Positions 1 through 64,000 of a stretch of 64,000 nt of DNA are shown here, in pieces. The stretch covers positions 1 through 64,000 of the forward strand of contig JAJZTF010000013.1 of assembly GCA_021821945.1 (NCBI GenBank), read 5' to 3'. Every line of letters begins with the position of its first letter. The first letter of the stretch is position 1. This stretch comes from Pseudomonadota bacterium (GTDB taxonomy: Bacteria; Pseudomonadota; Gammaproteobacteria; Burkholderiales; Gallionellaceae). The translations under genes were made by a program, and so were the position numbers. The notes under the pieces were generated by a model that did not search any database, was not told the origin of the DNA, and saw nothing but the letters and a program-made list of their open reading frames with translations.

Positions 1-340
1 AGGGGATAAATCCCCATTCGAGCCTCACAGAGGCAAGGTAATCGATGAAAATTGATCAAATATTCGAAAATTCAGTCACGCCAGAGAATGTGTTGCGCCA
101 TGCGCATACTTATTCGGCGTTTCCCTAGACTCCTCGTCGTTTAACGGCTAAAACAAACCCTATGGGCAGATCAGCAAATGCACGATTAATAATATTTAAT
201 GAAGTACTGAAGCGACATCGGACAATCCTGATTTTTGCTTCATACATAATCTTATGGTCACAGGGATTTCCCCAGCATGGTCATGCTTCCAGAAGGGAAT
301 GCGGCGCAACCGCATGGGTACAGAATGAGACTGTCAGATA
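1..340. other. Left-end region without a confident gene
   Basis: No convincing coding sequence was found in these 340 bases. Two short inverted repeats lie near the left edge (about 2-15 and 27-39), without a T-run that would make them terminators. On the minus strand an ATG at 17 has a GAGG about 8 bases upstream, so a gene could begin here and run off the left edge, but only five codons are visible. A plus-strand open frame from 162 runs antisense into the methyltransferase gene and looks non-coding. Confidence 0.4.
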
Positions 341-1120
341 TCAGACAGAAGTGTTTCTTGAGGATCTTTCAAGTTTTCCGATGCGCATGTTGACGGGCCA
401 TTCAACGCTGCGCCGCTCATCGTCATCTCCCCAGAGCTTTTCCATCTCCTTTGCAAAGTTCAAGAGGATTTCCCGCCTTCCCTCTTCCCTCGCACGGCGC
501 ACCGCGGACCAGGTCGAGATGTAACCCAGCAATTCGGAAAGACTCCATTGCAGATCGATGCTCATGGTTGGCGCGGAAAACTCAGGGAATGGGAAACCGA
601 TTCCTGCATAACCCTCATCGACCAGCTTTCTTTCGGGCGGCCAGAATGGGCCGATCTCTTCACGGTAGAAATGAATGAAACGCTCGTTCAATCCCGTCTC
701 AAGGCGAGGCACGCCATAGCTGATCAAGGCCAGCACGCCGCCCGGCACGCAAACCCGCCTGACCTCCTCATAGAAGGCGGGCAGGTCGAACCAGTGGGCG
801 GCCTGCGCCGCTGCAACGAGGCTCACGCTGCCATCGGGCAATGGCAGCCTCTCTGCAGCCGCACACCGGTATTCGACCCTCTCGTGTTGAGCGGCATGCG
901 CCAGCTGGTCGGCGCTGGGATCTATCCCGACGACGCGCTCGAAGTTTTCTGCAAGTAAAAGCGCAAGCTGTCCGCTTCCGCAGCCGACGTCCAGTGCAAG
1001 GCGCTTATCTGGAGATGCGGAGACCAGAAATTTGGCGAGCCTGTCCGGATAAACCGGCCTGAAGCGCGCATATGCTTCGCCTCCCCGATCGAACCAGTTC
1101 CGCGATGCATCAGCGCTCAT
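341..1120 (-). CDS. Class I SAM-dependent methyltransferase
   Basis: A 259-residue protein with a Rossmann-type methyltransferase fold. Motif I, LDVGCGSGQ, is at residues 43-51 and an acidic motif II (VVGIDPSADQL) follows, as in the Methyltransf_11 group that includes ubiquinone and trans-aconitate methyltransferases. The substrate cannot be read from the sequence. No signal peptide or membrane segment is seen, so it is probably cytoplasmic. The ATG at 1120 is chosen because a G-rich ribosome site precedes it and the family normally starts close to this MSADASRNWF segment. The frame stays open up to 1171, where another ATG exists. The gene stands alone, and its neighbours give no functional clue. 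Confidence 0.8.
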   Translation of the reverse strand: MSADASRNWFDRGGEAYARFRPVYPDRLAKFLVSASPDKRLALDVGCGSGQLALLLAENFERVVGIDPSADQLAHAAQHERVEYRCAAAERLPLPDGSVSLVAAAQAAHWFDLPAFYEEVRRVCVPGGVLALISYGVPRLETGLNERFIHFYREEIGPFWPPERKLVDEGYAGIGFPFPEFSAPTMSIDLQWSLSELLGYISTWSAVRRAREEGRREILLNFAKEMEKLWGDDDERRSVEWPVNMRIGKLERSSRNTSV

Positions 1121-1314
1121 CTCGCGCCCCCGTAGCGCCAGCCCTGTGACTTTCAATCCCCCGCGAAACATTCATACTGATTCGATCACGCAAGCACGAA
1201 AGACATTAAAACAGATGCAACTATGCTTCATAGCTAGACCCGACCCCGTATTATTGGGTGGAGTGATGGGTTATGCATCGCAGATTCACACAGTTAAGTG
1301 CAACAACGGTTCTA

Positions 1315-2106
1315 CTAATTCTGTATAGCCGTTAACTTGCCGTTCTCAAAATATAGATAGTTGTTACCACCGTACACCCATTGTTCATTCGTCCCGTTCT
1401 GAGTGACGGTACGATTAACTTTTTCCGGCTTTCCCCAATTCGAGTTGAGCACTTGTATTGTAGTCATACCAACTGTGACACCGCCTCGGGCCTTCCACTC
1501 CGCATTAGCTTTGGCCTGCTTCGCCTTACGTTCTGCAGCCGCCTTTTTTTCGGCTGCGAAAATCTCTTGCGGTGGTCGAGAGAATATGTATTCTTCAAAG
1601 TCGTTGGCATTTCCTCTGCCAGGGTATAAATGTTCTATCGCCGGATATTCATCAGGCGACATAGTTGCGAGGATATATACACCCAGGTATCCAATTTTCT
1701 CATCCGGGAACTCCAACCTTAAATAGTACCTGTCGTCTTTGTCTGCCTCATAGCCGGTCACAGTGAAACTTGTTTCAGTTTCGACAACAAATTTGTTTTC
1801 ATATGGATATGCGGGGACGTCGCCATCTTTGCTTGGTTCGAGGAACTCGATTTTTGAAATTGCATCTGGTTTTGGCTGATACCAAAAAGTCTTTCCACGC
1901 AAGGCATCCAATTTTTCTATCAATTTAGCGTGCTTATCCGCATCAGCTTTACTTTCGAAATCCCTTTCTGAAACGTATTGCGCGTTCGGTTGTTGCGCGA
2001 TAGCTGGGTCCTTGGTCCATATTAGAAAAGCAACCAGTAATACGGTCCGAATTGCGGGGGTTGTTCTTCCCCCAAATAGGTCGCTTGACGTCGAAGACGA
2101 AATCAT
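1315..2106 (-). CDS. Secreted hypothetical protein with BamE/SmpA-like C-terminus
   Basis: A 263-residue protein I cannot assign to a named function. A signal peptide is likely: a hydrophobic stretch at about residues 20-32 ends in an AIA|QQ cleavage-type site near 38. The middle is acidic and not recognised. A Lys/Ala-rich probable helix (about 185-205) precedes a C-terminal segment with the pattern GVTVGMTTIQVLNSNWGKP and a terminal aromatic beta-hairpin. This resembles the small SmpA/OmlA (BamE-like) fold found in envelope proteins. AAGGAGCT lies just ahead of the ATG at 2106, which supports the start. The gene is visibly richer in A and T than its neighbours, so horizontal acquisition is possible. 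Periplasmic or outer-membrane localisation is inferred. Confidence 0.6.
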   Translation of the reverse strand: MISSSTSSDLFGGRTTPAIRTVLLVAFLIWTKDPAIAQQPNAQYVSERDFESKADADKHAKLIEKLDALRGKTFWYQPKPDAISKIEFLEPSKDGDVPAYPYENKFVVETETSFTVTGYEADKDDRYYLRLEFPDEKIGYLGVYILATMSPDEYPAIEHLYPGRGNANDFEEYIFSRPPQEIFAAEKKAAAERKAKQAKANAEWKARGGVTVGMTTIQVLNSNWGKPEKVNRTVTQNGTNEQWVYGGNNYLYFENGKLTAIQN

Positions 2107-2144
2107 GGGTAGCTCCTTAGCAAAGAAATGCGAACACCGCTAAT

Positions 2145-2165
2145 GAAAAAGGCGCTTGCGCGCCT
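2145..2165 (-). terminator. Rho-independent terminator of nrdAB
   Basis: Read on the minus strand, a 6-bp GC stem (AGGCGC / GCGCCT, loop GCAA) is followed directly by a run of T residues. It lies only a few bases after the nrdB stop codon and before the next minus-strand gene, so it is well placed to end the nrdA-nrdB transcript. Confidence 0.7.
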
Positions 2166-2173
2166 CTTTCGTT

Positions 2174-3286
2174 TTAATCCCAGGAGAGCGACCCGCCGCT
2201 CTGGTATTCGGTCACGCGCGTCTCGAAGAAGTTCTTCTCCTTCTTGAGGTCGATCATCTCGGACATCCAGGGGAAAGGATTGGTCGCCCCCGGATAAAGG
2301 ATGTCGATGCCGATCTGCTGGCAGCGGCGGTTCGCGATGAAGCGCAGGTATTCCTTGAACATGCTGGCATTCAAACCCAGCACGCCGCGCGGCATCGTGT
2401 CCTCGGCATAGGCGTATTCGAGCTCGACCCCCTTCTGGATGAGGCCGCGGATTTCCTCTCTGAATTCCGGCGTCCAGAGGTGCGGATTCTCGAGCTTGAT
2501 CTGGTTGATCACGTCCACACCGAAGTTCAGATGCATGGATTCGTCGCGCAAAATGTACTGGTACTGTTCCGCGGCACCGGTCATCTTGTTCTGGCGGCCC
2601 AAGGCCAGAATCTGCACAAAGCCCACGTAGAAAAACAGACCTTCCATGATGCAGGCGAAGACGATCAGGCTCCTCAGCAGTGCCTGGTCAGCCTCGACCG
2701 TCCCGGTCTTGAACTCCGGATTGGTCAACACGTCGATGAAAGGCAGCAGGAATTCGTCCTTGTCCCTGATGCAGGACACTTCGTGGTACATGTTGAAGAT
2801 CTCGCCCTCGTCCACGCCCAGGCTCTCGACGATGTACTGGTATGCGTGCGTGTGGATCGCCTCCTCGAATGCCTGGCGCAGAAGGAACTGGCGGCACTCG
2901 GGATTGCTGATGTGGCGGTAGGTTCCAAGCACGATGTTGTTCGCGGCGAGACTGTCTGCCGTGGTGAAAAAGCCCAGGTTGCGCTTGACCAGGCGGCGCT
3001 CGTCCTCCGAGAGCTTGTCGCTCTTCCACAACGCGATGTCCGCAGTCATGTTCACTTCCTGAGGCATCCAGTGGTTCGCGCAGGCGGCCAGGTATTTCTC
3101 CCATGCCCACTTGTACTTGAAAGGGACGAGCTGGTTCACGTCGGCCTGGCAGTTGATGATGCGCTTGTCCTCGACGCGGATGCGGCCGCTGTTCGCCTCT
3201 GGCGCTTGCGGTTTCTCCCCCTTGAATGCATCGAGAACTCCGGATGGTATCGCGTTGGTCGTGATTTCATCGTCGAATGTCAGCAT
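2174..3286 (-). CDS. nrdB: Ribonucleoside-diphosphate reductase class Ia, beta subunit
   Basis: The radical-generating small subunit (370 residues) of aerobic ribonucleotide reductase. With NrdA it reduces ribonucleoside diphosphates to deoxyribonucleotides in the cytoplasm. The di-iron ligands of the family are visible: D111, E142 and H145 in [10 protein letters not shown], then E215 (CIMEGLFF) and E249/H252 (RDESMHLNF). The radical tyrosine aligns with Y149, so this is a tyrosyl-radical enzyme rather than a Tyr-less variant. The frame is open upstream into nrdA (to 3751), but the family N-terminus begins at MLTFDDEI, so the ATG at 3286 is used. The gene follows nrdA after 59 bases and is followed by a terminator, consistent with one operon under NrdR control. 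Confidence 0.96.
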
Positions 3287-3345
3287 GTTTTCCCCTTGAA
3301 AATTGTCTAGTCTGTTTGTTTTATAGCTTCCTGAACGCGCCATGC

Positions 3346-6177
3346 CTACTGGCATGCTTCGCATTCGGGGTTGTCGATCGAGCAGAACTGCGTGCCTTCG
3401 GCCTGCGCTTCCGGCGAAACCGCGACCGCATTGAGCGTGCCCGCACGTCCCGTTGATTTCTCCGCGGATGTCGCAGCCAGCGTGCGCAGGTAATAGGTCG
3501 TCTTGAGTCCCCTCACCCAGGCGAGCTTGTAGGTCTCGTCGAGCTTCCTGCCAGAGACGCCCGCCATGTAGATGTTCAGGGACTGCGCCTGGTCTATCCA
3601 CTTCTGGCGGCGCGATGCAGCCTCGATCAGCCACTTCGGTTCGACCTCGAATGCGGTCGCATAAAGATCGCGAAGCTCGGAAGGCACGCGGTCTATCTTG
3701 GCCAGGCTGCCGTCGAAGTACTTGAGGTCGGAGACCATCACCTCGTCCCATATTCCAAGCGCCTTGAGATCCGCGACCAGGTACTCGTTGATCACCGTAA
3801 ACTCTCCGGAGAGGTTGGACTTAACGAAGATGTTCTGGTAGGTCGGCTCTATGCAGGCAGAAACGCCGATGATGTTCGAGATGGTCGCGGTCGGCGCGAT
3901 CGCGATGCAGTTGGAATTCCTCATGCCATACTGCTTGATGCGCGCACGCAATGCATCCCAGTCCATCACGAAAGACATGTCCACGTCGACATAGCCGCCC
4001 CGCTCCTCGCGCAAAAGTGCCAGCGTGTCCTGAGGCAGTATGCCCTTGTCCCAGAGGCTGCCCTTGTAAGTCGAATAGCGGCCGCGCTCCTCCGCCAACT
4101 CGGTCGATGCGAGGTAGGCGTAATAGCACACCGCCTCCATCGAACGGTCCGCGAATTCGACGGCGGCTTCCGATGCATAGGGCATGCGAAGCGCGTGCAG
4201 GCAGTCCTGGAAGCCCATGATGCCAAGACCCACCGGGCGGTGCTTGAAGTTCGAGTTGCGCGCCTTGGCAACCGCGTAGTAGTTGATGTCGATCACGTTG
4301 TCCAGCATGCGCATCGCGGTGGAAACGGTGCGGCGCAGTTTGTCGTGATCGAACTGCCCTGCCTTCTCGTGACCTGCTGGATAGAGGTGGGCGAGCAGGT
4401 TCACGGACCCCAGGTTGCAGACCGCAATCTCGTCGGCATTGGTGTTGAGCGTGATCTCCGTGCAGAGGTTGGAGCTGTGCACCACGCCCATGTGCTGCTG
4501 CGGAGAGCGGATGTTGCAGGGATCCTTGAAGGTGATCCATGGGTGCCCCGTCTCGAACAGCATGGTCAGCATCTTGCGCCAGAGGCTGGCAGCGGGTATG
4601 GTCTTGAAGAGCTTGAGCTCGCCGCTCGCGGCCTTCGCTTCGTATGCGACGTAGGCCGCCTCGAATTCCAGGCCGTAGAGATCGTGCAGATCGGGCACGT
4701 CGGATGGCGAGAACAGCGTCCAGTTCCCGCCCTCCATCACGCGCTTCATGAACAGATCCGGTATCCAGTTCGCGGTGTTCATGTCGTGCGTGCGGCGCCT
4801 GTCATCGCCAGTGTTCTTCCTGAGATCCAGGAACTCCTCTATGTCGAGGTGCCAGGTCTCGAGGTATGCGCAGACCGCGCCCTTCCTCTTCCCGCCCTGA
4901 TTCACGGCGACGGCGGTGTCGTTCACCACCTTGAGGAAGGGAACCACGCCCTGCGACTGGCCATTGGTGCCCTTGATGTGCGCGCCCAGCGCCCTGACCG
5001 GCGTCCAGTCGTTGCCGAGGCCTCCTGCGAACTTCGCCAGAAGCGCATTGTCCTTGATCGCCTCGTAGATGCCGTCGAGATCGTCCTCGACGGTGGTGAG
5101 ATAGCATGAGGAGAGCTGGGAGCGACGCGATCCGGAATTGAACAGCGTTGGGGTCGAGCACATGAAGTCGAAGCTCGAGATCAGGCGGTAGAACTCGATC
5201 GCGCGCTCCTCGCGCTCGATCTCGTTCAAAGCCAGGCCCATCGCGACGCGCATGAAGAATATCTGCGGCGTCTCGATGCGCGTCCCCTGGATGTGCAGGA
5301 AATAGCGGTCGTACAAGGTCTGCAGGCCGAGGTAGCCGAACTGCATGTCGCGCGATGTGTCGAGCTCTGCCGCAAGCCTTGCAAGATCGAAGCTCGCCAG
5401 GCGCTCGTCCAGAAGTTCTGCCGCGATGCCGCGCTTGATGAACTTGGGGAAATACTCCGTGGTGCGCGTAGCGACGTCCTGGGGCGCCACGTCCTCGCCG
5501 AACACTTCACTGCTGATGTTGTCGAGCAGAAGACGCGCGGTGACGAAGTTGTATGCGGGCTCCTTCTCGATCAGCGCGCGCGCGGAAAGGATCAGACACT
5601 TGTGCACCTCGTGCAGGGGTATGCCGTCGTACATGTCCTTCAACGCGCCCTGGATCACGGTTTCCATGCTCACCACGTCGCCAAGGCCCGAGCATGCCGC
5701 CTGCACCACCGCAGTGATGCGATCCAGATCCAGCGGGCGCAGCGCGCCATCCTCTCCGGTCACGTTGATCACGTGCACCGGCTGCTGCGTCCTAGACTGG
5801 GCACGCGAGCGCGCGCGCTCCTCGCGATAGAGCACATAGGCTCTTGCGACATCGTGCTCGCCCGAGCGCATAAGCCCCAGCTCGACCTGGTCCTGTATGT
5901 CCTCGATGTGCAGCGTTCCGCCGTTGGGCTGACGGCGCATCAGCGCCTGCACCACGCCCAGCGTCAGATGCTCGACCAGCTCGCGAACGCGCGAGGAAAC
6001 CGCAGCTTGGCTGCCATTCACGGCGATGAACGCCTTGGTCAGCGCGATCGAAATCTTCGCGGGCTCGAAAACCACCACGGAGCCGTTGCGGCGGATCACC
6101 TTGTATTGATCGAATTGGTCGTCAGTGCGTACATCTGCGGGGGATATCAGTGAACCAGGAATAGCGGTGTTTGGCAT
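3346..6177 (-). CDS. nrdA: Ribonucleoside-diphosphate reductase class Ia, alpha subunit with two ATP-cone regions
   Basis: The catalytic large subunit, 943 residues. It is longer than the enterobacterial form because the N-terminus carries an ATP-cone (about 25-125) and a second cone-like repeat (about 135-225), as in Pseudomonas-type NrdA. Active-site and redox cysteines are visible in [17 protein letters not shown] and the C-terminal CEACQ tail, which thioredoxin or glutaredoxin re-reduces. The ATG at 6177 is preferred over the in-frame ATG at 6222 because AAAAGGAT lies at ribosome-site distance and the upstream candidate sits inside an NrdR box. Two NrdR boxes and a sigma70 promoter lie directly upstream. 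nrdB follows in the same orientation. Confidence 0.95.
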
Positions 6178-6217
6178 GAGCGTATCCTTTTTATAGACTT
6201 GTCGGGAAATTCGGATA

Positions 6218-6235
6218 ACCACTATATATAGTATT
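6218..6235 (-). promoter_or_regulatory. NrdR box 1 (promoter-distal to the -10)
   Basis: The core CACTATATATAGTA at 6220-6233 is a near-perfect match to the palindromic NrdR consensus (CACTATATATAGTG-like). It lies in the 5' leader of nrdA, downstream of the predicted transcription start. The partner box begins exactly 31 bp away, the three-helical-turn spacing typical of NrdR operators. Confidence 0.85.
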
Positions 6236-6250
6236 TTTTTAAGCGGCCGG

Positions 6251-6264
6251 CGCTAATTGTAGTG
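6251..6264 (-). promoter_or_regulatory. NrdR box 2, overlapping the nrdA -10
   Basis: CGCTAATTGTAGTG matches 10 of 14 positions of the same palindrome and starts 31 bp from box 1. It covers the predicted -10 hexamer of the nrdA promoter, so bound NrdR should block RNA polymerase. nrdR is encoded at 42341-42805 in this window. Confidence 0.75.
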
Positions 6265-6283
6265 CCATCGGATAATATTGCAA
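6256..6283 (-). promoter_or_regulatory. Sigma70 promoter of nrdAB
   Basis: On the minus strand, TTGCAA (-35) and TACAAT (-10) are separated by 16 bases. Transcription would start near 6249, giving a leader of about 70 bases that contains NrdR box 1. Confidence 0.7.
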
Positions 6284-6339
6284 GCGGAAAAATATGACAG
6301 ATATTAAGCCACGGCGAATCAAGGAACTGCGCGATGGCG

Positions 6340-7167
6340 CTATTTTTTCAGGCGCTCGTATTCCGAGATGACCTGAGCGCCGAGCAGAAAAAGCGTGGCC
6401 GCGATCTCCATGCTGAACAGCGCAACCACCGGGGTGGTGAGCGACCCGTAGACGATGCTCGCCCTGGACAGATTGGAAAAATACCAGATCAGGATGCGGC
6501 GTATGGCTTCCCAGAGCGACATCGCGACGAATCCCCCGATCAGCGCATGGCTTGCGCGCGTCCTTCCTGTCGGCAGGATGAGATAGAGCATGGCCAGGAT
6601 GAAGGTCTCCACGAACAGGCCCGCCAGATAGAGCAATGCCCCGGACAGGCCCTTCAAAGACCAGTGATGACCCAGCAAATGCACGCTCTCCTGCGCCATG
6701 CTCTGCAGCGTGACCGAGATCACGGTCATGCCGAGCATGCAAAGCCCGAGCAAAAGCACGAAAAAATAGGGAAGGATGGCGGAAACCAGGAAATGGCGGC
6801 TCTTCACATTTTCTCTGTGCGAGAAGATCACCGCCATCGACTTCTCAAGCACAGAAAAGGCGAGCGAGCTGAAAAAGACCAGGGTGACCGTCAGCGCCAG
6901 ACCTATCTCGGCCTGGTTTTCGAGCAATGCGGATATGTCCTGAAGGACAACCTTGGACTGGCTCGGCACGAGCCACGCCAGGGAATGGCCGATCGCGGCA
7001 AGCAGTTCCGCCCGGTCCATCCAGTGCGAAAGCACGATGGCGGACAGCGTCAGCAAGGGGACCATGGAGAGCAGCGCATAATACGCGATCGCGCCAGCCA
7101 GAAGCAGGCCGTGGTTGCCATTGAAATCCCGGATCGTCTGCCGCGCAAATCCGGCTGCCGACTTCAT
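6340..7167 (-). CDS. YihY/BrkB-family inner-membrane protein
   Basis: A 275-residue integral membrane protein of the YihY/BrkB family (once mis-annotated as ribonuclease BN). About six hydrophobic helices alternate with charged loops. The family's N-terminal pattern is visible in AGAIAYYALLSMVPLLTL, as are the later helices FFVLLLGLCMLGM and LVIAL-type segments. Its substrate is unknown, and a role in envelope transport is only suggested for the family. The ATG at 7167 is used. A GTG at 7206 overlaps the stop of the upstream GNAT gene as GTGA and could be the true, translationally coupled start, adding 13 residues. The two genes probably form an operon. Confidence 0.8.
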   Translation of the reverse strand: MKSAAGFARQTIRDFNGNHGLLLAGAIAYYALLSMVPLLTLSAIVLSHWMDRAELLAAIGHSLAWLVPSQSKVVLQDISALLENQAEIGLALTVTLVFFSSLAFSVLEKSMAVIFSHRENVKSRHFLVSAILPYFFVLLLGLCMLGMTVISVTLQSMAQESVHLLGHHWSLKGLSGALLYLAGLFVETFILAMLYLILPTGRTRASHALIGGFVAMSLWEAIRRILIWYFSNLSRASIVYGSLTTPVVALFSMEIAATLFLLGAQVISEYERLKK

Positions 7168-7202
7168 CCGGCCGAAAATCCGTCCGCCGGAAAAAGCCGG
7201 AC

Positions 7203-8327
7203 TCACCGGGGCGCCTTGAAGGGGCTGCGCTCGTTCAGGGAGTCCACGTATTCGGCGACGGCATCGGTCTCGCGCGAAAGATAATCCTCGACGGCGCGTG
7301 AAAACTGCGGATGCGCAAGCCAGTGGGCCGAGCGCGTGGTCACCGGCAGAAATCCCCTCGCCAGCTTGTGCTCGCCCTGCGCGCCCCCTTCGAATTTCCC
7401 TATCCCTTTCGCGATGCAATATTCGATCGCCTGGTAGTAGCATGTCTCGAAATGCAGGCCAGAGTGGAACTCGAAAGTCCCCCATGAGCGGCCGTACATC
7501 GCATGATGCGTCACATAGTTCAAGGCGCTGGCGATGGGTTTTCCCGCCCGCCTCGCGATCACGAGAAGCGCATTTTCAGGAAGCACCCGCCCTATGCGCT
7601 GGAAGAAGTCCTCGTTCAACTGGTGCGGAGAACGGTGAAGCGCCAGGGTGTGCAGATAGCAGGATGCGAAGAATGACCAGTGTTCCGGCGTCGCATCCGC
7701 GCCAGGGACGCACTGCAATTCGATGCCGGCTTCCATCACTCGCCTCCTCTCCTGCCTGATGCGCTTTCGCTTGTCGCGGCTCAGGGTCGAGAGGAAGTCC
7801 TCGAAGTCGCGATAGCCCTCGTTTTTCCAGTGGAACTGCACATCCTGGCGCATCATCATGCCGAGATCCTGAGCCACGGCTGCATCGGCTTCATCGAGGA
7901 AGAGCAGATGCAGCGAGGAAACACCGGTTTCCCTGGCGTAATCCAGCGCGGCAGCAAGCAGGCCCCTTCTCTCATCATCGGATCCGGCAAGCAGCCTTCT
8001 TCCCGTAACAGGGGTGAAGGGAACGGTGCAGACGAGCTTTGGATAGTAGTTCAAGCCGTGGCGATGATATGCGTCCGCCCATGCGAAATCGAAAACATGT
8101 TCGCCAAAGGAATTCGTCTTCAAATAAAGCGGCATTCCGCCGGAAAGTCTTCCTTCCTCCCAGAGCGTGAGAAACTGCGCCTTCCAGCCATACCTGGGCT
8201 CAGCGCAGCCGCTTTGCTGCAGCGCAAGAAAGAAGGCGTGCGACAGCAGGGGATCCCCCTTTGCGAGCGCATCCCAGTCCGCAACGGGAATTTCCGGAAG
8301 GTTTTCGATGATCCTTGTCTGGTGCAT
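7203..8327 (-). CDS. FemAB-like GNAT acyltransferase (former DUF482 family)
   Basis: A 374-residue protein that matches the FemAB-like group of GNAT acyltransferases found widely in proteobacteria. Recognisable features are the N-terminal FFLALQQSGCA region, the conserved FAWADAYHRHG and YYPKLVCTVPFTPVTG segments, and the C-terminal CYYQAIEYCI and FEGGAQGEHKLARGF motifs. The fold suggests transfer of an acyl or aminoacyl group, but no substrate is established. The ATG at 8327 (MHQTRII) is chosen over the open frame to 8363 because it fits the family N-terminus. It lies immediately upstream of the BrkB-type gene with overlapping ends, so co-expression is likely. Confidence 0.8.
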   Translation of the reverse strand: MHQTRIIENLPEIPVADWDALAKGDPLLSHAFFLALQQSGCAEPRYGWKAQFLTLWEEGRLSGGMPLYLKTNSFGEHVFDFAWADAYHRHGLNYYPKLVCTVPFTPVTGRRLLAGSDDERRGLLAAALDYARETGVSSLHLLFLDEADAAVAQDLGMMMRQDVQFHWKNEGYRDFEDFLSTLSRDKRKRIRQERRRVMEAGIELQCVPGADATPEHWSFFASCYLHTLALHRSPHQLNEDFFQRIGRVLPENALLVIARRAGKPIASALNYVTHHAMYGRSWGTFEFHSGLHFETCYYQAIEYCIAKGIGKFEGGAQGEHKLARGFLPVTTRSAHWLAHPQFSRAVEDYLSRETDAVAEYVDSLNERSPFKAPR

Positions 8328-8442
8328 GAGGCTATTGTAGTGCGAGTCCTGACACCTCTCCACCGAAGCAGAAGAAAAATCGCGTTGCCGTTTCGGGAAA
8401 AATGGCTCAGAATCAGCAAATGCTTATTCTCACTGGACAGCC

Positions 8443-9549
8443 ATGAATACTCCATCCGATCCGAAACTGCTGATGCGCTCCATCATCCAGCGCATCGCCA
8501 CCGGCCCCGACCTCTCCAAGGACATCAGCCGCGAAGAGGCGCGCCTTGGCACGCTGGCCATCATAGAGAACCGCATAGACCCAGTGCAGGTCGCCATATT
8601 CTTCATCGCGCTGCGCATGAAGCGGGAAACCATGGACGAGAACATCGGCGTGCTGGAAGCCGTGCTTCAGACGACCCGGCGCGTTGCGGCCGGAGTCGAT
8701 GAAGTGGTCGACATAGGCGACCCCTACGACGGCTACAACCGCTGCCTGCCGACCGCCCCCTTCCTGGGGCCGCTGCTCGCAGAACTCGGCGTGCATGTCG
8801 TGAGCCATGGCCTGGACAAGGTGGGCCCGAAGTATGGCGTGACCGCGCGCCATATCCTGCAGGCGGCAGGCGTCCCCGTGGATCTGTCGCCCGAGGAGGC
8901 GGCGGCCCGCCTTTCGGATCCGAAAACCGGCTGGACCTATCTGGACCAGGCGCAATCCAATCCCGGGCTTCACGGTCTGGTAGGCCTGCGCGCCCAGATG
9001 ATCAAACGCCAGGTGCTGACCACGGTCGAAGTGCTCTCAAAGCCGATAACGGGGCGCAAGAAGACGCATTTCATCACGGGCTTCGTGCACAAGCCCTATC
9101 CTCCGATCTATGCGGAGCTCGCGCGCGTCGCGGGGTTCGACACGGCCTGCATCATCCGCGGCGTGGAAGGCGGAGTCGTGCCTTCTCTGCGCCAGCCCGG
9201 GCGCTACTTCCACTACCACGACAAGGGACCGGAGAGCGAAGTGGCGATCGACCCTGAAGCGCTGGGAATCAGGCAGGACGTGCGGTCCGTCCCGCTGCCG
9301 GGTGCGGTCGCAACAGCCGAAGGCGAGGACGAGATCGTCGCCGCGATCGACATCCCCGCCACCGCGCGCGCCGCGGCAGAAGCGGGCATGGCCGCCCTGA
9401 AGGGGCAAAAGGGCGCGTTCTACGACTCCCTGGTGCTGAGCGGGGCCATCATCCTGAATCACGTCGGAAAGGCGGAAAGCCTGAATGATGCCGCATCGCA
9501 GATACGCACCGTTCTCGACTCGGGCCGCAGTGCCGAACGGGTGAAGTGA
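8443..9549 (+). CDS. TrpD2-like member of the anthranilate phosphoribosyltransferase family
   Basis: A 368-residue protein with the nucleoside-phosphorylase/TrpD fold. The helical N-terminus (MRSIIQRIATG, SREEARLGTLAIIENRIDPVQ) and the later GDPYDGYNR and HGLDKVGPKYGVTARH segments resemble TrpD2/YbiB-type proteins rather than true TrpD. The glycine-rich GTGDGxxTxN-like PRPP loop of authentic TrpD is not seen; DIGDPYDGYNR stands in its place. Tryptophan biosynthesis is therefore unlikely, and E. coli YbiB is known to bind nucleic acid. No other trp gene is nearby. The stop overlaps the start of the Rieske gene by one base, so the two are translationally coupled. Confidence 0.75.
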   Translation: MNTPSDPKLLMRSIIQRIATGPDLSKDISREEARLGTLAIIENRIDPVQVAIFFIALRMKRETMDENIGVLEAVLQTTRRVAAGVDEVVDIGDPYDGYNRCLPTAPFLGPLLAELGVHVVSHGLDKVGPKYGVTARHILQAAGVPVDLSPEEAAARLSDPKTGWTYLDQAQSNPGLHGLVGLRAQMIKRQVLTTVEVLSKPITGRKKTHFITGFVHKPYPPIYAELARVAGFDTACIIRGVEGGVVPSLRQPGRYFHYHDKGPESEVAIDPEALGIRQDVRSVPLPGAVATAEGEDEIVAAIDIPATARAAAEAGMAALKGQKGAFYDSLVLSGAIILNHVGKAESLNDAASQIRTVLDSGRSAERVK

Positions 9550-9857
9550 TGGAGGGCTATGTCGCAGTCGCGAGGGATGATGAGCTCAAGCCCCAGCAGA
9601 TGAAGCGCGTCGTGATCAACGGCAGGCGGCTTCTGCTCTGCAATTCGATGGGCGAGTTCCACTGCGTGGACGAGATGTGCAGTCACGAGGATTACTCGCT
9701 CTATCTTGGCTGCATCAAGGACGGGAAGATCAAATGCTCGCTGCACGGCAGCTATTTCGACCTTGCGACCGGCAACCCCACCTGCGAGCCTGCCGATCAG
9801 CCGATACGCACCTACCCCGTGAAGATTTCATCGGGGCAGGTGTGGGTCAAGGCCTGA
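9549..9857 (+). CDS. Rieske [2Fe-2S] ferredoxin-like protein
   Basis: A 102-residue single-domain Rieske protein. The cluster ligands are visible as C-x-H in EMCSHED and C-x-x-H in IKCSLHGSYFD, about 20 residues apart, followed by the usual EPADQPIRTYPV strand. There is no signal peptide or membrane helix, so it is a soluble cytoplasmic electron carrier of the dioxygenase-ferredoxin or NirD type. No oxygenase or reductase is adjacent, so its partner is unknown. The ATG at 9549 shares its A with the TGA of the upstream gene. A GTG three bases earlier is an alternative. Confidence 0.85.
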   Translation: MEGYVAVARDDELKPQQMKRVVINGRRLLLCNSMGEFHCVDEMCSHEDYSLYLGCIKDGKIKCSLHGSYFDLATGNPTCEPADQPIRTYPVKISSGQVWVKA

Positions 9858-9887
9858 TCCTCCGAAATCCCGCCCTCCGGCGGAATC

Positions 9888-12674
9888 TCAGAGCGTTTTA
9901 AGCAGCGCTTCCGCCTCCTGGAGCTGCGGGAAGCTCTTGCCGGACGACACCAGTTTCGAGAGCTCTTCCTTGGCATGGGCCTTGTCTCCCGACCTGGCAA
10001 GGGCAGCCGCGTAGTGGTAACGGATATCGGGCGCATCGGCAGCCAGGGAAACCGCCTTCTGCAGGATGTCGAGCGCCTCCTTCACGTCCGGTTTTCCGGC
10101 CAGTATCCAGCCCAAAGTATCGAGGACTGCCGGATTGTTCGGCGCGATTTTGTAGGCATGCCTTGCCATCTCTTCCGCCTTCGGTTCGTCCGACTTCTGA
10201 TACAGCACGGCCAGATTGTTGAGCACGACGACATTGTCAGGCTGTATCTGCAGCACCGCCTGATACTGCGCTTTCGCCTGTTCCGCATTGCCTTCCCTCA
10301 GGAATGCGTCCCCCAGGTAGCTTCTGGCCAGCACATCCTTGGGATGGGCGTTCAGCCATTGCAGCATGCCCGCATCCGCCTGCTTCGACTTGCCGTCGGC
10401 CGTCATCGCGCCGTGGAGCTTGATCGCGCCCACCGTGGTCTTGTCGACAGCCTGCGCCTTTCCATATGCGGCGGACGCCTTCTCGAACTCCTTCTGCGCC
10501 ATCGCGACATCGCCTTCCAGAAGGTATCCTTCCGCGGCCTTGGGGAAACGCTGCTGGAAATCGGTCGCGACCTTCAGCGCCTTGGGATATTTTCCGGTTT
10601 TGATGTAGAGGCCGACCAGCGCATCGGCCGCCTCGACGAATCCCGGCCTCAATTCCAGCGCGCGCGCAAAGGCGCTCGCCGCCGCATCCGCATCCTTGCC
10701 TGAAGAAAGCGCAACGCCCAGCTTGTAATTGGCGAGCGGCGAGCGGGGAACCAGCTCGAGAAGCTTCTTGTAGGTGGCGACCGCATCGTCGTTCTTGCCG
10801 ATCGCAAGCTGTGTGCCGCCCAGAAGATCGAGCGCCTCGGGGCTCTTGGGATTTGCATTCGCTGCACCTTCAGCATGGGAAAGGGCTTCCTTCTGATCCT
10901 TCTTCTGCAGGTAATAGCCAGTCAGCATGCTCCAGGGCTGCAAGGCTGCGGGGTCGGCCTTGGTCGCCTTCTCGAGCCAGTCGAGAAATTCCTTTTCGTT
11001 TCCGGCATTCTTCGCGATCGCCGAGAGATAGAGCATCGCCTGCACATTCTTCTTGTCCGTGTTCAGCACGCCCTCGAAGAGTTTCCTGGCGGCATCGGGA
11101 TTGTCCTTCATCTCGAGCTGCCCCAGGTTGATTGCCGCAGGCACATAACCGGGGGAGGCTGCCATCGCAGCCTCGAAGCTCTTCCTGGCACCCGCCACGT
11201 CGTTCTTTCCGACATAGGCCGCGCCCTGCAGATTGAAGGTCGCAGGATTCTTCGGATCCTTCTTCAGCATGAGCTGTATCGTCGAAAGGGCCCGGTCGTA
11301 ATCCTTCCTGCCGATATAGGTCAGGGCCAGCGCGTTTTGTGCCTCGAGCTTGCCAGGATCCAGCTTTGCCGCCGCTTCGAGATCGGCGATCGCCTGGTCG
11401 GTCTGACCGCCTTGCAGGCGAACCAGGCCCAGCTGCATGCGCAGTTGCGCATCCTTGGGATTGCTCGCGGCCACCTTCTCGAGATACTGCACTGCCTTGC
11501 CATACTGTCCTGCCTGCGTATAGGCATCGGCAGCAATCATGCTGGCCTGCATGTCGGCATTCTTGCCACTGAGCAGAGGATCCAGGGTCTTCAATGCATC
11601 CTCAGGCTGCTTCATCTTGAGGAAAGTCTGCGCGAGCAGCTTTCTTGCATAGGCGTTGTTCGGGAATGCGCCGACGTAGCGCCCGAGATCCTTCTGGGCG
11701 ACTTCCAGGGAGCCCAGCTCGAGGCTGACCGCACCCATCAAGAGGAGGCTGGGCATGTGGTCAGGCGCACCCTTAAGCACCTGCTCGAGATCATCCTTCG
11801 CGGCCGCGAATTTCTTCTCGCGGAACTGCAGCATCGCATGCAGATACTTGCCCATGAGATTGTTGGGCTGTATCTTGGCGAGCGCGTCGATCTCCTTCTG
11901 CGCCTGATCGAGCTTGTTCTCGTCGAGGGCGATGGAGGCGAGGTTCACATGCGCGGCGATGTTGTTGCCGTCCACCTTCAGAACTTCGTTGTAGGCCTTT
12001 GCCGCGCCTTCAGGATCGGCCTTCAGGCGCAGCATGTCTCCCTTCATCAGCCACGCCTTGACGTAGTCGGGCTTTCCTGCGATCACCTGGTCGATCAGCC
12101 TCATCGTCTCGTCGAACTTGTTGCTTGCAGCGGCAAGACGCGCCTGCCCCAGCACCGCATCGGCAAAACCTGGCACCGCCTTCAGTGCGTCCGCATAGGA
12201 AGATCCCGCATCCGCCAGCCTGTTCAGGCCGAGATAGGCATCGCCGCGCAGCACCAGAAGCGCTGCGAGCTCATCACCCTTCAGCGCAGGATCCACCTTC
12301 ATCTCGTCTATGATCTTCTGGAACTCCCCGCGCTGGACATATATCTGGCCCAGCGCATTCTGCACCTTTTCCCGGTCCTTCGCATTGGACAGCGCCTTGT
12401 GCAGCTCGTCCTCCGCGGCCGCCAGATTGCCGGCATTGCTGTATATCGTGCCCAAGAGGTAGCGCGCGTCTCCATTGTTCGCATCCTTCTGCAATGCATT
12501 CTTGAGCTGGATCACGGCCGACTTGTCGTCGCCCTTTGCATGATAGGACTGTGCGTCTGCAAGGTAGTCCTGGCTCGTCTTGGTCTTGCTGCAGCCAGAG
12601 GAAATCGCGCCGGCAAGCAGCGCCATCATCAACAAGGAAACAAATCGGCGATTCCTGCTACGACTTATCGGCAT
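9888..12674 (-). CDS. prsT: XrtA/PEP-CTERM system TPR-repeat lipoprotein PrsT
   Basis: A 928-residue TPR lipoprotein. A signal peptide ends in a lipobox-type SSGC with Cys28 as the lipid-modified residue. It is followed by some twenty tandem 34-residue TPR units (for example AVIQLKNALQKDANNGDARY) that fill the rest of the protein. The length and architecture match PrsT, the TPR lipoprotein encoded with exosortase A and the PrsK/PrsR regulators in exopolysaccharide loci. It probably acts as a periplasmic or outer-membrane scaffold for polymer export. The ATG at 12674 has AAGGAG at ideal distance, whereas the open frame to 12734 has none. It is divergent from the deacetylase gene. XrtA, PrsK and PrsR are not in the window. 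Confidence 0.88.
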   Translation of the reverse strand: MPISRSRNRRFVSLLMMALLAGAISSGCSKTKTSQDYLADAQSYHAKGDDKSAVIQLKNALQKDANNGDARYLLGTIYSNAGNLAAAEDELHKALSNAKDREKVQNALGQIYVQRGEFQKIIDEMKVDPALKGDELAALLVLRGDAYLGLNRLADAGSSYADALKAVPGFADAVLGQARLAAASNKFDETMRLIDQVIAGKPDYVKAWLMKGDMLRLKADPEGAAKAYNEVLKVDGNNIAAHVNLASIALDENKLDQAQKEIDALAKIQPNNLMGKYLHAMLQFREKKFAAAKDDLEQVLKGAPDHMPSLLLMGAVSLELGSLEVAQKDLGRYVGAFPNNAYARKLLAQTFLKMKQPEDALKTLDPLLSGKNADMQASMIAADAYTQAGQYGKAVQYLEKVAASNPKDAQLRMQLGLVRLQGGQTDQAIADLEAAAKLDPGKLEAQNALALTYIGRKDYDRALSTIQLMLKKDPKNPATFNLQGAAYVGKNDVAGARKSFEAAMAASPGYVPAAINLGQLEMKDNPDAARKLFEGVLNTDKKNVQAMLYLSAIAKNAGNEKEFLDWLEKATKADPAALQPWSMLTGYYLQKKDQKEALSHAEGAANANPKSPEALDLLGGTQLAIGKNDDAVATYKKLLELVPRSPLANYKLGVALSSGKDADAAASAFARALELRPGFVEAADALVGLYIKTGKYPKALKVATDFQQRFPKAAEGYLLEGDVAMAQKEFEKASAAYGKAQAVDKTTVGAIKLHGAMTADGKSKQADAGMLQWLNAHPKDVLARSYLGDAFLREGNAEQAKAQYQAVLQIQPDNVVVLNNLAVLYQKSDEPKAEEMARHAYKIAPNNPAVLDTLGWILAGKPDVKEALDILQKAVSLAADAPDIRYHYAAALARSGDKAHAKEELSKLVSSGKSFPQLQEAEALLKTL

Positions 12675-12812
12675 GGCATACTCCTTGAGAAGTTTGATGG
12701 GATCGGCGCCGAGTATATCGCAAATTGCAGGCATCAGACGGGGGCTCTCGATATACTTGGTGCGCCTGACAGGCTAGAATGGCAAACTCATCGTGTGAAA
12801 CCAAGCGTGCTC

Positions 12813-13808
12813 ATGGAAGCAATGGATCTTGCCCTGAAAATACCTGGAACACTGCTCTCGCCCCCGGGAAAGAATGCACGACTTTCCATCCTGATCTATC
12901 ACAGGGTGCTGCGAGAGCAAGATCCTCTGTTTCCCTCGGAAGTGGACGGCGCAAGGTTCGACGCCCAGATGAGGCAGGTCTCCAGGATATTCAACGTCAT
13001 TCCGCTGAGCGAAGCGGTCGAAAGACTGAAATCCGGCACACTGCCGGCAAGGGCCGCCTGCATCACCTTCGACGACGGCTATGCGGACAATGCCGAGATC
13101 GCGCTCCCCATCCTGAAAAAACGCAAAATACCCGCAACCTTCTTCATCGCGACTGGCTATCTCAACGGCGGCATCATGTTTAACGACAGCGTCATCGAAT
13201 GCATCAGGATGACCGACAGGAAAACCCTGAGCCTCCCGTCACTCGGGCTGGATGAGCTGCCCGTGCAGACGGTTGCAGAAAAACGCCTTGCCATCGGGAG
13301 CATCCTGTCCAGCCTCAAATACAAGGAACCGGTGCTTCGTCAGGAACTGGCCGAGGAGATAAGAAGCCTGACCGGAATCGATACGCCAGCGCGCCTGATG
13401 ATGGAAGACGAGCAGGTGAAACTTCTTTCCGATTCGGGCATGGAGATAGGCGGCCATACCGTCAATCATCCCATCCTTGCCAGCGTCGATCGGGAGACCG
13501 CAAGGACGGAAATCCTGAACGGAAAGGAATACCTCGAAGCGCTGACCGGAAATCCCGTCCGCCTCTTCGCCTACCCCAACGGAAAGCCTGACAGGGATTA
13601 TCTTGCAGAGCATGCAACCATCGTGAAGGAGCTGGGTTTCGATGCGGCAGTCTCGACGGCTGCCGGTGTGGCCCACAAAAAAAGTGACCTCTTCCAGCTG
13701 CCGAGGTTCACGCCCTGGGACAGGTCTTCGCTGCGCTTCTCGCTGAGGCTGGTCGGCAACCTGTCGAAGACCGGCGCCAAGACGGCCTTGCCTGATGGAA
13801 GGCGTTGA
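12813..13808 (+). CDS. Polysaccharide deacetylase family protein (NodB fold)
   Basis: A 331-residue carbohydrate esterase family 4 protein. The NodB signature is complete enough for metal catalysis: ILIYHRVL opens the domain, FDDGYADN supplies the catalytic and metal-binding aspartates, GGHTVNHP supplies the H-x-x-x-H metal pair, and RLFAYPNGKPD follows. It would remove N-acetyl groups from the exopolysaccharide or an intermediate. No signal peptide is obvious. The start is uncertain: ATG 12813 is used, but GTG 12795 and ATG 12822 are alternatives and none has a strong ribosome site. It heads a run of XrtA-linked genes (decarboxylase, synthetase) on the same strand. A longer open frame upstream is antisense to prsT. 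Confidence 0.82.
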   Translation: MEAMDLALKIPGTLLSPPGKNARLSILIYHRVLREQDPLFPSEVDGARFDAQMRQVSRIFNVIPLSEAVERLKSGTLPARAACITFDDGYADNAEIALPILKKRKIPATFFIATGYLNGGIMFNDSVIECIRMTDRKTLSLPSLGLDELPVQTVAEKRLAIGSILSSLKYKEPVLRQELAEEIRSLTGIDTPARLMMEDEQVKLLSDSGMEIGGHTVNHPILASVDRETARTEILNGKEYLEALTGNPVRLFAYPNGKPDRDYLAEHATIVKELGFDAAVSTAAGVAHKKSDLFQLPRFTPWDRSSLRFSLRLVGNLSKTGAKTALPDGRR

Positions 13809-13844
13809 AATAGACTAGATTCCGACAAGATCAAGAAAGACAAG

Positions 13845-15080
13845 ATGACGACAACCAAGCCTGTCCATTTCCCGCCAAGCGCTTTCCAGATCAAAAACGA
13901 CTGCCTCGAGGTCGGCGGCCTGCCCTTGACACGTCTTGCCTGCCGCGTCGGCAAAACCCCCTTTTTTGCCTATGACCGCGCCCTGCTGACGGCAAGAGTC
14001 AGGCACCTCAGGGAAAACCTGCCGGATGGAATCCATGTTCATTACGCGATGAAGGCAAATCCCATGCCGGCCGTGGTGCAACACATGGCAACCCTGGTCG
14101 ACGGCCTGGATGTCGCATCGAGCGGCGAGATGCAGGTCGCCCTTGACACCATGACTCCTGCTGAAAACATCAGCTTTGCAGGACCGGGAAAGACGGATAG
14201 CGAACTTGCCTCCGCGATTGCGGCCGGCATCGTGATCAACCTGGAATCGGAAAGGGAAATGGAAAGTGCCGCCCGCATAGGCCTGTCCCTCGGATACCGC
14301 CCAAAGGTCGCGGTGCGGGTCAATCCCGATTTCGAACTCAAGTCCTCCGGCATGAAGATGGGCGGCGGCCCCAAGCAGTTCGGGGTCGATGCCGAGCGCG
14401 TTCCCGCCATGCTGAAGCGCATGGCTCAGCTTCCTCTCGATTTCATGGGCTTTCACATCTTCAGCGGCTCGCAGAACCTGAAGGCCGAATCCATCATCGA
14501 AGCCCAGGAAAAATCGGTCGAGCTTGCGATCAGGCTCGCACAGGACGCGCCGGGCGCCGTCAGACTGCTCAATATCGGGGGCGGTTTCGGCATACCCTAT
14601 TTCCCCGGGGAGGCGCCGCTCGACATCTCATTGATAGGCGAACGCCTGGCCGATCAGCTTCCCAGAATCAAAAAGGCGCTGCCCGAAGCGCAGCTCGTCA
14701 TCGAACTGGGCCGCTATCTGACAGGTGAGGCGGGAATCTATGTCTGCCGCATCGTCGACAGGAAGATATCCCGCGGCCAGGTCTTTCTCGTCACCGACGG
14801 CGGGCTGCACCACCATCTTGCCGCATCCGGAAACTTCGGCCAGGTGATACGCAAGAACTATCCGGTTGCGATAGGCAACAGGATGAACGCCGACGAGCTC
14901 GAGACCGTGTCCGTCGTGGGTCCCCTTTGCACCCCCCTTGACCTGCTCGCAGACAGGATGGAAATGTCAAAGGCCGATGTCGGCGACCTTGTCGTCATAT
15001 TCCAGTCCGGCGCATATGGAAAAACCGCAAGCCCCGCCGCCTTCCTGAGCCACCCGGCTGCCGCGGAGGTGCTGGTATGA
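13845..15080 (+). CDS. PLP-dependent decarboxylase, exosortase A system-associated
   Basis: A 411-residue fold-type III PLP enzyme of the ornithine/diaminopimelate decarboxylase family. The PLP lysine is K70 in HYAMKANPMP, the phosphate-binding glycine loop is NIGGGFGIPY, and the C-terminal GPLCTPLD carries the catalytic cysteine. This subfamily is known from XrtA loci, where it normally sits beside an acyl-CoA ligase-like gene, an acyl carrier protein and two hydrolases. Its substrate is unknown; an amino acid whose amine product is built into the matrix polymer is a reasonable guess. Its last four bases overlap the start of the synthetase gene (ATGA), implying tight co-expression. Confidence 0.88.
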   Translation: MTTTKPVHFPPSAFQIKNDCLEVGGLPLTRLACRVGKTPFFAYDRALLTARVRHLRENLPDGIHVHYAMKANPMPAVVQHMATLVDGLDVASSGEMQVALDTMTPAENISFAGPGKTDSELASAIAAGIVINLESEREMESAARIGLSLGYRPKVAVRVNPDFELKSSGMKMGGGPKQFGVDAERVPAMLKRMAQLPLDFMGFHIFSGSQNLKAESIIEAQEKSVELAIRLAQDAPGAVRLLNIGGGFGIPYFPGEAPLDISLIGERLADQLPRIKKALPEAQLVIELGRYLTGEAGIYVCRIVDRKISRGQVFLVTDGGLHHHLAASGNFGQVIRKNYPVAIGNRMNADELETVSVVGPLCTPLDLLADRMEMSKADVGDLVVIFQSGAYGKTASPAAFLSHPAAAEVLV

Positions 15081-16891
15081 GCGGCATATGCGGGTGGTTC
15101 GGCCTGAAGGATGGCTCCAAGCAAACCATAGAGGCCATGGCATCGGCGCTAAGCCGGTCAGATGACGCACTATTCGACACCCTGACCGGGAGCAATGGCG
15201 CAATTGCAGCCGGCAAGCCGGGCTCGATCGCATCCATGGAAGGCGTGCTTGCCGCGATTTCTGGAAGCCCGGAATTTCGCGATGCAAAGTTCGAAACGCT
15301 GGCGGAAACCGAAGGTGCGGCCCATGCGCTGGCTCAAGGGTATGCCGAACACGGCGCGTCGATATTCGAGAGGATATCGGGCGCATTTTCAGCGGCCATA
15401 CTGGATGAAGGAGAGGGCCAGGCCCACCTCGCGATCGACAGAAGCGGAATATGTCCCCTGGCATACAGCTTCAAGGACGGTGTTCTGGTGTTCGGCTCGA
15501 CGCTCAAGGCGATCAACAGGCTCGTCAAACCGGAACTCAACAGGCAGGCCATTTACGATTACGTCTACTTTCACATGGTGCCCGGCCCCGAATCCATCTA
15601 TCTCGGGCTGCATCATCTTCTCCCGGGGGAATACCTCAGCTTCAGGGACGGAAAGGCAAAGATCGGGACCTACTGGAAAATGCGCTTCATCGAACACGAG
15701 AAGGCGCCATTCGAGGTGCTCAAGGCGGAATTTTTGAGCACGCTGCTGCAATCGGTGGAGCGCTGTTCGAGGGGAGCGAAGACCGGCGCCTTCCTGAGCG
15801 GTGGCACGGACAGCTCGACACTCGCAGGCATGCTGGGGGAAGTGACAGGGAAGGCCGCCCCCACCTATTCCATCGGATTCGAGGCGGAAGGCTACGACGA
15901 GATGGAATATGCGCGCATTGCATCGAAGCATTTCGGCACGCAGCACCACGAGTATTACGTGACGCCAGAGGATGTCGCCCAGGCGATTCCGGAAATCGCC
16001 TCCGTCTACGATCAGCCATTCGGCAATGCTTCAGCCATGCCCGCCTACTACTGCGCGAAGCTTGCAAAGGCGGACGGCATAGAGCGCCTCCTGGGAGGCG
16101 ATGGCGGAGACGAACTGTTCGGCGGCAATGCGCGCTATGCAAAGCAGCGCATATTCTCGCTCTACGACTCCATCCCCGCCGCCCTGCGTCATCGGGCAAT
16201 CGAACCTCTGGGCGCCAGGCTTCCCGAAAGCGTAGCACTCCTCAGGAAGGCCAAGAGCTATATCGCCCAGGCTTCCGTTGCCATGCCGGGAAGACTGGAA
16301 ACCTACAATCTTCTGGAGCGCCTCGGCCCTGCCAACGTGTTCTCTCCGGAATTCCTGGAACAGGTCGACACCCAAAACCCGCTCAAGCTTCTGGAGCAGA
16401 CCTACCACGGCGCGGAGGCCAAGACCATGCTCAACCGCATGCTTGCGCTCGACTTGAAGTTCACGCTGGCCGACAACGATCTGCCCAAGGTCGTCAAGAC
16501 CTGCGAACTTGCAGGGATAGATGTGGCCTTCCCCATGCTCGCCGACAGCGTCGTCGCGTTTTCAGCGAGGCTGGAACCCGGGCTGAAACTCAAGGGAACG
16601 AAGCTGCGCTACTTCTTCAAGGAGGCATTGCGCGGCTATCTGCCCGATGAGATCCTCACCAAGAGCAAGCACGGCTTCGGCCTGCCTTTCGGGGAATGGC
16701 TGAAGAACGACAAGACGCTGCAGGCGCTGTCAAAAGACAGCCTCGGGAGCCTGAAAAAGCGCGGCATCTTCCGCCCGGAATTCATCGACGAGATCACGAG
16801 GCTGCACGCAGAGAACCACTCCGGATATTACGGGACGCTGATCTGGGTGATGGTGATGCTGGAGCAGTGGTTCGCCCAGCACCACGACTGA
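15077..16891 (+). CDS. Asparagine synthetase-like ATP-dependent ligase with degenerate glutaminase domain
   Basis: A 604-residue protein with the AsnB layout: an N-terminal class II glutaminase-like domain (1-200) and a C-terminal ATP-pyrophosphatase synthetase domain. The ATP loop is present as LSGGTDSS near residue 240, with the later LLGGDGGDELFGG motif. Unusually, the N-terminus reads MSGICGWFG, so the obligatory nucleophile Cys2 is Ser. The RGPD and HRRLSI glutamine-binding motifs are also missing. Glutamine hydrolysis is therefore unlikely. The enzyme may use free ammonia or another amine, or act like beta-lactam-synthetase relatives. It overlaps the PLP decarboxylase and ends directly against the convergent epimerase gene (stop codons abut). 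Confidence 0.8.
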   Translation: MSGICGWFGLKDGSKQTIEAMASALSRSDDALFDTLTGSNGAIAAGKPGSIASMEGVLAAISGSPEFRDAKFETLAETEGAAHALAQGYAEHGASIFERISGAFSAAILDEGEGQAHLAIDRSGICPLAYSFKDGVLVFGSTLKAINRLVKPELNRQAIYDYVYFHMVPGPESIYLGLHHLLPGEYLSFRDGKAKIGTYWKMRFIEHEKAPFEVLKAEFLSTLLQSVERCSRGAKTGAFLSGGTDSSTLAGMLGEVTGKAAPTYSIGFEAEGYDEMEYARIASKHFGTQHHEYYVTPEDVAQAIPEIASVYDQPFGNASAMPAYYCAKLAKADGIERLLGGDGGDELFGGNARYAKQRIFSLYDSIPAALRHRAIEPLGARLPESVALLRKAKSYIAQASVAMPGRLETYNLLERLGPANVFSPEFLEQVDTQNPLKLLEQTYHGAEAKTMLNRMLALDLKFTLADNDLPKVVKTCELAGIDVAFPMLADSVVAFSARLEPGLKLKGTKLRYFFKEALRGYLPDEILTKSKHGFGLPFGEWLKNDKTLQALSKDSLGSLKKRGIFRPEFIDEITRLHAENHSGYYGTLIWVMVMLEQWFAQHHD

Positions 16892-17920
16892 TCAGCCGAG
16901 GCTTTCGATATACCACTTCGCGGCGATCTCGAGTCCGCTTCTCACCGAATGCTTCGGATCATAGCCCAGGAGCCTCTTCGCCTTTCCGATGTCGGCCAAG
17001 GAATAGCGCACATCGCCTTCCCTGAAGTCCCGGTAGACGGGGTCCGGAATCACCAGGCCGGATTTCTTTTCTAGAAGCTGGTCGCGTATTAGGCCGAAGA
17101 GCTGGTTCAGCGTCGTGGTCTCGCCAAAGGCGACGTTGTAGACCTGGCCCAGCGCTTCCTCGTTGCTGGTGCAGGCGGCCAGAAGGTTGGCCTGTACCGC
17201 ATTGTCCACATAGCAGAAGTCCCGGTTCGTCTCCCCGTCGCCGTTGATGTAGACCGGCTCGCCGTGCAGCATGCTGTAAAACCACTTCGGCATCACCGCC
17301 GCATAGGCACCGTTGGGATTCTGGCGCGGCCCGAACACGTTGAAATAGCGCAAGCCCGTGGCCCTGAAGCCATAGGTCCTGGCAAAAACATCCGCATAGA
17401 GTTCGTTCACGTATTTCGTGACTGCATAGGGGGAGAGCGGTTTGCCTATCCTGTCCTCCACCTTGGGCAAGCCTGGATGGTCACCATAGGTCGAACTCGA
17501 GGCCGCATAGACAAAACGCGCAACCCCTGCATCCTTTGCCGCGACCAGCATGTTGAGAAAACCCGTGATGTTGCTTGCATTGGTGGTCACGGGATCGGCG
17601 ATCGAACGCGGCACGCTGCCCAAGGCCGCCTGGTGCAGCACGTAATCCACGCCCTCGCAGGTGCTGCGACAGCAGTCCAGATCGCAGATGTCCCCCTTGA
17701 TGAAAGTGAAGTTCTTCCACTGTTCGGGTGTGACGAGCGGCTCGACCCGGCCGAGATTCCTCCCGTCCTCGGTCGACAGGTTGTCCAGCCCTATCACGGT
17801 CTGATTCAGCTTCAGCAGGGTTTCCAGAAGATTGGAGCCGATGAATCCGGCAACCCCGGTGACCAGCCATTTTTTGGGCGCAAGCAGCAGGCCCGACTTT
17901 ACTTCATCGTATGCACTCAT
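16892..17920 (-). CDS. wbpP: UDP-N-acetylglucosamine 4-epimerase (WbpP/TviC type)
   Basis: A 342-residue extended short-chain dehydrogenase. The NAD loop GVAGFIGS is at residues 22-29. Catalytic SSSTYG and the YxxxK pair ([10 protein letters not shown]) are present, and [19 protein letters not shown] is characteristic of the WbpP/TviC group that interconverts UDP-GlcNAc and UDP-GalNAc. A roughly 15-residue N-terminal extension before the Rossmann strand is also typical. It follows the nucleotide-sugar dehydrogenase gene by 16 bases, and together they would make UDP-GalNAc uronate for an exopolysaccharide or Vi-like polymer. GGGAAA lies ahead of the ATG. Cytoplasmic. Confidence 0.9.
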
Positions 17921-17936
17921 CTGATTTCCCAGTCCG

Positions 17937-19229
17937 TCAGAGGCGCCAGAGGCGGATTCCGGCGGCGCGGCAGGCTGCAGGATCGTAGATGCTCTTCACG
18001 TCTATCAGCACCGGATTCCCGGTCGTCAAAGCGATCAGCTGCTCCGGCGTGAACGCGCAGTATTGCGCATGGGAGACGGCTGCGACGACCGCGGAGGCGG
18101 GCTTCAGGTCGGAGAAGGGAGTAAGCTTTACGCCATATTCATGCACGGCCTCGTCTGAATCCGCAAGCGCGTCGTGCACCTGGACGTTGATCCCGTAATC
18201 CTGCAGCTCACGAATGATGTCGATCACCTTGGAGTTCCTGAGATCGGGGCAGTTTTCCTTGAAGGTCAGGCCAAGCACGGTCACGGTGCTTCCCAGCACG
18301 TTGTGGCCTGCGCGTATCATCTCCTTCACCGTCCTTTGCGCGATGAACTTGCCCATGCCATCGTTGATGCGGCGCCCTGACAATATCACCTGGGGAATGT
18401 AGCCCAGCCTCTCCGCCTTGTGCGTCAGGTAATAGGGATCGACGCCTATGCAATGCCCGCCGACAAGCCCCGGCTTGAACTTCAGGAAGTTCCACTTCGT
18501 GCCCGCCGCCTCTAGCACGTCGTTGGTGTCTATCCCCATCCTGTCGAAGATCAGCGAGAGCTCGTTCATCAGCGCGATGTTGAGGTCCCTCTGGGTGTTC
18601 TCGATCACCTTGGCCGCTTCCGCCACCTTGATGCTTGTCGCGCGGAACACGCCCGCGGTCACGACTGAGCCGTAGACTTCGGCGACGATCTCCGCGGATT
18701 CCTGATCCTGGCCCGACACGACCTTCTTGATCCTGGTGAAGGTATGCTCCTTGTCGCCCGGATTGATCCGTTCGGGGCTGTAGCCCACCTTGAAATCCAC
18801 GCCGCACTTGAGGCCGGAATGCGCTTCCAGTATCGGCACGCACTCGTCCTCCGTGACACCCGGATAGACCGTGGACTCGTAGACGACGATGTCTCCTGGC
18901 TTCAATGCGCGGCCGACGGTTTCGGATGCCCTGTGCACGGGGGTCAGGTCAGGCTGGTTTGCATCGTCCACGGGGGTGGGAACGGCCACGATGTGGAAAT
19001 TCGCGAGCTTCAATTCCTCGATCTTGTCGGTGAAGAGGATGTCGGCAGCGGCAAGGTCTGCGCTTTCCACCTCGCATGTCCTGTCATGCCCGCTCTTCAG
19101 TTCCGCAATCCGTGTCGAGTTGATGTCGAATCCCACCGTCTTCCTGATCTTGCCGAAGGCGACCGCCACAGGCAGCCCGACGTAACCCAGACCCACTACC
19201 GATACCACCCTTTCCGTGCCTTGAAACAT
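17937..19229 (-). CDS. tviB: UDP-N-acetylglucosamine C6 dehydrogenase (TviB/WbpO type)
   Basis: A 430-residue nucleotide-sugar 6-dehydrogenase. The NAD-binding GLGYVGLP is at 13-20, the central domain includes [22 protein letters not shown]-type helices, and the catalytic cysteine lies in [12 protein letters not shown]. The sequence matches the TviB/WbpO branch that oxidises UDP-HexNAc to the uronic acid, not UDP-glucose dehydrogenase. The ATG at 19229 (MFQGTERVV) is preferred over the open frame to 19424. It has AAAGGT upstream and gives the family length, whereas the extension would run antisense into or past the protease stop. It is in an operon with the epimerase gene and supplies an acidic sugar donor for the XrtA-linked polymer. 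Confidence 0.9.
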
Positions 19230-19335
19230 TCCGATACCTTTCAATGAAATTAAAACGGTCGCATGCTCATCCGGCCCGAGTATCGCCGATTCGCAAACCC
19301 ACTGCAACAATGCTGGAATCTGTTTTGGAGAACCA

Positions 19336-20103
19336 TCAGGGATTGAGGCCAGCCTCCCTGATGAGGCTGGCGATGTAAGCGCCGGGTATCGCATAGGCGA
19401 TGCCGCTTGGCTCGGAGAGCACATGCTCCTTGGTGTCCTTGACGAACACCATGTTCACCACACCCACCACCCTTCCGCTTTCAGGCTCATAAAGCGGGCT
19501 GCCGCTGTTGCCGGGATAGGCCGTCGCGTCGAGCTGATACACCGAGAAGGGCGTCATGAGCTGCCTGATCGATTTTGCATTCAGCTGGCTTGCATTGGCC
19601 GCCGGTATCACGATGGGCGTGATGGCCGACAGGGTTGCCCTGTGGGTCACGGGATAGAGGCCCAGCACCATGCCGATGGGGAATCCGGTAAAGGCCAGAG
19701 ACTCGCCCTCCCTTGCGCCGCCGTCAAGATGCAATACGGGCAATGGAGGGCCGCTGATCTTGAGCAGCGCCAGGTCATGCTTGGGGTCTATGCTGACAGC
19801 CGTCGCGGTGCGCGCCTTTGCCTGATCGCCTTCGCCAGAAAATACGGCGAGCGCCTCGTGATTCTCCGAATCAAGCGGGGGCGGCAAAACATGCGCGTTG
19901 GTGATAACGTGGTTGCCGTCGCCGACCACGAAACCTGTGCCTATGAATTTCGAAGGGGGCGCCCTGTCCTGCTGTATGGTTCCCACGGCGACGATGGAAG
20001 GCTTGACAGACTGCACCGTGTCTTCAAGGGATGAGGCAAGAGCAGGCAAAGCGATGCAAACAAGGCCGAGGAATCCGATAGCCGGGAAATACATCGATCG
20101 CAT
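19336..20103 (-). CDS. Secreted trypsin-like serine protease (S1 family)
   Basis: A 255-residue exported protease. The signal peptide at 1-23 ends ALA|SS. The catalytic triad is intact: H71 (VITNAHVL), D110 (DPKHDLALLKI) and S200 (YPGNSGSPLY). There is no PDZ domain, unlike DegP or DegQ. The gene begins 22 bases after the stop of the PEP-CTERM gene on the same strand, so both should be transcribed from the sigma54 promoter. A role in processing the PEP-CTERM protein or other surface material is inferred from this linkage. The start at 20103 is preferred because GGGA precedes it; in-frame ATGs at 20109 and 20094 are alternatives. Confidence 0.82.
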   Translation of the reverse strand: MRSMYFPAIGFLGLVCIALPALASSLEDTVQSVKPSIVAVGTIQQDRAPPSKFIGTGFVVGDGNHVITNAHVLPPPLDSENHEALAVFSGEGDQAKARTATAVSIDPKHDLALLKISGPPLPVLHLDGGAREGESLAFTGFPIGMVLGLYPVTHRATLSAITPIVIPAANASQLNAKSIRQLMTPFSVYQLDATAYPGNSGSPLYEPESGRVVGVVNMVFVKDTKEHVLSEPSGIAYAIPGAYIASLIREAGLNP

Positions 20104-20125
20104 CGGCATTCCCGCCATCCCAGGG

Positions 20126-20857
20126 TCAGCCGGTTCTGCGGCGCAACGCCAGGGCAAGAGCGCCTATCGCGAAGAGTGCGATCGTGCCGGGCTCCGGGAC
20201 CGTCCTCAGGTTGTTGCCAGGCGCCGTGCCGAAACCGATCAGCACGTCGGATACGGTCGATGTCGCCAGCAGGCCTGCCGCCTTTATCGTGAATGTCGCC
20301 TGGTTCTGGATGAAGGGATTGTGCGAATTGTATAAGGAGCCCCCTACCTGGCCGTAGCTAGTGTTATTTTGATACATCGCTGGCCCTATGATGGTCTGGT
20401 CTGGCTGGCCGCCGCCGTTCAGATCATTGAAATAGGATTGACTGCCTGACTGTCCTTTAGTCCAGTGCACAATACTGGAAGCGGTGGAACCAACTATTGC
20501 ATTGTTCAGCGTACTTGGTGAAGGGTAAGACAAGGCGCCGGTCGAGCTAATGTCGACCAGATTTCCCGAAAGCGTCACGTTGGCGCCGCTCAGGCTCAGT
20601 ATGGAAGAACCATTGTTGACGGTAAACCAGAGCGAGCTGATGTTCTGGCCTACGCTCGTGATGTTGGGCTGGAGGTTGGTCAGCGTGACGACCATCGAAC
20701 CTGCGGAGACATCGAAAGTGGCCTTGGCCCAGACGGGTTCATTGGCCGGGTCCGTCGCATTCGGCAAGGTGGAATAGGAATAGAATTTCGCATAGGCAGG
20801 GGTCGCCACCAGCAATGCCAGCACCAACATGCCATTTCGAATGAGATTCCAGTTCAT
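20126..20857 (-). CDS. PEP-CTERM sorting-domain protein
   Basis: A 243-residue secreted protein. An N-terminal signal peptide cleaves near AYA|KF (residue 23). The body is Ser/Asn/Thr-rich with predicted beta structure and no recognised domain. The C-terminus is a classic PEP-CTERM anchor: VPEPGT, a hydrophobic helix (IALFAIGALALAL) and an RRR tail. Exosortase A would cleave at this motif and pass the protein to the extracellular matrix. The gene lies behind a sigma54-type promoter, in line with PrsK/PrsR and RpoN control of PEP-CTERM genes in floc-forming betaproteobacteria, and ahead of a protease gene. Confidence 0.93.
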   Translation of the reverse strand: MNWNLIRNGMLVLALLVATPAYAKFYSYSTLPNATDPANEPVWAKATFDVSAGSMVVTLTNLQPNITSVGQNISSLWFTVNNGSSILSLSGANVTLSGNLVDISSTGALSYPSPSTLNNAIVGSTASSIVHWTKGQSGSQSYFNDLNGGGQPDQTIIGPAMYQNNTSYGQVGGSLYNSHNPFIQNQATFTIKAAGLLATSTVSDVLIGFGTAPGNNLRTVPEPGTIALFAIGALALALRRRTG

Positions 20858-20898
20858 CTTTACACCTGCAGCCTTGAATAAATTCCTAACGGAATATA

Positions 20899-20914
20899 AG
20901 CAAAATCTGTACCA
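20899..20914 (-). promoter_or_regulatory. Sigma54 (RpoN) promoter of the PEP-CTERM gene
   Basis: The minus strand reads TGGTACAGATTTTGCT, one mismatch from TGGCAC-N5-TTGCT, with the invariant GG and GC separated by exactly 10 bases. Transcription would start about 12 bases further on, near 20888, leaving a 30-base leader before the ATG at 20857. No competing sigma70 promoter stands out. Confidence 0.72.
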
Positions 20915-20950
20915 TAAAAAAATAACGGTTTATTTTCAATTTGCTACAGA

Positions 20951-21003
20951 ATCCGATGCGTGGAACATTCATCTCGCGGATCATCGGATGTAAAATTTTC
21001 CGA
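20951..21003. repeat. Inverted-repeat cluster, candidate enhancer site
   Basis: ATCCGAT at 20951-20957 is the inverse of ATCGGAT at 20983-20989. A second inverted repeat, TCGGA-N10-TCCGA, spans 20984-21003 around AAAATTT. These lie about 65-115 bases upstream of the predicted sigma54 start, where an enhancer-binding protein such as PrsR would bind. The function is inferred from position only. Confidence 0.45.
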
Positions 21004-21043
21004 CAAATCCCAACGAAGCAACCCGTACCCGACGGAGGCAGGC

Positions 21044-21049
21044 TATAAT
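21044..21049 (+). promoter_or_regulatory. Consensus -10 box for the acyl carrier protein operon
   Basis: TATAAT lies 29 bases before the ATG of the acyl carrier protein gene. The ribosome site GGAG precedes the ATG at 21078. No good -35 hexamer was seen at 16-18 bases, so an activator may be needed. Confidence 0.5.
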
Positions 21050-21077
21050 CCCGGCCGATTTTCCAACTGGAGCAGGC

Positions 21078-21329
21078 ATGACGAATTTTGACGAAGTCCG
21101 GACGATTGTAGGCAACTCTTTGCAGCTTGGCAACAGAATACAGACGATGACGCGGGAAACCCATCTTCTTGGCAGCCTGCCCGAGCTGGACTCGATGGCC
21201 GTGGTCAACCTGATCGCAGCGCTCGAGGAGCACTTCGGGTTTGTCGTTGACGACGACGAGATCAGCGCGGAGGTTTTTTCGACCCTGGGCAGCCTTGAAG
21301 ATTTCGTGACGCAGAAGCTCTCCTCATGA
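21078..21329 (+). CDS. Acyl carrier protein, XrtA-associated
   Basis: An 83-residue acyl carrier protein. The phosphopantetheine serine is S39 in LPELDSMAVVNLI. This is the DS-M variant of the DSL motif, with an acidic helix II and a following EEHFGFVVDDDE stretch. It is distinct from the fatty-acid AcpP encoded at 32.4 kb. It sits first in a three-gene set with the two XrtA-associated hydrolases and overlaps the next gene by four bases. It probably tethers an acyl or aminoacyl intermediate for the matrix pathway, possibly with the PLP decarboxylase and ligase encoded 6 kb away. Confidence 0.88.
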   Translation: MTNFDEVRTIVGNSLQLGNRIQTMTRETHLLGSLPELDSMAVVNLIAALEEHFGFVVDDDEISAEVFSTLGSLEDFVTQKLSS

Positions 21330-22138
21330 GCGCATTCCGGCCCTTCTTCATGCAGACCGAAGCGGGCCGGCGTTTTTTCATTCACCATCCCTGCACTACC
21401 GCCTGCAAGGGCGCTGTCCTGTATGTGCATCCCTTCGCCGAGGAAATGAACAAGAGCCGCCGCATGGCGGCCATGCAGGCAAGAAGCCTCTCGGAAACCG
21501 GCTATTCCGTGCTGCAGATCGATCTTTACGGTTGTGGCGACAGCGAAGGCGACCTCCGGGATGCCAGATGGGAAATCTGGAAACAGGACCTGAGGCTCGG
21601 CCTTCAATGGCTAAGGGAACAGCATGAGCTGCCTGTCACGCTGTGGGGTTTGAGGCTGGGTGCACTGCTGGCGCTCGATTTCGCAAGAGACGAGAATTTT
21701 CCATTCGAAAAAATGCTCCTCTGGCAGCCCGTGCACAGCGGCGAGGCCCATCTTGCGCAGTTTCTGCGCCTCCGTCTTGCAAATGCGATGATTTCAGGCA
21801 AGGCGAAGGTCAGCCTTCAGGACCTGAAACAAGAACTGGCATCGGCAGGCACGCTCGAAATTGCGGGCTATGAATTGCCATATGAACTTGCCGAATCGAT
21901 GAGCCGCCTGAAACTGGAAGAGCTCGGCAAACCCGGCGTTCCCCATCACTGGCTGGAAACCATGCCCGATGCAGGTTCAGCACTCCCGCCCGCATCTGGC
22001 CGGATTGCAAGCGCATGGAAAAGCAGCGGCATCCCGATCCGGATTCACAAGGCCCAGGGCGAGCCATTCTGGTCGACCCAGGAGATCACGGATTGCCCCG
22101 ATCTCATCGCCCAGACAACGGGGATATTTGCGGCATGA
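21326..22138 (+). CDS. Exosortase A system-associated hydrolase 2 (alpha/beta hydrolase fold, no nucleophile)
   Basis: A 270-residue alpha/beta-hydrolase-fold protein that matches the second of the paired XrtA-linked hydrolases. The fold is visible in VLYVHPFAEEMNKSRR (strand and oxyanion loop) and QIDLYGCGDSEGD. At the nucleophile elbow the sequence is WGLRLGALLAL, so Arg110 replaces the expected Ser, Cys or Asp and no catalytic residue is evident there. It may be a pseudo-enzyme or work by a different residue, perhaps as a partner of hydrolase 1. It overlaps the acyl carrier gene and the hydrolase 1 gene by four bases each (ATGA-type), so stoichiometric co-expression is likely. Cytoplasmic. 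Confidence 0.85.
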   Translation: MSAFRPFFMQTEAGRRFFIHHPCTTACKGAVLYVHPFAEEMNKSRRMAAMQARSLSETGYSVLQIDLYGCGDSEGDLRDARWEIWKQDLRLGLQWLREQHELPVTLWGLRLGALLALDFARDENFPFEKMLLWQPVHSGEAHLAQFLRLRLANAMISGKAKVSLQDLKQELASAGTLEIAGYELPYELAESMSRLKLEELGKPGVPHHWLETMPDAGSALPPASGRIASAWKSSGIPIRIHKAQGEPFWSTQEITDCPDLIAQTTGIFAA

Positions 22139-22971
22139 GCGCATACACGGAAACCGCGTTTTCTTTCGAGTGCGAAGGAAACAGCCTGGCGGCCATCCTC
22201 GCAGCTCCCGACAAGCCTTCCGCACAGGGCGTGCTCGTCATCGTCGGCGGACCGCAATACCGCGCAGGCAGCCACAGGCAGTTCACGCTGCTGTCCAGGT
22301 CCCTGGCGGAGGCAGGCATCCCCTGCATGCGCTTCGACTACCGGGGCATGGGGGACAGCGAAGGCAGGCTGCACATGTTCGAGGAAGTTGAAACGGACAT
22401 AGCCAGGGCTCTGGATGCCTGTTTCGCGAACTGCCCCGGGCTCGAGAAGGTCGCGCTCTGGGGGCTGTGCGATGCGGCTTCGGCCGCGATCTTCCATGCG
22501 CATCGAGATTCAAGGGTGAACGGCCTGGTGCTGGCAAATCCCTGGGTCAGGACACAGCAGGGAGAAGCCAAGGCCAGGCTCAAGCACTACTACCTGTCCA
22601 AGCTGACAGATCCCGCCCTGTGGCGAAAACTCTTTTCCGGCAAATTCGATTTTTCGGATTCCTTCAGGAGCTTCTTTGGCTCGGTCTCGAAAGCAAGACG
22701 GGAACCGCAAAAAAGCGATCAGCCCCTGCCCGAAAAAATGCGCATCGGCCTTGAAAAATTTAGCGGCAAGGTTCTCCTGATCCTGAGCGGCAACGATCTC
22801 GTCGCGCGCGAATTCGAGGATGCGGTGCAAGCATCCGGCGCATGGCAATCCCTACTCGGGAGCCCGAGGTTTTGCCGCAAGGATCTTGCCGATGCAGACC
22901 ACACCTTCTCTTCCAGAAAATGGCGGGATCAGGTGAGCGAGTGGACCCGCGAGTGGGTCAAGAAACTCTAA
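22135..22971 (+). CDS. Exosortase A system-associated hydrolase 1 (alpha/beta hydrolase)
   Basis: A 278-residue alpha/beta hydrolase. The elbow motif is WGLCDAASA with Cys112 as the likely nucleophile. D221 (SGNDLVAREF) and H256 (DADHTF) complete a triad. A cysteine nucleophile at this place suggests a thioesterase, acyltransferase or dienelactone-hydrolase-like chemistry, which would suit release of a product from the adjacent acyl carrier protein. The ATG at 22135 overlaps the TGA of hydrolase 2. The frame is open further upstream, but only as shadow. The next gene converges 5 bases downstream. Confidence 0.87.
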   Translation: MSAYTETAFSFECEGNSLAAILAAPDKPSAQGVLVIVGGPQYRAGSHRQFTLLSRSLAEAGIPCMRFDYRGMGDSEGRLHMFEEVETDIARALDACFANCPGLEKVALWGLCDAASAAIFHAHRDSRVNGLVLANPWVRTQQGEAKARLKHYYLSKLTDPALWRKLFSGKFDFSDSFRSFFGSVSKARREPQKSDQPLPEKMRIGLEKFSGKVLLILSGNDLVAREFEDAVQASGAWQSLLGSPRFCRKDLADADHTFSSRKWRDQVSEWTREWVKKL

Positions 22972-22976
22972 TCCGC

Positions 22977-24215
22977 TTAGCCGCCCGATAACAGCCCCAG
23001 CCTTTTCGCGACCCATGAAGTCGTCGTCGCCTGTATGAGTATCGTCACCAGGATCGCGATGAAGGCAACGGATGCGACGATCTCGGCCCCCGGCGCCCTG
23101 GCTCCCAGAAGCATGCCGGAGAGCGCGCCCGGAATCACGCCAGTCTCGCGCGTCCAGCACATGAAGAGCAATTCCTTGAAGCTCCATCTGGCGCGCCTGT
23201 CAGGCAATGCACAAAGAAAAACCGTGCAAGGCCTGGCGACCAGCATGAAGATCGCCACCACGGCAGCGCCAGCGTAAAGATAGCGGTCCATCAGTGCAAA
23301 ATTCACCTGACTGCCGAGCAGGATGAAGATGAACATGCGCATGATCAGCGCGGTGGTCATCACGAAATCCTCGAGCTGGCGGTTTTCCGCCTTCGAGCGT
23401 GAAAAGCCCAGGGACTCGACATTGCCCAGCATGATGCCGAAAACGAACACCGCCATGAAACCGCTGGCATGCATTCCGTCTGCAGCGATGTAGGCGCCGA
23501 TCACGGCCATCAGGGTGACCACCGGGGCGAATTCCTCGAGGAAGCCGAATCGCTCGTGCGAAATCAGCAGGGCGGCAAGGTAACCCAGAATGCCGCCTGT
23601 CGCGATGCCGTATAGCGACTGCTTCAACAGACCAGACAACGCATCCGCAGTGGAAAAATTCTCCGAACCCGTCGCGATTCCCAGCACGGTGAAGGTGAGT
23701 ATCGCACCCATCGCATCGTTGAAGGCCGACTCGCTCATCACGGTCTGGGCGATGCGCGGCCTTATCCTGACCTCTTTGAAAACAGGGACCAGGGTCGCCG
23801 GGTCCGTGGAAGAAAGGACTGCGCCCAGAAGCAGGGCGATGATGAAGGGCACATGCAGAAAGTAGTAGGCGGCAAGCCCCGTGATTGCCGCCGTGATCAG
23901 AACACCGGCTGTCGCGAGCAGCAGGATCGAGATCCATACTTCCTTCAGCACCCCAAGCCTGATCGACGCCCCGCCATCGAACAGGATATAGCTGGCACCG
24001 AAGATCAGGATGAGCTGGTTGACGCTGGAGGTGGCGCTTATATCCAATAGCCCCAGCGCGTCTGGACCGACCAGCATGCCCACGAGAAGAAACACCGCGA
24101 CATCCGGCGCGCGGATGAACCTTGCCAGAAGGCTGGAAAGCGTGCCAAGCCCAAGTATCACGCCGAACAGAAGAAGCGTGTGCTTGGCCAATTCCAGCGC
24201 GTGAGAACTTTCCAT
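22977..24215 (-). CDS. Cation:proton antiporter (CPA1/NhaP family)
   Basis: A 412-residue membrane protein with about 12 hydrophobic segments, matching CPA1 antiporters of the NhaP/KhaP type. The ion-binding Asn-Asp pair is in SESAFNDAMGA, and STDPATLVPVFKEVRIRPR is a strong family signature. The N-terminus shows FLLVGMLVGPDALG. It lacks the long C-terminal TrkA-C domain of NhaP2, so it is the short form. It would exchange Na+ or K+ for H+ across the inner membrane. Its start codon abuts the manC stop codon with no spacer, so it is probably expressed with manC. Ion specificity cannot be read. Confidence 0.85.
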   Translation of the reverse strand: MESSHALELAKHTLLLFGVILGLGTLSSLLARFIRAPDVAVFLLVGMLVGPDALGLLDISATSSVNQLILIFGASYILFDGGASIRLGVLKEVWISILLLATAGVLITAAITGLAAYYFLHVPFIIALLLGAVLSSTDPATLVPVFKEVRIRPRIAQTVMSESAFNDAMGAILTFTVLGIATGSENFSTADALSGLLKQSLYGIATGGILGYLAALLISHERFGFLEEFAPVVTLMAVIGAYIAADGMHASGFMAVFVFGIMLGNVESLGFSRSKAENRQLEDFVMTTALIMRMFIFILLGSQVNFALMDRYLYAGAAVVAIFMLVARPCTVFLCALPDRRARWSFKELLFMCWTRETGVIPGALSGMLLGARAPGAEIVASVAFIAILVTILIQATTTSWVAKRLGLLSGG

Positions 24216-25637
24216 CTAGCTGCGCTTGTAATCGTCCTGGAAACGCACGATGTCGTCCTCGCCGAGATAGCTGCCGGACTGGACTTCTATCATGAAGAGC
24301 GGAAGCTTTCCCACGTTCTCGAGGCGGTGCGTCTGGCCGATGGGAATATAGGTGGACTGGTTCTCATGCAGCAGCTCGACCCTGTCTCCGCAGGTCACCT
24401 TCGCCGTGCCAGAGACGACTATCCAGTGTTCCGCCCGATGATAGTGCATCTGCAATGAGAGCTTGGCGGCCGGCTTCACCATGATGCGCTTGACCTGGAA
24501 GCGCTCTCCCATGTCTATGCCCTCGTAATAGCCCCAGGGCCTGTAGACCCGCCTGTGCACGAGATGCTCCGTGCGCTCGGCCTGCTTAAGATACTCCACA
24601 GCATGCTTCACATCCTGCGCCATATCCTTGTGCATCACGAGAACCGCATCCGCCGTTTCGACCACCACGAGGTCTCGCACCCCTATGGTCGCCACCATGC
24701 GGCTTTCGGCCCGCACGTACGAGCCCTGGGTCTCCGCGATATAAACATCGCCGCGCACCGAATTGCCGCGCGCATCCTGCTCGCTGACTTCAGCCAGCGA
24801 AGACCATGAGCCGATGTCGTTCCAGCCGATATCGACGCAGACCAGGGCTGCAGACTTTGTGCGCTCCATCACTGCATAGTCGATGGATTCGGATGGGCAG
24901 GCTGCGAAATCGCTCTCGTGCAGGCGGCAAAAGTCGAGATCGTGCGTGCTGTTCTGCCAGGCGAGCTCTGCGGCCTTGTGGATGTCCGGCCGGTGAGCCT
25001 CTAGCTCGGCAAGATAAACCGACGCCTTGAACACGAACATGCCGCTGTTCCAGAAAAACTTTCCGGATGCCAGAAATGCCTTCGCCGTATCAAGATCAGG
25101 CTTTTCCACAAAGCGTGCGACCGAGAAGGAGTCCTCCTCTGCAAGAGCGATTCCTTGTTCGATGTAGCCAAAACCCGTGGCGGGGTAGTCCGGCCTGATG
25201 CCGAAGGTCACGAGCCTGTCCTGCTGCGCAAGCGCACCTGCCTTGCGGATCGCACTTTGAAAGCCCTCCACATCCCGGATCAGATGATCCGCGGCCATCA
25301 CCAGAAGGATCGCGTCCTCGCTTCTATCGAGCGCTGCAAGTGCAGCGACGGCAACCGCAGGCGCTGTGTTCCTCCCGGCAGGCTCCAGTATATGCAGAAG
25401 GGGCTGCGTGCCTATCGCCTGCATCTGCTCCGCAGCCAGGAAACGGTGATCGTTGTTGCAAACCACGAGCGGCGCACTCACATTGGGCAATCCCTTCAAC
25501 CGCAATACTGTTTCCTGGAACAGCGTTCGCTCGGACAAAAGCGGCAAAAACTGCTTGGGCAGCGCTGTACGCGACAGCGGCCAAAGGCGCGTCCCCGAAC
25601 CGCCTGACAGAACAACGGGATAGATATTGGGCAGCAT
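24216..25637 (-). CDS. manC: Mannose-1-phosphate guanylyltransferase / mannose-6-phosphate isomerase
   Basis: A 473-residue bifunctional enzyme. The N-terminal nucleotidyltransferase has GGSGTRLWPLSR at residues 12-23 and a conserved FVEKPD. The C-terminal cupin domain has RPWGYYEGID, QMHYHRAEHWIVVSGTA and the HRLENVG metal site typical of type II phosphomannose isomerase. It makes GDP-mannose, the donor for mannose or derived sugars in the exopolysaccharide. GAGGAA precedes the ATG at 25637. It lies at the right edge of the XrtA-linked polysaccharide region, directly before the antiporter gene. Confidence 0.95.
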   Translation of the reverse strand: MLPNIYPVVLSGGSGTRLWPLSRTALPKQFLPLLSERTLFQETVLRLKGLPNVSAPLVVCNNDHRFLAAEQMQAIGTQPLLHILEPAGRNTAPAVAVAALAALDRSEDAILLVMAADHLIRDVEGFQSAIRKAGALAQQDRLVTFGIRPDYPATGFGYIEQGIALAEEDSFSVARFVEKPDLDTAKAFLASGKFFWNSGMFVFKASVYLAELEAHRPDIHKAAELAWQNSTHDLDFCRLHESDFAACPSESIDYAVMERTKSAALVCVDIGWNDIGSWSSLAEVSEQDARGNSVRGDVYIAETQGSYVRAESRMVATIGVRDLVVVETADAVLVMHKDMAQDVKHAVEYLKQAERTEHLVHRRVYRPWGYYEGIDMGERFQVKRIMVKPAAKLSLQMHYHRAEHWIVVSGTAKVTCGDRVELLHENQSTYIPIGQTHRLENVGKLPLFMIEVQSGSYLGEDDIVRFQDDYKRS

Positions 25638-25726
25638 GGATTATTTCCTCGGATCTCTAAAAAGTGAACATTGCGCCCAGTCATCACCCAGGCTTTCATA
25701 AAGGCATGCGCAACCTCTTGTCCGTA

Positions 25727-26206
25727 CTACTGATGTTCGTCGTTTGCCTTGCCGCTTCCTTCCATTCTCTCGATTGCTTCCGAGTTAAGCGGAATGAACT
25801 GTCCTGCAAGACCGATAAATTCAACATCTGGCAGATCTTTATTAAACGCTCTCATCACATGCATATTAAGTGTGAAAATCTTAAACACCAAGAAGTTTTG
25901 CTCTTCCACTGCGGAATCTAAAAATAAATTTGTCATGCCTTGCGCAAAGCTGCCAAACAGCGGATCGCTCCCCGGCTCACTCCTATCGATTCTTGAAAAT
26001 ATCCTTTTGGTTAAAAACTCGGTAAACCGGGGTTTGCTGGGCGCAGTAAGAGCGAGAACTATTGCAACAAGAATTGTTGCAATGCTCAGCAGGAGGAATT
26101 TATTATTCTTCACCGATGAAACAGCCGGCGCATGCAGCATCTCTTCACTATGCTTGGACTTGCCGGCATCCGAGTTAATTTCTTCAGCACTGGATTTCTT
26201 TGTCAT
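25727..26206 (-). CDS. Hypothetical protein with one membrane helix
   Basis: A 159-residue protein of unknown function. A charged, Lys/Glu/Ser-rich N-terminus of about 35 residues precedes a single hydrophobic helix (FLLLSIATILVAIVLALTA). After it comes a soluble part with the pattern NFLVFKIFTL and FIGLAGQFIPL, faintly like DUF4359-type small membrane proteins. The ribosome site AAGGAAAGGT ahead of the ATG at 26206 supports this strand over an open frame on the plus strand. It is AT-richer than its neighbours and lies between manC and the tRNA cluster. Topology would put the C-terminal part in the periplasm. Confidence 0.6.
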   Translation of the reverse strand: MTKKSSAEEINSDAGKSKHSEEMLHAPAVSSVKNNKFLLLSIATILVAIVLALTAPSKPRFTEFLTKRIFSRIDRSEPGSDPLFGSFAQGMTNLFLDSAVEEQNFLVFKIFTLNMHVMRAFNKDLPDVEFIGLAGQFIPLNSEAIERMEGSGKANDEHQ

Positions 26207-26352
26207 GGTGCACCTTTCCTTGGATTCGGGTTTGAATCGGACGTCTGAAAATCATGTTTCAGATTAACCATGCACAAGGCTTCTGCTCATGATGAATGGC
26301 ATACAGCATTCGATATTAAACGGTTTCCGGCAGCTTTCCAATGGCTTTGGAC

Positions 26353-26444
26353 TGGTGCCCGGAGCCGGGGTCGAACCGGCACGCTGGTTTTACCCAAGCG
26401 ACGGATTTTAAGTCCGTTGTGTCTACCAATTTCACCACCCGGGC
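26353..26444 (-). tRNA. tRNA-Leu (anticodon TAA)
   Basis: A 92-base gene including an encoded CCA. The acceptor stem GCCCGGG pairs with TCCGGGC. The anticodon loop reads CTTAAAA with anticodon TAA, and the long variable arm of class II tRNAs is present (CGCTTGGGTAAAACCAGCG). The T-arm is GGTTCGA. It is last of four tRNA genes on this strand. Confidence 0.96.
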
Positions 26445-26451
26445 AGGCGTA

Positions 26452-26525
26452 TGGAGGTGCGTCCCAGAGTCGAACTGGGCTGACCGGATTTGCAATCCGG
26501 GGCATAACCGCTTTGCTAACGCACC
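26452..26525 (-). tRNA. tRNA-Cys (anticodon GCA)
   Basis: A 74-base gene with encoded CCA and discriminator T. The acceptor GGTGCGT pairs with ACGCACC, the anticodon loop is TTGCAAA with GCA, and the T-arm is AGTTCGACT. The sequence follows the E. coli tRNA-Cys pattern closely. A terminator-like hairpin separates it from the upstream tRNA-Gly gene by 8 bases. Confidence 0.96.
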
Positions 26526-26533
26526 ATAAAAAT

Positions 26534-26558
26534 AAGGGAAAGCCTGATGCTTTCCCTT
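26534..26558 (-). terminator. Terminator-like hairpin inside the tRNA cluster
   Basis: A perfect 10-bp stem (AAGGGAAAGC / GCTTTCCCTT, loop ATCAG on the minus strand) is followed by ATTTTTAT. It looks like an intrinsic terminator for transcripts reading leftward from tRNA-Gly, yet tRNA-Cys and tRNA-Leu follow on the same strand. It could also serve as a processing signal. Confidence 0.6.
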
Positions 26559-26563
26559 GAATG

Positions 26564-26639
26564 TGGAGCGGGAAAAGAGTCTCGAACTCTCGACCTCAAC
26601 CTTGGCAAGGTTGCGCTCTACCAACTGAGCTACTCCCGC
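26564..26639 (-). tRNA. tRNA-Gly (anticodon GCC), copy 2 in transcription order
   Basis: A 76-base gene including CCA. The acceptor GCGGGAG pairs with TTCCCGC (one G-T pair). The anticodon loop is TTGCCAA with GCC and the T-arm is AGTTCGAGA. It differs from the neighbouring copy by one base in the acceptor stem, indicating a recent tandem duplication. Confidence 0.96.
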
Positions 26640-26683
26640 ATTTGGAGCATCGCATCGTAAGGTTGACAGTATATCTGTTCAAC

Positions 26684-26759
26684 TGGAGCGGGAGAAGAGT
26701 CTCGAACTCTCGACCTCAACCTTGGCAAGGTTGCGCTCTACCAACTGAGCTACTCCCGC
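26684..26759 (-). tRNA. tRNA-Gly (anticodon GCC), copy 1 in transcription order
   Basis: A 76-base gene including CCA, almost identical to the copy at 26564-26639; here the 3' acceptor strand is CTCCCGC. It is the promoter-proximal member of the cluster and follows a near-consensus sigma70 promoter by about 15 bases. Confidence 0.96.
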
Positions 26760-26773
26760 ATTGCGAGGCGCGA

Positions 26774-26801
26774 ATTATAGGTTTTCCAGGATTTCTGTCA
26801 A
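26774..26801 (-). promoter_or_regulatory. Near-consensus sigma70 promoter of the tRNA cluster
   Basis: On the minus strand a perfect TTGACA and a perfect TATAAT are separated by 16 bases. The discriminator TCGCGCC is GC-rich, as in stringently controlled stable-RNA promoters. Transcription would start a few bases before tRNA-Gly. Confidence 0.88.
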
Positions 26802-26814
26802 CATATTTTCGCAG

Positions 26815-27579
26815 CTACACCCTGAACAGACGGGAGAAATTCGCACTGGTGGCATCCCCGACTTCCGCCGCGCTGATGCCGCGAAGCTGCGCGATCTCTT
26901 CGGCCACATGCCTGACATAGGCGGGCTGGTTGACCTTTCCCCTGAAAGGCACGGGCGCGAGATAGGGGGAGTCGGTTTCGATCAGCATGCGGTCAATCGG
27001 CACCTGTCTTGCGACCTCCTTCAGTTCCTTCGCGCTCTTGAAAGTCACGATGCCCGAGAAGGAAATGTAGAACCCCATGTCCAGCGCGGCCCTGGCCACT
27101 TCCCAGCTCTCCGTGAAACAATGCATCACGCCGCCGACTACGCAGGCATCCTCCTCTTCCATGATGCGAAGCGTGTCCTCCGATGCGCTTCTGGTGTGGA
27201 TGATCAGGGGCTTCCTGCACTGCTTGGCGGCCCTGATGTGGTTGCGGAATCTCGCACGCTGCCATTCGAGATCGCCCGTCAGCCTGTAATAGTCGAGCCC
27301 CGTCTCGCCGATCGCGATGACCCTGGGATGATCTGCAAGTTCGACCAGGCGCTCAACGGTCGGCTCTTCGACCGCCTCGTAATCCGGATGCACGCCGACA
27401 GACGCATAGACGTTGGTGTGCGCGACTGCCAGTTCCAGCACTTCCGGGAAATCCTCCAGATTGACGGACACGCATAGTGCGCTCGTCACATCGTTCTGCT
27501 GCATCCGCTGCAACACACCTTCGATGTCGGCCGCGAGATCCTTGAAGTTGATGTGGCAATGCGAATCTATGTATGGCAT
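26815..27579 (-). CDS. TatD-family metal-dependent hydrolase
   Basis: A 254-residue TIM-barrel metal hydrolase. The N-terminal H-x-H motif is H7/H9 in DSHCHINF. Later ligands are visible in GETGLDYY, IIHTRSA, MHCFT and ETDSPYLAP. This matches the YcfH/TatD DNase family, which cleaves DNA 3' ends and may act in repair or RNA processing. It overlaps the end of holB by 13 bases, as in many proteobacteria where it closes the fab-tmk-holB block. Cytoplasmic. Confidence 0.93.
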   Translation of the reverse strand: MPYIDSHCHINFKDLAADIEGVLQRMQQNDVTSALCVSVNLEDFPEVLELAVAHTNVYASVGVHPDYEAVEEPTVERLVELADHPRVIAIGETGLDYYRLTGDLEWQRARFRNHIRAAKQCRKPLIIHTRSASEDTLRIMEEEDACVVGGVMHCFTESWEVARAALDMGFYISFSGIVTFKSAKELKEVARQVPIDRMLIETDSPYLAPVPFRGKVNQPAYVRHVAEEIAQLRGISAAEVGDATSANFSRLFRV

Positions 27580-28550
27580 GGTTTCACGATCTGGCAGTAA
27601 TTGAACAGAAGGGATTCGAAAAAGAGCCTGGGGTTCAGCGTATGCCGGGCCTCCTTTTTCGCCGTTTTCAAAAGCCCCTGCAGGCGCACGAGATCCAGGG
27701 CATCCAGCGGCTCTATCAGATTGCCGATCAGTTTCTCATGGCCCGGATGGTAGCGCAGCCTGCCTGCAAGCTTTTGCGATACGAGGTCATGACACCACTG
27801 CTGCAGCCATTGCACCACCAGCGTCTGCTCGGTCTTTTGCAGCGCTTCGGCCACGCCAAACACATCCATCTGCCTCTGCTGCAAGGCGCGCATGAGCTTT
27901 TCCCGCGCATCGCTGTCGCCTTCATCCTGCAGCGCAAGAAGCGGCGAAAATCCCGATCTCGCGAGCGCATCTAGCGGGTTCTTAACGCCCTCCCCGGCAA
28001 GGAACCGCGTGGCGATTTCGACATCGGGCGATGAGAGGACGACCCGGATGCAGCGGCTAAGTATCGTCGGAAGCAATGCGTGATGCCTGTGCGTCACCAG
28101 GATGAAAAGCAGGCCGGGAGGCGGCTCTTCGAGATTCTTCAGCAGCGCATTTGCCGCATTCGCATTCATCGCCTCGGCAGGGGATATGATCACCACGCGC
28201 CGTCCGCCCTGATGTGCGGTCATGCCCAGAAAATCGGAAAGGGAGCGTATCTGGTCGACCGAAATCTGGCGGCTCGGCTTCTTTCCCGCCTCGACCTCAT
28301 CGGCCTCCGATTCTGGCTGCAGCAGGCGATAATCCGGATGCGATCCCTGACTGAACCAGTGGCATGCCGGGCATTCCCCACAGGCAAACCCCCGATCATC
28401 CGGTTTCTCGCACAACAGCGATTTCGCATAGCGGATTGCAAGTTCGAGCTTGCCTATGCCCTTCTGCCCCTGGAACAGCAGGCCCTGCGCTGCGCGCATG
28501 CGCTGAAGACGCTCCCAGTCTTCCATCTGCCATGGATAGAGTTCGCTCAT
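27567..28550 (-). CDS. holB: DNA polymerase III subunit delta'
   Basis: A 327-residue clamp-loader subunit. An AAA+ fold with a degenerate P-loop (GLLFQGQKGIGKLELA) is followed by the zinc-binding cluster CGECPACHWF. NALLKNLEEPPPGLLFILVT is the family's sensor-region signature. Delta' is a non-ATPase stator of the sliding-clamp loader. The ATG at 28550 overlaps the TGA of tmk, and the gene's end overlaps tatD, so the three are one unit. Confidence 0.92.
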   Translation of the reverse strand: MSELYPWQMEDWERLQRMRAAQGLLFQGQKGIGKLELAIRYAKSLLCEKPDDRGFACGECPACHWFSQGSHPDYRLLQPESEADEVEAGKKPSRQISVDQIRSLSDFLGMTAHQGGRRVVIISPAEAMNANAANALLKNLEEPPPGLLFILVTHRHHALLPTILSRCIRVVLSSPDVEIATRFLAGEGVKNPLDALARSGFSPLLALQDEGDSDAREKLMRALQQRQMDVFGVAEALQKTEQTLVVQWLQQWCHDLVSQKLAGRLRYHPGHEKLIGNLIEPLDALDLVRLQGLLKTAKKEARHTLNPRLFFESLLFNYCQIVKPCHT

Positions 28551-29146
28551 CCGATGTTCCCTGCGATGGATGCGAGCTGCCGCTTCACTTCATCCAGAGA
28601 CTGGGCCGCATCGATCACCTCGAAGCGCGAAGGGTCCTCGGTGACTCTCCTGTGATAACCTGCCCGCACGCGCTCGAAAAATTCTCCCTCTTCCTTTTCG
28701 AAGCGGTCGAGCGCAACATTGTTCGAAAGACGCATCCTTGCAACCTCGATCGGCACATCGAAGAACAGCGTCAGATCCGGCCTGATGCCGACCCATTGTT
28801 CGAGCTCTCTCAGCCTTTCCCATTCCATGCCCCTGCCTCCGCCCTGATAGGCGAAGCTGGCATCCGTAAAGCGATCGGAGATCACGCACTTTCCGGAAAG
28901 CAATGCCGGCCTGATCACCTGCTCGACATGTTCTATCCTAGATGCAAACATCAGCAAGGCTTCCGTCCCCATGCCCATGGGCTGGTTCAGGACCATTTCC
29001 CTGAGCTGCTCCCCCAAACGGGTTCCGCCCGGCTCACGCGTTACGACCACATCCAGCCCGCGGCCCCTCAGCGCATCCGCGAACCATGCGAGGTGCGTGC
29101 TCTTGCCCGCGCCGTCCACGCCTTCAAATGTGATGAATCTACTCAT
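28547..29146 (-). CDS. tmk: Thymidylate kinase
   Basis: A 199-residue enzyme that phosphorylates dTMP to dTDP. The P-loop EGVDGAGKST is at residues 8-17, the DRX-type TREPGGT follows, and the lid region is in FAYQGGGRGM with DRFTDAS for nucleotide binding. The ATG at 29146 (MSRFITFEG) is the family start; the frame is open to 29167. It overlaps holB by four bases. In most proteobacteria mltG lies immediately upstream; here a gene on the opposite strand intervenes. Confidence 0.94.
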   Translation of the reverse strand: MSRFITFEGVDGAGKSTHLAWFADALRGRGLDVVVTREPGGTRLGEQLREMVLNQPMGMGTEALLMFASRIEHVEQVIRPALLSGKCVISDRFTDASFAYQGGGRGMEWERLRELEQWVGIRPDLTLFFDVPIEVARMRLSNNVALDRFEKEEGEFFERVRAGYHRRVTEDPSRFEVIDAAQSLDEVKRQLASIAGNIG

Positions 29147-29237
29147 GCGCCATCCGCCAGATTGCAAAGGCTCAATGATATAGTATAGCGGTTCAGTTTT
29201 TAACCTTGATGCCCTCCCGGGCCTCGCAGAATTTCAG

Positions 29238-30098
29238 ATGAAAAGCTTCCCGCTGTGCAAATGCCGGAAAAATTGGATCGCCCTGGCAGGCGTGCTTCTT
29301 TCAAACGGCTGCATGGCCTCTTCCGAGGAACCCGCGTCGGACTGGTCGAACATGGTGGACCGCACCCTGCAGGCGCAGCCGCACTGGGCGACCATGATAG
29401 GCGTCCCCTCCACGGGCCTGACCCAGGGCTTCCGCTATCACTATTCCAGGCAGTACCAGCCCAACGGCACGGAGATCGAGAACTTCGGCAGCAACAAGGG
29501 ACTGGAACTCATCGTGGGCGAAGACACGCAGGTGCAGTTCGGCATCCCCTCCTACATCGACCGTGAAACGGTTAAGACGTCGGCTTCCGGCTGGGGAGAC
29601 GAAAATGTCCTGGCAAAGCACAGGTTCGCTTCGGCAAACGAGGAGAACGGCAACTACGTCTTCAGCGGTTCGCTGGGATTGAGCATGCCGACCGGGAACA
29701 GCCCGTTCACGTCTCACAGCACGATATACACCCCCGCACTGGCTTTCGGAAAGGGATGGGGGACCAGACAGCGCGAGATCGCCTTGCAGAGCCTGATATC
29801 CTGCTCCATTCCCGATCACAATCTTTCAACCATAGGGATGCCCATCTCCTGGAATACAGGATTGGAGGCCCGCATTTTCAGGCATGTCTGGCCCGAGATC
29901 GAGGCGAACCTTACCCGCTGGAACAAGGGACCCTATGACGGAAAGAACCAGCTCATCGTGACCTATGGCCTGGTCTTCGACAACAGGATATTGAACCGGG
30001 AAAAGGTGACACTGGGACTCGGATACCAGGAAGCCAAGGGGACTGGCATCACCACCTTCGGCAGGGCATGGGTACTGATGGGGAAATTTTCCTTCTAG
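29238..30098 (+). CDS. Predicted outer-membrane beta-barrel protein
   Basis: A 286-residue exported protein of unknown function. A hydrophobic N-terminal signal (WIALAGVLLSNGCMA) with a Cys at 25 could be cleaved by signal peptidase I or II. The rest alternates polar and aromatic residues in many short strands and ends with GKFSF, a terminal Phe as in outer-membrane barrels. The pattern SGSLGLSMPTGN and the late GLGYQEAKG resemble the MetA-pathway phenol-degradation barrel family, at low certainty. It is inserted on the plus strand between mltG and tmk, which are normally adjacent, and converges with mltG. Confidence 0.6.
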   Translation: MKSFPLCKCRKNWIALAGVLLSNGCMASSEEPASDWSNMVDRTLQAQPHWATMIGVPSTGLTQGFRYHYSRQYQPNGTEIENFGSNKGLELIVGEDTQVQFGIPSYIDRETVKTSASGWGDENVLAKHRFASANEENGNYVFSGSLGLSMPTGNSPFTSHSTIYTPALAFGKGWGTRQREIALQSLISCSIPDHNLSTIGMPISWNTGLEARIFRHVWPEIEANLTRWNKGPYDGKNQLIVTYGLVFDNRILNREKVTLGLGYQEAKGTGITTFGRAWVLMGKFSF

Positions 30099-30102
30099 GA
30101 AA

Positions 30103-31077
30103 TCACTTCTGATATTCGTCGACGGCGCGGTTGTGGTCCGCCAGATTTCTAGAAAACTGCGAGCTGCCATCCCCTTTTGCGACGAAATAAAGCGCATCGG
30201 TGTTCGCAGGATGCAGCGCCGCATAAACCGCATCCCGCCCCGGCATCGCGATCGGCGTCGGAGGGAGCCCCTGACGCGTATAGGTATTGTACGGCGTGTC
30301 CCTCGTCATGTCGTCGTGATGGAGAACGCCTCTGTATTTCTCCCCCATGCCGTAGATTACCGTGGGATCGGTCTGGAGCAGCATGTGCTTGCGCAGCCGG
30401 TTTGCAAATACCCCTGCTATCATGCTGCGGTCAGCCGCAGCACCGGTTTCCTTCTCCACGATGGATGCAAGGATCAGCGCCTGATATGGGGATGCAAGCG
30501 GAATCCCGGGGTCACGTTCCTGCCATGCCTGCTCCAGCCTGCGCTGCATGGTCCGATGGGCAAGCCTGAGAAACTCGACATCGCTGCTCCCCGCTGCGAC
30601 AAAATAGGTGTCGGGCGCAAACATCCCTTCCGGGTTTTCCCCTGGCGCACCGATCTGCTGCATGATCTCCGCATCGGACCGGCCTTCTGTGTCGTGGCGG
30701 ATGTTTCCGTTGGCGTCCAGGGCCGTTCGCAACTGCCTGAAGTTCCATCCCTCTATGATCTTCATCTGGCTCTTGCCGGCATTGCCCTGGGTGATCATCC
30801 GCAAAAGCTCCATCTTGGATACCGCATGGTCAAGCTGGTAGACGCCCGCCTGGATCTTGTTCGAGCGGCCGAGTAGGCGGGCGAACAGGGAGAACAGCCT
30901 GCCTTCATCGAGCAGGCCCTCGCGCTCGAACTGACGGGAAATCGCATTCAGGCTGTTCCCCTGGTTCAGCGTGAAATCGAAGGGCTCTTTGGGAAGCGCA
31001 ACAGGACTCAGCGCATAGTAGAGGAGGCCGATCGCAAGCAGCAGGAGGATGAACAGCAATGCCTTCAGCTTACCCAT
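30103..31077 (-). CDS. mltG: Endolytic murein transglycosylase MltG
   Basis: A 324-residue YceG-like protein with one N-terminal membrane helix (ALLFILLLLAIGLLYYAL). A LysM-like region follows (TLNQGNSLNAISRQF), then the catalytic domain with the glutamate in ASIVEKETG and the conserved LQTDPTVIYG and YNTYTRQGLPPTPI. It cuts nascent peptidoglycan strands in the periplasm and limits glycan length. GGAAGGA lies ahead of the ATG at 31077, which is chosen over the open frame to 31140. It follows acpP-fabF in the usual order, but without pabC. Confidence 0.95.
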   Translation of the reverse strand: MGKLKALLFILLLLAIGLLYYALSPVALPKEPFDFTLNQGNSLNAISRQFEREGLLDEGRLFSLFARLLGRSNKIQAGVYQLDHAVSKMELLRMITQGNAGKSQMKIIEGWNFRQLRTALDANGNIRHDTEGRSDAEIMQQIGAPGENPEGMFAPDTYFVAAGSSDVEFLRLAHRTMQRRLEQAWQERDPGIPLASPYQALILASIVEKETGAAADRSMIAGVFANRLRKHMLLQTDPTVIYGMGEKYRGVLHHDDMTRDTPYNTYTRQGLPPTPIAMPGRDAVYAALHPANTDALYFVAKGDGSSQFSRNLADHNRAVDEYQK

Positions 31078-31178
31078 GATCCTTCCCGTATTCTGCAGCC
31101 GGCCGCCATTCCTCCGATCAGCGCATCCAGACGAGTCCACAGCCGCATCATTTTCGTTCGCGGACTCTCAAGGTCTGA

Positions 31179-32411
31179 TCAGATCTTGCGGAACACCAGC
31201 GTACCGTTTGTTCCGCCGAAGCCGAAGTTGTTGTTTATCGCAACGCTGATCTTCATGTCGCGAGCGACATTCGCGCAATAATCGAGATCGCACTCCGGAT
31301 CCTGCTCGAATATGTTGATGGTCGGGGGGGAGATCTGGTGATGTATCGCAAGCACGGAAAAGATCGACTCGACGCCGCCTGCGCCGCCCAGCAGATGGCC
31401 GGTCATCGACTTCGTGGAATTCACCACCAGTTTGTAGGCATGGTCGCCGAACGCGAGCTTGATCGCATCGGTCTCGTTCTTGTCGCCAAGCGGGGTCGAT
31501 GTGCCGTGCGCGTTCACATACTGCACGTCCTGGGGACTGATCCCCGCATCGTTCAATGCGTTGAGCATGCTGCGCCTTGGCCCGTCGCTGTTGGGCGAAG
31601 TGATGTGGAATGCATCCGCGCTCATGCCGTAGCCCGTGAGCTCCGCATAGATCTTAGCACCCCTCGCCTTCGCGTGCTCGTATTCCTCGAGCACGATCAC
31701 ACCCGCACCCTCGCTGATCACGAAGCCGTCGCGCTCCTTGTCCCATGGACGGGAGGCGGTCGCAGGGTCGTCGTTTCTCGTGCTCAAGGCGCGCGCGGAT
31801 GCAAAACCGCCGACTGCCAGAGGGCTCACGGTCGCTTCAGCCCCTCCCGCGATCATCACGTCCGCATCGCCATAGGCGATCATCCTCGCCGACTCGCCTA
31901 TGCAGTGCGTTCCCGTGGTGCAGGCGGAGACCATAGCCACATTGGGGCCCTTCAGACCGTACATCACGGAAAGATTGCCCGAGATCATGTTGATGATGCT
32001 GCCGGGTATGAAGAATGGAGAGATCTTGCGGGGACCTGCAGCCAGGTAGTCGTTATGCGTTTCCTCTATGGTGGGCAAACCGCCTATGCCCGAGCCGATG
32101 TTCACGCCGATGCGCTCGGCGTTCTTCTCGGTCACCTCGAGGCCGGAATCGGCAAAAGCCTCCATGCCGGCAACCAGACCAAAGTGTATGAATCTGCCCA
32201 TGCGGCGCGCATCCTTCGCCGGCAGGTATTGCGCGACATCAAAGTCGGTCACTTCGCCGGCCACCTGGCTTGCGAACTGGCTCGCGTCAAAATGCGATAT
32301 CCTGACTATTCCCGACTTGCCCGCGACGATGTTTTGCCAGGCTGCAGAAATCCCAATACCGACCGGAGAGACGATCCCCAATCCGGTCACGACAACTCTA
32401 CGTTTAGACAA
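31179..32411 (-). CDS. fabF: Beta-ketoacyl-ACP synthase II
   Basis: A 410-residue condensing enzyme of type II fatty-acid synthesis. The nucleophile is Cys164 in SACTTGTHCIG. The two histidines are in NAHGTSTPLGD and KSMTGHLLGG, and the C-terminal NNFGFGGTNGTL is diagnostic. It elongates malonyl-ACP-derived chains and takes part in temperature control of unsaturation in E. coli. The start is a TTG at 32411 with GGAG five bases upstream, giving MSKRRVVVTG, the normal family N-terminus. It lies 29 bases after acpP. Confidence 0.96.
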   Translation of the reverse strand: MSKRRVVVTGLGIVSPVGIGISAAWQNIVAGKSGIVRISHFDASQFASQVAGEVTDFDVAQYLPAKDARRMGRFIHFGLVAGMEAFADSGLEVTEKNAERIGVNIGSGIGGLPTIEETHNDYLAAGPRKISPFFIPGSIINMISGNLSVMYGLKGPNVAMVSACTTGTHCIGESARMIAYGDADVMIAGGAEATVSPLAVGGFASARALSTRNDDPATASRPWDKERDGFVISEGAGVIVLEEYEHAKARGAKIYAELTGYGMSADAFHITSPNSDGPRRSMLNALNDAGISPQDVQYVNAHGTSTPLGDKNETDAIKLAFGDHAYKLVVNSTKSMTGHLLGGAGGVESIFSVLAIHHQISPPTINIFEQDPECDLDYCANVARDMKISVAINNNFGFGGTNGTLVFRKI

Positions 32412-32440
32412 ATGAACTCCGCCTGCGGTGAAATGGACTG

Positions 32441-32674
32441 TTACTTTTGATGTGCGATGACGTAGTCGATGGCTTGCTGCACGGTCGTGATCGTTTCCGC
32501 ATCCTCATCCGGAATTTCGCATTCGAACTCTTCTTCCAGCGCCATCACAAGCTCAACGGTGTCCAGCGAATCGGCACCCAGATCGTTGACGAACGATGAC
32601 TCGTTCTTCACCTCGGCTTCATTCACGCCGAGCTGTTCAGATACGATCTTTTTTACGCGTTGTTCAATAGACAT
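32441..32674 (-). CDS. acpP: Acyl carrier protein of fatty-acid synthesis
   Basis: A 77-residue classical ACP. The phosphopantetheine serine is in [18 protein letters not shown], and the protein is strongly acidic. It carries growing acyl chains for FabF and the other fatty-acid enzymes. The ATG at 32674 (MSIEQRVKK) has GGTGGAG at good distance; the four-residue extension to 32686 is not used. A sigma70 promoter lies about 40 bases upstream, so this is probably the first gene of the acpP-fabF-mltG unit. Confidence 0.97.
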
Positions 32675-32715
32675 TAGAGACTCCACCCTGTTGATAAGTT
32701 AAAAAATCAAATCTA

Positions 32716-32744
32716 ATTGTACCAAAGTTGCCGAAAATTCCCAA
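32716..32744 (-). promoter_or_regulatory. Sigma70 promoter of acpP
   Basis: The minus strand shows TTGGGA and TACAAT separated by 17 bases in an AT-rich stretch, 42 bases before the acpP ATG. The leader is short and shows no obvious hairpin. Confidence 0.65.
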
Positions 32745-32784
32745 ATCCATCGGCGAATTAAAATTCAGCCGCAAAAGGCCTCCC

Positions 32785-35247
32785 CTATTCGCCGCGCAGA
32801 ATGGGGAGAGGAGAAGCGCTGACGAGGCTTCTGGTATTGAGCCAGCCGGCCAGCATCACCAGGGCCATCCCGCCGAAGATTCCGACCAGCCACACCGACA
32901 TGCCCGACCTGTAGGGCATGTCCAGTACACGGTGCGCCAGCACGAAACCCAGGAGAGCCGCGCTTGCCGCCGCAAGAAGACCGGCCAGCGCTCCTGACAA
33001 CGCGAATTCGGCCATGTGAAGCCGGTCCAGATAGGCCCTGCCGGCTCCCAGCACGCGCAGTATCGCTGCCTGCCTCACCCTCTCATCCTGGGTTGCAAGC
33101 AGCGCGGCATACAGCACCACAAGCCCGGAAAGCAGGGTGAACAGGAAAACCGCGCTGATCGCCCGGGACACCTTCGAGATGATGTCCCTGATCTGCGAAA
33201 TCACGGCATCCATGTCGATGATCAGCAGATTCGGGAATGCCTCCGCAAGTTCGCCCCCGAATCCCGCCCTGTCCATGGGCAGATGAAAGCTCGTCAGATA
33301 GCTTGGCGGGTAGTTTTCCAGGAGCTCCGGCGTGGCGATGACGAAGAAATTAACCCGCATCGAATCCCATTGCACGCGCCTCAGATTCGTGACCCTGGCC
33401 GTCAGCCTGGTTCCTGCGACATCATAGGTCAGCCTGTCGCCAAGACGGATCCCCAGCGTTTTTGCCAGCCCCTCCTCCACGGAAAATAGTGCCGTTTCTT
33501 CGAGTTTCCGCCCCCTGTCACCGCCCCACCATTTTCCGCCCGTGATGGCATTCCAGGAAGGCAGATGTTCGGCATAGGAAAGATTGAATTCGCGCTCGAC
33601 CAATGCGCGCGCCTTGGGCTCCGGATAATCCGAACCGCTGATTTCACGCCCATCGATTGCAACCAGGCGCCCCTTCACCATGGGCAGGAGAACGGGCTCA
33701 GGCAGCCTGTGGCTCGCAAAGAAATCCAGCACGGACTGCTTCTGGCCTGGCTGTATGCCGACCAGAAACCGGTTCGGTGCATCCGGCGGCAGCTTGTCCT
33801 GCCAGCTCTGCAACAGATCCCCCCTCACCAGCGTCAGAACCAGCAAGGCCATTCCGCCCAGGCTCAGCATGACCACCTGGAGCGCAACGCTTCCACTGTG
33901 GCGCGCCAGATTCCTGAATGCCTGCCGCGCAACGCCCCTCCCGCCCGCCAGTCGCGCCAATGCGCGCAACAGAAGCTGGACCAGTGCCGCATCGGCAGCC
34001 AATCCCAGAATCAATCCGCCGAGCACGGCAAATCCGAGCTTGACGGTCCCCGCCTGCCAGAGGAAAAGCAGGCAGAGCACGATCCCCCCAGCGCCATACA
34101 CCAGCCAGCCGCTCAAAGGCGGCAATCCCGCCTCGCGACGCATGACCCTCATCGGCGAGACCCGGCTCAGCCTCGCCAGCGGGAGATAGGCAAAACCGAA
34201 CAGCAGCGCAAGGCCGCTGACTGCCGCCTTGAAGGCCGGCATCGCACCAGGCCATGGCAAGTCCGCATCGGGCATGAGATACGAAACCAGCGCCCCCTGC
34301 AGGGCATAGGCGAGCAGGATCCCGAAGATCACGGCAAGGACGCCGGAAAGCCAGAACTGATGAAGAAAAATCCAGCGCACCTGGCTCCGTTTTGCACCCA
34401 GGCAGCGCAGCACGGCGGAGCTGTCCATGTGGCGAGACACATAGCGACGGGAGGCCAGCATGATCGCAACGCCGGCAAGCATCGCGGAGGTGAGTGCGGC
34501 AAGGCCCAGGAAGTGGCCTGCGCGCTCAAGCGTGGTGCGTATCTCCGGGCGCGCATCCGTCACATCCTCGACCTTGTCGTCCTTCCCCAGGGACTTGCGG
34601 AACGCGGCAATTCCGGCCTTGCCTCCCGCAAACAGCATCCTGTAGGTGATGCGGCTGCCATTCTGCACGAGGCCGGTCGATGCGACATCGGCCTGGTTCA
34701 TCATCACGCGCGGCGCAAAACTGCCAAAGCCCATCGTTTGCCCGACATCCTTGACCATCATCGCAGCCACGGTGAAGCGCCTGTTCCCTATGCCCACCTC
34801 GCTGCCTCTCTTAAGGCCGAGGCGGCGCATCAGCCTGTCGTCAGCCCAGACCGTGCCCCTCGCGGGTATGCCTTGTGCCGCGCCGTCTGTCTGTATCCTC
34901 CCCCTCAGCGGATAGCCCTCTTCCACCGCCTCTATCTCGGCAAGCAGCACCTTTTCGCGGTGCGAGACCATGCTCGGAAACACCAGGCTCTCCACGGAGC
35001 GCAGGCCGTGGAGCGCTGCAGATCTCCGATAGCCTTCAGGAATGGGGCGGGTTGAGGTGATGCGCAGGTCTGCGCCCAAAAGGCTCGCCGCCTGCCGGTC
35101 AAGCCCCTGACCAATGCGGTCGGCAAACATTCCGACCGTGGCGAGGCTGCCCACCGCCAGCACCAGGGCAAGGAACAGCACCCGCCATTCCCCTTCCCGC
35201 CAGTCCCGGCGCAGGAACTTCATCGCCAGACCAAAGGCGCTATTCAT
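32785..35247 (-). CDS. FtsX-like ABC transporter permease (YbbP type)
   Basis: An 820-residue permease with duplicated FtsX-like membrane modules. A first helix lies at about 22-42, followed by a large periplasmic domain. Helices near 265-385 and 395-450, a second periplasmic domain, and terminal helices near 700-815 complete the layout seen in YbbP. Such permeases pair with a LolD-like ATPase (YbbA) and are thought to move lipids or peptides out of the inner membrane or to work mechanically. No ATPase gene is adjacent, so the partner must be encoded elsewhere. The ATG shares one base with the TGA of the acyl-CoA ligase gene upstream, suggesting coupling to lipid metabolism. Confidence 0.85.
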   Translation of the reverse strand: MNSAFGLAMKFLRRDWREGEWRVLFLALVLAVGSLATVGMFADRIGQGLDRQAASLLGADLRITSTRPIPEGYRRSAALHGLRSVESLVFPSMVSHREKVLLAEIEAVEEGYPLRGRIQTDGAAQGIPARGTVWADDRLMRRLGLKRGSEVGIGNRRFTVAAMMVKDVGQTMGFGSFAPRVMMNQADVASTGLVQNGSRITYRMLFAGGKAGIAAFRKSLGKDDKVEDVTDARPEIRTTLERAGHFLGLAALTSAMLAGVAIMLASRRYVSRHMDSSAVLRCLGAKRSQVRWIFLHQFWLSGVLAVIFGILLAYALQGALVSYLMPDADLPWPGAMPAFKAAVSGLALLFGFAYLPLARLSRVSPMRVMRREAGLPPLSGWLVYGAGGIVLCLLFLWQAGTVKLGFAVLGGLILGLAADAALVQLLLRALARLAGGRGVARQAFRNLARHSGSVALQVVMLSLGGMALLVLTLVRGDLLQSWQDKLPPDAPNRFLVGIQPGQKQSVLDFFASHRLPEPVLLPMVKGRLVAIDGREISGSDYPEPKARALVEREFNLSYAEHLPSWNAITGGKWWGGDRGRKLEETALFSVEEGLAKTLGIRLGDRLTYDVAGTRLTARVTNLRRVQWDSMRVNFFVIATPELLENYPPSYLTSFHLPMDRAGFGGELAEAFPNLLIIDMDAVISQIRDIISKVSRAISAVFLFTLLSGLVVLYAALLATQDERVRQAAILRVLGAGRAYLDRLHMAEFALSGALAGLLAAASAALLGFVLAHRVLDMPYRSGMSVWLVGIFGGMALVMLAGWLNTRSLVSASPLPILRGE

Positions 35248-36851
35248 CAGTCCTTCTCATCGGAAGACATGACATTCTCCCTGATGCGCTTCTTGTCCAG
35301 CTTGCCCACGCTGGTGCGCGGAAGCATGGATACAAACGCGAACTGGATCAGGCGGGCATAGCGCGAAAGCCTTCCCTCGTCGACTTTGCGGTCTATGGAT
35401 TTTCGCAGATCGTCCACGCCTGCGGCCATGCCTTCCTTCAGCACGACCAGCGCGCAAGCCCTCTCACCCCACTTGGCGTCCGGCACGCCGATCACCGCGA
35501 CTTCGCTCACTGCCGGATGCTCGAGTATCAGGCTTTCCAGCTCCAGGGAAGAGAGCCACTCTCCGCTGCACTTGATCACATCCTTCATGCGGTCCGTGAT
35601 GTTGACCACCCCCTTGCCATCCTTCGTGCCCATGTCTCCGGTGTGCAGACAGCCGCCGCGCCAGAGGCATTCCGATGCCTTCTCGTCCTGCAGATAGCCC
35701 TGAGTGAGCCAGGGCGCCCTCACCACGACCTCCCCGACACTCTTCCCGTCGCAAGGCAATTCGTTGCCGTCTTCATCCACAATGCGCATCTCGACCAGCG
35801 GAATGGCGCGACCCGCCTTGATGCGCCGGGCGAGTTGCTCCTCCGGTGCGGGATCGTCGCCGCACTCGAGATGGCCCAGCGAGAGGACCGGGCAAGTCTC
35901 GGACAGCCCATATCCTGCAAAGATGTCCACCCCCTTCGCCAGGGCTGCCTGTGCCAGCGCCCTGGGCAATGCAGATCCCCCTATCACCACTTTCCATCCA
36001 GAAAGATCGGATGCCAGGGGGCTTGCAAGCAGGAGATGCAGCACGGTCGGCACACAGTGGGAAAAGGTCACCCCCTCGTCCTTGATCAGGCCGAGCAAGA
36101 CATCCGGCTGATAGCGCCCCGGATACACCTGCTTGATGCCCAGCATCGTGGCGATATAGGGGAGCCCCCAGGCATGCACGTGGAACATCGGCGTGATCGG
36201 CATGTACACGTCTCCCCTGCCGAATCCCCCGTGCAAAGGCGCCGTACCCAGAGCAGCGGCGACCGAAAGGGTATGAAGCACGAGCTGGCGATGGGTGAAG
36301 TAAACGCCCTTGGGCGCGCCTGTCGTGCCCGTGGTATAGAAGACGGTCGCACGCGAGTTCTCGTCGAAATCCGGAAAGGCGTGATCCTCGACGCCTCCCT
36401 CGAGCAGCGTTTCATAATCTGCCAGAAAGAAAGGCGGGCAAGCAGGTCTTTCCTTGTCGGAAAGCAGCACGAAATTCCTGACCGTTTCCAGCCTGTCGCG
36501 AATTTCCCCAAGCAATGGCAGAAAATCCTCGTGAACCAGAAGCAGATCGGCACGCGCGTGATTCAAAGTATAGAGGACCTGCTCCGGCGGCAATCTCACA
36601 TTCACCGTCTGCAGCACCGCGCCCAGCATGGGGATCGCAAAGAAGCATTCCAGATAGCGGTGACTGTCCCAGTCCATCACCGCAACCGTCTGGCCAGGTT
36701 TCACCGGCAGCGCGCTTCCCAGGCGGCTGATGCGCGAAGCCAGCGTGCGATAGTCATAACGCGATATGTCGCGGTAGACGATTTCCTGATCAGGAGCATT
36801 TGCAAGCGGCGTATGCAGAAGCTGCTTGATCAACAATGGATAGGTGTTCAC
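35247..36851 (-). CDS. Fatty acid--CoA ligase (AMP-forming)
   Basis: A 534-residue member of the adenylate-forming superfamily. The AMP-binding loop is YTTGTTGAPKGV, followed by GYGLSETCPV, the hinge TGDMGTKDGKG, and the C-terminal lysine motif KLDKKRIRE. The sequence is closest in style to AlkK-like medium- and long-chain acyl-CoA synthetases, with QTVNVRLPPEQVLYTLNHA. It activates a carboxylic acid with ATP and CoA; chain length cannot be read. The GTG at 36851 with GGAAG upstream is preferred to the open frame to 36962, which overlaps pgpA. It overlaps the permease gene by one base. Confidence 0.88.
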   Translation of the reverse strand: MNTYPLLIKQLLHTPLANAPDQEIVYRDISRYDYRTLASRISRLGSALPVKPGQTVAVMDWDSHRYLECFFAIPMLGAVLQTVNVRLPPEQVLYTLNHARADLLLVHEDFLPLLGEIRDRLETVRNFVLLSDKERPACPPFFLADYETLLEGGVEDHAFPDFDENSRATVFYTTGTTGAPKGVYFTHRQLVLHTLSVAAALGTAPLHGGFGRGDVYMPITPMFHVHAWGLPYIATMLGIKQVYPGRYQPDVLLGLIKDEGVTFSHCVPTVLHLLLASPLASDLSGWKVVIGGSALPRALAQAALAKGVDIFAGYGLSETCPVLSLGHLECGDDPAPEEQLARRIKAGRAIPLVEMRIVDEDGNELPCDGKSVGEVVVRAPWLTQGYLQDEKASECLWRGGCLHTGDMGTKDGKGVVNITDRMKDVIKCSGEWLSSLELESLILEHPAVSEVAVIGVPDAKWGERACALVVLKEGMAAGVDDLRKSIDRKVDEGRLSRYARLIQFAFVSMLPRTSVGKLDKKRIRENVMSSDEKD

Positions 36852-36900
36852 CTGGCTTCTTCCAGAACAAGATTGCAATCTGACATCATATCCCAAGGCC

Positions 36901-37413
36901 TCAAAACAGGGTTCTGATCGCGGCCATGCAGAAAAGCGCATAGCCTGCCGCCAGAAGATCATCGAACATCACACCCAGCCCCCCGTGCCAGTTGCTGTCG
37001 AAATGGCGTATCGGAGGCGGTTTTGTGATGTCGAAGAAGCGGAAAAGCAAAAAGGCCAGAACCGACCAGGATGCGCCTTGCGGCGTGAAGAAAAGCACCA
37101 GCAGCATCGCGACGATCTCGTCCCAGACGATGCCGCCGTAATCAATGACGCCGAGCTTCTTTCCGGTATGGCCGCAAGCCCATACGCCGGTGAAGAAGGC
37201 CAAAACCAGAAACAGCATGAATTTGTTGTCGGAAAGGCGGGGTGCCAAATACCAGTATATCGGATAGGCAACGAGCGTTCCGAAGGTGCCCGGGGCAAAA
37301 CGCGCAAGGCCGCTGCCGAATCCGAAGGCAAGAAGGTGCGCGGGATGGCTCAGCAGGAAGCGCCAGTCCGGCCGCACCTTCAGTTCATGATGCTTTTCAT
37401 CCGAAGTGATCAT
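36901..37413 (-). CDS. pgpA: Phosphatidylglycerophosphatase A
   Basis: A 170-residue inner-membrane enzyme with about four hydrophobic segments. The family signature is seen in GFGSGLARFAPGTFGTL, VWDEIVAML and DITKPPPIRHFD, and GGLGVMFDDLLAG-type residues close the active site. It removes phosphate from phosphatidylglycerophosphate to make phosphatidylglycerol. The ATG at 37413 is used with GGGGG upstream; an in-frame TTG at 37428 is less likely. It overlaps the thiL 3' end by 17 bases, the common thiL-pgpA arrangement. Confidence 0.94.
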   Translation of the reverse strand: MITSDEKHHELKVRPDWRFLLSHPAHLLAFGFGSGLARFAPGTFGTLVAYPIYWYLAPRLSDNKFMLFLVLAFFTGVWACGHTGKKLGVIDYGGIVWDEIVAMLLVLFFTPQGASWSVLAFLLFRFFDITKPPPIRHFDSNWHGGLGVMFDDLLAAGYALFCMAAIRTLF

Positions 37414-38335
37414 AGCCCCCGCTTTCAACGAGCAGCCTCGTTTCCCCTTCCATGACGACGCAGCCCGATCCCTCGACTATCCTTCCTATGCAGGCCAGCG
37501 GCATGTCCAGCGCGAGCACATCCGAATGCCTCGAGGCGGGAGCGGTGAAGCAGAGTTCGTAGTCGTCCCCTCCGGATAGGACGCACCGCTTCGCGGCATC
37601 GAGCCCGATGTACTTAAGCATGACCCGGGATACGGGGATGGACCTGAAGTCGATAACGGCCCCCACGCCGGACGCGGCGAGCACATGCCCCAGGTCGGAA
37701 AGCAGGCCGTCGGATATGTCTATCGCGCTCGTGGCGATGCCAGGCAGCTCAAGGCCCAGCGCGACCCTGGGCTGGGGACGGTGCAGCGCATCAGAACATG
37801 AGGCGTATTCCTCGTTGCTCAGGACGACATTTCCCTTCAGATGCGAAAGCGCGAGCGCTGCATCCCCCAACCTTCCCGAAACCCATATCTCGTCGCCGGC
37901 TTTCGCGCCGCTGCGCTTGAGCGCCGAAGCGGCATCGACCTCGCCCATGATCGTCACGCAGAGATTGAGCGGGCCGCGCGTGGTGTCACCGCCGACAAGC
38001 GCCACATCATGGATATCCGCGAGCGAAAAAAAACCCGCACTGAATTTTTCCAGCCATGCCTCATCCGCTTCGGGCAGCGCGATGGAAAGGGTCGCCCAAC
38101 GCGGGATCGCGCCCATCGCCGCCATATCGGAGAGATTGACCGCCAGCGTCTTGTGCCCCAGCGAATAAGGATCGGCATCGGGAAAGAAATGCGTCCCGCA
38201 CACCAGCATGTCGGTGGATACCGCAAGCACCTTGTTCTGATTCACCCGCAGGAGCGCGGCATCGTCCCCCACCCCGAGCAGGGCCGAAGGCGCGGGCCTT
38301 TCGAAATAGCGGCGTATCAGCTCGAACTCGTTCAT
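37397..38335 (-). CDS. thiL: Thiamine-monophosphate kinase
   Basis: A 312-residue PurM-like ATP-dependent kinase that converts thiamine monophosphate to the diphosphate cofactor. GVGDDAAL near the N-terminus, ADPYSLGHKTLAVNLSDMA, GGDTTRG and the later DISDGLLSDLGH carry the metal and nucleotide ligands. It lies 16 bases after nusB and overlaps pgpA, within a nusB-thiL-pgpA string typical of proteobacteria. Confidence 0.95.
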   Translation of the reverse strand: MNEFELIRRYFERPAPSALLGVGDDAALLRVNQNKVLAVSTDMLVCGTHFFPDADPYSLGHKTLAVNLSDMAAMGAIPRWATLSIALPEADEAWLEKFSAGFFSLADIHDVALVGGDTTRGPLNLCVTIMGEVDAASALKRSGAKAGDEIWVSGRLGDAALALSHLKGNVVLSNEEYASCSDALHRPQPRVALGLELPGIATSAIDISDGLLSDLGHVLAASGVGAVIDFRSIPVSRVMLKYIGLDAAKRCVLSGGDDYELCFTAPASRHSDVLALDMPLACIGRIVEGSGCVVMEGETRLLVESGGYDHFG

Positions 38336-38351
38336 GAAAGAAACAGGCCCG

Positions 38352-38795
38352 CTAGCGCCTCGCGTGTTCGAACTCGACCGGACGCAGCTTGGGGGCGAGC
38401 TTGTCCAGCACGCCGTTCACATACTTGTGCCCGTCCGTACCGCCGAAGGTCTTGGCAAGCTCGACCGCCTCGTTGATGACCACCTTGTATGGCACTTCGG
38501 GCTGATGTGCAAACTCGAATGCGGCAAGCAGCAGCACCGAATATTCCACCGTGCTGAGCTCAGACACCCCCCTATCCAGATGCGGGGCAAGCAAGGCCTC
38601 GAGTTCACCCGGATCAGACAGCACGCCGCGCAGGAGCCTGGCATACAAGGGCTTGTCGTAGCGGCCCAGATTCTTTTCATTCTGCATCTGCTTTTCGATG
38701 TCGGAGGCCACCGTCCCGGACACCCGCCACTGGTAGATGCCCTGCATGACGAGCTCCCTTGCGCGATGGCGCGGACTCTTGTGCTGATCGTTCAT
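38352..38795 (-). CDS. nusB: Transcription antitermination protein NusB
   Basis: A 147-residue all-helical RNA-binding protein. Recognisable features are the N-terminal [15 protein letters not shown], the central [10 protein letters not shown] and the C-terminal [20 protein letters not shown]. With NusE (S10) it binds boxA of rRNA leader transcripts for antitermination. Its start overlaps the ribH stop by four bases, as in many bacteria. Confidence 0.95.
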
Positions 38796-39244
38796 GCCAG
38801 ATCACGCAACAGATTGGTCATCTCGATCGCGACCTCCGCGGCCTCGGCGCCTTTCACGCTGGTGCGCGCCAGCGCCTGATCGTCATTCTCGGTGGTCAGG
38901 ATCGCATTGGCAATCGGCACGCCGGCGATGAGCTGGACATCGCCCACTCCTCTTGCAGACTCGTTGGAGACCACCTCGAAGTGATAGGTTTCTCCGCGTA
39001 TCACCGCACCCAGGGCGATCAGCGCATCAAATCTCTCGCTCCTGGCCATTTTGAGCAGGACGAGCGGTATCTCGAGCGCGCCCGGCACGGTCGCCAGCGT
39101 GATGTTTTCGTCAAGAACGCCAAGCTGCACGAGACGGGTGCGGCATGAACCGAGCAGCCCCTCGCACACATCACGATTGAAGCGGCTTTGCACGATGCCG
39201 ATGCGCATCCCCTTGCCGTCCAGATTCTTCTCTATTTCCTTCAT
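38792..39244 (-). CDS. ribH: 6,7-dimethyl-8-ribityllumazine synthase
   Basis: A 150-residue subunit of the lumazine synthase capsid. It condenses the RibBX product (dihydroxybutanone phosphate) with the RibD-derived pyrimidine. Conserved segments are [25 protein letters not shown] and [16 protein letters not shown] with the catalytic histidine. It overlaps both ribBX and nusB as ATGA, so all three are coupled. Confidence 0.96.
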
Positions 39245-40347
39245 AGTCCGATTCCCTGTTCCTGATTCGCATATCCCACCACTTCCAGCCCGAAGCCGGC
39301 CATGCTGGGCATCTTGTGAGGGCTTGAAAGCAGCCTCATCTTGCCCACGTTCAGGTCGCGCAGTATCTGCGCGCCTATGCCGTAGCTGCGCGTATCCCAG
39401 TGCTGCTGGGCGCCCGCATCCAGCGTTGCGCGGGAAAGGAGCTCCTTTGGCGTCTCGCCGCGATGCAGAAGCACCAGAACGCCAGCCCTTGCCTCGCTGA
39501 TTTTCTGCAATGCCTCGAGTGCGCTGGTCGAATGGCCCTGCGAACCCGTCTCGAGAAAATCCATCACCGAAAGCGGTTCATGCACGCGCACCAGAGTCTC
39601 CTGGTCCTGGCTAATCTCCCCCCTGGCGAGCGCAAGATGGGTGCGCTGCGTGGTCTTGTCCACATAGACCATCAGATCGAATTCGCCGTGCACGGTCTGC
39701 ACCCGCCGGCTTGCGACCCTCTCCACCAGCTTCTCATGGCGGCTGCGATATTCGATGAGATCGGCGATCGTGCCGATTTTCAAACCGTGCAGCTTCGCAT
39801 ATTCGATGAGATCCGGCAGCCGCGCCATCTCCCCGTCATCCTTGAGTATCTCGCAGATCACCGAGGCAGGCGTCAGGCCGGCCATTCTCGCAAGATCGCA
39901 ACCCGCCTCGGTATGCCCTGCCCGCACCAGCACGCCGCCGTTTTGCGCGCGCAGCGGAAAGATGTGGCCCGGCTGCACGATGTCGGAAGGCTTGGCATTG
40001 CTGTCCACCGCAGCGAGCACGGTGCGGGCGCGGTCGGCTGCGGAAATACCCGTCGTGACACCCGTGGCCGCCTCTATCGAAACCGTGAAATTCGTCGCCA
40101 GACTGAGGCCGTTTTCCTGCACCATCAATGGCAGATTGAGCTTCTTGCAATGCGCCTCTGTCAGGGTCAGGCAGATCAGGCCGCGCCCGTGACGCGCCAT
40201 GAAGTTGATCTTCTCGGGCGTGGCGAACTCGGCGGCAAAAACAAGATCGCCCTCGTTCTCGCGGTCCTCCTCGTCCACCAGGATGACCATGTTGCCTTTC
40301 CTGATCTCCTCGACGATTTCCTCTATGGGTGCAATATCTGTCATCAT
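39241..40347 (-). CDS. ribBX: 3,4-dihydroxy-2-butanone-4-phosphate synthase with degenerate GTP cyclohydrolase II domain (RibBX)
   Basis: A 368-residue fusion. The N-terminal RibB domain is intact, with [24 protein letters not shown] and [17 protein letters not shown] for ribulose-5-phosphate and metal binding. The C-terminal part resembles GTP cyclohydrolase II ([18 protein letters not shown]), but the zinc-binding cysteine cluster is absent; this region contains no cysteine. GTP hydrolysis is therefore not expected, and the arrangement matches the RibBX hybrids described in other proteobacteria. A separate ribA should exist elsewhere. ATG 40347 has AAGG upstream; ATG 40344 is equally possible. 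It overlaps ribH. Confidence 0.88.
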
Positions 40348-40397
40348 GAATAACCTTAACAATGGCGTTTGCCATTCTACCATCTGCGCTGCCACCC

Positions 40398-40667
40398 ATG
40401 GAAAAGCACTGGTCAGGAAAAGTGACACGCGAAAGTTCTGCGCTGGATCTGGAGGCGGGCGTCTTCACCTGGCACGACCCTTTGCGCATCGCTGAATCGC
40501 TAAAGAAATCGGCGGAAATGAGCAATCGCCGCAAGGCAGCGCCTTTCAACTCGGCGATGTCGATGCTGGTGTTCTACATCAACAGGGCAGGCAGGAACCT
40601 CAACGAAGACCAGAAGCGGATACTGGAACAGGCCAAAGTCGAATTGCGCAAACTTTATGGCCGCTAG
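40398..40667 (+). CDS. DUF3175 small basic protein
   Basis: An 89-residue protein that matches DUF3175. It has the N-terminal [17 protein letters not shown], the basic [17 protein letters not shown] and the strongly conserved [14 protein letters not shown]. Its function is unknown. The basic helical composition would allow nucleic-acid binding, but this is conjecture. The ATG at 40398 matches the family start. The gene is divergent from ribBX, and its last four bases overlap the end of the convergent ribE, splitting the riboflavin cluster into two transcription units. Confidence 0.82.
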
Positions 40668-41260
40668 GGCCGGTCCGCCGTCATCATGCGCTCGACATAG
40701 CGTGCGATCAGGTCGACCTCCAGGTTCACCCTTGATCCCTGCTTCAGCTCGTTCAGCGTCGTCGCATCGAGCGTGTGCGGGATCAGATTCATCTCGAACT
40801 CGTCGCCTGCGACGCGGTTCACGGTGAGGCTCACGCCGTTGACCGCGACCGATCCCTTGGCCGCGATGTATTTCGCCAATGCGTGAGGCGCCTTCACGAC
40901 AAGGCGCCAGCTCTCCCCGATGTCGTTGAATGCGATGACTTCGCCAACGCCGTCCACATGGCCGCTCACGAGATGCCCTCCCAGCCTGTCGGAAAGGCGC
41001 AGCGCCTTCTCGAGATTGACGTGGTTTCCCTGCCTTTCGAGTCCCGTCGTGCAGCTCAGCGTCTCGACAGACACGTCGGCTACGAAGGTGCGCCCTGCGA
41101 TTTCCACCGCGGTCAGGCATACGCCGTTGACCGCAATGCTGTCGCCTATCTGCACGTCATTCATGTCCAGCGACTCCGCCGCGACGGTCAGCCGCAAGCC
41201 GCCCATCCGCTCCTCCGCCTTCGCAATCATCCCCACATCCGCAATGATCCCACTAAACAT
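40664..41260 (-). CDS. ribE: Riboflavin synthase (alpha chain)
   Basis: A 198-residue enzyme made of two homologous lumazine-binding barrels. The repeats show as MFSGIIADVG / SGHVDGVGEV and paired VNGVCLTAVE / VNGVSLTVNR motifs. It dismutates two 6,7-dimethyl-8-ribityllumazine molecules to riboflavin. It overlaps the 3' end of ribD by eight bases, giving a nrdR-ribD-ribE unit. Confidence 0.95.
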   Translation of the reverse strand: MFSGIIADVGMIAKAEERMGGLRLTVAAESLDMNDVQIGDSIAVNGVCLTAVEIAGRTFVADVSVETLSCTTGLERQGNHVNLEKALRLSDRLGGHLVSGHVDGVGEVIAFNDIGESWRLVVKAPHALAKYIAAKGSVAVNGVSLTVNRVAGDEFEMNLIPHTLDATTLNELKQGSRVNLEVDLIARYVERMMTADRP

Positions 41261-42341
41261 GCTCCACCTCCGCCATGATGCGCAAATCGCGCCCTATCCG
41301 ACGCACATCCTTCCATTCAAGACCGACGCGCTGATCAAGGCTTGAAAGCTCGCCCAGACTTGCGATCCCACGCGCCATGTCGCCCAGAATGGAAGGTGCG
41401 ACATAAAGCAACAGTTCATCCAGCAATTTCTCGCGCAAAAGCGCGCCATTGAGCACGGCACCCGCCTCGACCAGAAGCTCGTTGCAGCCCCGGCCTGCCA
41501 GGTCTTTCAGCATGGCGCGCAAGTCCACGCGCCCATTGCCATCGGGCAAGACCACCACGGCACCCCCCTTTTCTTCCAGAATCGCGATCTTCTTCTCATC
41601 CCTGACCGCACTGTAGATCAGCGCACCGCCTTCGAGGATGCGCGCGGATGGCGGCATGCGCAAATTGCTGTCCGCCACAACCCGCAGCGGCTGCCTTTCG
41701 CATTCGAACTCCCTGACGTTGAGCCTCGAATCGTCCGCGAGTATGCTGCCGATGCCTGTCAACACCGCGCACGAGCGCGCGCGAAACCGCTGCACATCGC
41801 GCCTTGCATCATCCCCCGTGATCCACTGGCTCATGCCGTTGGCAAGCGCGGTGCGCCCGTCGAGGCTCATGCCCATCTTGCTCGTCACGCGGGGCAGACC
41901 CCGCGTCATGCGGGAAACGAATCCGGCATTCAATTGCGCCGCAGCAGACTCCATCAGCCCGCATTCGACCCTGATGCCGGCCTCGCGCAATCTTGCGATG
42001 CCGGAGCCGGCAACCCGCGGATTGGGGTCCTGCATCGCGACCACGGCCCTTGCAATTTTCGCTTCTATCAGCGCATCGGCACAGGGAGGGGTTTTGCCAA
42101 AATGGCTGCAGGGCTCGAGCGTGACATAGGCCGTGGCGCCAATCGCCGCATTCCCGGCTTCGCGAAGCGCAAGCACCTCTGCATGCGGCTCCCCGGCCTT
42201 CCTGTGCCAGCCGCTTCCGACGCGCTTTCCGTCCCTGACCAGAACGCAGCCCACCCGCGGATTGGGGCTAGTCGTATAAAGACCAAGCCTTGCCAGCTTG
42301 AGCGCCTCCCCCATCCAGAAATGATCCTCATAGCTGAACAT
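41253..42341 (-). CDS. ribD: Bifunctional pyrimidine deaminase/reductase RibD
   Basis: A 362-residue enzyme. The N-terminal cytidine-deaminase-like domain carries the zinc site (GEPHAEVLAL and PCSHFGKTPPCADAL). The C-terminal dihydrofolate-reductase-like domain is seen in KMGMSLDGRTAL, SQWITGDDAR and VEAGAVLNGALL. It catalyses two consecutive steps of riboflavin synthesis. Its ATG shares one base with the nrdR TGA. Confidence 0.95.
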   Translation of the reverse strand: MFSYEDHFWMGEALKLARLGLYTTSPNPRVGCVLVRDGKRVGSGWHRKAGEPHAEVLALREAGNAAIGATAYVTLEPCSHFGKTPPCADALIEAKIARAVVAMQDPNPRVAGSGIARLREAGIRVECGLMESAAAQLNAGFVSRMTRGLPRVTSKMGMSLDGRTALANGMSQWITGDDARRDVQRFRARSCAVLTGIGSILADDSRLNVREFECERQPLRVVADSNLRMPPSARILEGGALIYSAVRDEKKIAILEEKGGAVVVLPDGNGRVDLRAMLKDLAGRGCNELLVEAGAVLNGALLREKLLDELLLYVAPSILGDMARGIASLGELSSLDQRVGLEWKDVRRIGRDLRIMAEVEHV

Positions 42342-42805
42342 CAGCTTTCGCTCGGCGTCCTGCGCACCGCCTTGACGGCTTCGGTGAAATCGCCCACATC
42401 CTGGAAGCTCTTGTAAACGGATGCGAAGCGGATGTAGGCGACCTTGTCCAGCTTCAAAAGCTCCTGCATCACCATCTCGCCAACCTGCCTCGAACCCACC
42501 TCGCGCTCGCCCAGCTGATAGAGCTGCCGGGTCACGCGGTCTATCGCTGCGTCTATCGCCTCCGTCGACACCGGCCTCTTGTGCAGGGCGCGCTTGAAGC
42601 TGGTGCGCAGCTTGCCCGCATCGAATTCGCTCCTGGTGCCGTTCTGCTTGACCACCTGCGGCATCCTTAGCTCCACCGTCTCGTAGGTCGTGAAGCGCTT
42701 GTCGCAGGAAACGCAGCGGCGGCGGCGACGTATGCTGTCGCCTTCCTCGCTTTCGCGGGTGTCCACCACCTGCGTATCAGGGCCTTTGCAGAAAGGACAT
42801 CTCAT
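42341..42805 (-). CDS. nrdR: Transcriptional repressor of ribonucleotide reductase genes
   Basis: A 154-residue NrdR. The N-terminal zinc ribbon has C3, C6, C31 and C34 with RRRRRC next to the second pair. An ATP-cone then spans about residues 49-139 ([20 protein letters not shown]). It senses ATP and dATP and binds paired boxes; such a pair lies upstream of nrdA at 6218-6264 here. Its position ahead of ribD is conserved in proteobacteria. Confidence 0.96.
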
Positions 42806-42892
42806 AGGGGAAGGGAAAAAAGGGAAGAGAGAAGGGTAAGACCGGCCTTGAGGGCACCAGCATTGACCCTCCCCCCACTTCCCTTCTCATGT

Positions 42893-44140
42893 TCAGGCTC
42901 CATATACCGGGAATCTGGTGGTCAGCTTCCTGACTTCCGCCGTCACGCGTTCGATCACCGCATCATCGTTCGGCGCATCGAGCACGTCCGCGATCAGATT
43001 TGCAAGCTGCTCCGCCTCGAGTTCCTGGAAGCCTCGCGTGGTCATCGCAGGGCTTCCTATGCGTATGCCGGATGTGACGAAAGGCTTCTGGGGATCGTTG
43101 GGGATCGCGTTCTTGTTGACCGTGATGTGGGCGCGCCCGAGCGCCGCTTCCGCATCCTTTCCTGTCAGATTCTTGGCCTGCAGGTCGACCAGGAAGACAT
43201 GGCTGTCGGTGCGGCCGGACACGATGCGCAGGCCTCTTTCCTGCAGCACGCGCGTCATCACGCGCGCGTTCTCGACGACTTGGCGCTGGTATAGCTTGAA
43301 CTCGTGGCTCGCGGCCTCCTTGAAGGCGACCGCCTTGGCCGCGATCACATGCATCAGCGGCCCCCCCTGGAGGGATGGGAAAATCGCGGAATTGAGCGCC
43401 TTCTCATGCTCTGCCCTGGCCAGAATCAGCCCGCCCCTGGGCCCGCGCAGCGTCTTGTGGGTCGTGGTGGTGACGAAATCAGCTATGCCCACGGGGCTCG
43501 GATAGACGCCTGCCGCGATCAGGCCCGCGTAATGCGCCATGTCCACGAAGAGATAGGCACCCACGCTGTCCGCGATCTGCCTGAAGCGTTTCCAGTCTAT
43601 CACCAGCGAATAGGCCGAAGCGCCCGCCACGATCATCCTGGGCTTGTGCTCGTTTGCCAGCGCCTGCACCTGGTCGTAGTCTATCTCTTCCTGCTTGTTC
43701 AAGCCGTACTGGACCGCGTTGTAGAGCTTGCCGCTGATGTTCACCGTCGCCCCGTGAGTCAGATGGCCTCCGTGCGCGAGCGACATGCCGAGTATCGTGT
43801 CTCCGGGTTTAAGCACCGAGGCGTAAACGGCCTGATTGGCCTGCGATCCCGAATGCGGCTGAACGTTCGCATATTCGGCGCCGAACAGCGCCTTGGCCCT
43901 GTCTATCGCGAGCTGCTCCGCCACGTCCACATATTCGCAGCCGCCGTAATAGCGCTTGCCGGGGTATCCTTCTGCATACTTGTTGGTGAGCCTGCTCCCC
44001 TGCGCCTCCATGACGGCCGGGCTCGTGTAGTTTTCCGACGCGATCAGCTCTATGTGGTCTTCCTGGCGGCGGTTTTCATTCTGGATCGCAGCCCACAATT
44101 CCGGATCGGTGACGGCGATGGTGTTTTTGCTCGAGAACAT
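42893..44140 (-). CDS. glyA: Serine hydroxymethyltransferase
   Basis: A 415-residue PLP enzyme that interconverts serine and glycine with tetrahydrofolate. Conserved features are [28 protein letters not shown] and the PLP lysine in [14 protein letters not shown]. The ATG at 44140 with AGGAA upstream is chosen over the open frame to 44206. It lies 87 bases before nrdR on the same strand, the usual glyA-nrdR order; no clear terminator was seen in the gap. Confidence 0.96.
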
Positions 44141-44208
44141 GGCGATTCCTGCTTGATGAAATAAACCGGATTCTACCATGCCACGGGCCTTGATTGCCGC
44201 GACCATAT

Positions 44209-46593
44209 CTAGATGTGGTAATGGGGCACGATGGGCCTGAAAAACCTCACGACCTCGGGCTTTCCTAGGTGATAGCCCTGCGCATAGTCTATGCCGTATG
44301 CGCGCAACAGCTCCATCGTCGACTCGTCCTCGACGAATTCCGCGATGGTCTTCTTTCCCAGCGCATGGGCGATCTCGCTCATCGCCTTCACCATCGCCTG
44401 ATCGACCCGGTTGACGGCCATGTTCTTCACGAAGCGCCCATCGATCTTGACGGAATCCACGGGCAGATCGCGCAGATAGGCGAATGAGGACATCCCCGAC
44501 CCGAAATCGTCGAGCGATGTCTTGCAGCCTATCTGCCTGAGACTGGACAGGAACTCCACGGCCAGCGACATGTCGGCGATGGCCGCCGTCTCCGTGACCT
44601 CGAAGGTGAGCGCCGAAGGATCGAGCTCGCTTTGGCGCAGCGTCTCATGTATCAGGTCGCATACGCTTCTGTCCGAGAGCGTATGCCCTGAGAGGTTGAT
44701 CGCATAGCGCATTTCCGGATGATCCTTGCGCTTTTCGACGAGCGTCTCGATGGCGTGAACGATCACCCATCTGTCGATGTCCACGGCAAGGCCGAAGCGC
44801 TCCGCAGAAGGCAGGAATACGCCGGGCATGATCAGGTTGTTATGGTCATCCAGCATGCGGATCAGAACCTCGTGCGATTCGATCTCGCCGCTATGCGCGA
44901 CCACGATGGGCTGGCAGGCCAGCGCGAAACTGCCCCGCTCCACCGCCTCCCTGATGCGCCTTGACCAGCCCATGTCGGTCGACATGGCCGCGACATCCGC
45001 CTCGTCCGTCTTGCTGAAGACATGGACCCTGTTTCTTCCCCCCCGCTTCGCGAGATGACAGGCGATGTCGGCATGGGAAAGCGTTTCCGCCGCAGAGCGG
45101 GTTTGTTCCGTGATCAGCGAAACGCCTATAGAGCAACCGATGTCGACCTGTTCCGCGCCATTCCTGAAGGGATAGTCTGCCAGGGCCTTGCGGAAGGATT
45201 CTGCAGAATTGCCGATCTGCTCTTCCGGTATGTTGTACAGAAGCACCGTAAATTCATCGCCGCCCAGCCTGGAGACGAGGTCGCTCTTGCGGGCGCGCCT
45301 GTTGAGTATCGCGCTGATCTCCTTCAGCAGCCGGTCCCCCGCGCCATGCCCCATGGTATCGTTGACATACTTGAAGTGGTCGAGATCGATGTAGAACAAG
45401 GCGCTGGTCTGCCTTGTTCTCCTGGTCAGCTCGACCAGACGCTCGAGTGACTCCTGGAAATAGCTGCGGTTGTAGAGGCCTGTAAGCCCGTCGTGCTCCG
45501 CCATGGACTTCAAATGTTCCATCATCGCCTTGCGCTCGCTGATGTCGTCCGCCAGCGCCGTGTACATCTCCTGATCTTCCAGAACGACCTTGCTGATCTT
45601 GATCGCCATGTGGAAATTCTCGCCGTTCTTGCGCCTGCCCAGGATTTCACCCTCGCGGCCTATAAGCCGCCCGATTTCCTCCTTCATGAAGTGTTCGAGA
45701 TGGCCCTTCCCACGGTCCGGCACGTCAGGGAGCGGCATCAACAGCGTGATCTCCCCCCCGACGATCTCGTCTACTTCGTAACCGAAGAGCTGCTCGGCAG
45801 AACGGTTGAAGCTGCGGATGATCCCCTGCCTGTCGAAGGTCACGATGCCCTCTGCCGCATTGTCAAGAATCGCCACATACCGCGCCTCGCTCGCGGCAAT
45901 CTGCCTGTTTCTTGCGACCAGATCCTGGCGCATCAGCTCGAGGTCGTTGCCCAGACCCGATATCTCCGAGATGTTGCTCTCGACGTTCAGCGCATGGTCC
46001 ACATGCCCCGAGGCAATCTCCCTGCTCGCCTGCTGCAGCGTCCTGATCGGCTTGCTCAGGCGCATCGCAAGAGAGGCGACGATGAGCGTCAGCGCCCACA
46101 TGTAGACCAGGGCAAACACGATGCTGCGGTGCACCATGTGCCTGATCTGCTGATCCAGCCTCACCTCGTCGTAGCCCATCCTGAGCGTCCCGACAGCCTT
46201 GCCGTCCGCATCCTTGACAGGTTCCGACAGATAGTACACATGGTCGTTGTGCCCGCCGAAAACCGTGTCCGGCTGGAATTTGAGGCCGGCATCGCGGGCC
46301 ATGCTGAACCTGCCCACGCCCTTGATGCCCGCCAGATCGACATAGACCACGCCGTGCGACTGCATCATGTTCTTGAACATGCTCGAGACAGTCTGCGCAT
46401 CCGTCCCGCGACCCAGGATGTCCGCAAGCGAACGCGTCTCCTCGTGTATGTTCTTTACGAAGAATTCCTTCTGCACGTTGATCGACACAAGCAAAATGCT
46501 CGCAAGCAGGAGCGTGCCGAAGATCAGCGTCACCACCAGGATGGAGACGATCATCTTGCCAAGCAGACTCTGCATGAATGCCGTCCGTTTCAT
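44209..46593 (-). CDS. Membrane PAS-GGDEF-EAL cyclic-di-GMP signalling protein
   Basis: A 794-residue sensor. One membrane helix (about 10-35) is followed by a periplasmic domain and a second helix (about 155-178), then HAMP, PAS (about 235-350), GGDEF and EAL domains. The GGDEF active site is intact ([11 protein letters not shown]) with an RxxD inhibitory site (RKSD) five residues before it. In the EAL domain the signature reads EVL; the DDFGSG loop 6, NLSGHTL and QGYHLGKP remain, so phosphodiesterase activity is plausible. ATG 46593 with AGGCAGG is preferred over an in-frame TTG at 46641. It follows a DUF2892 gene. The signal sensed is unknown. Confidence 0.88.
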
Positions 46594-46633
46594 TCGGCCT
46601 GCCTGAAGCACGGGACCGGAAGGCAATGCCGCT

Positions 46634-46834
46634 TCAGTCAATGCCTGCCGCCTTCAGCACGATTTCCAGAGGGCATATCTTGGTGAAGGCGCTCTGGAAA
46701 AGATTGAAACCGATGAAAATCGCAAGCCAAAGCCAGTTGACATCCAGAAACAGCGGACTGCCCTGCATGCCGAGCGCAACCGACAAAAGAACAAAAAAAC
46801 CAGCCACCATCCTGACAATCTGCGTTGCCGTCAT
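46634..46834 (-). CDS. DUF2892 small inner-membrane protein
   Basis: A 66-residue protein with two hydrophobic hairpin helices (about 6-22 and 33-48) and the family motifs RMVAGFFVLLSVALG, WLWLAIFIGFNLFQS and CPLEIVLK. DUF2892 occurs alone or fused to rhodanese domains, as in YgaP; the function is unsettled, and a sulfur or cyanide link has been suggested for fused forms. ATG 46834 with GGAGAGG is used. It lies between two c-di-GMP genes on the same strand, which may be one operon. Confidence 0.85.
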   Translation of the reverse strand: MTATQIVRMVAGFFVLLSVALGMQGSPLFLDVNWLWLAIFIGFNLFQSAFTKICPLEIVLKAAGID

Positions 46835-46889
46835 ATGCCTCTCCCCATTTATTGCGTGCTTTTCGCGCACGTCTAAAATTTATCTTGAT

Positions 46890-47744
46890 TCAATCGCCGA
46901 CAAAACGATAGCAGTTCCTTCCGCCATGCTTTGCCAGATACATCGCGGCATCGGCTATCTTCACCAGCTGCTCGGCCGTTTGCCCGTGTTCGGGATAGAG
47001 GGCAATGCCTATGCTGACGCTCACCGAACATTCCTTTCCGTTCAGCAGGAAGGGATTGGAGATGGCCTCGATGATTTTCTCCGCCACGCGATCCTTGTTC
47101 GCGACCGTCTTCACATTGCAGAGTATCACGGTAAACTCGTCTCCACCCATGCGCGCCACGGTATCGGATGCCCGCACCGAGGCGCGTATTCTCCTTGCTG
47201 CCTCGCACAGGAGGGCATCGCCGACATCGTGGCCGAATCTGTCGTTGACCTCCTTGAAGCCGTCGAGATCGAGATAGAGGATGGCGAACACCTCCTTTTC
47301 ACGGCTCGCCCTGAAGATCGCCTGATTGAGCCGGTCGTAGAACAGGATCCGGTTCGGCAGTCCGGTCAGGGAGTCGTGATGCGCAAGCTCCGTGACTTGC
47401 TCGTTGGTTCGCTTGAGGCGGGTCAGGAGAGTCCAGATGAAGCGGGCCTGGAAGCCGCCTATGATATTCGCGCTGCCGAGCTTCGATTCGACGTAGTCGG
47501 TGATGCTGTCATCGCCCGTGAGATTGAAGGCAAGGCAGGGGCCGCTTTCCTCGACGGCTTTTGCAAGATCGGTGAAGCTTCTAATCCCCAGTTTTTTCGC
47601 TATGGCCAGCGCAGGCGCCTCAGGATCCACATCGACTATTCCGACCACTCTGATGAGAGGGTCATCGCTGAAAAGCTCCAGCATCGCACTGCCACCGCGC
47701 CCTGCGCCTATGACGAGTATCCTCTGGATCCTGGGTGATGCCAT
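46890..47744 (-). CDS. Rossmann-fold-GGDEF diguanylate cyclase
   Basis: A 284-residue soluble protein. The N-terminus is a nucleotide-binding Rossmann domain with GAGRGG at residues 13-18 after a beta strand, and VGIVDVDPEAP carries the acidic end of the second strand typical of NAD or FAD binding. A short coiled linker joins a GGDEF domain (about 118-284) with an intact MGGDEF and an RxxD inhibitory site (RASD) five residues upstream. It should make c-di-GMP. The N-terminal domain suggests control by a dinucleotide or a related ligand, which is inference. No membrane segments. Confidence 0.82.
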   Translation of the reverse strand: MASPRIQRILVIGAGRGGSAMLELFSDDPLIRVVGIVDVDPEAPALAIAKKLGIRSFTDLAKAVEESGPCLAFNLTGDDSITDYVESKLGSANIIGGFQARFIWTLLTRLKRTNEQVTELAHHDSLTGLPNRILFYDRLNQAIFRASREKEVFAILYLDLDGFKEVNDRFGHDVGDALLCEAARRIRASVRASDTVARMGGDEFTVILCNVKTVANKDRVAEKIIEAISNPFLLNGKECSVSVSIGIALYPEHGQTAEQLVKIADAAMYLAKHGGRNCYRFVGD

Positions 47745-47804
47745 CGCATGCCTTTTTGCAATGATGTACCAGAAATACTACCACCTCCCGGAAAAACTGT
47801 CTCG

Positions 47805-49175
47805 TCAGTTTCCCGCCACCGTCATGCCTTCGATCAGAATGGAGCCGCACTGGCGAGAACCCTGCACCAGCACGTCGTTGCCGACCGCCACGATGTTGCG
47901 GTACATCTCCTTGAGATTGCCCGCGATGGTGACTTCATGCACCGGATACTGGATTTCGCCGTGCTCCACCCAGAATCCTGCGGCACCTCGAGAATAATCC
48001 CCCGTGATGGTATTGACCCCCTGTCCCAGAAGCTCGGTGACCAGAAGCCCGCGGCCCATGGTCTTCAGCATGCCTTCCAGACTGAGATCCCCCAGGCCCG
48101 AGGGTTTCATCACGAGATTGTGGTTTCCCCCTGCGTTTCCCGTGGTGTTCAGGCCCAGCTTGCGCGCGGAATAGCTGCCCAGAAAATAGCCGCGCAGCAC
48201 GCCGTGCTCCACGATGTTGCGGCGCAGCGTTCTTACGCCTTCGTCATCGAAGCTGCCGGAGGCGAGTCCTCTCTGGATATCCGGCACATCCTCTATCTCC
48301 ACATGCGATGCAAAGACCTGCCGATCCAGCTGGTCGAGCAGGAAGGAAGACCTGCGATAAAGGCTGCCTCCGCTTGCCGCATTGACGAAATGCCCGAGCA
48401 GGCTGCTCGCCACAGACGGCTCGAAAAGCACCGGAACCTGCATCGTCGCGATCTGCCTTGCGCCAAGCCGGCGCACGGTGCGCATTGCGGCGATCCTCCC
48501 GACTTCCCGTGCGCTCAATAGATCGGAAGGGGAGCGCGCGACGCTGTACCAGTAATCCCGCTCCATCGCATCGTTCTGTTCGGCGATCACCGAACAGCTG
48601 ATGCTGTGGCGCGAAGTGGGATAACCGCCGATGAAACCCAGGCTATTGGCGAGCACGAATTGCGCTTCGTTCACGTTCACCGTAGCACCTTCGGAATTCT
48701 GTATGCGCTTGTCGCTTTCCAGCGCCGCACTCTCGCATTCCCTTGCAAGCTCGATCGCCTCCTCGACTGGCAGATCCCACGGATGGTAAAGATCGAAATC
48801 GCGGAATTCGTGCGCCAGGTTCTCCTCATCAGGCAAGCCTGAACAATCGTCGACCGCCGTATAGCGGGCGATCGAAAGCGCCGCATCCACCGTATCCCTT
48901 ACCGCGACCGGCGAAAAATCCGAGGTGCTTGCATTGCCGCGCTTCTTGCCGATATAGACTGTGATGCCCAGCCCCTTGTCGCGGTTGTATTCTATGGTCT
49001 CGACTTCCCCCTGGCGCACGCTGACCGCCTGTCCGAGTCCTTCGGACACTTCGGCAGAGGCTGCGGTAGCGCCCTTCTGTTTCGCATAGCTCAGCATGTC
49101 CTCTGCGATTTCGCGCAAACTGGCTGCAGAATTTGAAAACCGGTCCCTCGGGCCTTCAGGTATGGACTTGTTCAT
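47805..49175 (-). CDS. pmbA: Metalloprotease PmbA (TldE)
   Basis: A 456-residue TldD/TldE-family protein. Visible family segments are VSVRQGEVETIEYNRDKG, YTAVDDCSGLPDEE, the ERDYWYS stretch, RRNIVEHGVLRGYFLGSY and the C-terminal VGNDVLVQGSRQCGSILIE. With TldD it forms a zinc protease that degrades unfolded peptides and processes antitoxins and peptide antibiotics. The ATG at 49175 is the closest match to family starts; upstream in-frame candidates would overlap the divergent darP promoter. tldD is not in the window. Confidence 0.92.
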   Translation of the reverse strand: MNKSIPEGPRDRFSNSAASLREIAEDMLSYAKQKGATAASAEVSEGLGQAVSVRQGEVETIEYNRDKGLGITVYIGKKRGNASTSDFSPVAVRDTVDAALSIARYTAVDDCSGLPDEENLAHEFRDFDLYHPWDLPVEEAIELARECESAALESDKRIQNSEGATVNVNEAQFVLANSLGFIGGYPTSRHSISCSVIAEQNDAMERDYWYSVARSPSDLLSAREVGRIAAMRTVRRLGARQIATMQVPVLFEPSVASSLLGHFVNAASGGSLYRRSSFLLDQLDRQVFASHVEIEDVPDIQRGLASGSFDDEGVRTLRRNIVEHGVLRGYFLGSYSARKLGLNTTGNAGGNHNLVMKPSGLGDLSLEGMLKTMGRGLLVTELLGQGVNTITGDYSRGAAGFWVEHGEIQYPVHEVTIAGNLKEMYRNIVAVGNDVLVQGSRQCGSILIEGMTVAGN

Positions 49176-49240
49176 GAGTTCAAGCGTTGGAATGGTGAAA
49201 AGCGTTATCATAGCAGCATCTGGAAGACACATAGCACCCC

Positions 49241-49795
49241 ATGAACCAAAGCCACATAGATAACGAGCGCCATGCAGGCGATGAAGACTCGCGCGAGCCG
49301 CAAGACGCCGAACATGTCGCGTTAAGCAAGACCAAGATCAAGAAGCAGATGCACGACCTGCAGGATCTTGGGGCCGAGCTCGTGGCCCTTGGCAAGGACC
49401 AGCTCGCACAGCTCGACCTGCCTGAAAACCTGCGCGATGCGATACGCGAGATGCACCGCATCAACAAGTTCGGCGCCCAGCGCCGCCAGATGCAGTACAT
49501 AGGCAAGCTGATGCGGGACGTCGAGACAGCCCCCATCATCGCGAAGCTTAACGCCTGGAAAGGCATATCCCAGCAGCATACAGGCTACATGCATCAGCTC
49601 GAGCGCTGGCGCGAGCGCCTGCTGGAAGACGAGGCAGCACTCACCGAACTGCTTGCAAGGCATCCTGAAGCCGACGCGCAGCACCTTCGCGCGCTGATAC
49701 GCAACACGCACAAGGAGAAAGAAGCGAACAAGCCACCAAAGAGCTACCGGGAAATTTTCCAGGTACTTAAAGAGATCATCCCTGAACCATCCTGA
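49241..49795 (+). CDS. darP: Ribosome-associated maturation factor DarP (YjgA)
   Basis: A 184-residue, highly charged helical protein. SKTKIKKQMHDLQDLGAELV, LDLPENLRDAIREM and INKFGAQRRQMQYIGKLMR are the strong signatures of the YjgA/DarP family, which binds late 50S assembly intermediates near the peptidyl-transferase centre. It is divergent from pmbA, the conserved proteobacterial pairing. The carboxylesterase gene follows after five bases. Confidence 0.93.
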   Translation: MNQSHIDNERHAGDEDSREPQDAEHVALSKTKIKKQMHDLQDLGAELVALGKDQLAQLDLPENLRDAIREMHRINKFGAQRRQMQYIGKLMRDVETAPIIAKLNAWKGISQQHTGYMHQLERWRERLLEDEAALTELLARHPEADAQHLRALIRNTHKEKEANKPPKSYREIFQVLKEIIPEPS

Positions 49796-49800
49796 CTGCC

Positions 49801-50457
49801 ATGCTCGAGCACATCGTTTTGGAATCGGGAAACAATCCAGAGTACAGCATCATCTGGTTGCACGGCCTGGGGGCTGACGGGCAGGATTTCGTCCCGCTCG
49901 CCGAAGAAATGCAGCTGCCAGTGGCGGTGCGCCACTTCTTCCCGCACGCCCCCCGCCGCCCCGTCACGATAAACGGCGGCTTCGTGATGCGCGCATGGTA
50001 CGACATCGAAAGCGACCGCATCGACGCAAGGCAGGACGAAGCGGGCATACGTTCATCGCAGGCCGAGGTCGAGGCTTTCATTGCCAAGGAAATCGAGCGC
50101 GGCATCCCCTCAGATCACATCTTCCTGGCCGGATTCTCCCAGGGTGGGGCGATTGCGCTGCACACCGCAATGCGCCTTCACATGCCGATCGCGGGCGTGC
50201 TCGCGCTCTCGACCTATCTTCCTCTTGCCCATAAGGCGGATAACGACGCCACTTCCGCTTCCCGGGCAACCCCTATCTTCATGGCTCACGGCAGAAGCGA
50301 TCCCATCGTGCCTTACGCGCTGGGACTCTCATCAAGGGATCGCCTGGCATCCCTGGGCTATGAAGTCGAATGGCACGAATATCCGATGCAGCACTCTGTC
50401 ACCGAGCAGGAAATAAGGGACATCGAGATATGGCTTTCTGGCAGACTCACGAAATGA
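49801..50457 (+). CDS. Phospholipase/carboxylesterase (alpha/beta hydrolase)
   Basis: A 218-residue serine hydrolase of the small carboxylesterase family (EstB and acyl-protein-thioesterase-like). The triad is S113 (GFSQGG), D167 (GRSDPIVP) and H198 (YPMQHSV), and IIWLHGLGADGQDF forms the oxyanion region. There is no signal peptide, so it is probably cytoplasmic, hydrolysing short-chain esters or thioesters. It is close behind darP and probably co-transcribed. Confidence 0.9.
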   Translation: MLEHIVLESGNNPEYSIIWLHGLGADGQDFVPLAEEMQLPVAVRHFFPHAPRRPVTINGGFVMRAWYDIESDRIDARQDEAGIRSSQAEVEAFIAKEIERGIPSDHIFLAGFSQGGAIALHTAMRLHMPIAGVLALSTYLPLAHKADNDATSASRATPIFMAHGRSDPIVPYALGLSSRDRLASLGYEVEWHEYPMQHSVTEQEIRDIEIWLSGRLTK

Positions 50458-50479
50458 TGAACCCAGTGGTACATTTACC

Positions 50480-50497
50480 GGCACCTTTTAGGGTGCC
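50480..50497 (+). terminator. Weak terminator-like hairpin after the carboxylesterase gene
   Basis: GGCACC pairs with GGTGCC around a 6-base loop, 22 bases after the stop codon. Only a short TGATTT follows, so termination efficiency would be modest. Confidence 0.4.
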
Positions 50498-50538
50498 TGA
50501 TTTAAGTCATGAATTCCAGAGGGGAATTGCGAATCGCC

Positions 50539-50871
50539 ATGCTTGAAATTAAAACCATTTTGCTTTTTCTGGTAACGGCTGTTGCTGAGATTATAGGATG
50601 CTACCTTCCCTATCTTTGGCTCACGCAAGGAAAAAGCCCATGGCTTCTCGTCCCAGCAGGGGTGAGCCTCGCAGTTTTTGCATGGCTTTTGTCGTTGCAC
50701 CCAGCAGCAGCGGGGCGTGTCTATGCTGCCTATGGTGGCGTTTACATTTTTGTTGCCATTCTTTGGCTCTGGGCAGTTGAAGGGATAAGGCCCACGGCTT
50801 GGGACTTAGTGGGATCGTCCATAGCCCTTGTAGGCATGTCAATCATCATGTTTGCACCAAAAAATGCATAA
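50539..50871 (+). CDS. YnfA family (UPF0060) membrane protein
   Basis: A 110-residue protein with four hydrophobic helices. The family pattern is clear: [53 protein letters not shown]. YnfA proteins resemble small multidrug-resistance transporters and are reported as efflux pumps in enterobacteria; the natural substrate is unknown. ATG 50539 is the family start, although the ribosome site is poor and ATG 50509 is in frame upstream. It appears AT-richer than flanking genes, so transfer is possible. Confidence 0.88.
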
Positions 50872-50957
50872 CCCTGCGCTTCACCGGACCTGCATGAAAA
50901 GCCGCGCAGGCCGATGAATTCCAACGTCATGCATAGGAGACGGACCGTTTCAAACGG

Positions 50958-52388
50958 TCATTCCTCTTCCTGCTCTATCATGCGAAAACTCGCCAGATCG
51001 TAATCCAGTCCGGATTCCAGGAGCTTGACCGGCATCAGCAGATAATTCCTGCCATCGAAGGATGCCTTAAGGGAGCGCTGCATGGAAAACACATCGGCCT
51101 GCATCAAAAGCGTCGCAATGCCTTCTTCCGCATGCAGCAAGAGCTGTTCCGCCCCTGCCAGAGATACGACAGATGCCTTTGCGGTCAGCATTTCCGCCCC
51201 CGCATGAAGGCGACCATCCGCATCGCGCGAAAGGCGCCTGACGATGTACACTCCCAGCCCTCCCGACGTCTTCACGCCGAAGACGTGGCCTATGCGCACC
51301 CTGTCCGCACCTTTCCCGGAAAGCTCGGAATAGAAACCGCCGGGGCTCGCGTTTAAAAGCCTCATCTGCATTTCTTCTACTTCATTTCCCAAAGCCAGGC
51401 GCAAAAGGCTCTCGCAGCCGAACACGGCAAAGAGATCCGCCTGCATTTCCCGCCTCTTGGTCGCGCGCTGCGGAGTAAATACCGCCTGATTCAGAACATG
51501 CCTCGCAGCCTCCAGCACCCATTCCGCGGCATAGGGACAGCCCGGACTGAACGCTTCCGGCACGACATCCTTTTCCAGAACCCTGATCATGGCCTCGAAC
51601 CTCGCCTGCATCGCGCTTAAGCCCACATAGCGCATCCCGGGGCTCTGCTTCGCATCCGGAAGCATGCGCAGCGGCGGCTGCGCGGAAGAAAGATCGAAGC
51701 TGCAGAAATCCTGGCTTCCAGGCTCTTTTGCGACCGTGATGGCATCGCTGTTCCGGGCCAGGATGAGCTCTGCAAGGTGCATGCTGCGCGGGCTCAGGGA
51801 TGTGATTCCCAAGGCATGCCAGGCAAGCAGCTTCCCGGCTTCCTTCTGGATCGTGGTCTGGATGGACGGATAAATGCTCAAGGATTCGCCCGCGCAACCT
51901 TGCGATTCCGCATGCCGGTACAGCCTTGCGAAGTTGCGCCATGCGTTTTCGTCCTGGGTCTGATAATTCACGGCCATGTATTTCAATTTTTCGCACAGCA
52001 GCCGCACCGCGCGCACCACGAGCAGGCTGGAAGCCCCGCCCTCGCAGCGATCGAACATCAGGCAGTAAGCGTCGAACATCGTGCGGGAAAAGTTGCCAAG
52101 CGCCATGCAAAGACGGTTGCCATGGAAGGCATGCATGTCGGGCAGCGTGAAATATTCGCAGGTCAGCTTCCTGACATGGGGCTGGGCCGTTTCATCGAGC
52201 AGGTTCAGAACGGCCAACTGATCTATAATTCTGTAGTCTTCACGAGCGGAAACCGACTCTATCCAGTCGGTCAATTCCTGAAGCGATTTCAGATGGTCGT
52301 TCTTGGGCAGATCCATCAGCAATGCTTGTGCAGACTTGACATCCGCCATCGGGTGATCTGATTTTCTGCCGAATATTTTCCCAAACAT
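50958..52388 (-). CDS. Hypothetical protein with possible C-terminal PilZ domain
   Basis: A 476-residue cytoplasmic protein I cannot assign firmly. The first 280 residues are helical and cysteine-containing with no recognised domain. In the C-terminal third, R308-A-T-K-R312 fits the RxxxR c-di-GMP motif of PilZ domains, and N346-A-S-P-G-G351 fits the (D/N)xSxxG motif at plausible spacing. Beta-strand-like sequence then follows (VRIGHVFGVK, GVYIVRRLSRDADG). This suggests an atypical c-di-GMP receptor, in keeping with two cyclase genes nearby. A short palindrome at 50943-50959 covers its stop codon. It is divergent from aat. Confidence 0.55.
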   Translation of the reverse strand: MFGKIFGRKSDHPMADVKSAQALLMDLPKNDHLKSLQELTDWIESVSAREDYRIIDQLAVLNLLDETAQPHVRKLTCEYFTLPDMHAFHGNRLCMALGNFSRTMFDAYCLMFDRCEGGASSLLVVRAVRLLCEKLKYMAVNYQTQDENAWRNFARLYRHAESQGCAGESLSIYPSIQTTIQKEAGKLLAWHALGITSLSPRSMHLAELILARNSDAITVAKEPGSQDFCSFDLSSAQPPLRMLPDAKQSPGMRYVGLSAMQARFEAMIRVLEKDVVPEAFSPGCPYAAEWVLEAARHVLNQAVFTPQRATKRREMQADLFAVFGCESLLRLALGNEVEEMQMRLLNASPGGFYSELSGKGADRVRIGHVFGVKTSGGLGVYIVRRLSRDADGRLHAGAEMLTAKASVVSLAGAEQLLLHAEEGIATLLMQADVFSMQRSLKASFDGRNYLLMPVKLLESGLDYDLASFRMIEQEEE

Positions 52389-52460
52389 GCAAAAGGCCCC
52401 GATGATTTACCTTTCATCCCGTGGCAATATAAACACATCTTCCCCCATCTTGTACAGACG

Positions 52461-53141
52461 ATGATACCCTGGCTTGCCGCAAACTCCCCGTTCCCCCCTA
52501 TCACCAAGGCACTGAAGGAACCCAACGGCCTTCTCGCGGCCGGAGGATCCCTGAGCCCCGATCGCCTGCTGGATGCATACCGCCATGGCATATTTCCCTG
52601 GTTCAACGAGGAGGATCCTATATTGTGGTGGAGCCCGGATCCTCGCATGGTGCTTTTCCCGGAAGAATTGAAAATATCCTCCTCGTTCGCGAAAATCCTG
52701 CGCAACAAGCCTTATGAGGTGCGCACAGACAGCGCTTTCGAACAGGTGATGCGCGCCTGCGCCGCGCCCCGCGCAGGCCAGTCAGGCACATGGATCAGCG
52801 AACAGATGATCGCCGCCTATTGCGCGCTGCAAGGACTGGGCCATGCGCATTCGATCGAGACCTGGATGGATGGGAAGCTGGCGGGCGGGCTTTACGGCGT
52901 TGCGATCGGCAAGATGTTCTATGGCGAATCGATGTTCAGCCTGAAGCCCAACGCATCGAAGATCGCGCTGGCGCACTTGTGCAGGCGGGGCCCGTTGATG
53001 ATAGACTGCCAGATGCACACGCCTCACCTTGCCTCTCTAGGAGCGCGACTGATCCCGCGCGAAATATTTATTGCAAGGCTCGAAGAGTTGATAAACTGCG
53101 AGCCTGTAGACTGGCATTCCGCGCCCACAAGCCTACCATGA
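52461..53141 (+). CDS. aat: Leucyl/phenylalanyl-tRNA--protein transferase
   Basis: A 226-residue GNAT-fold enzyme that adds Leu or Phe from aminoacyl-tRNA to proteins with N-terminal Arg or Lys, marking them for ClpS/ClpAP. The signatures [39 protein letters not shown] and [14 protein letters not shown] are present. The family N-terminus [12 protein letters not shown] is complete. The stop overlaps the bpt start by four bases. Confidence 0.96.
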
Positions 53142-53875
53142 GCTCATTCAATGACATTCGCATTTCCGCGCTGAATTTCTACCTGACGGCGCCCTATCCC
53201 TGCAGCTACCTGCCCGGGCTGCAGGCGCGCTCGCAGGTCGCAACACCCGCATTCCTGATCAACACCCCTCTTTATTCCGACCTGGTGAGGCACGGATTCA
53301 GGCGCAGCAGCACCTATATCTACCGCCCGCGCTGCGATACCTGCAATGCCTGCGTGCAGATGCGCGTGTTGGCCAGGCAGTTCAAACCCGACCGCACGCA
53401 GCGGCGCGCATGGAAGCAGCACGCCGACCTCAAGGCCACCCTGCATCCCTTGCAGGACAGGGACGAATATTACGAGCTCTACCTGCGCTATCAGCGCGCG
53501 CGCCATCGCAACGGCGGCATGGACAACGACGACCGCGATGCCTATCGGACCTTCCTGCTGCAAAGCCATATCGACACGCTGCTCGTGGAGTTCAGGGAAC
53601 AGGAAACGCTGCGCATGGTCAGCGTGATCGATCTCTTAAGCGACGGGCTGTCATCGGTATATACCTTTTTCGACCCCGATATGCCTCGCGCACGCTATGG
53701 CGTCTACAACGTGCTCTGGCAGATCGAGCTTTGCCGCAAGCTCGAGCTCGACTATGTATACCTTGGCTACTGGATCGGGGAAAGCCCGAAGATGTCCTAC
53801 AAGATCCGCTATCAGCCCGCGGAAGGACTGCAAAACGGCACATGGCAGCCACTTTTGGAAAGCGGAGAAGGCTGA
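53138..53875 (+). CDS. bpt: Aspartate/glutamate leucyltransferase (bacterial arginyltransferase homologue)
   Basis: A 245-residue Bpt protein. The N-terminal [31 protein letters not shown] and later YTFFDPDMP and YLGYWI segments match the ATE1-related Bpt family. It transfers Leu onto N-terminal Asp or Glu, creating N-degrons. The ATG at 53138 overlaps the aat TGA, so both N-degron transferases are made together; the frame is open far upstream only as shadow of aat. pyrD begins immediately at the stop codon. Confidence 0.95.
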
Positions 53876-54898
53876 ATGTATTCCATGCTGCGCCCCGCGC
53901 TGTTCTGGCTACAGCCCGAAACAGCCCACCATGTGACGCTTGCCGGCCTGAACGCCTTGCACAGGCTTGGCCTTAGCGGCTTCTTTGCACCGCCCATCCC
54001 CGATGATCCGCGCACCGTGATGGGGCTGCGATTCCCCAATCCGGTGGGCCTTGCGGCAGGCCTGGACAAGAACGGCGAATGCATAGACGGCCTTGCAAGC
54101 CTGGGTTTCGGATTCATCGAGATCGGCACCATCACTCCTCTTCCCCAGCCAGGCAATCCCAAGCCCCGGCTGTTCCGCCTGCCGGAGGCACGTGCGATCA
54201 TCAACCGCATGGGTTTCAACAATGCCGGCGTGGCCGCGCTGATCGAACATGTCAAACGCTCGGAATACAAGGGCATACTCGGCATCAACATCGGCAAGAA
54301 TGCAGCAACCCCCATCGAGCGTGCCGCAGGCGACTATCTCTCCTGCCTGGAGAGCGTCTATCCTCATGCGAGCTACGTCACCGTCAACATTTCATCCCCG
54401 AACACCCAGAATCTGCGCAAGCTCCAGGACGAGAAGGCGCTGGATGACCTGCTCATGCAGCTCAAGCAGGAACAAGGGGCGCTTGCCGACAAACATGGCA
54501 GATATGTGCCCATCGCGCTCAAGATCGCCCCCGACATGGAGGACGAACAGATCGCCCAGATCGCGGGCCTCCTGATGAAGCACAGGATGGACGGCGTGAT
54601 CGCGACCAACACCACGGTATCCAGAATTGGTGTCGAGCATCTGCCGCACGGGCGCGAGACAGGGGGGCTTTCGGGCGCACCGGTCAGGGAAAAATCCACC
54701 GCCCTGATCAGGAAGCTCTCCTCACACCTTCAGGGCGAACTCCCTATCATAGGCGCTGGCGGAATTCTTGACGGCGCCGATGCCGCGGAGAAAATCGAGG
54801 CAGGCGCATCCCTCGTGCAGATATACAGCGGGCTTATCTATCGCGGCCCCCGACTGATAGCCGAATGCGCAAAGGCGATCCGCAGCCTGCGGCCCTGA
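53876..54898 (+). CDS. pyrD: Dihydroorotate dehydrogenase (quinone), class 2
   Basis: A 340-residue flavoenzyme of pyrimidine synthesis. An N-terminal amphipathic segment ([18 protein letters not shown]) for membrane and quinone docking marks class 2. FMN and active-site motifs are [49 protein letters not shown] and ALKIAPD, with the catalytic serine in the SSPNT stretch. It starts directly after the bpt stop codon. Confidence 0.96.
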
Positions 54899-54940
54899 CC
54901 TTTAATCGCGTTCAGGCCTAAAGTTATTCCAACAAAGCGG

Positions 54941-54969
54941 TTGAAGGCGCCTTTGAATCGTCGGATAAT
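54941..54969 (+). promoter_or_regulatory. Sigma70 promoter of the rsx operon
   Basis: TTGAAG and GATAAT are separated by 17 bases, with a predicted start near 54976, about 19 bases before the rsxA ATG. No SoxR or FNR site was seen around it. Confidence 0.6.
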
Positions 54970-54994
54970 CCGCGCCTGATGAGAGATCGCAACG

Positions 54995-55573
54995 ATGACG
55001 ACTGACTATCTTCTACTCTTGCTAAGCGCGGTGTTCGTGAACAACATCGTGATGGTCAAGATACTGGGCCTGTGCCCGTTCATGGGCGTTTCCAAGAAAC
55101 TGGAAGCGGCTGTCGGCATGGGCGCTGCGACCACCTTCGTGCTCACGCTGGCCTCGGGCTCCAGCTATCTCATCAACCGCTACCTCCTGGGCCCCGATCT
55201 CGCCTATCTCACGACCCTCTCCTTCATCGTCGTGATCGCCGGCATCGTCCAGTTCACCGAGATGGTGATACAGAAAACGAGCCCCGAACTCTACCAGACG
55301 CTGGGCATCTATCTCCCGCTGATCACCACGAACTGCGCGGTGCTCGGCGTTCCGCTGCTCAACGTGCAGGAGAAGCACAACTTCATGCAGTCCCTGGTCT
55401 TCGGCGCGGGAAGCGCGCTCGGCTTCACGCTGGTGATGGTCCTGTTCGCCGGCCTGCGCGAGCGCATGGAAGGAGCGGACGTGCCCGGCATCTTCAAGGG
55501 CTCCGCGATCGCGATGGTGACTGCCGGGCTTATGAGCCTGTCTTTCATGGGATTCTCCGGGTTGATCAAATAA
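54995..55573 (+). CDS. rsxA: Electron transport complex subunit RsxA/RnfA
   Basis: A 192-residue integral membrane subunit with six predicted helices, of the Rnf/Rsx complex. The NqrE/RsxA-type segments [20 protein letters not shown] and [11 protein letters not shown] are present; the cysteines in them are the ones proposed to hold an intramembrane iron-sulfur cluster with RsxE. The complex moves electrons between NADH and ferredoxin-like carriers with ion translocation, or keeps SoxR reduced in E. coli. First gene of the operon; its TAA overlaps the rsxB ATG by one base. Confidence 0.95.
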
Positions 55574-56127
55574 TGTTCAGCGCATTGCTGGCCATGGGGG
55601 CGATTGCGATCACGCTGGGCGCAGTGCTGGGCTTTGCCGCGATCAGATTCCGCGTGGAGGGCAATCCCCTTGTCGACAAGATAGACGCGGTGCTGCCCCA
55701 GACCCAGTGCGGCCAGTGCGGCTATCCGGGCTGCAAGCCTTATGCGACCGCAATCGCGGAAGGCACTGCCGACATCAACCTCTGTCCGCCCGGCGGCGAG
55801 GAAGGCATACACAAGCTGGCCGACCTTCTGGGCACCGAGTTCAAGCCCTTCGGCGGCTCGACAGTCCCCAAGCCCAAGAGCGTGGCGCTGATAGACGAAT
55901 CGACCTGCATAGGCTGCACGCTTTGCATACAGGCATGCCCCGTGGATGCGATCGTCGGCGCGGCCAAGCAGATGCACACCGTGATCGCGGCCGAATGCAC
56001 GGGCTGCGAGCTCTGCGTTCCCCCCTGCCCCGTGGACTGCATCAGCATGGTGCCCATCATGGAGACCACCAGCAACTGGAAGTGGAAATACCCCGTATAC
56101 GCAATGACGCCTTCGACACCGTCATGA
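55573..56127 (+). CDS. rsxB: Electron transport complex subunit RsxB/RnfB
   Basis: A 184-residue iron-sulfur subunit. One N-terminal helix anchors it. A Fes-type cluster motif follows ([14 protein letters not shown], with a later CPPGG), then two 4Fe-4S ferredoxin motifs ([14 protein letters not shown] and [14 protein letters not shown]). It takes electrons from or to RsxC on the cytoplasmic side. The start ATG at 55573 overlaps the rsxA stop, and its stop overlaps rsxC by four bases. Confidence 0.95.
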
Positions 56128-57785
56128 GAAAACTCTACACATTCCACGGCGGCGTGCACCCTGACACCTGCAAGGCGCAATCGAACGGAAGGCCGATCGC
56201 GAAAGCAAAGCTCCCGTCGAAACTGGTCATCCCGCTGCGCCAGCATGTGGGCCATGGCGCAAGGGTGGTGGTCGAAGTCGGCGAGCACGTCAAGAAAGGC
56301 CAGATCATAGGACAGGCCGAAGGCCATGTCTCGAGTTCCGTCCATGCCTCGACCTCGGGCACGATCGCCGCGATAGACATGCAGCCTGTCGCGCACCCTT
56401 CCGGGCTCCCCGAGCTTTGCGTCACGCTGATCCCGGACGGCCTTGATGAATGGGTGACGCTCGAACCCCTTGAAGACTGGCGCGGCATTCCCCACTCCGA
56501 TCTTCGCCACCGCCTGCGCAATGCCGGGGTCGTCGGGCTGGGGGGCGCGGTTTTCCCGAGCGACATGAAGCTTTATGCGCACAAGCACAAGATCAGGACG
56601 CTGGTGCTCAATGGCGCCGAGTGCGAACCCTACATCACCTGCGACGACCTTCTGATGCGGGAACGCGCGGAAGAAATACTGATGGGCGCGGAACTCATGC
56701 GCGAACTTCTACATGCCGACGAAGTGCTGATCGGCATAGAAGACAACAAGCCGGAGGCGATCGCCGCGATGCAGAATGCCGCGAGCAAGCATTCGTCCAT
56801 GGAAGCAATCGCCGTTCCGACGATCTACCCGGGAGGAGGTGCGAAGCAGCTGATCCGCGTGCTGACCGGGATAGAGGTCGCGGCCGGCGTGCGCTCGACA
56901 GACCTCGGCGTGCAGTGCTTCAACGTGGGAACCGCATACAGCGCCTGGCGCGCGATACGCTTTGGCGAACCTTTGATCTCGCGCATCGTCACCGTGACGG
57001 GCAATGTCGCATCGCCGCAGAATTTCGAGGCGCTGATCGGCACGCCGATCGCCGAGCTGATCGCCGAGGCGGGCCAGCTTCCCGGCACCACCGGCATCAT
57101 CATGGGAGGTCCCATGATGGGCGTGCTTTTGCCATCCGACAAGGCCGGCGTGATCAAGGCGACCAACTGCCTCATCGCCGCATCGGATGCGCTTTTCCCG
57201 CCACCCAAGCCTGTCCTCCCCTGCATACGCTGCACCCGCTGCGCGGAAGTCTGCCCCGCCGAACTGCAGCCGCAGGATCTGTACTGGTTTGCGCGCGCCA
57301 AGAATCTCGCCAAGGCCGAGGACTATCACCTGTTCGACTGCATAGAATGCGGCGCATGCAGCTACGTCTGCCCGAGCAACATTCCGCTGGTACAATATTA
57401 CCGTTTCGCCAAGAGCGAGATATGGGCGCAGCAGGCAGGGCAGAAGGCTGCCGATGCCGCGCGGGAACGGCATGAATTCCGCGAGAGCCGCCTGGAGCGC
57501 GAGAAGCGCGAGAAGGCGGAGAAGCTGGCGGCCAAGGAAAAGGCTGCCGCAAAGGGCGCCTCCCCGCCCGTGACCGACAAGCAGAATGCGGAGCCGGTCG
57601 ATGAAATGCAGCGCAAGATACAGGCGGCGATCGATCAGGCCAAGGCTCAGGCTGCCACGGTCAAGCCCAGAAACACGGAACAGCTGACTCCGCAGCAGAT
57701 GGCTGAAATCGCCGAGATAGAGGCAAGGCGCGCAAGAATACGCGAAATCGCACAGGCTTCCACGGATGCGCAACCCAGGGAATAG
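56124..57785 (+). CDS. rsxC: Electron transport complex subunit RsxC/RnfC
   Basis: A 553-residue peripheral subunit with NADH and FMN sites. [15 protein letters not shown] and the GGGAKQLI loop mark the Nqo1-like flavin/NADH fold. Two 4Fe-4S motifs follow ([15 protein letters not shown] and [14 protein letters not shown]). The C-terminal 130 residues are a charged Ala/Lys/Glu-rich helical tail, shorter than the long repeats of E. coli RsxC. The ATG at 56124 overlaps the rsxB stop. Confidence 0.94.
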
Positions 57786-57787
57786 AC

Positions 57788-58813
57788 ATGCTTTTTTCAC
57801 CCTACATCACAAAGCCCGACAGCGTATCCAAGATCATGCTGCAGGTGCTTTTCGCACTGATTCCCGGCGTGATTCTGTATGTGTGGTTTTACGGGCCGGC
57901 CATTCTGGTCTCCATCCTGCTTGCAAGCGTGACTGGGCTCTCGACCGAGGCGCTGATGCTGAAACTCAGGAAACGCCCGATTGCGCCATTCCTGAAGGAC
58001 AACAGCGCGCTGCTCACGGCCTGGCTGCTTGCCCTTTCCATTCCCCCCCTCGCACCCTGGTGGCTGATCGTCGTGGGCACGATGTTCGCCATCGCCATCG
58101 CCAAACACCTGTACGGGGGGCTCGGCAGCAATCCCTTCAATCCTGCGATGATAGGCTATGCGGTGCTGATCATCTCCTTCCCGTCCCAGATGACCCACTG
58201 GCTCGCCCCAGTCGGGCTGGGGAGCGCGGGGCTGGACTTCCAGTCCCAGCTCAACTACATCCTTAAGGGCGCGCTGCCAGACGGACTGACGCTGGACGGC
58301 GTCACCATGGCCACACCGCTTGATACGCTGAAGACCCAGCTGCACATGAACGGTCAAATGCAGTCCATCCTTGAAATGCCGATCTATGGCCGCGTTGCCG
58401 GCGTGGGAAGCGAATGGGTATCCCTCGGCTTTTTGCTGGGCGGGCTTTATCTCTACCTGCGGCGCATCATAAGCTGGCACATACCCGCAGTCTTCCTGAT
58501 CACGCTGTTTGCGATATCCGGGGCCTTCCACCTGATCGACCCGGCGCGCCATGCCGGCCCGCTTTTCCAGTTGTTCTCGGGAGCGTCCATGCTGGGCGCG
58601 TTCTTCATCCTGACCGACCCCATCACCTCCCCTGCCACGCCCAGGGGACGCATGATCTTCGCATCCGGTGCCGCGATACTGACCTACCTGATCCGCGTGT
58701 ATGGCGGCTTCCCGGATGGCGTCGCATTCGCCACGCTGCTGATGAACATCTGCGTGCCGCTGATCGACGCGTGGACGCAGCCCGCGGTTTTCGGCAGAAA
58801 GGATGAGCGATGA
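57788..58813 (+). CDS. rsxD: Electron transport complex subunit RsxD/RnfD
   Basis: A 341-residue membrane subunit with about ten helices. The covalent-FMN threonine motif is in DGVTMATPLDT, in the large loop after NYILKG. HLYGGLGSNPFNPAMIGYA and FFILTDPITSPATPRG are strong NqrB/RnfD signatures. It passes electrons within the membrane part of the complex. It follows rsxC after two bases and overlaps rsxG by four. Confidence 0.95.
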   Translation: MLFSPYITKPDSVSKIMLQVLFALIPGVILYVWFYGPAILVSILLASVTGLSTEALMLKLRKRPIAPFLKDNSALLTAWLLALSIPPLAPWWLIVVGTMFAIAIAKHLYGGLGSNPFNPAMIGYAVLIISFPSQMTHWLAPVGLGSAGLDFQSQLNYILKGALPDGLTLDGVTMATPLDTLKTQLHMNGQMQSILEMPIYGRVAGVGSEWVSLGFLLGGLYLYLRRIISWHIPAVFLITLFAISGAFHLIDPARHAGPLFQLFSGASMLGAFFILTDPITSPATPRGRMIFASGAAILTYLIRVYGGFPDGVAFATLLMNICVPLIDAWTQPAVFGRKDER

Positions 58814-59442
58814 GGCGGACGATGGCCAAGGCCGCCCTGATGACGGCGCTCAATCTGGGCGCCTTCGCGCTTTTCGGCACGGCCCTGCTCGCCTTCATCT
58901 ACAACCAGACTCACGTGCGCATCGCCAGGAGCGTCGAGGAAGAGAAGCTCAAGCTGATCTCCCAGATACTGCCCGGGAACCTCTACGACAACGACATCAT
59001 CAGAAACACGAAGGAGATCGCACCCGACCCCCTTCTCGGCAATGAAGGAAATACCACCGTTTACCGGGCAACGCTCAAGGGCAGGCCTTCCGTCGCCGTG
59101 CTCGAGGCGGTGGCGCCCGACGGCTACAGCGGGAAGATATATATGCTGATCGCGATACGCGAAAACGGGGAAATCGCCGGCGTGCGCGTGGTGTCACACA
59201 AGGAGACGCCGGGCCTTGGCGACTACATCGACATCGCGAAGAGCGACTGGATCAGGGGATTTGATGGCAAATCGACGGCGCAGTACAATGACCAGGACTG
59301 GAAGGTCAGGAAGGACGGCGGGAAATTCGACTACATGGCGGGTGCGACGATCACTCCGCGCGCCGTCGTGAAGGCCGTGCACAAGGCATTGCAGTATTTC
59401 GCGCTGCACCGCGATCAGCTGTTCGCAGGAGAAATCAGATGA
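58810..59442 (+). CDS. rsxG: Electron transport complex subunit RsxG/RnfG
   Basis: A 210-residue subunit with one N-terminal helix (about 10-31) and a periplasmic FMN-binding domain. The flavinylation motif is AGATIT at 178-182, the counterpart of SGATxT, so ApbE-type covalent FMN attachment is expected. HKETPGLGDYID is the other family marker. Coupled to rsxD and rsxE by ATGA overlaps. Confidence 0.94.
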   Translation: MRRTMAKAALMTALNLGAFALFGTALLAFIYNQTHVRIARSVEEEKLKLISQILPGNLYDNDIIRNTKEIAPDPLLGNEGNTTVYRATLKGRPSVAVLEAVAPDGYSGKIYMLIAIRENGEIAGVRVVSHKETPGLGDYIDIAKSDWIRGFDGKSTAQYNDQDWKVRKDGGKFDYMAGATITPRAVVKAVHKALQYFALHRDQLFAGEIR

Positions 59443-60119
59443 GCTATCAGGAATTCAAGGACATCTTCTACAACGGGGTATGGAAGCAGAACACCGGCGT
59501 CGTCCAGCTGCTCGGCATGTGCCCCATCCTGGCTGTCAGCACCTCGGTCGTCAACGGCGTGAGCCTGGGGTTGGCCACCACCATCGTGATGGCGCTCTCG
59601 AACGCATCCGTCGCATTGATCCGCCAGCTGGTTCCCAACGAGGCGCGCATCCCCGTATTCATCCTGATCATCGCCGTGCTGGTCACCGCGATCCAGTATC
59701 TGATGAACGCCTATCTCTATTCGCTCTATGTGGTGCTGGGCATCTTCATCCCGCTGATCGTCACGAACTGCATCGTGCTGGCGCGCGTCGAGGCGTTTGC
59801 GGCCAAGAATCCCGCCTCCCAGTCCGCATTCGACGGCATGGCGATGGGCCTGGGCCTCACCGCAGTGCTCGCGGTGCTGGGCGGACTTCGCGAGATCATG
59901 GGCCACGGCACGCTGCTGTCCGGCATAGACCTGGCGTTCGGCCCGTCCGCAAAGTCTCTCGTGATCACGGTGCTGCCGGATTATCACGGCTTCCTTTTGG
60001 CGATACTGCCGCCCGGCGCCTTCATCACCCTGGGATGCCTGATCGCGGGCAAGAACTGGCTCAACCAGCGCGCAGAATCCAGACAGGCCCGTGTTGAGCC
60101 GGTTGCCTCCGCCGCATGA
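59439..60119 (+). CDS. rsxE: Electron transport complex subunit RsxE/RnfE
   Basis: A 226-residue membrane subunit with six helices, homologous to RsxA and NqrD. Cysteine-containing segments VQLLGMCPILAVST and LIVTNCIVLARVEAFA mirror those of RsxA and would complete the shared intramembrane cluster. GLREIMGHGTLLSG is a family marker. Its stop overlaps the start of nth, the classic rsxE-nth coupling. Confidence 0.95.
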   Translation: MSYQEFKDIFYNGVWKQNTGVVQLLGMCPILAVSTSVVNGVSLGLATTIVMALSNASVALIRQLVPNEARIPVFILIIAVLVTAIQYLMNAYLYSLYVVLGIFIPLIVTNCIVLARVEAFAAKNPASQSAFDGMAMGLGLTAVLAVLGGLREIMGHGTLLSGIDLAFGPSAKSLVITVLPDYHGFLLAILPPGAFITLGCLIAGKNWLNQRAESRQARVEPVASAA

Positions 60120-60748
60120 ATGCAGAAAAGCGGCGAGAGATATTTCTCCGATTCAAGGCGGCCAATCCGCACCCGACCACAGAGCTCGAGTATTCCACCC
60201 CATTCGAGCTCCTGGTGGCGGTGATCCTGTCGGCGCAGGCGACCGACGTCAGCGTGAATGCCGCCACAAGAATGCTCTATCCGGTTGCGAACACACCGGA
60301 GGCGATGCTCGATCTGGGCGAAGAAAAGCTCTCCCGATACATAGAGCGGATAGGGCTGTACAAGACCAAGGCCAAGCACGTGATCAAGACCTGCCGCATC
60401 CTGGTGGAGCAATATGGCGGCCAGGTGCCAAATACGCGCGAGGCGCTGGAAGCGCTGCCCGGCGTTGGGCGCAAGACCGCGAACGTGATCCTAAACACCG
60501 CATTCGGGGAACCCACGATTGCCGTGGATACGCATATCTTCCGCCTTGCAAACCGCATCAATCTCGCGCCCGGCAAGACCGTGCTCGAAGTCGAGAAGAA
60601 ACTGCTCAAGGTGATACCGAAGGAATTCCTGCATGACGCGCATCACTGGCTGATCCTGCACGGCCGCTATGTCTGCCAGGCGCGCAAGCCGAAGTGCGCG
60701 GAATGCCTGATTCGGGATCTCTGCGAATACAAACACAAGGGCGGATGA
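60116..60748 (+). CDS. nth: Endonuclease III
   Basis: A 210-residue DNA glycosylase/AP lyase that removes oxidised pyrimidines. The helix-hairpin-helix LPGVGRKTANVIL carries the catalytic lysine, VDTHIFRLANRI the catalytic aspartate, and the C-terminal 4Fe-4S loop has the C-x6-C-x2-C-x5-C pattern. Coupled to rsxE; the DUF1841 gene begins at the next base after its stop. Confidence 0.97.
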   Translation: MNAEKRREIFLRFKAANPHPTTELEYSTPFELLVAVILSAQATDVSVNAATRMLYPVANTPEAMLDLGEEKLSRYIERIGLYKTKAKHVIKTCRILVEQYGGQVPNTREALEALPGVGRKTANVILNTAFGEPTIAVDTHIFRLANRINLAPGKTVLEVEKKLLKVIPKEFLHDAHHWLILHGRYVCQARKPKCAECLIRDLCEYKHKGG

Positions 60749-61171
60749 ATGTTCTTCAATCCCTCACGAGACGAGGCGAGAAACTTCCTTTTCGAGGCAT
60801 GGCGCAAGAGAACGTCGAATGAGATCCTGACGCCGCTCGAGGACCTTGCGGCCCAGCTGATCGCAAAGCACCCGGAATACTTCTCCGTCTTCGAAGACCC
60901 GGAGCGCTACCTCGGGCGCGAATATCTGCCTGAAGCGGGGGAGCCGAATCCCTTCCTTCACCTGATGATGCATCTTGCGATCGAGGAGCAGATTTCCATA
61001 GACCAGCCGCAGGGAATACGCGCGCATTTCGTTCGCCTGACACATGAGCTCGAGTCCGAGCACGAGGCGCAGCATCGCATGATGGAGTGCCTAGGCGAAA
61101 TGATCTGGCGGGCGCAGCGCGATCGCACTGCGCCCGATGCTTCCGTCTATCTCGATTGCCTTGCCAGCTGA
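60749..61171 (+). CDS. DUF1841 family protein
   Basis: A 140-residue soluble acidic protein that matches DUF1841, a family mainly of beta- and gammaproteobacteria. The conserved features are FNPSRDEARNFLFEAWRK, HPEYF and the central NPFLHLMMHLAIEEQISIDQP. The histidines in HLMMHLAIEEQ and the later HELESEHEAQHRMME are metal-ligand-like, but no activity is known. It directly abuts nth, so it belongs to the rsx-nth transcript. Confidence 0.88.
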   Translation: MFFNPSRDEARNFLFEAWRKRTSNEILTPLEDLAAQLIAKHPEYFSVFEDPERYLGREYLPEAGEPNPFLHLMMHLAIEEQISIDQPQGIRAHFVRLTHELESEHEAQHRMMECLGEMIWRAQRDRTAPDASVYLDCLAS

Positions 61172-61175
61172 CGCA

Positions 61176-63254
61176 TCACTTCCTGTTCAGCTGCCTGATC
61201 AGGGATTGAAGCTCGGTCGCCGATTTCGATAGCTCGAGCGAAGCATAACGCGCGTCCTCGGCGATGCTCACGTTGCTGTTCACGAGATCGGAGATGCTCT
61301 CCAGGTTGTGCGACACGTTTTCGCTGGCAACCGACTGCTCCTTCGAGGCTTCGGCGATGCGCTGCGCATTTTCCGTCACCATGCGGCTGACGTCCATGAT
61401 CTGTTTCAGCGTCTCGCCGTTCTCGTGGACGATCTTAGATTCCTCCTCGACCTCCCTGATCGCCTCGTGCATGGACTCGACCACGCTCTGGCTCACCGCA
61501 TGGATGTTGCCCACCATGCTTGCGATGTCTGTCGTGCTCGAACCCGTGCGCTCGGCAAGCTTCCTCACCTCGTCCGCGACCACCGCAAACCCCCTGCCCT
61601 GTTCGCCTGCGCGCGCGGCCTCTATCGCCGCATTCAGCGCGAGCAGATTGGTCTGGTCTGCGATCTCCTTGATGACTTTGCTGATGTCGCCTATCTTCTG
61701 GATGGCCGACTTCAGGTTGTCTATCGCATCGCTCGATGAGCGCACCGCCTTGACCACCTTGGATGCCGAGAGCACAGCCAGCTCCATGCGCCTGTTGCTT
61801 TCCTCTATCATGCCCTGGGAACTGGTTGCGGCGCCTGCGGAATCCCTGGCATCCTGAGCGACCTGGGAGACGGACCTGCTGAAATCCTCCATGCTGCTCG
61901 TGATCTGCTGGATGTTGCTGCGCTGATTCGACGACTGCTCGGCCACCCTGACCACCTTCTCGTCGAGCTCGGTGCTGTGCTCCATGATGATGGATGCCGC
62001 AAGCTCCATCTCGTCCAGCATGACCTGGATCTGGGACTGCATGACCTGAAGCTTGCAGTAAAGTATCCCCGGTTCATCCCGCCCCGAGATGTCGATGTCG
62101 TTTGCAAGGTTGCCTTCTATCACGCCCTCGAACTGCTTCTCCATGCCGACCAGCGGGCGCTCGACAAACCGCTTGAATCCGAACCTCATCACCAGGAAGA
62201 TGAAAAGCTGGATGCCGATCTGCGATCCTATCAGCGTGATCAAGAGATTGTGCAGATGCGCGTATTCTCCGGTCAGATCGAGAGTGATGTCGGATGCGCC
62301 ATTCGAGCTCCCCACTTCGACCGCATGACAGCTAAGGCAGTCCGTGCCGTGAAAGGCATGGGATTCGATGTAGGGCGTGATCGCACGGAAGAGGAGCTTG
62401 TCGCCCACCTTTTCCTGGCTGAAGCTGGGAATAGACTTTCCGGCCCTGACCGATGCCTCTATCGTCTCCTTGACCAGGGGATCATCCAGATGCTCTTCCG
62501 GCAACCCGGGACCGAACTGTCTGACCACCTGCTCTGTGCGTACCAGGCGAAGCGACGTGAGATGCTGGCCCTCCATGATCTTGCGGATCATCAGCTTGCG
62601 GTTTTCCGGTTCGCTGATCTGCCCTGTCACCATCAGCATGTTCGCGCTGTCTATCACCTGCATCGCAGTCGCCTCCGAGCGCTGCCTTGCATGCTCCAGC
62701 ATGGTCGATTTCATCTCCCCGTAGAGCAGATAGGTCGCGCCTGCCAGGACGATGAAAAGTACGGGCTGTATGAATAGCTGCAGCTTCAGGTTCAAGGAGA
62801 GGTTCCTGAACCTGAACTTGTCGAACCTGGAGCCTATCGCAGCACCTGTCTCATTAAGCTTCCTGTACAGCGCCTCCGCCTCGCTTATCTCCTCCCTGGA
62901 AGGCTTGTGCCTGACGGAAATATATCCGACCACCTTGCCATTCTCGCTGATCGGGGATACCAGCGCCTTCACCCAGTAATAGTCGCCATTCTTGCAGCGG
63001 TTCTTCACGATGCCGCGCCATGGCAGTCCCGAAAACAGCGTATCCCACAGCCACTTGAATGCCTGGGGCGGCATGTCGGGGTGGCGCACGATGTTGTGGC
63101 TCTTGCCGACGAGCTCCTCCCTAGAAAACCCGCTTATTTCGACAAACGCATCGTTTGCATAGGTGATGATGCCCTTGAGATCGGTTTTTGAAACGAGCAG
63201 CATGCCTTCCGGAAGCAAATGCTCATGCTGCGTGACCGGCTGATTGTTCTTCAA
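61176..63254 (-). CDS. Methyl-accepting chemotaxis protein with cytoplasmic PAS and periplasmic c-type haem motif
   Basis: A 692-residue chemoreceptor. An Aer-like N-terminal PAS domain (about 15-115, with [20 protein letters not shown]) is cytoplasmic. Then come a membrane helix (158-178), a periplasmic sensory region with a haem-c motif C306-L-S-C309-H310, a second helix near 350, HAMP, and a signalling domain with the conserved tip [20 protein letters not shown]. It probably reports redox state or a haem ligand to CheA. A TTG start at 63254 preceded by GGGGGA is chosen because a sigma28 promoter places transcription start near 63310, which excludes the in-frame ATG at 63329 upstream of it. 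Confidence 0.85.
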
Positions 63255-63319
63255 TTTGCATTCCCCCAAGTGGCAGCGGGTCTCTCGCCCGGCGCCTTGA
63301 TGTTCAACGTGATATACCC

Positions 63320-63346
63320 TTATCGGCAATCCGCCATATTACTTTA
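63320..63346 (-). promoter_or_regulatory. Sigma28 (FliA) promoter of the chemoreceptor gene
   Basis: The minus strand reads TAAA, 15 bases, then GCCGATAA: an exact match to the TAAA-N15-GCCGATAA consensus for flagellar sigma factor promoters. It ties the receptor to flagellar gene expression. Confidence 0.88.
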
Positions 63347-63362
63347 ATAGTCACGACGAGGA

Positions 63363-63391
63363 TAAAAAAAATCCCTCGCAAGCGAGGGATT
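63363..63391 (-). terminator. Strong Rho-independent terminator
   Basis: A perfect 10-bp stem (AATCCCTCGC / GCGAGGGATT, 2-base loop) is followed on the minus strand by at least seven T residues. It lies 61 bases after the stop of the 36-codon gene and isolates that transcript from the sigma28 promoter just beyond. Confidence 0.88.
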
Positions 63392-63451
63392 GGGAACGCG
63401 ATCGTTGAAATCTCAACCGTCAGGTTGCATGGGACATGAAGCGCCGGTGGA

Positions 63452-63562
63452 TCAGTAGCGTGGCGCGGGAGATCCGCTGAACAGGATCATCAGCACCAAT
63501 ACAATGTATGGCGAAAAAACGAATAAAACCGACAATGCACCTACCATTCCGACATCTTGCAT
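63452..63562 (-). CDS. 36-residue single-helix membrane microprotein, FNR-type control
   Basis: A small gene found by reading the region between the terminator and the FNR box. The 36-residue product begins MQDVGMVGALSVLFVFSPYI and ends SGSPAPRY, with one hydrophobic helix (about 7-29) and a short polar C-terminal tail. GGAGG lies 8 bases before the ATG, a -10 box and a perfect FNR/ANR site lie further upstream, and a strong terminator follows, so the gene has its own complete transcription unit. I recognise no family. The size and oxygen-type control recall accessory subunits of terminal oxidases such as CydX, but there is no sequence match that I can see and no oxidase gene nearby. Confidence 0.7.
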   Translation of the reverse strand: MQDVGMVGALSVLFVFSPYIVLVLMILFSGSPAPRY

Positions 63563-63607
63563 TCTGACATCCTCCACAATGAACTTGGCAAAGCCGCCGG
63601 AACCAAG

Positions 63608-63613
63608 GATATA
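63608..63613 (-). promoter_or_regulatory. -10 box of the microprotein gene
   Basis: TATATC on the minus strand. A start near 63600 would put the FNR box centre at about -41, the class II activation position. Confidence 0.55.
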
Positions 63614-63633
63614 GCCCCGCCTTCACCGGAATA

Positions 63634-63647
63634 TTGATCCAGATCAA
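63634..63647 (-). promoter_or_regulatory. FNR/ANR (CRP-FNR family) binding site
   Basis: TTGAT-CTGG-ATCAA on the minus strand is a perfect match to the TTGAT-N4-ATCAA consensus. Its centre is 78 bases before the microprotein ATG. The site also lies about 93 bases before the HDOD gene on the other strand, so it could influence both. Confidence 0.85.
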
Positions 63648-63733
63648 TTTTTGGCAAAAAAAAACCTTTTTTAACGCATTTTTCATGGTCATTGTGTTAT
63701 CGTTATAGCGGGGGAGATTCCAAATAGCCTCAA

Positions 63734-64000
63734 ATGCAATCTCGTTTAGAGGGCAACGCAGGGGGAATCGGTGCTGCACATAGCTGGATGCACCTGGTAA
63801 AAATGCAAAGAGCTGATCAGTCTATTCGCAACAAACTGCTGGTGGCGCGTCTGCCGGTCATGCCGCAGATACTCTCGAAACTGCTCGCTCTCTGCCAGAG
63901 GGACGAGATCGGGGTGGGGGAGCTTGCCAAGCTCATCGCGCATGATGCAGGCATGGCGGTCAAGGTCTTGAACGTCGCAAACGGCGCCGCCTATAACCGG
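63734..64000 (+). CDS. HDOD-domain protein (partial, runs off the window)
   Basis: The first 89 codons of a gene cut by the right edge. After a poorly conserved start, the sequence RLPVMPQILSKLLALCQ, IGVGELAKLIAHDAGMAVKV and LNVANGAAYNR matches the beginning of an HDOD domain, the signalling relative of HD phosphohydrolases that often carries GGDEF or other output domains. The start is uncertain: ATG 63734, 63788 and 63803 are all in frame and none has a strong ribosome site. Confidence 0.75.
   Translation, partial: MQSRLEGNAGGIGAAHSWMHLVKMQRADQSIRNKLLVARLPVMPQILSKLLALCQRDEIGVGELAKLIAHDAGMAVKVLNVANGAAYNR

Follow-up and report, generated by a model that had tools for sequence, protein, structure and literature searches.

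Organization of the locus

The window, i.e. the whole stretch of 64,000 nucleotides that was analysed, carries close to its right-hand end a small gene with its own promoter and terminator. The features of the locus are as follows.

63647-63634, minus strand: FNR box TTGATCTGGATCAA, a perfect TTGAT-N4-ATCAA
63611-63606, minus strand: -10 element TATCCT, overlapping TATATC by four bases and separated from the box by a 22-nt spacer
~63599, minus strand: predicted transcription start, inferred from TATCCT as the -10 element
63575-63571, minus strand: ribosome-binding site GGAGG, ahead of the ATG at 63562
63562-63452, minus strand: small ORF MQDVGMVGALSVLFVFSPYIVLVLMILFSGSPAPRY, 36 codons and a stop, one predicted transmembrane helix
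63391-63370, minus strand: Rho-independent terminator (9-pair stem and T-run), separating the small gene from that of the chemoreceptor
61176-63329, minus strand: PAS and methyl-accepting chemotaxis protein, the downstream neighbour (longest-frame start)
63734-64000, plus strand: HDOD-domain protein, the divergent neighbour, running off the window end

The original prediction had described a perfect TTGAT-N4-ATCAA box, a GGAGG ribosome site and a 37-codon frame with a single helix, all of which are present. The hairpin with a T-run was also found, with nine base pairs, outside the segment then described. The proposed placement of the box centre near -41 was recovered (-41.5) when TATCCT was taken as the -10 element; TATATC, the hexamer originally chosen, gives about -39.5, so the position depends on the -10 selected. 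The observation is real and confirmed, and its interpretation was supported in part.

The flanks of the peptide's helix carry net charges of -1 (N side) and +1 (C side). A longer version starting at an in-frame GTG (63577, 41 aa) was rejected, as this start is not conserved in four relatives. An ORF of 36 aa on the plus strand, overlapping the locus (63504-63614), was considered and dropped. Two relatives suggest that the chemoreceptor gene may start nearer to 63258. In another part of the window (57788-60748) we recognised by eye rnfD-, rnfG- and rnfE-like genes followed by an endonuclease III-like gene, after which comes a DUF1841 gene (60749-61171).

Conservation and selection

The same gene was identified at the same place in four other genomes, and in all five loci it is flanked by the chemoreceptor and HDOD genes or their relatives. 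All five orthologs share the box, a -10 element (TATCCT or TATTCT) at the same distance from it, the ribosome-binding site GGAGGATGTC and the terminator, while the intervening sequence drifts. Both the stem and the loop of the terminator are conserved, with one outer position differing in G045. A search of the genus with the HDOD protein gave matches in 7 of 76 genomes; five are the orthologs, all with the small gene, and in the two distant matches (G037, G054) there is no box, nor was a relative of the small gene recognised by eye in the stretch inspected.

Conservation of the reading frame had been proposed as a check of the original prediction. The four relatives keep the frame and its third positions vary most: the variable columns at codon positions 1, 2 and 3 number 11, 3 and 16 of 24 each (permutation p 0.003). 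Within the 24-codon core (ten pairs) the mean pN was 0.12 and the mean pS 0.53, giving a pN/pS of ~0.22 that reflects purifying selection; pS among ortholog pairs reaches 0.8. The number of amino-acid variants was 13, compared with 23.8 +/- 2.4 after column shuffling. Judged from these comparisons, the small ORF is conserved as a protein.

The FNR box and its regulator

Perfect TTGAT-N4-ATCAA sites occur four times in the 2.47 Mb genome, as against none for the reversed control pattern, and two of the four appear by eye to lie inside coding frames. A Crp/Fnr protein encoded in the same genome (G000:C11) carries a C-x2-C-x5-C motif, one more cysteine further along and, in its recognition helix, ETVSR. 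This arrangement of cysteines is that of the Fe-S ligands, and the ETVSR helix suits an FNR box. The protein passes the NCBIfam Fnr cut-off (243 bits vs 228). One other protein of the genome, which looks CRP-like by eye, lies above the Pfam cut-off for the Crp-type HTH, and six weaker matches fall below it.

The claim of class II FNR geometry thus held up, with the box centred at -41.5 and an FNR protein encoded in the genome. In these respects, as in its perfect box, the promoter resembles known class II FNR-activated promoters, and activation of the small gene is predicted; from the sequence we infer that FNR activates this promoter. A similar box is described for the NO sensor DNR of other bacteria, namely denitrifiers (PMC1274295).

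The peptide family and its distribution

The taxonomic family is represented by 158 genomes, of which 46 matched the single peptide at E<=1; the weakest of these matches may be due to chance. With a 30-row profile, whose rows include fused anchors, 35 of the 158 genomes matched at E<=0.01. Members were scored in the fetched loci, which are a part of the 63 places found by the profile. The 58 distinct members comprise (i) 46 standalone peptides (25-61 aa, 44 different sequences) and (ii) 12 forms fused to a globin; two further fused members (L078, L079) lie outside the 58. The family pattern consists of a hydrophobic helix with SPF, SPY or a variant at its middle, and FSGK or a similar motif at its end.

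The order-level sample of 399 genomes, which includes some genomes of the organism's own family, gave 11 matches at E<=0.01: the own genome, seven genomes of family f37, and three weak and apparently spurious hits. Among class-level (369) and phylum-level (398) genomes, in samples that overlap and are thin, only the own genome matched at E<=0.001. Loci L073-L077, from another family of the order, encode a relative of 32 aa, immediately downstream of which follows a small membrane ORF that we take to resemble DUF2905; two of these genomes (G315, G378) also carry an anchored form of the group 1 truncated hemoglobin GlbN elsewhere in the genome.

Searches of Pfam and NCBIfam with the 30 alignment members gave no credible match (best E 0.094 and 0.045, respectively, for one member each), and the family profile matched no PDB chain at E<=10. 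Nothing credible was found in PHROGs, where the best match (E 0.01) was to a phage family of unknown function. Ten loci compared with RNA families gave four weak matches, all under the gathering score, and no relative was present among 96 pattern matches in viral contigs. By these searches, the peptide family appears new to every library searched (Pfam, NCBIfam, PDB, PHROGs).

Of the 46 standalone members, 34 carry a positive net charge on the C side of the helix and 5 a negative one; the corresponding numbers among the 12 fused members are 9 and 1. On the N side, 33 standalone members have no net charge and 10 are negative, compared with 5 and 7 of the fused members. The peptide probably adopts an N-out/C-in topology, an assignment that relies on the C side because the N-side charge is zero in 33 standalone members. 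The fused forms would need the same topology if their globin is cytoplasmic, which fits this orientation.

Among the nearest six ORFs on inspection of each of 14 family loci, no shared function was recognised by eye, and no oxidase genes were recognised by eye beside these loci or the window gene. Several groups of paralogs were distinguishable. Three standalone paralogs (L017, L027, L037) have palindromes like ATATATCATATTATGATATAT, noticed by eye close to where their promoters probably lie, and these suggest another regulator. Twelve loci (L015, L018, L022-L025, L029, L031, L041, L043, L045, L049) have alike leaders around GCTGTGGYGTACG...GGAGG and, again by eye, similar terminators, perhaps reflecting an RNA element or common origin. 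A variant subgroup (L042, L047, L066, L050) has a core around SPLIILFGMILFSGKPKD and a charged tail, and reaches 61 aa.

Relationship to the group 1 truncated hemoglobin

In relatives, the helix of the peptide forms the N-terminal anchor of GlbN, as in the 12 fused members among the 58. A single-sequence search with the window peptide detects fused GlbN (L009, L010) at E 2.7e-6. In the profile search the window peptide scores E 4e-14, being itself a row of that profile; the similarity spans ~30 hydrophobic residues and composition may partly account for it. Anchored GlbN (trHbN) of these relatives, which are probably Gallionella- or Sideroxydans-like, shares with the peptide the same N-terminal helix (FVFSPF...LMI.FSGK). 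The peptide differs in that its frame stops right after the helix, and a globin domain is absent from its 36 aa, which have no Pfam match. The AlphaFold model of an anchored relative consists of a helix, a loose linker and an all-helical domain, with the anchor at low confidence.

The globin belongs to group 1: the soluble GlbN of the window organism matches cyanoglobin 2hz2 (1.2e-33) and Mycobacterium tuberculosis HbN 1idr (2.2e-18), and is 81-88% identical to the aligned fused globins. A GlbN profile built from this soluble copy and six fused ones detected GlbN in 42 of the 158 genomes at E<=1e-20. As regards the peptide family, 31 of the 35 genomes that have it also contain GlbN, as against 11 of the 123 that lack it (Fisher 2e-19), the remaining 112 genomes having neither. 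The association was retained when one genome with a fused-only family match was removed (30/34), when the three genomes in which fused copies are the only strong matches were left out (28/32, p 1e-16), and when two further genomes with weaker matches were omitted (26/30, p 7e-15). Kinship was considered through two tests within genera: in the genus of the window (76 genomes) GlbN was found in 17 of 21 genomes with the family and 3 of 55 without it, and in a second one (34 genomes, grouped by the order of their handles) in 6 of 6 and 1 of 28, respectively. The exceptions are 11 genomes with GlbN and no peptide family, and four in which the family is present and GlbN was not detected, namely G027 (7% contamination), G056 (93% complete), G057 (87%) and G060 (65%).

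Globin content varies among these genomes. Two loci, L020 (G091) and L011 (G089), encode two tandem globin domains anchored by one helix. G123 has four Pfam globin matches, with two GlbN copies at E<=1e-20, and G017 has one globin and no GlbN. According to a comparison of such strains, Sideroxydans ES-1 has four truncated hemoglobins, three of them trHbN, and Gallionella ES-2 has one trHbO; in its treatment of the globins, the question of why one strain has so many was left open (PMC3770913). Among the papers searched, we found none joining a truncated hemoglobin with a small membrane protein, nor any on a standalone anchor.

The peptide gene and the GlbN gene are not neighbours. Each of the five ortholog genomes contains exactly one GlbN by profile, and it is unanchored (5/5). 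In all five (L154, L170, L166, L175, L172) this gene is divergent from an Rrf2-type gene and lies upstream of a reductase-like gene. For the Rrf2 protein of the window genome the best model is NsrR, below the cut-off (131 vs 182 bits), and the reductase has 2Fe-2S, FAD and NAD domains. A hemoglobin and a reductase under NO control fit the role of an NO dioxygenase. Upstream of the five GlbN genes we found a putative NsrR-type site agreeing at 11 to 13 of 14 positions with the published consensus gATGyAT-N5-ATrCATc, whereas the best score in the leader of the small gene was 7 of 14. The peptide and GlbN may therefore be made under different conditions, given a putative NsrR-type site for one and an FNR site for the other.

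Shared promoter and loss of the globin domain

A search for the box within 200 nt of the family members, with up to one mismatch allowed, identified it in 6 of 46 standalone members (the five orthologs and G048) and in 2 of 12 fused members (G031, G032). All eight boxes are perfect and all eight loci have the identical 22-nt spacing to TATNCT, so that anchored GlbN in two genomes has the same-spaced FNR promoter as the small gene. No such box lies within 200 nt of the remaining 50 members (40 standalone, 10 fused), and FNR control therefore seems to be a trait of the window's branch, not of the whole family. The G044 ortholog and the fused gene of G032 are 77.6% identical over 58 nt of promoter and leader, a stretch to which the box and -10 element contribute in part. 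No alignment was obtained between the leader of the window gene and those of the fused genes.

In G048 (L036, minus strand) a stop codon closes the box-bearing anchor ORF, and after it comes a globin remnant with a frameshift, which scored 26.6 bits compared with a best of 22.7 in 200 shuffles. The remnant lies just upstream of an intact anchored GlbN, and the box-bearing unit looks like a tandem duplicate from which the globin domain has been lost. Because of this case, loss of the globin domain from anchored GlbN appears to occur. No globin remnant was found after the window ORF (15.4 bits, with shuffles up to 18.1).

Discussion

The best explanation of these data, in our judgement evenly poised between being right and wrong, is that the small gene encodes an FNR-activated, globin-less membrane anchor working with a truncated hemoglobin. 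It would form a one-gene transcription unit activated by FNR from a class II promoter at low oxygen. Its product is predicted to be a 36-residue inner-membrane peptide with one helix, whose N-terminus would face outwards and whose C-terminus would be cytoplasmic. The peptide would be paralogous to the N-terminal anchor of GlbN but without a globin, and most likely derived from an FNR-controlled anchored GlbN by loss of the globin domain, if evolution ran in that direction. It may have kept the membrane contacts of the anchor (to GlbN, to a further copy of the peptide, or to an oxidase or an enzyme that handles NO), and the separate unanchored GlbN could thereby work at the membrane when oxygen is low. 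A more specific version, which we put forward tentatively and consider unlikely as it stands, is a split membrane hemoglobin, with the anchor supplied through FNR at low oxygen, the globin and reductase supplied through NsrR-type NO control, and the two signals jointly timing membrane placement.

The main rival, somewhat unlikely in our estimation, is a role independent of hemoglobin, in which the peptide would serve a terminal oxidase as accessory subunit or assembly factor, by functional analogy with CydX or CcoM; the GlbN fusions would then reuse a helix that binds the same oxidase. The size of the peptide, its single helix and FNR control all fit such a role. CcoM, too, has one helix; it is presumably among the PDB chains searched, none of which the family profile matched, and there is no sequence match between CcoM and the peptide. 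Likewise, Pfam presumably holds a CydX family, and the peptide has no Pfam match. The likeness to CcoM lies in length and setting, as CcoM is described as a subunit of cbb3 oxidase that has 36 aa and plays a role when oxygen is limiting (PMC10433244), and that to CydX/YbgT in being a small hydrophobic protein, which in the case of CydX/YbgT belongs to cytochrome bd oxidase (PMC6005532). Moreover, trHbN of the related strain ES-1 has been suggested as part of a terminal oxidase (PMC3770913). However, no credible Pfam or NCBIfam match was obtained, neither cydAB nor other oxidase genes were recognised by eye beside the window gene (or, for oxidase genes, beside the 14 family loci), and the presence of the peptide tracks that of GlbN. 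The original suggestion of a respiratory-complex subunit has accordingly found no support so far, since neither a family nor a PDB match was obtained and the evidence favours the truncated hemoglobin.

The remaining explanations are far less probable. A stress or toxin-like hydrophobic peptide (a type I toxin or general membrane modulator) would explain why some genomes have several scattered paralogs with their own leaders and terminators, and of the two weak promoter-like sites in the region, one is antisense and falls inside the ORF (63478-63505). We nevertheless regard this as improbable: such sites are at the chance level (2 found, 1.2 expected), 12 members are fused to GlbN, the FNR box and locus are conserved, and the best phage-family match is to a family of unknown function. 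That the ORF is a leader whose attenuator controls the downstream PAS-chemoreceptor gene is suggested by their common strand, the intervening terminator and the conserved neighbours, but the selection on its amino-acid sequence, the other neighbours seen by eye at family members elsewhere, and a promoter-to-terminator unit that is complete alone make this very improbable. Least probable, to the point of being barely tenable, is that the ORF is what remains of an anchored hemoglobin gene, now decaying and without function. Such a stage seems to be represented by the G048 copy; the small gene, in contrast, shows a low pN/pS even where synonymous divergence is high, and its control elements are kept in five genomes.

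Returning to the globin-less anchor, we consider the gene to be real and a lead on the membrane placing of hemoglobin, because its peptide belongs to the family of GlbN anchors. Small proteins with a single helix tend to be overlooked, and clues to their function are rare. In this case, the fusions, the common promoter layout, the example of globin loss and the strong pattern of presence tie an unclassified family of microproteins to truncated hemoglobins. The hosts appear to be microaerophilic iron oxidizers, and the proposed pairing, if true, would provide a way into the question of how soluble hemoglobins of bacteria may reach the membrane.
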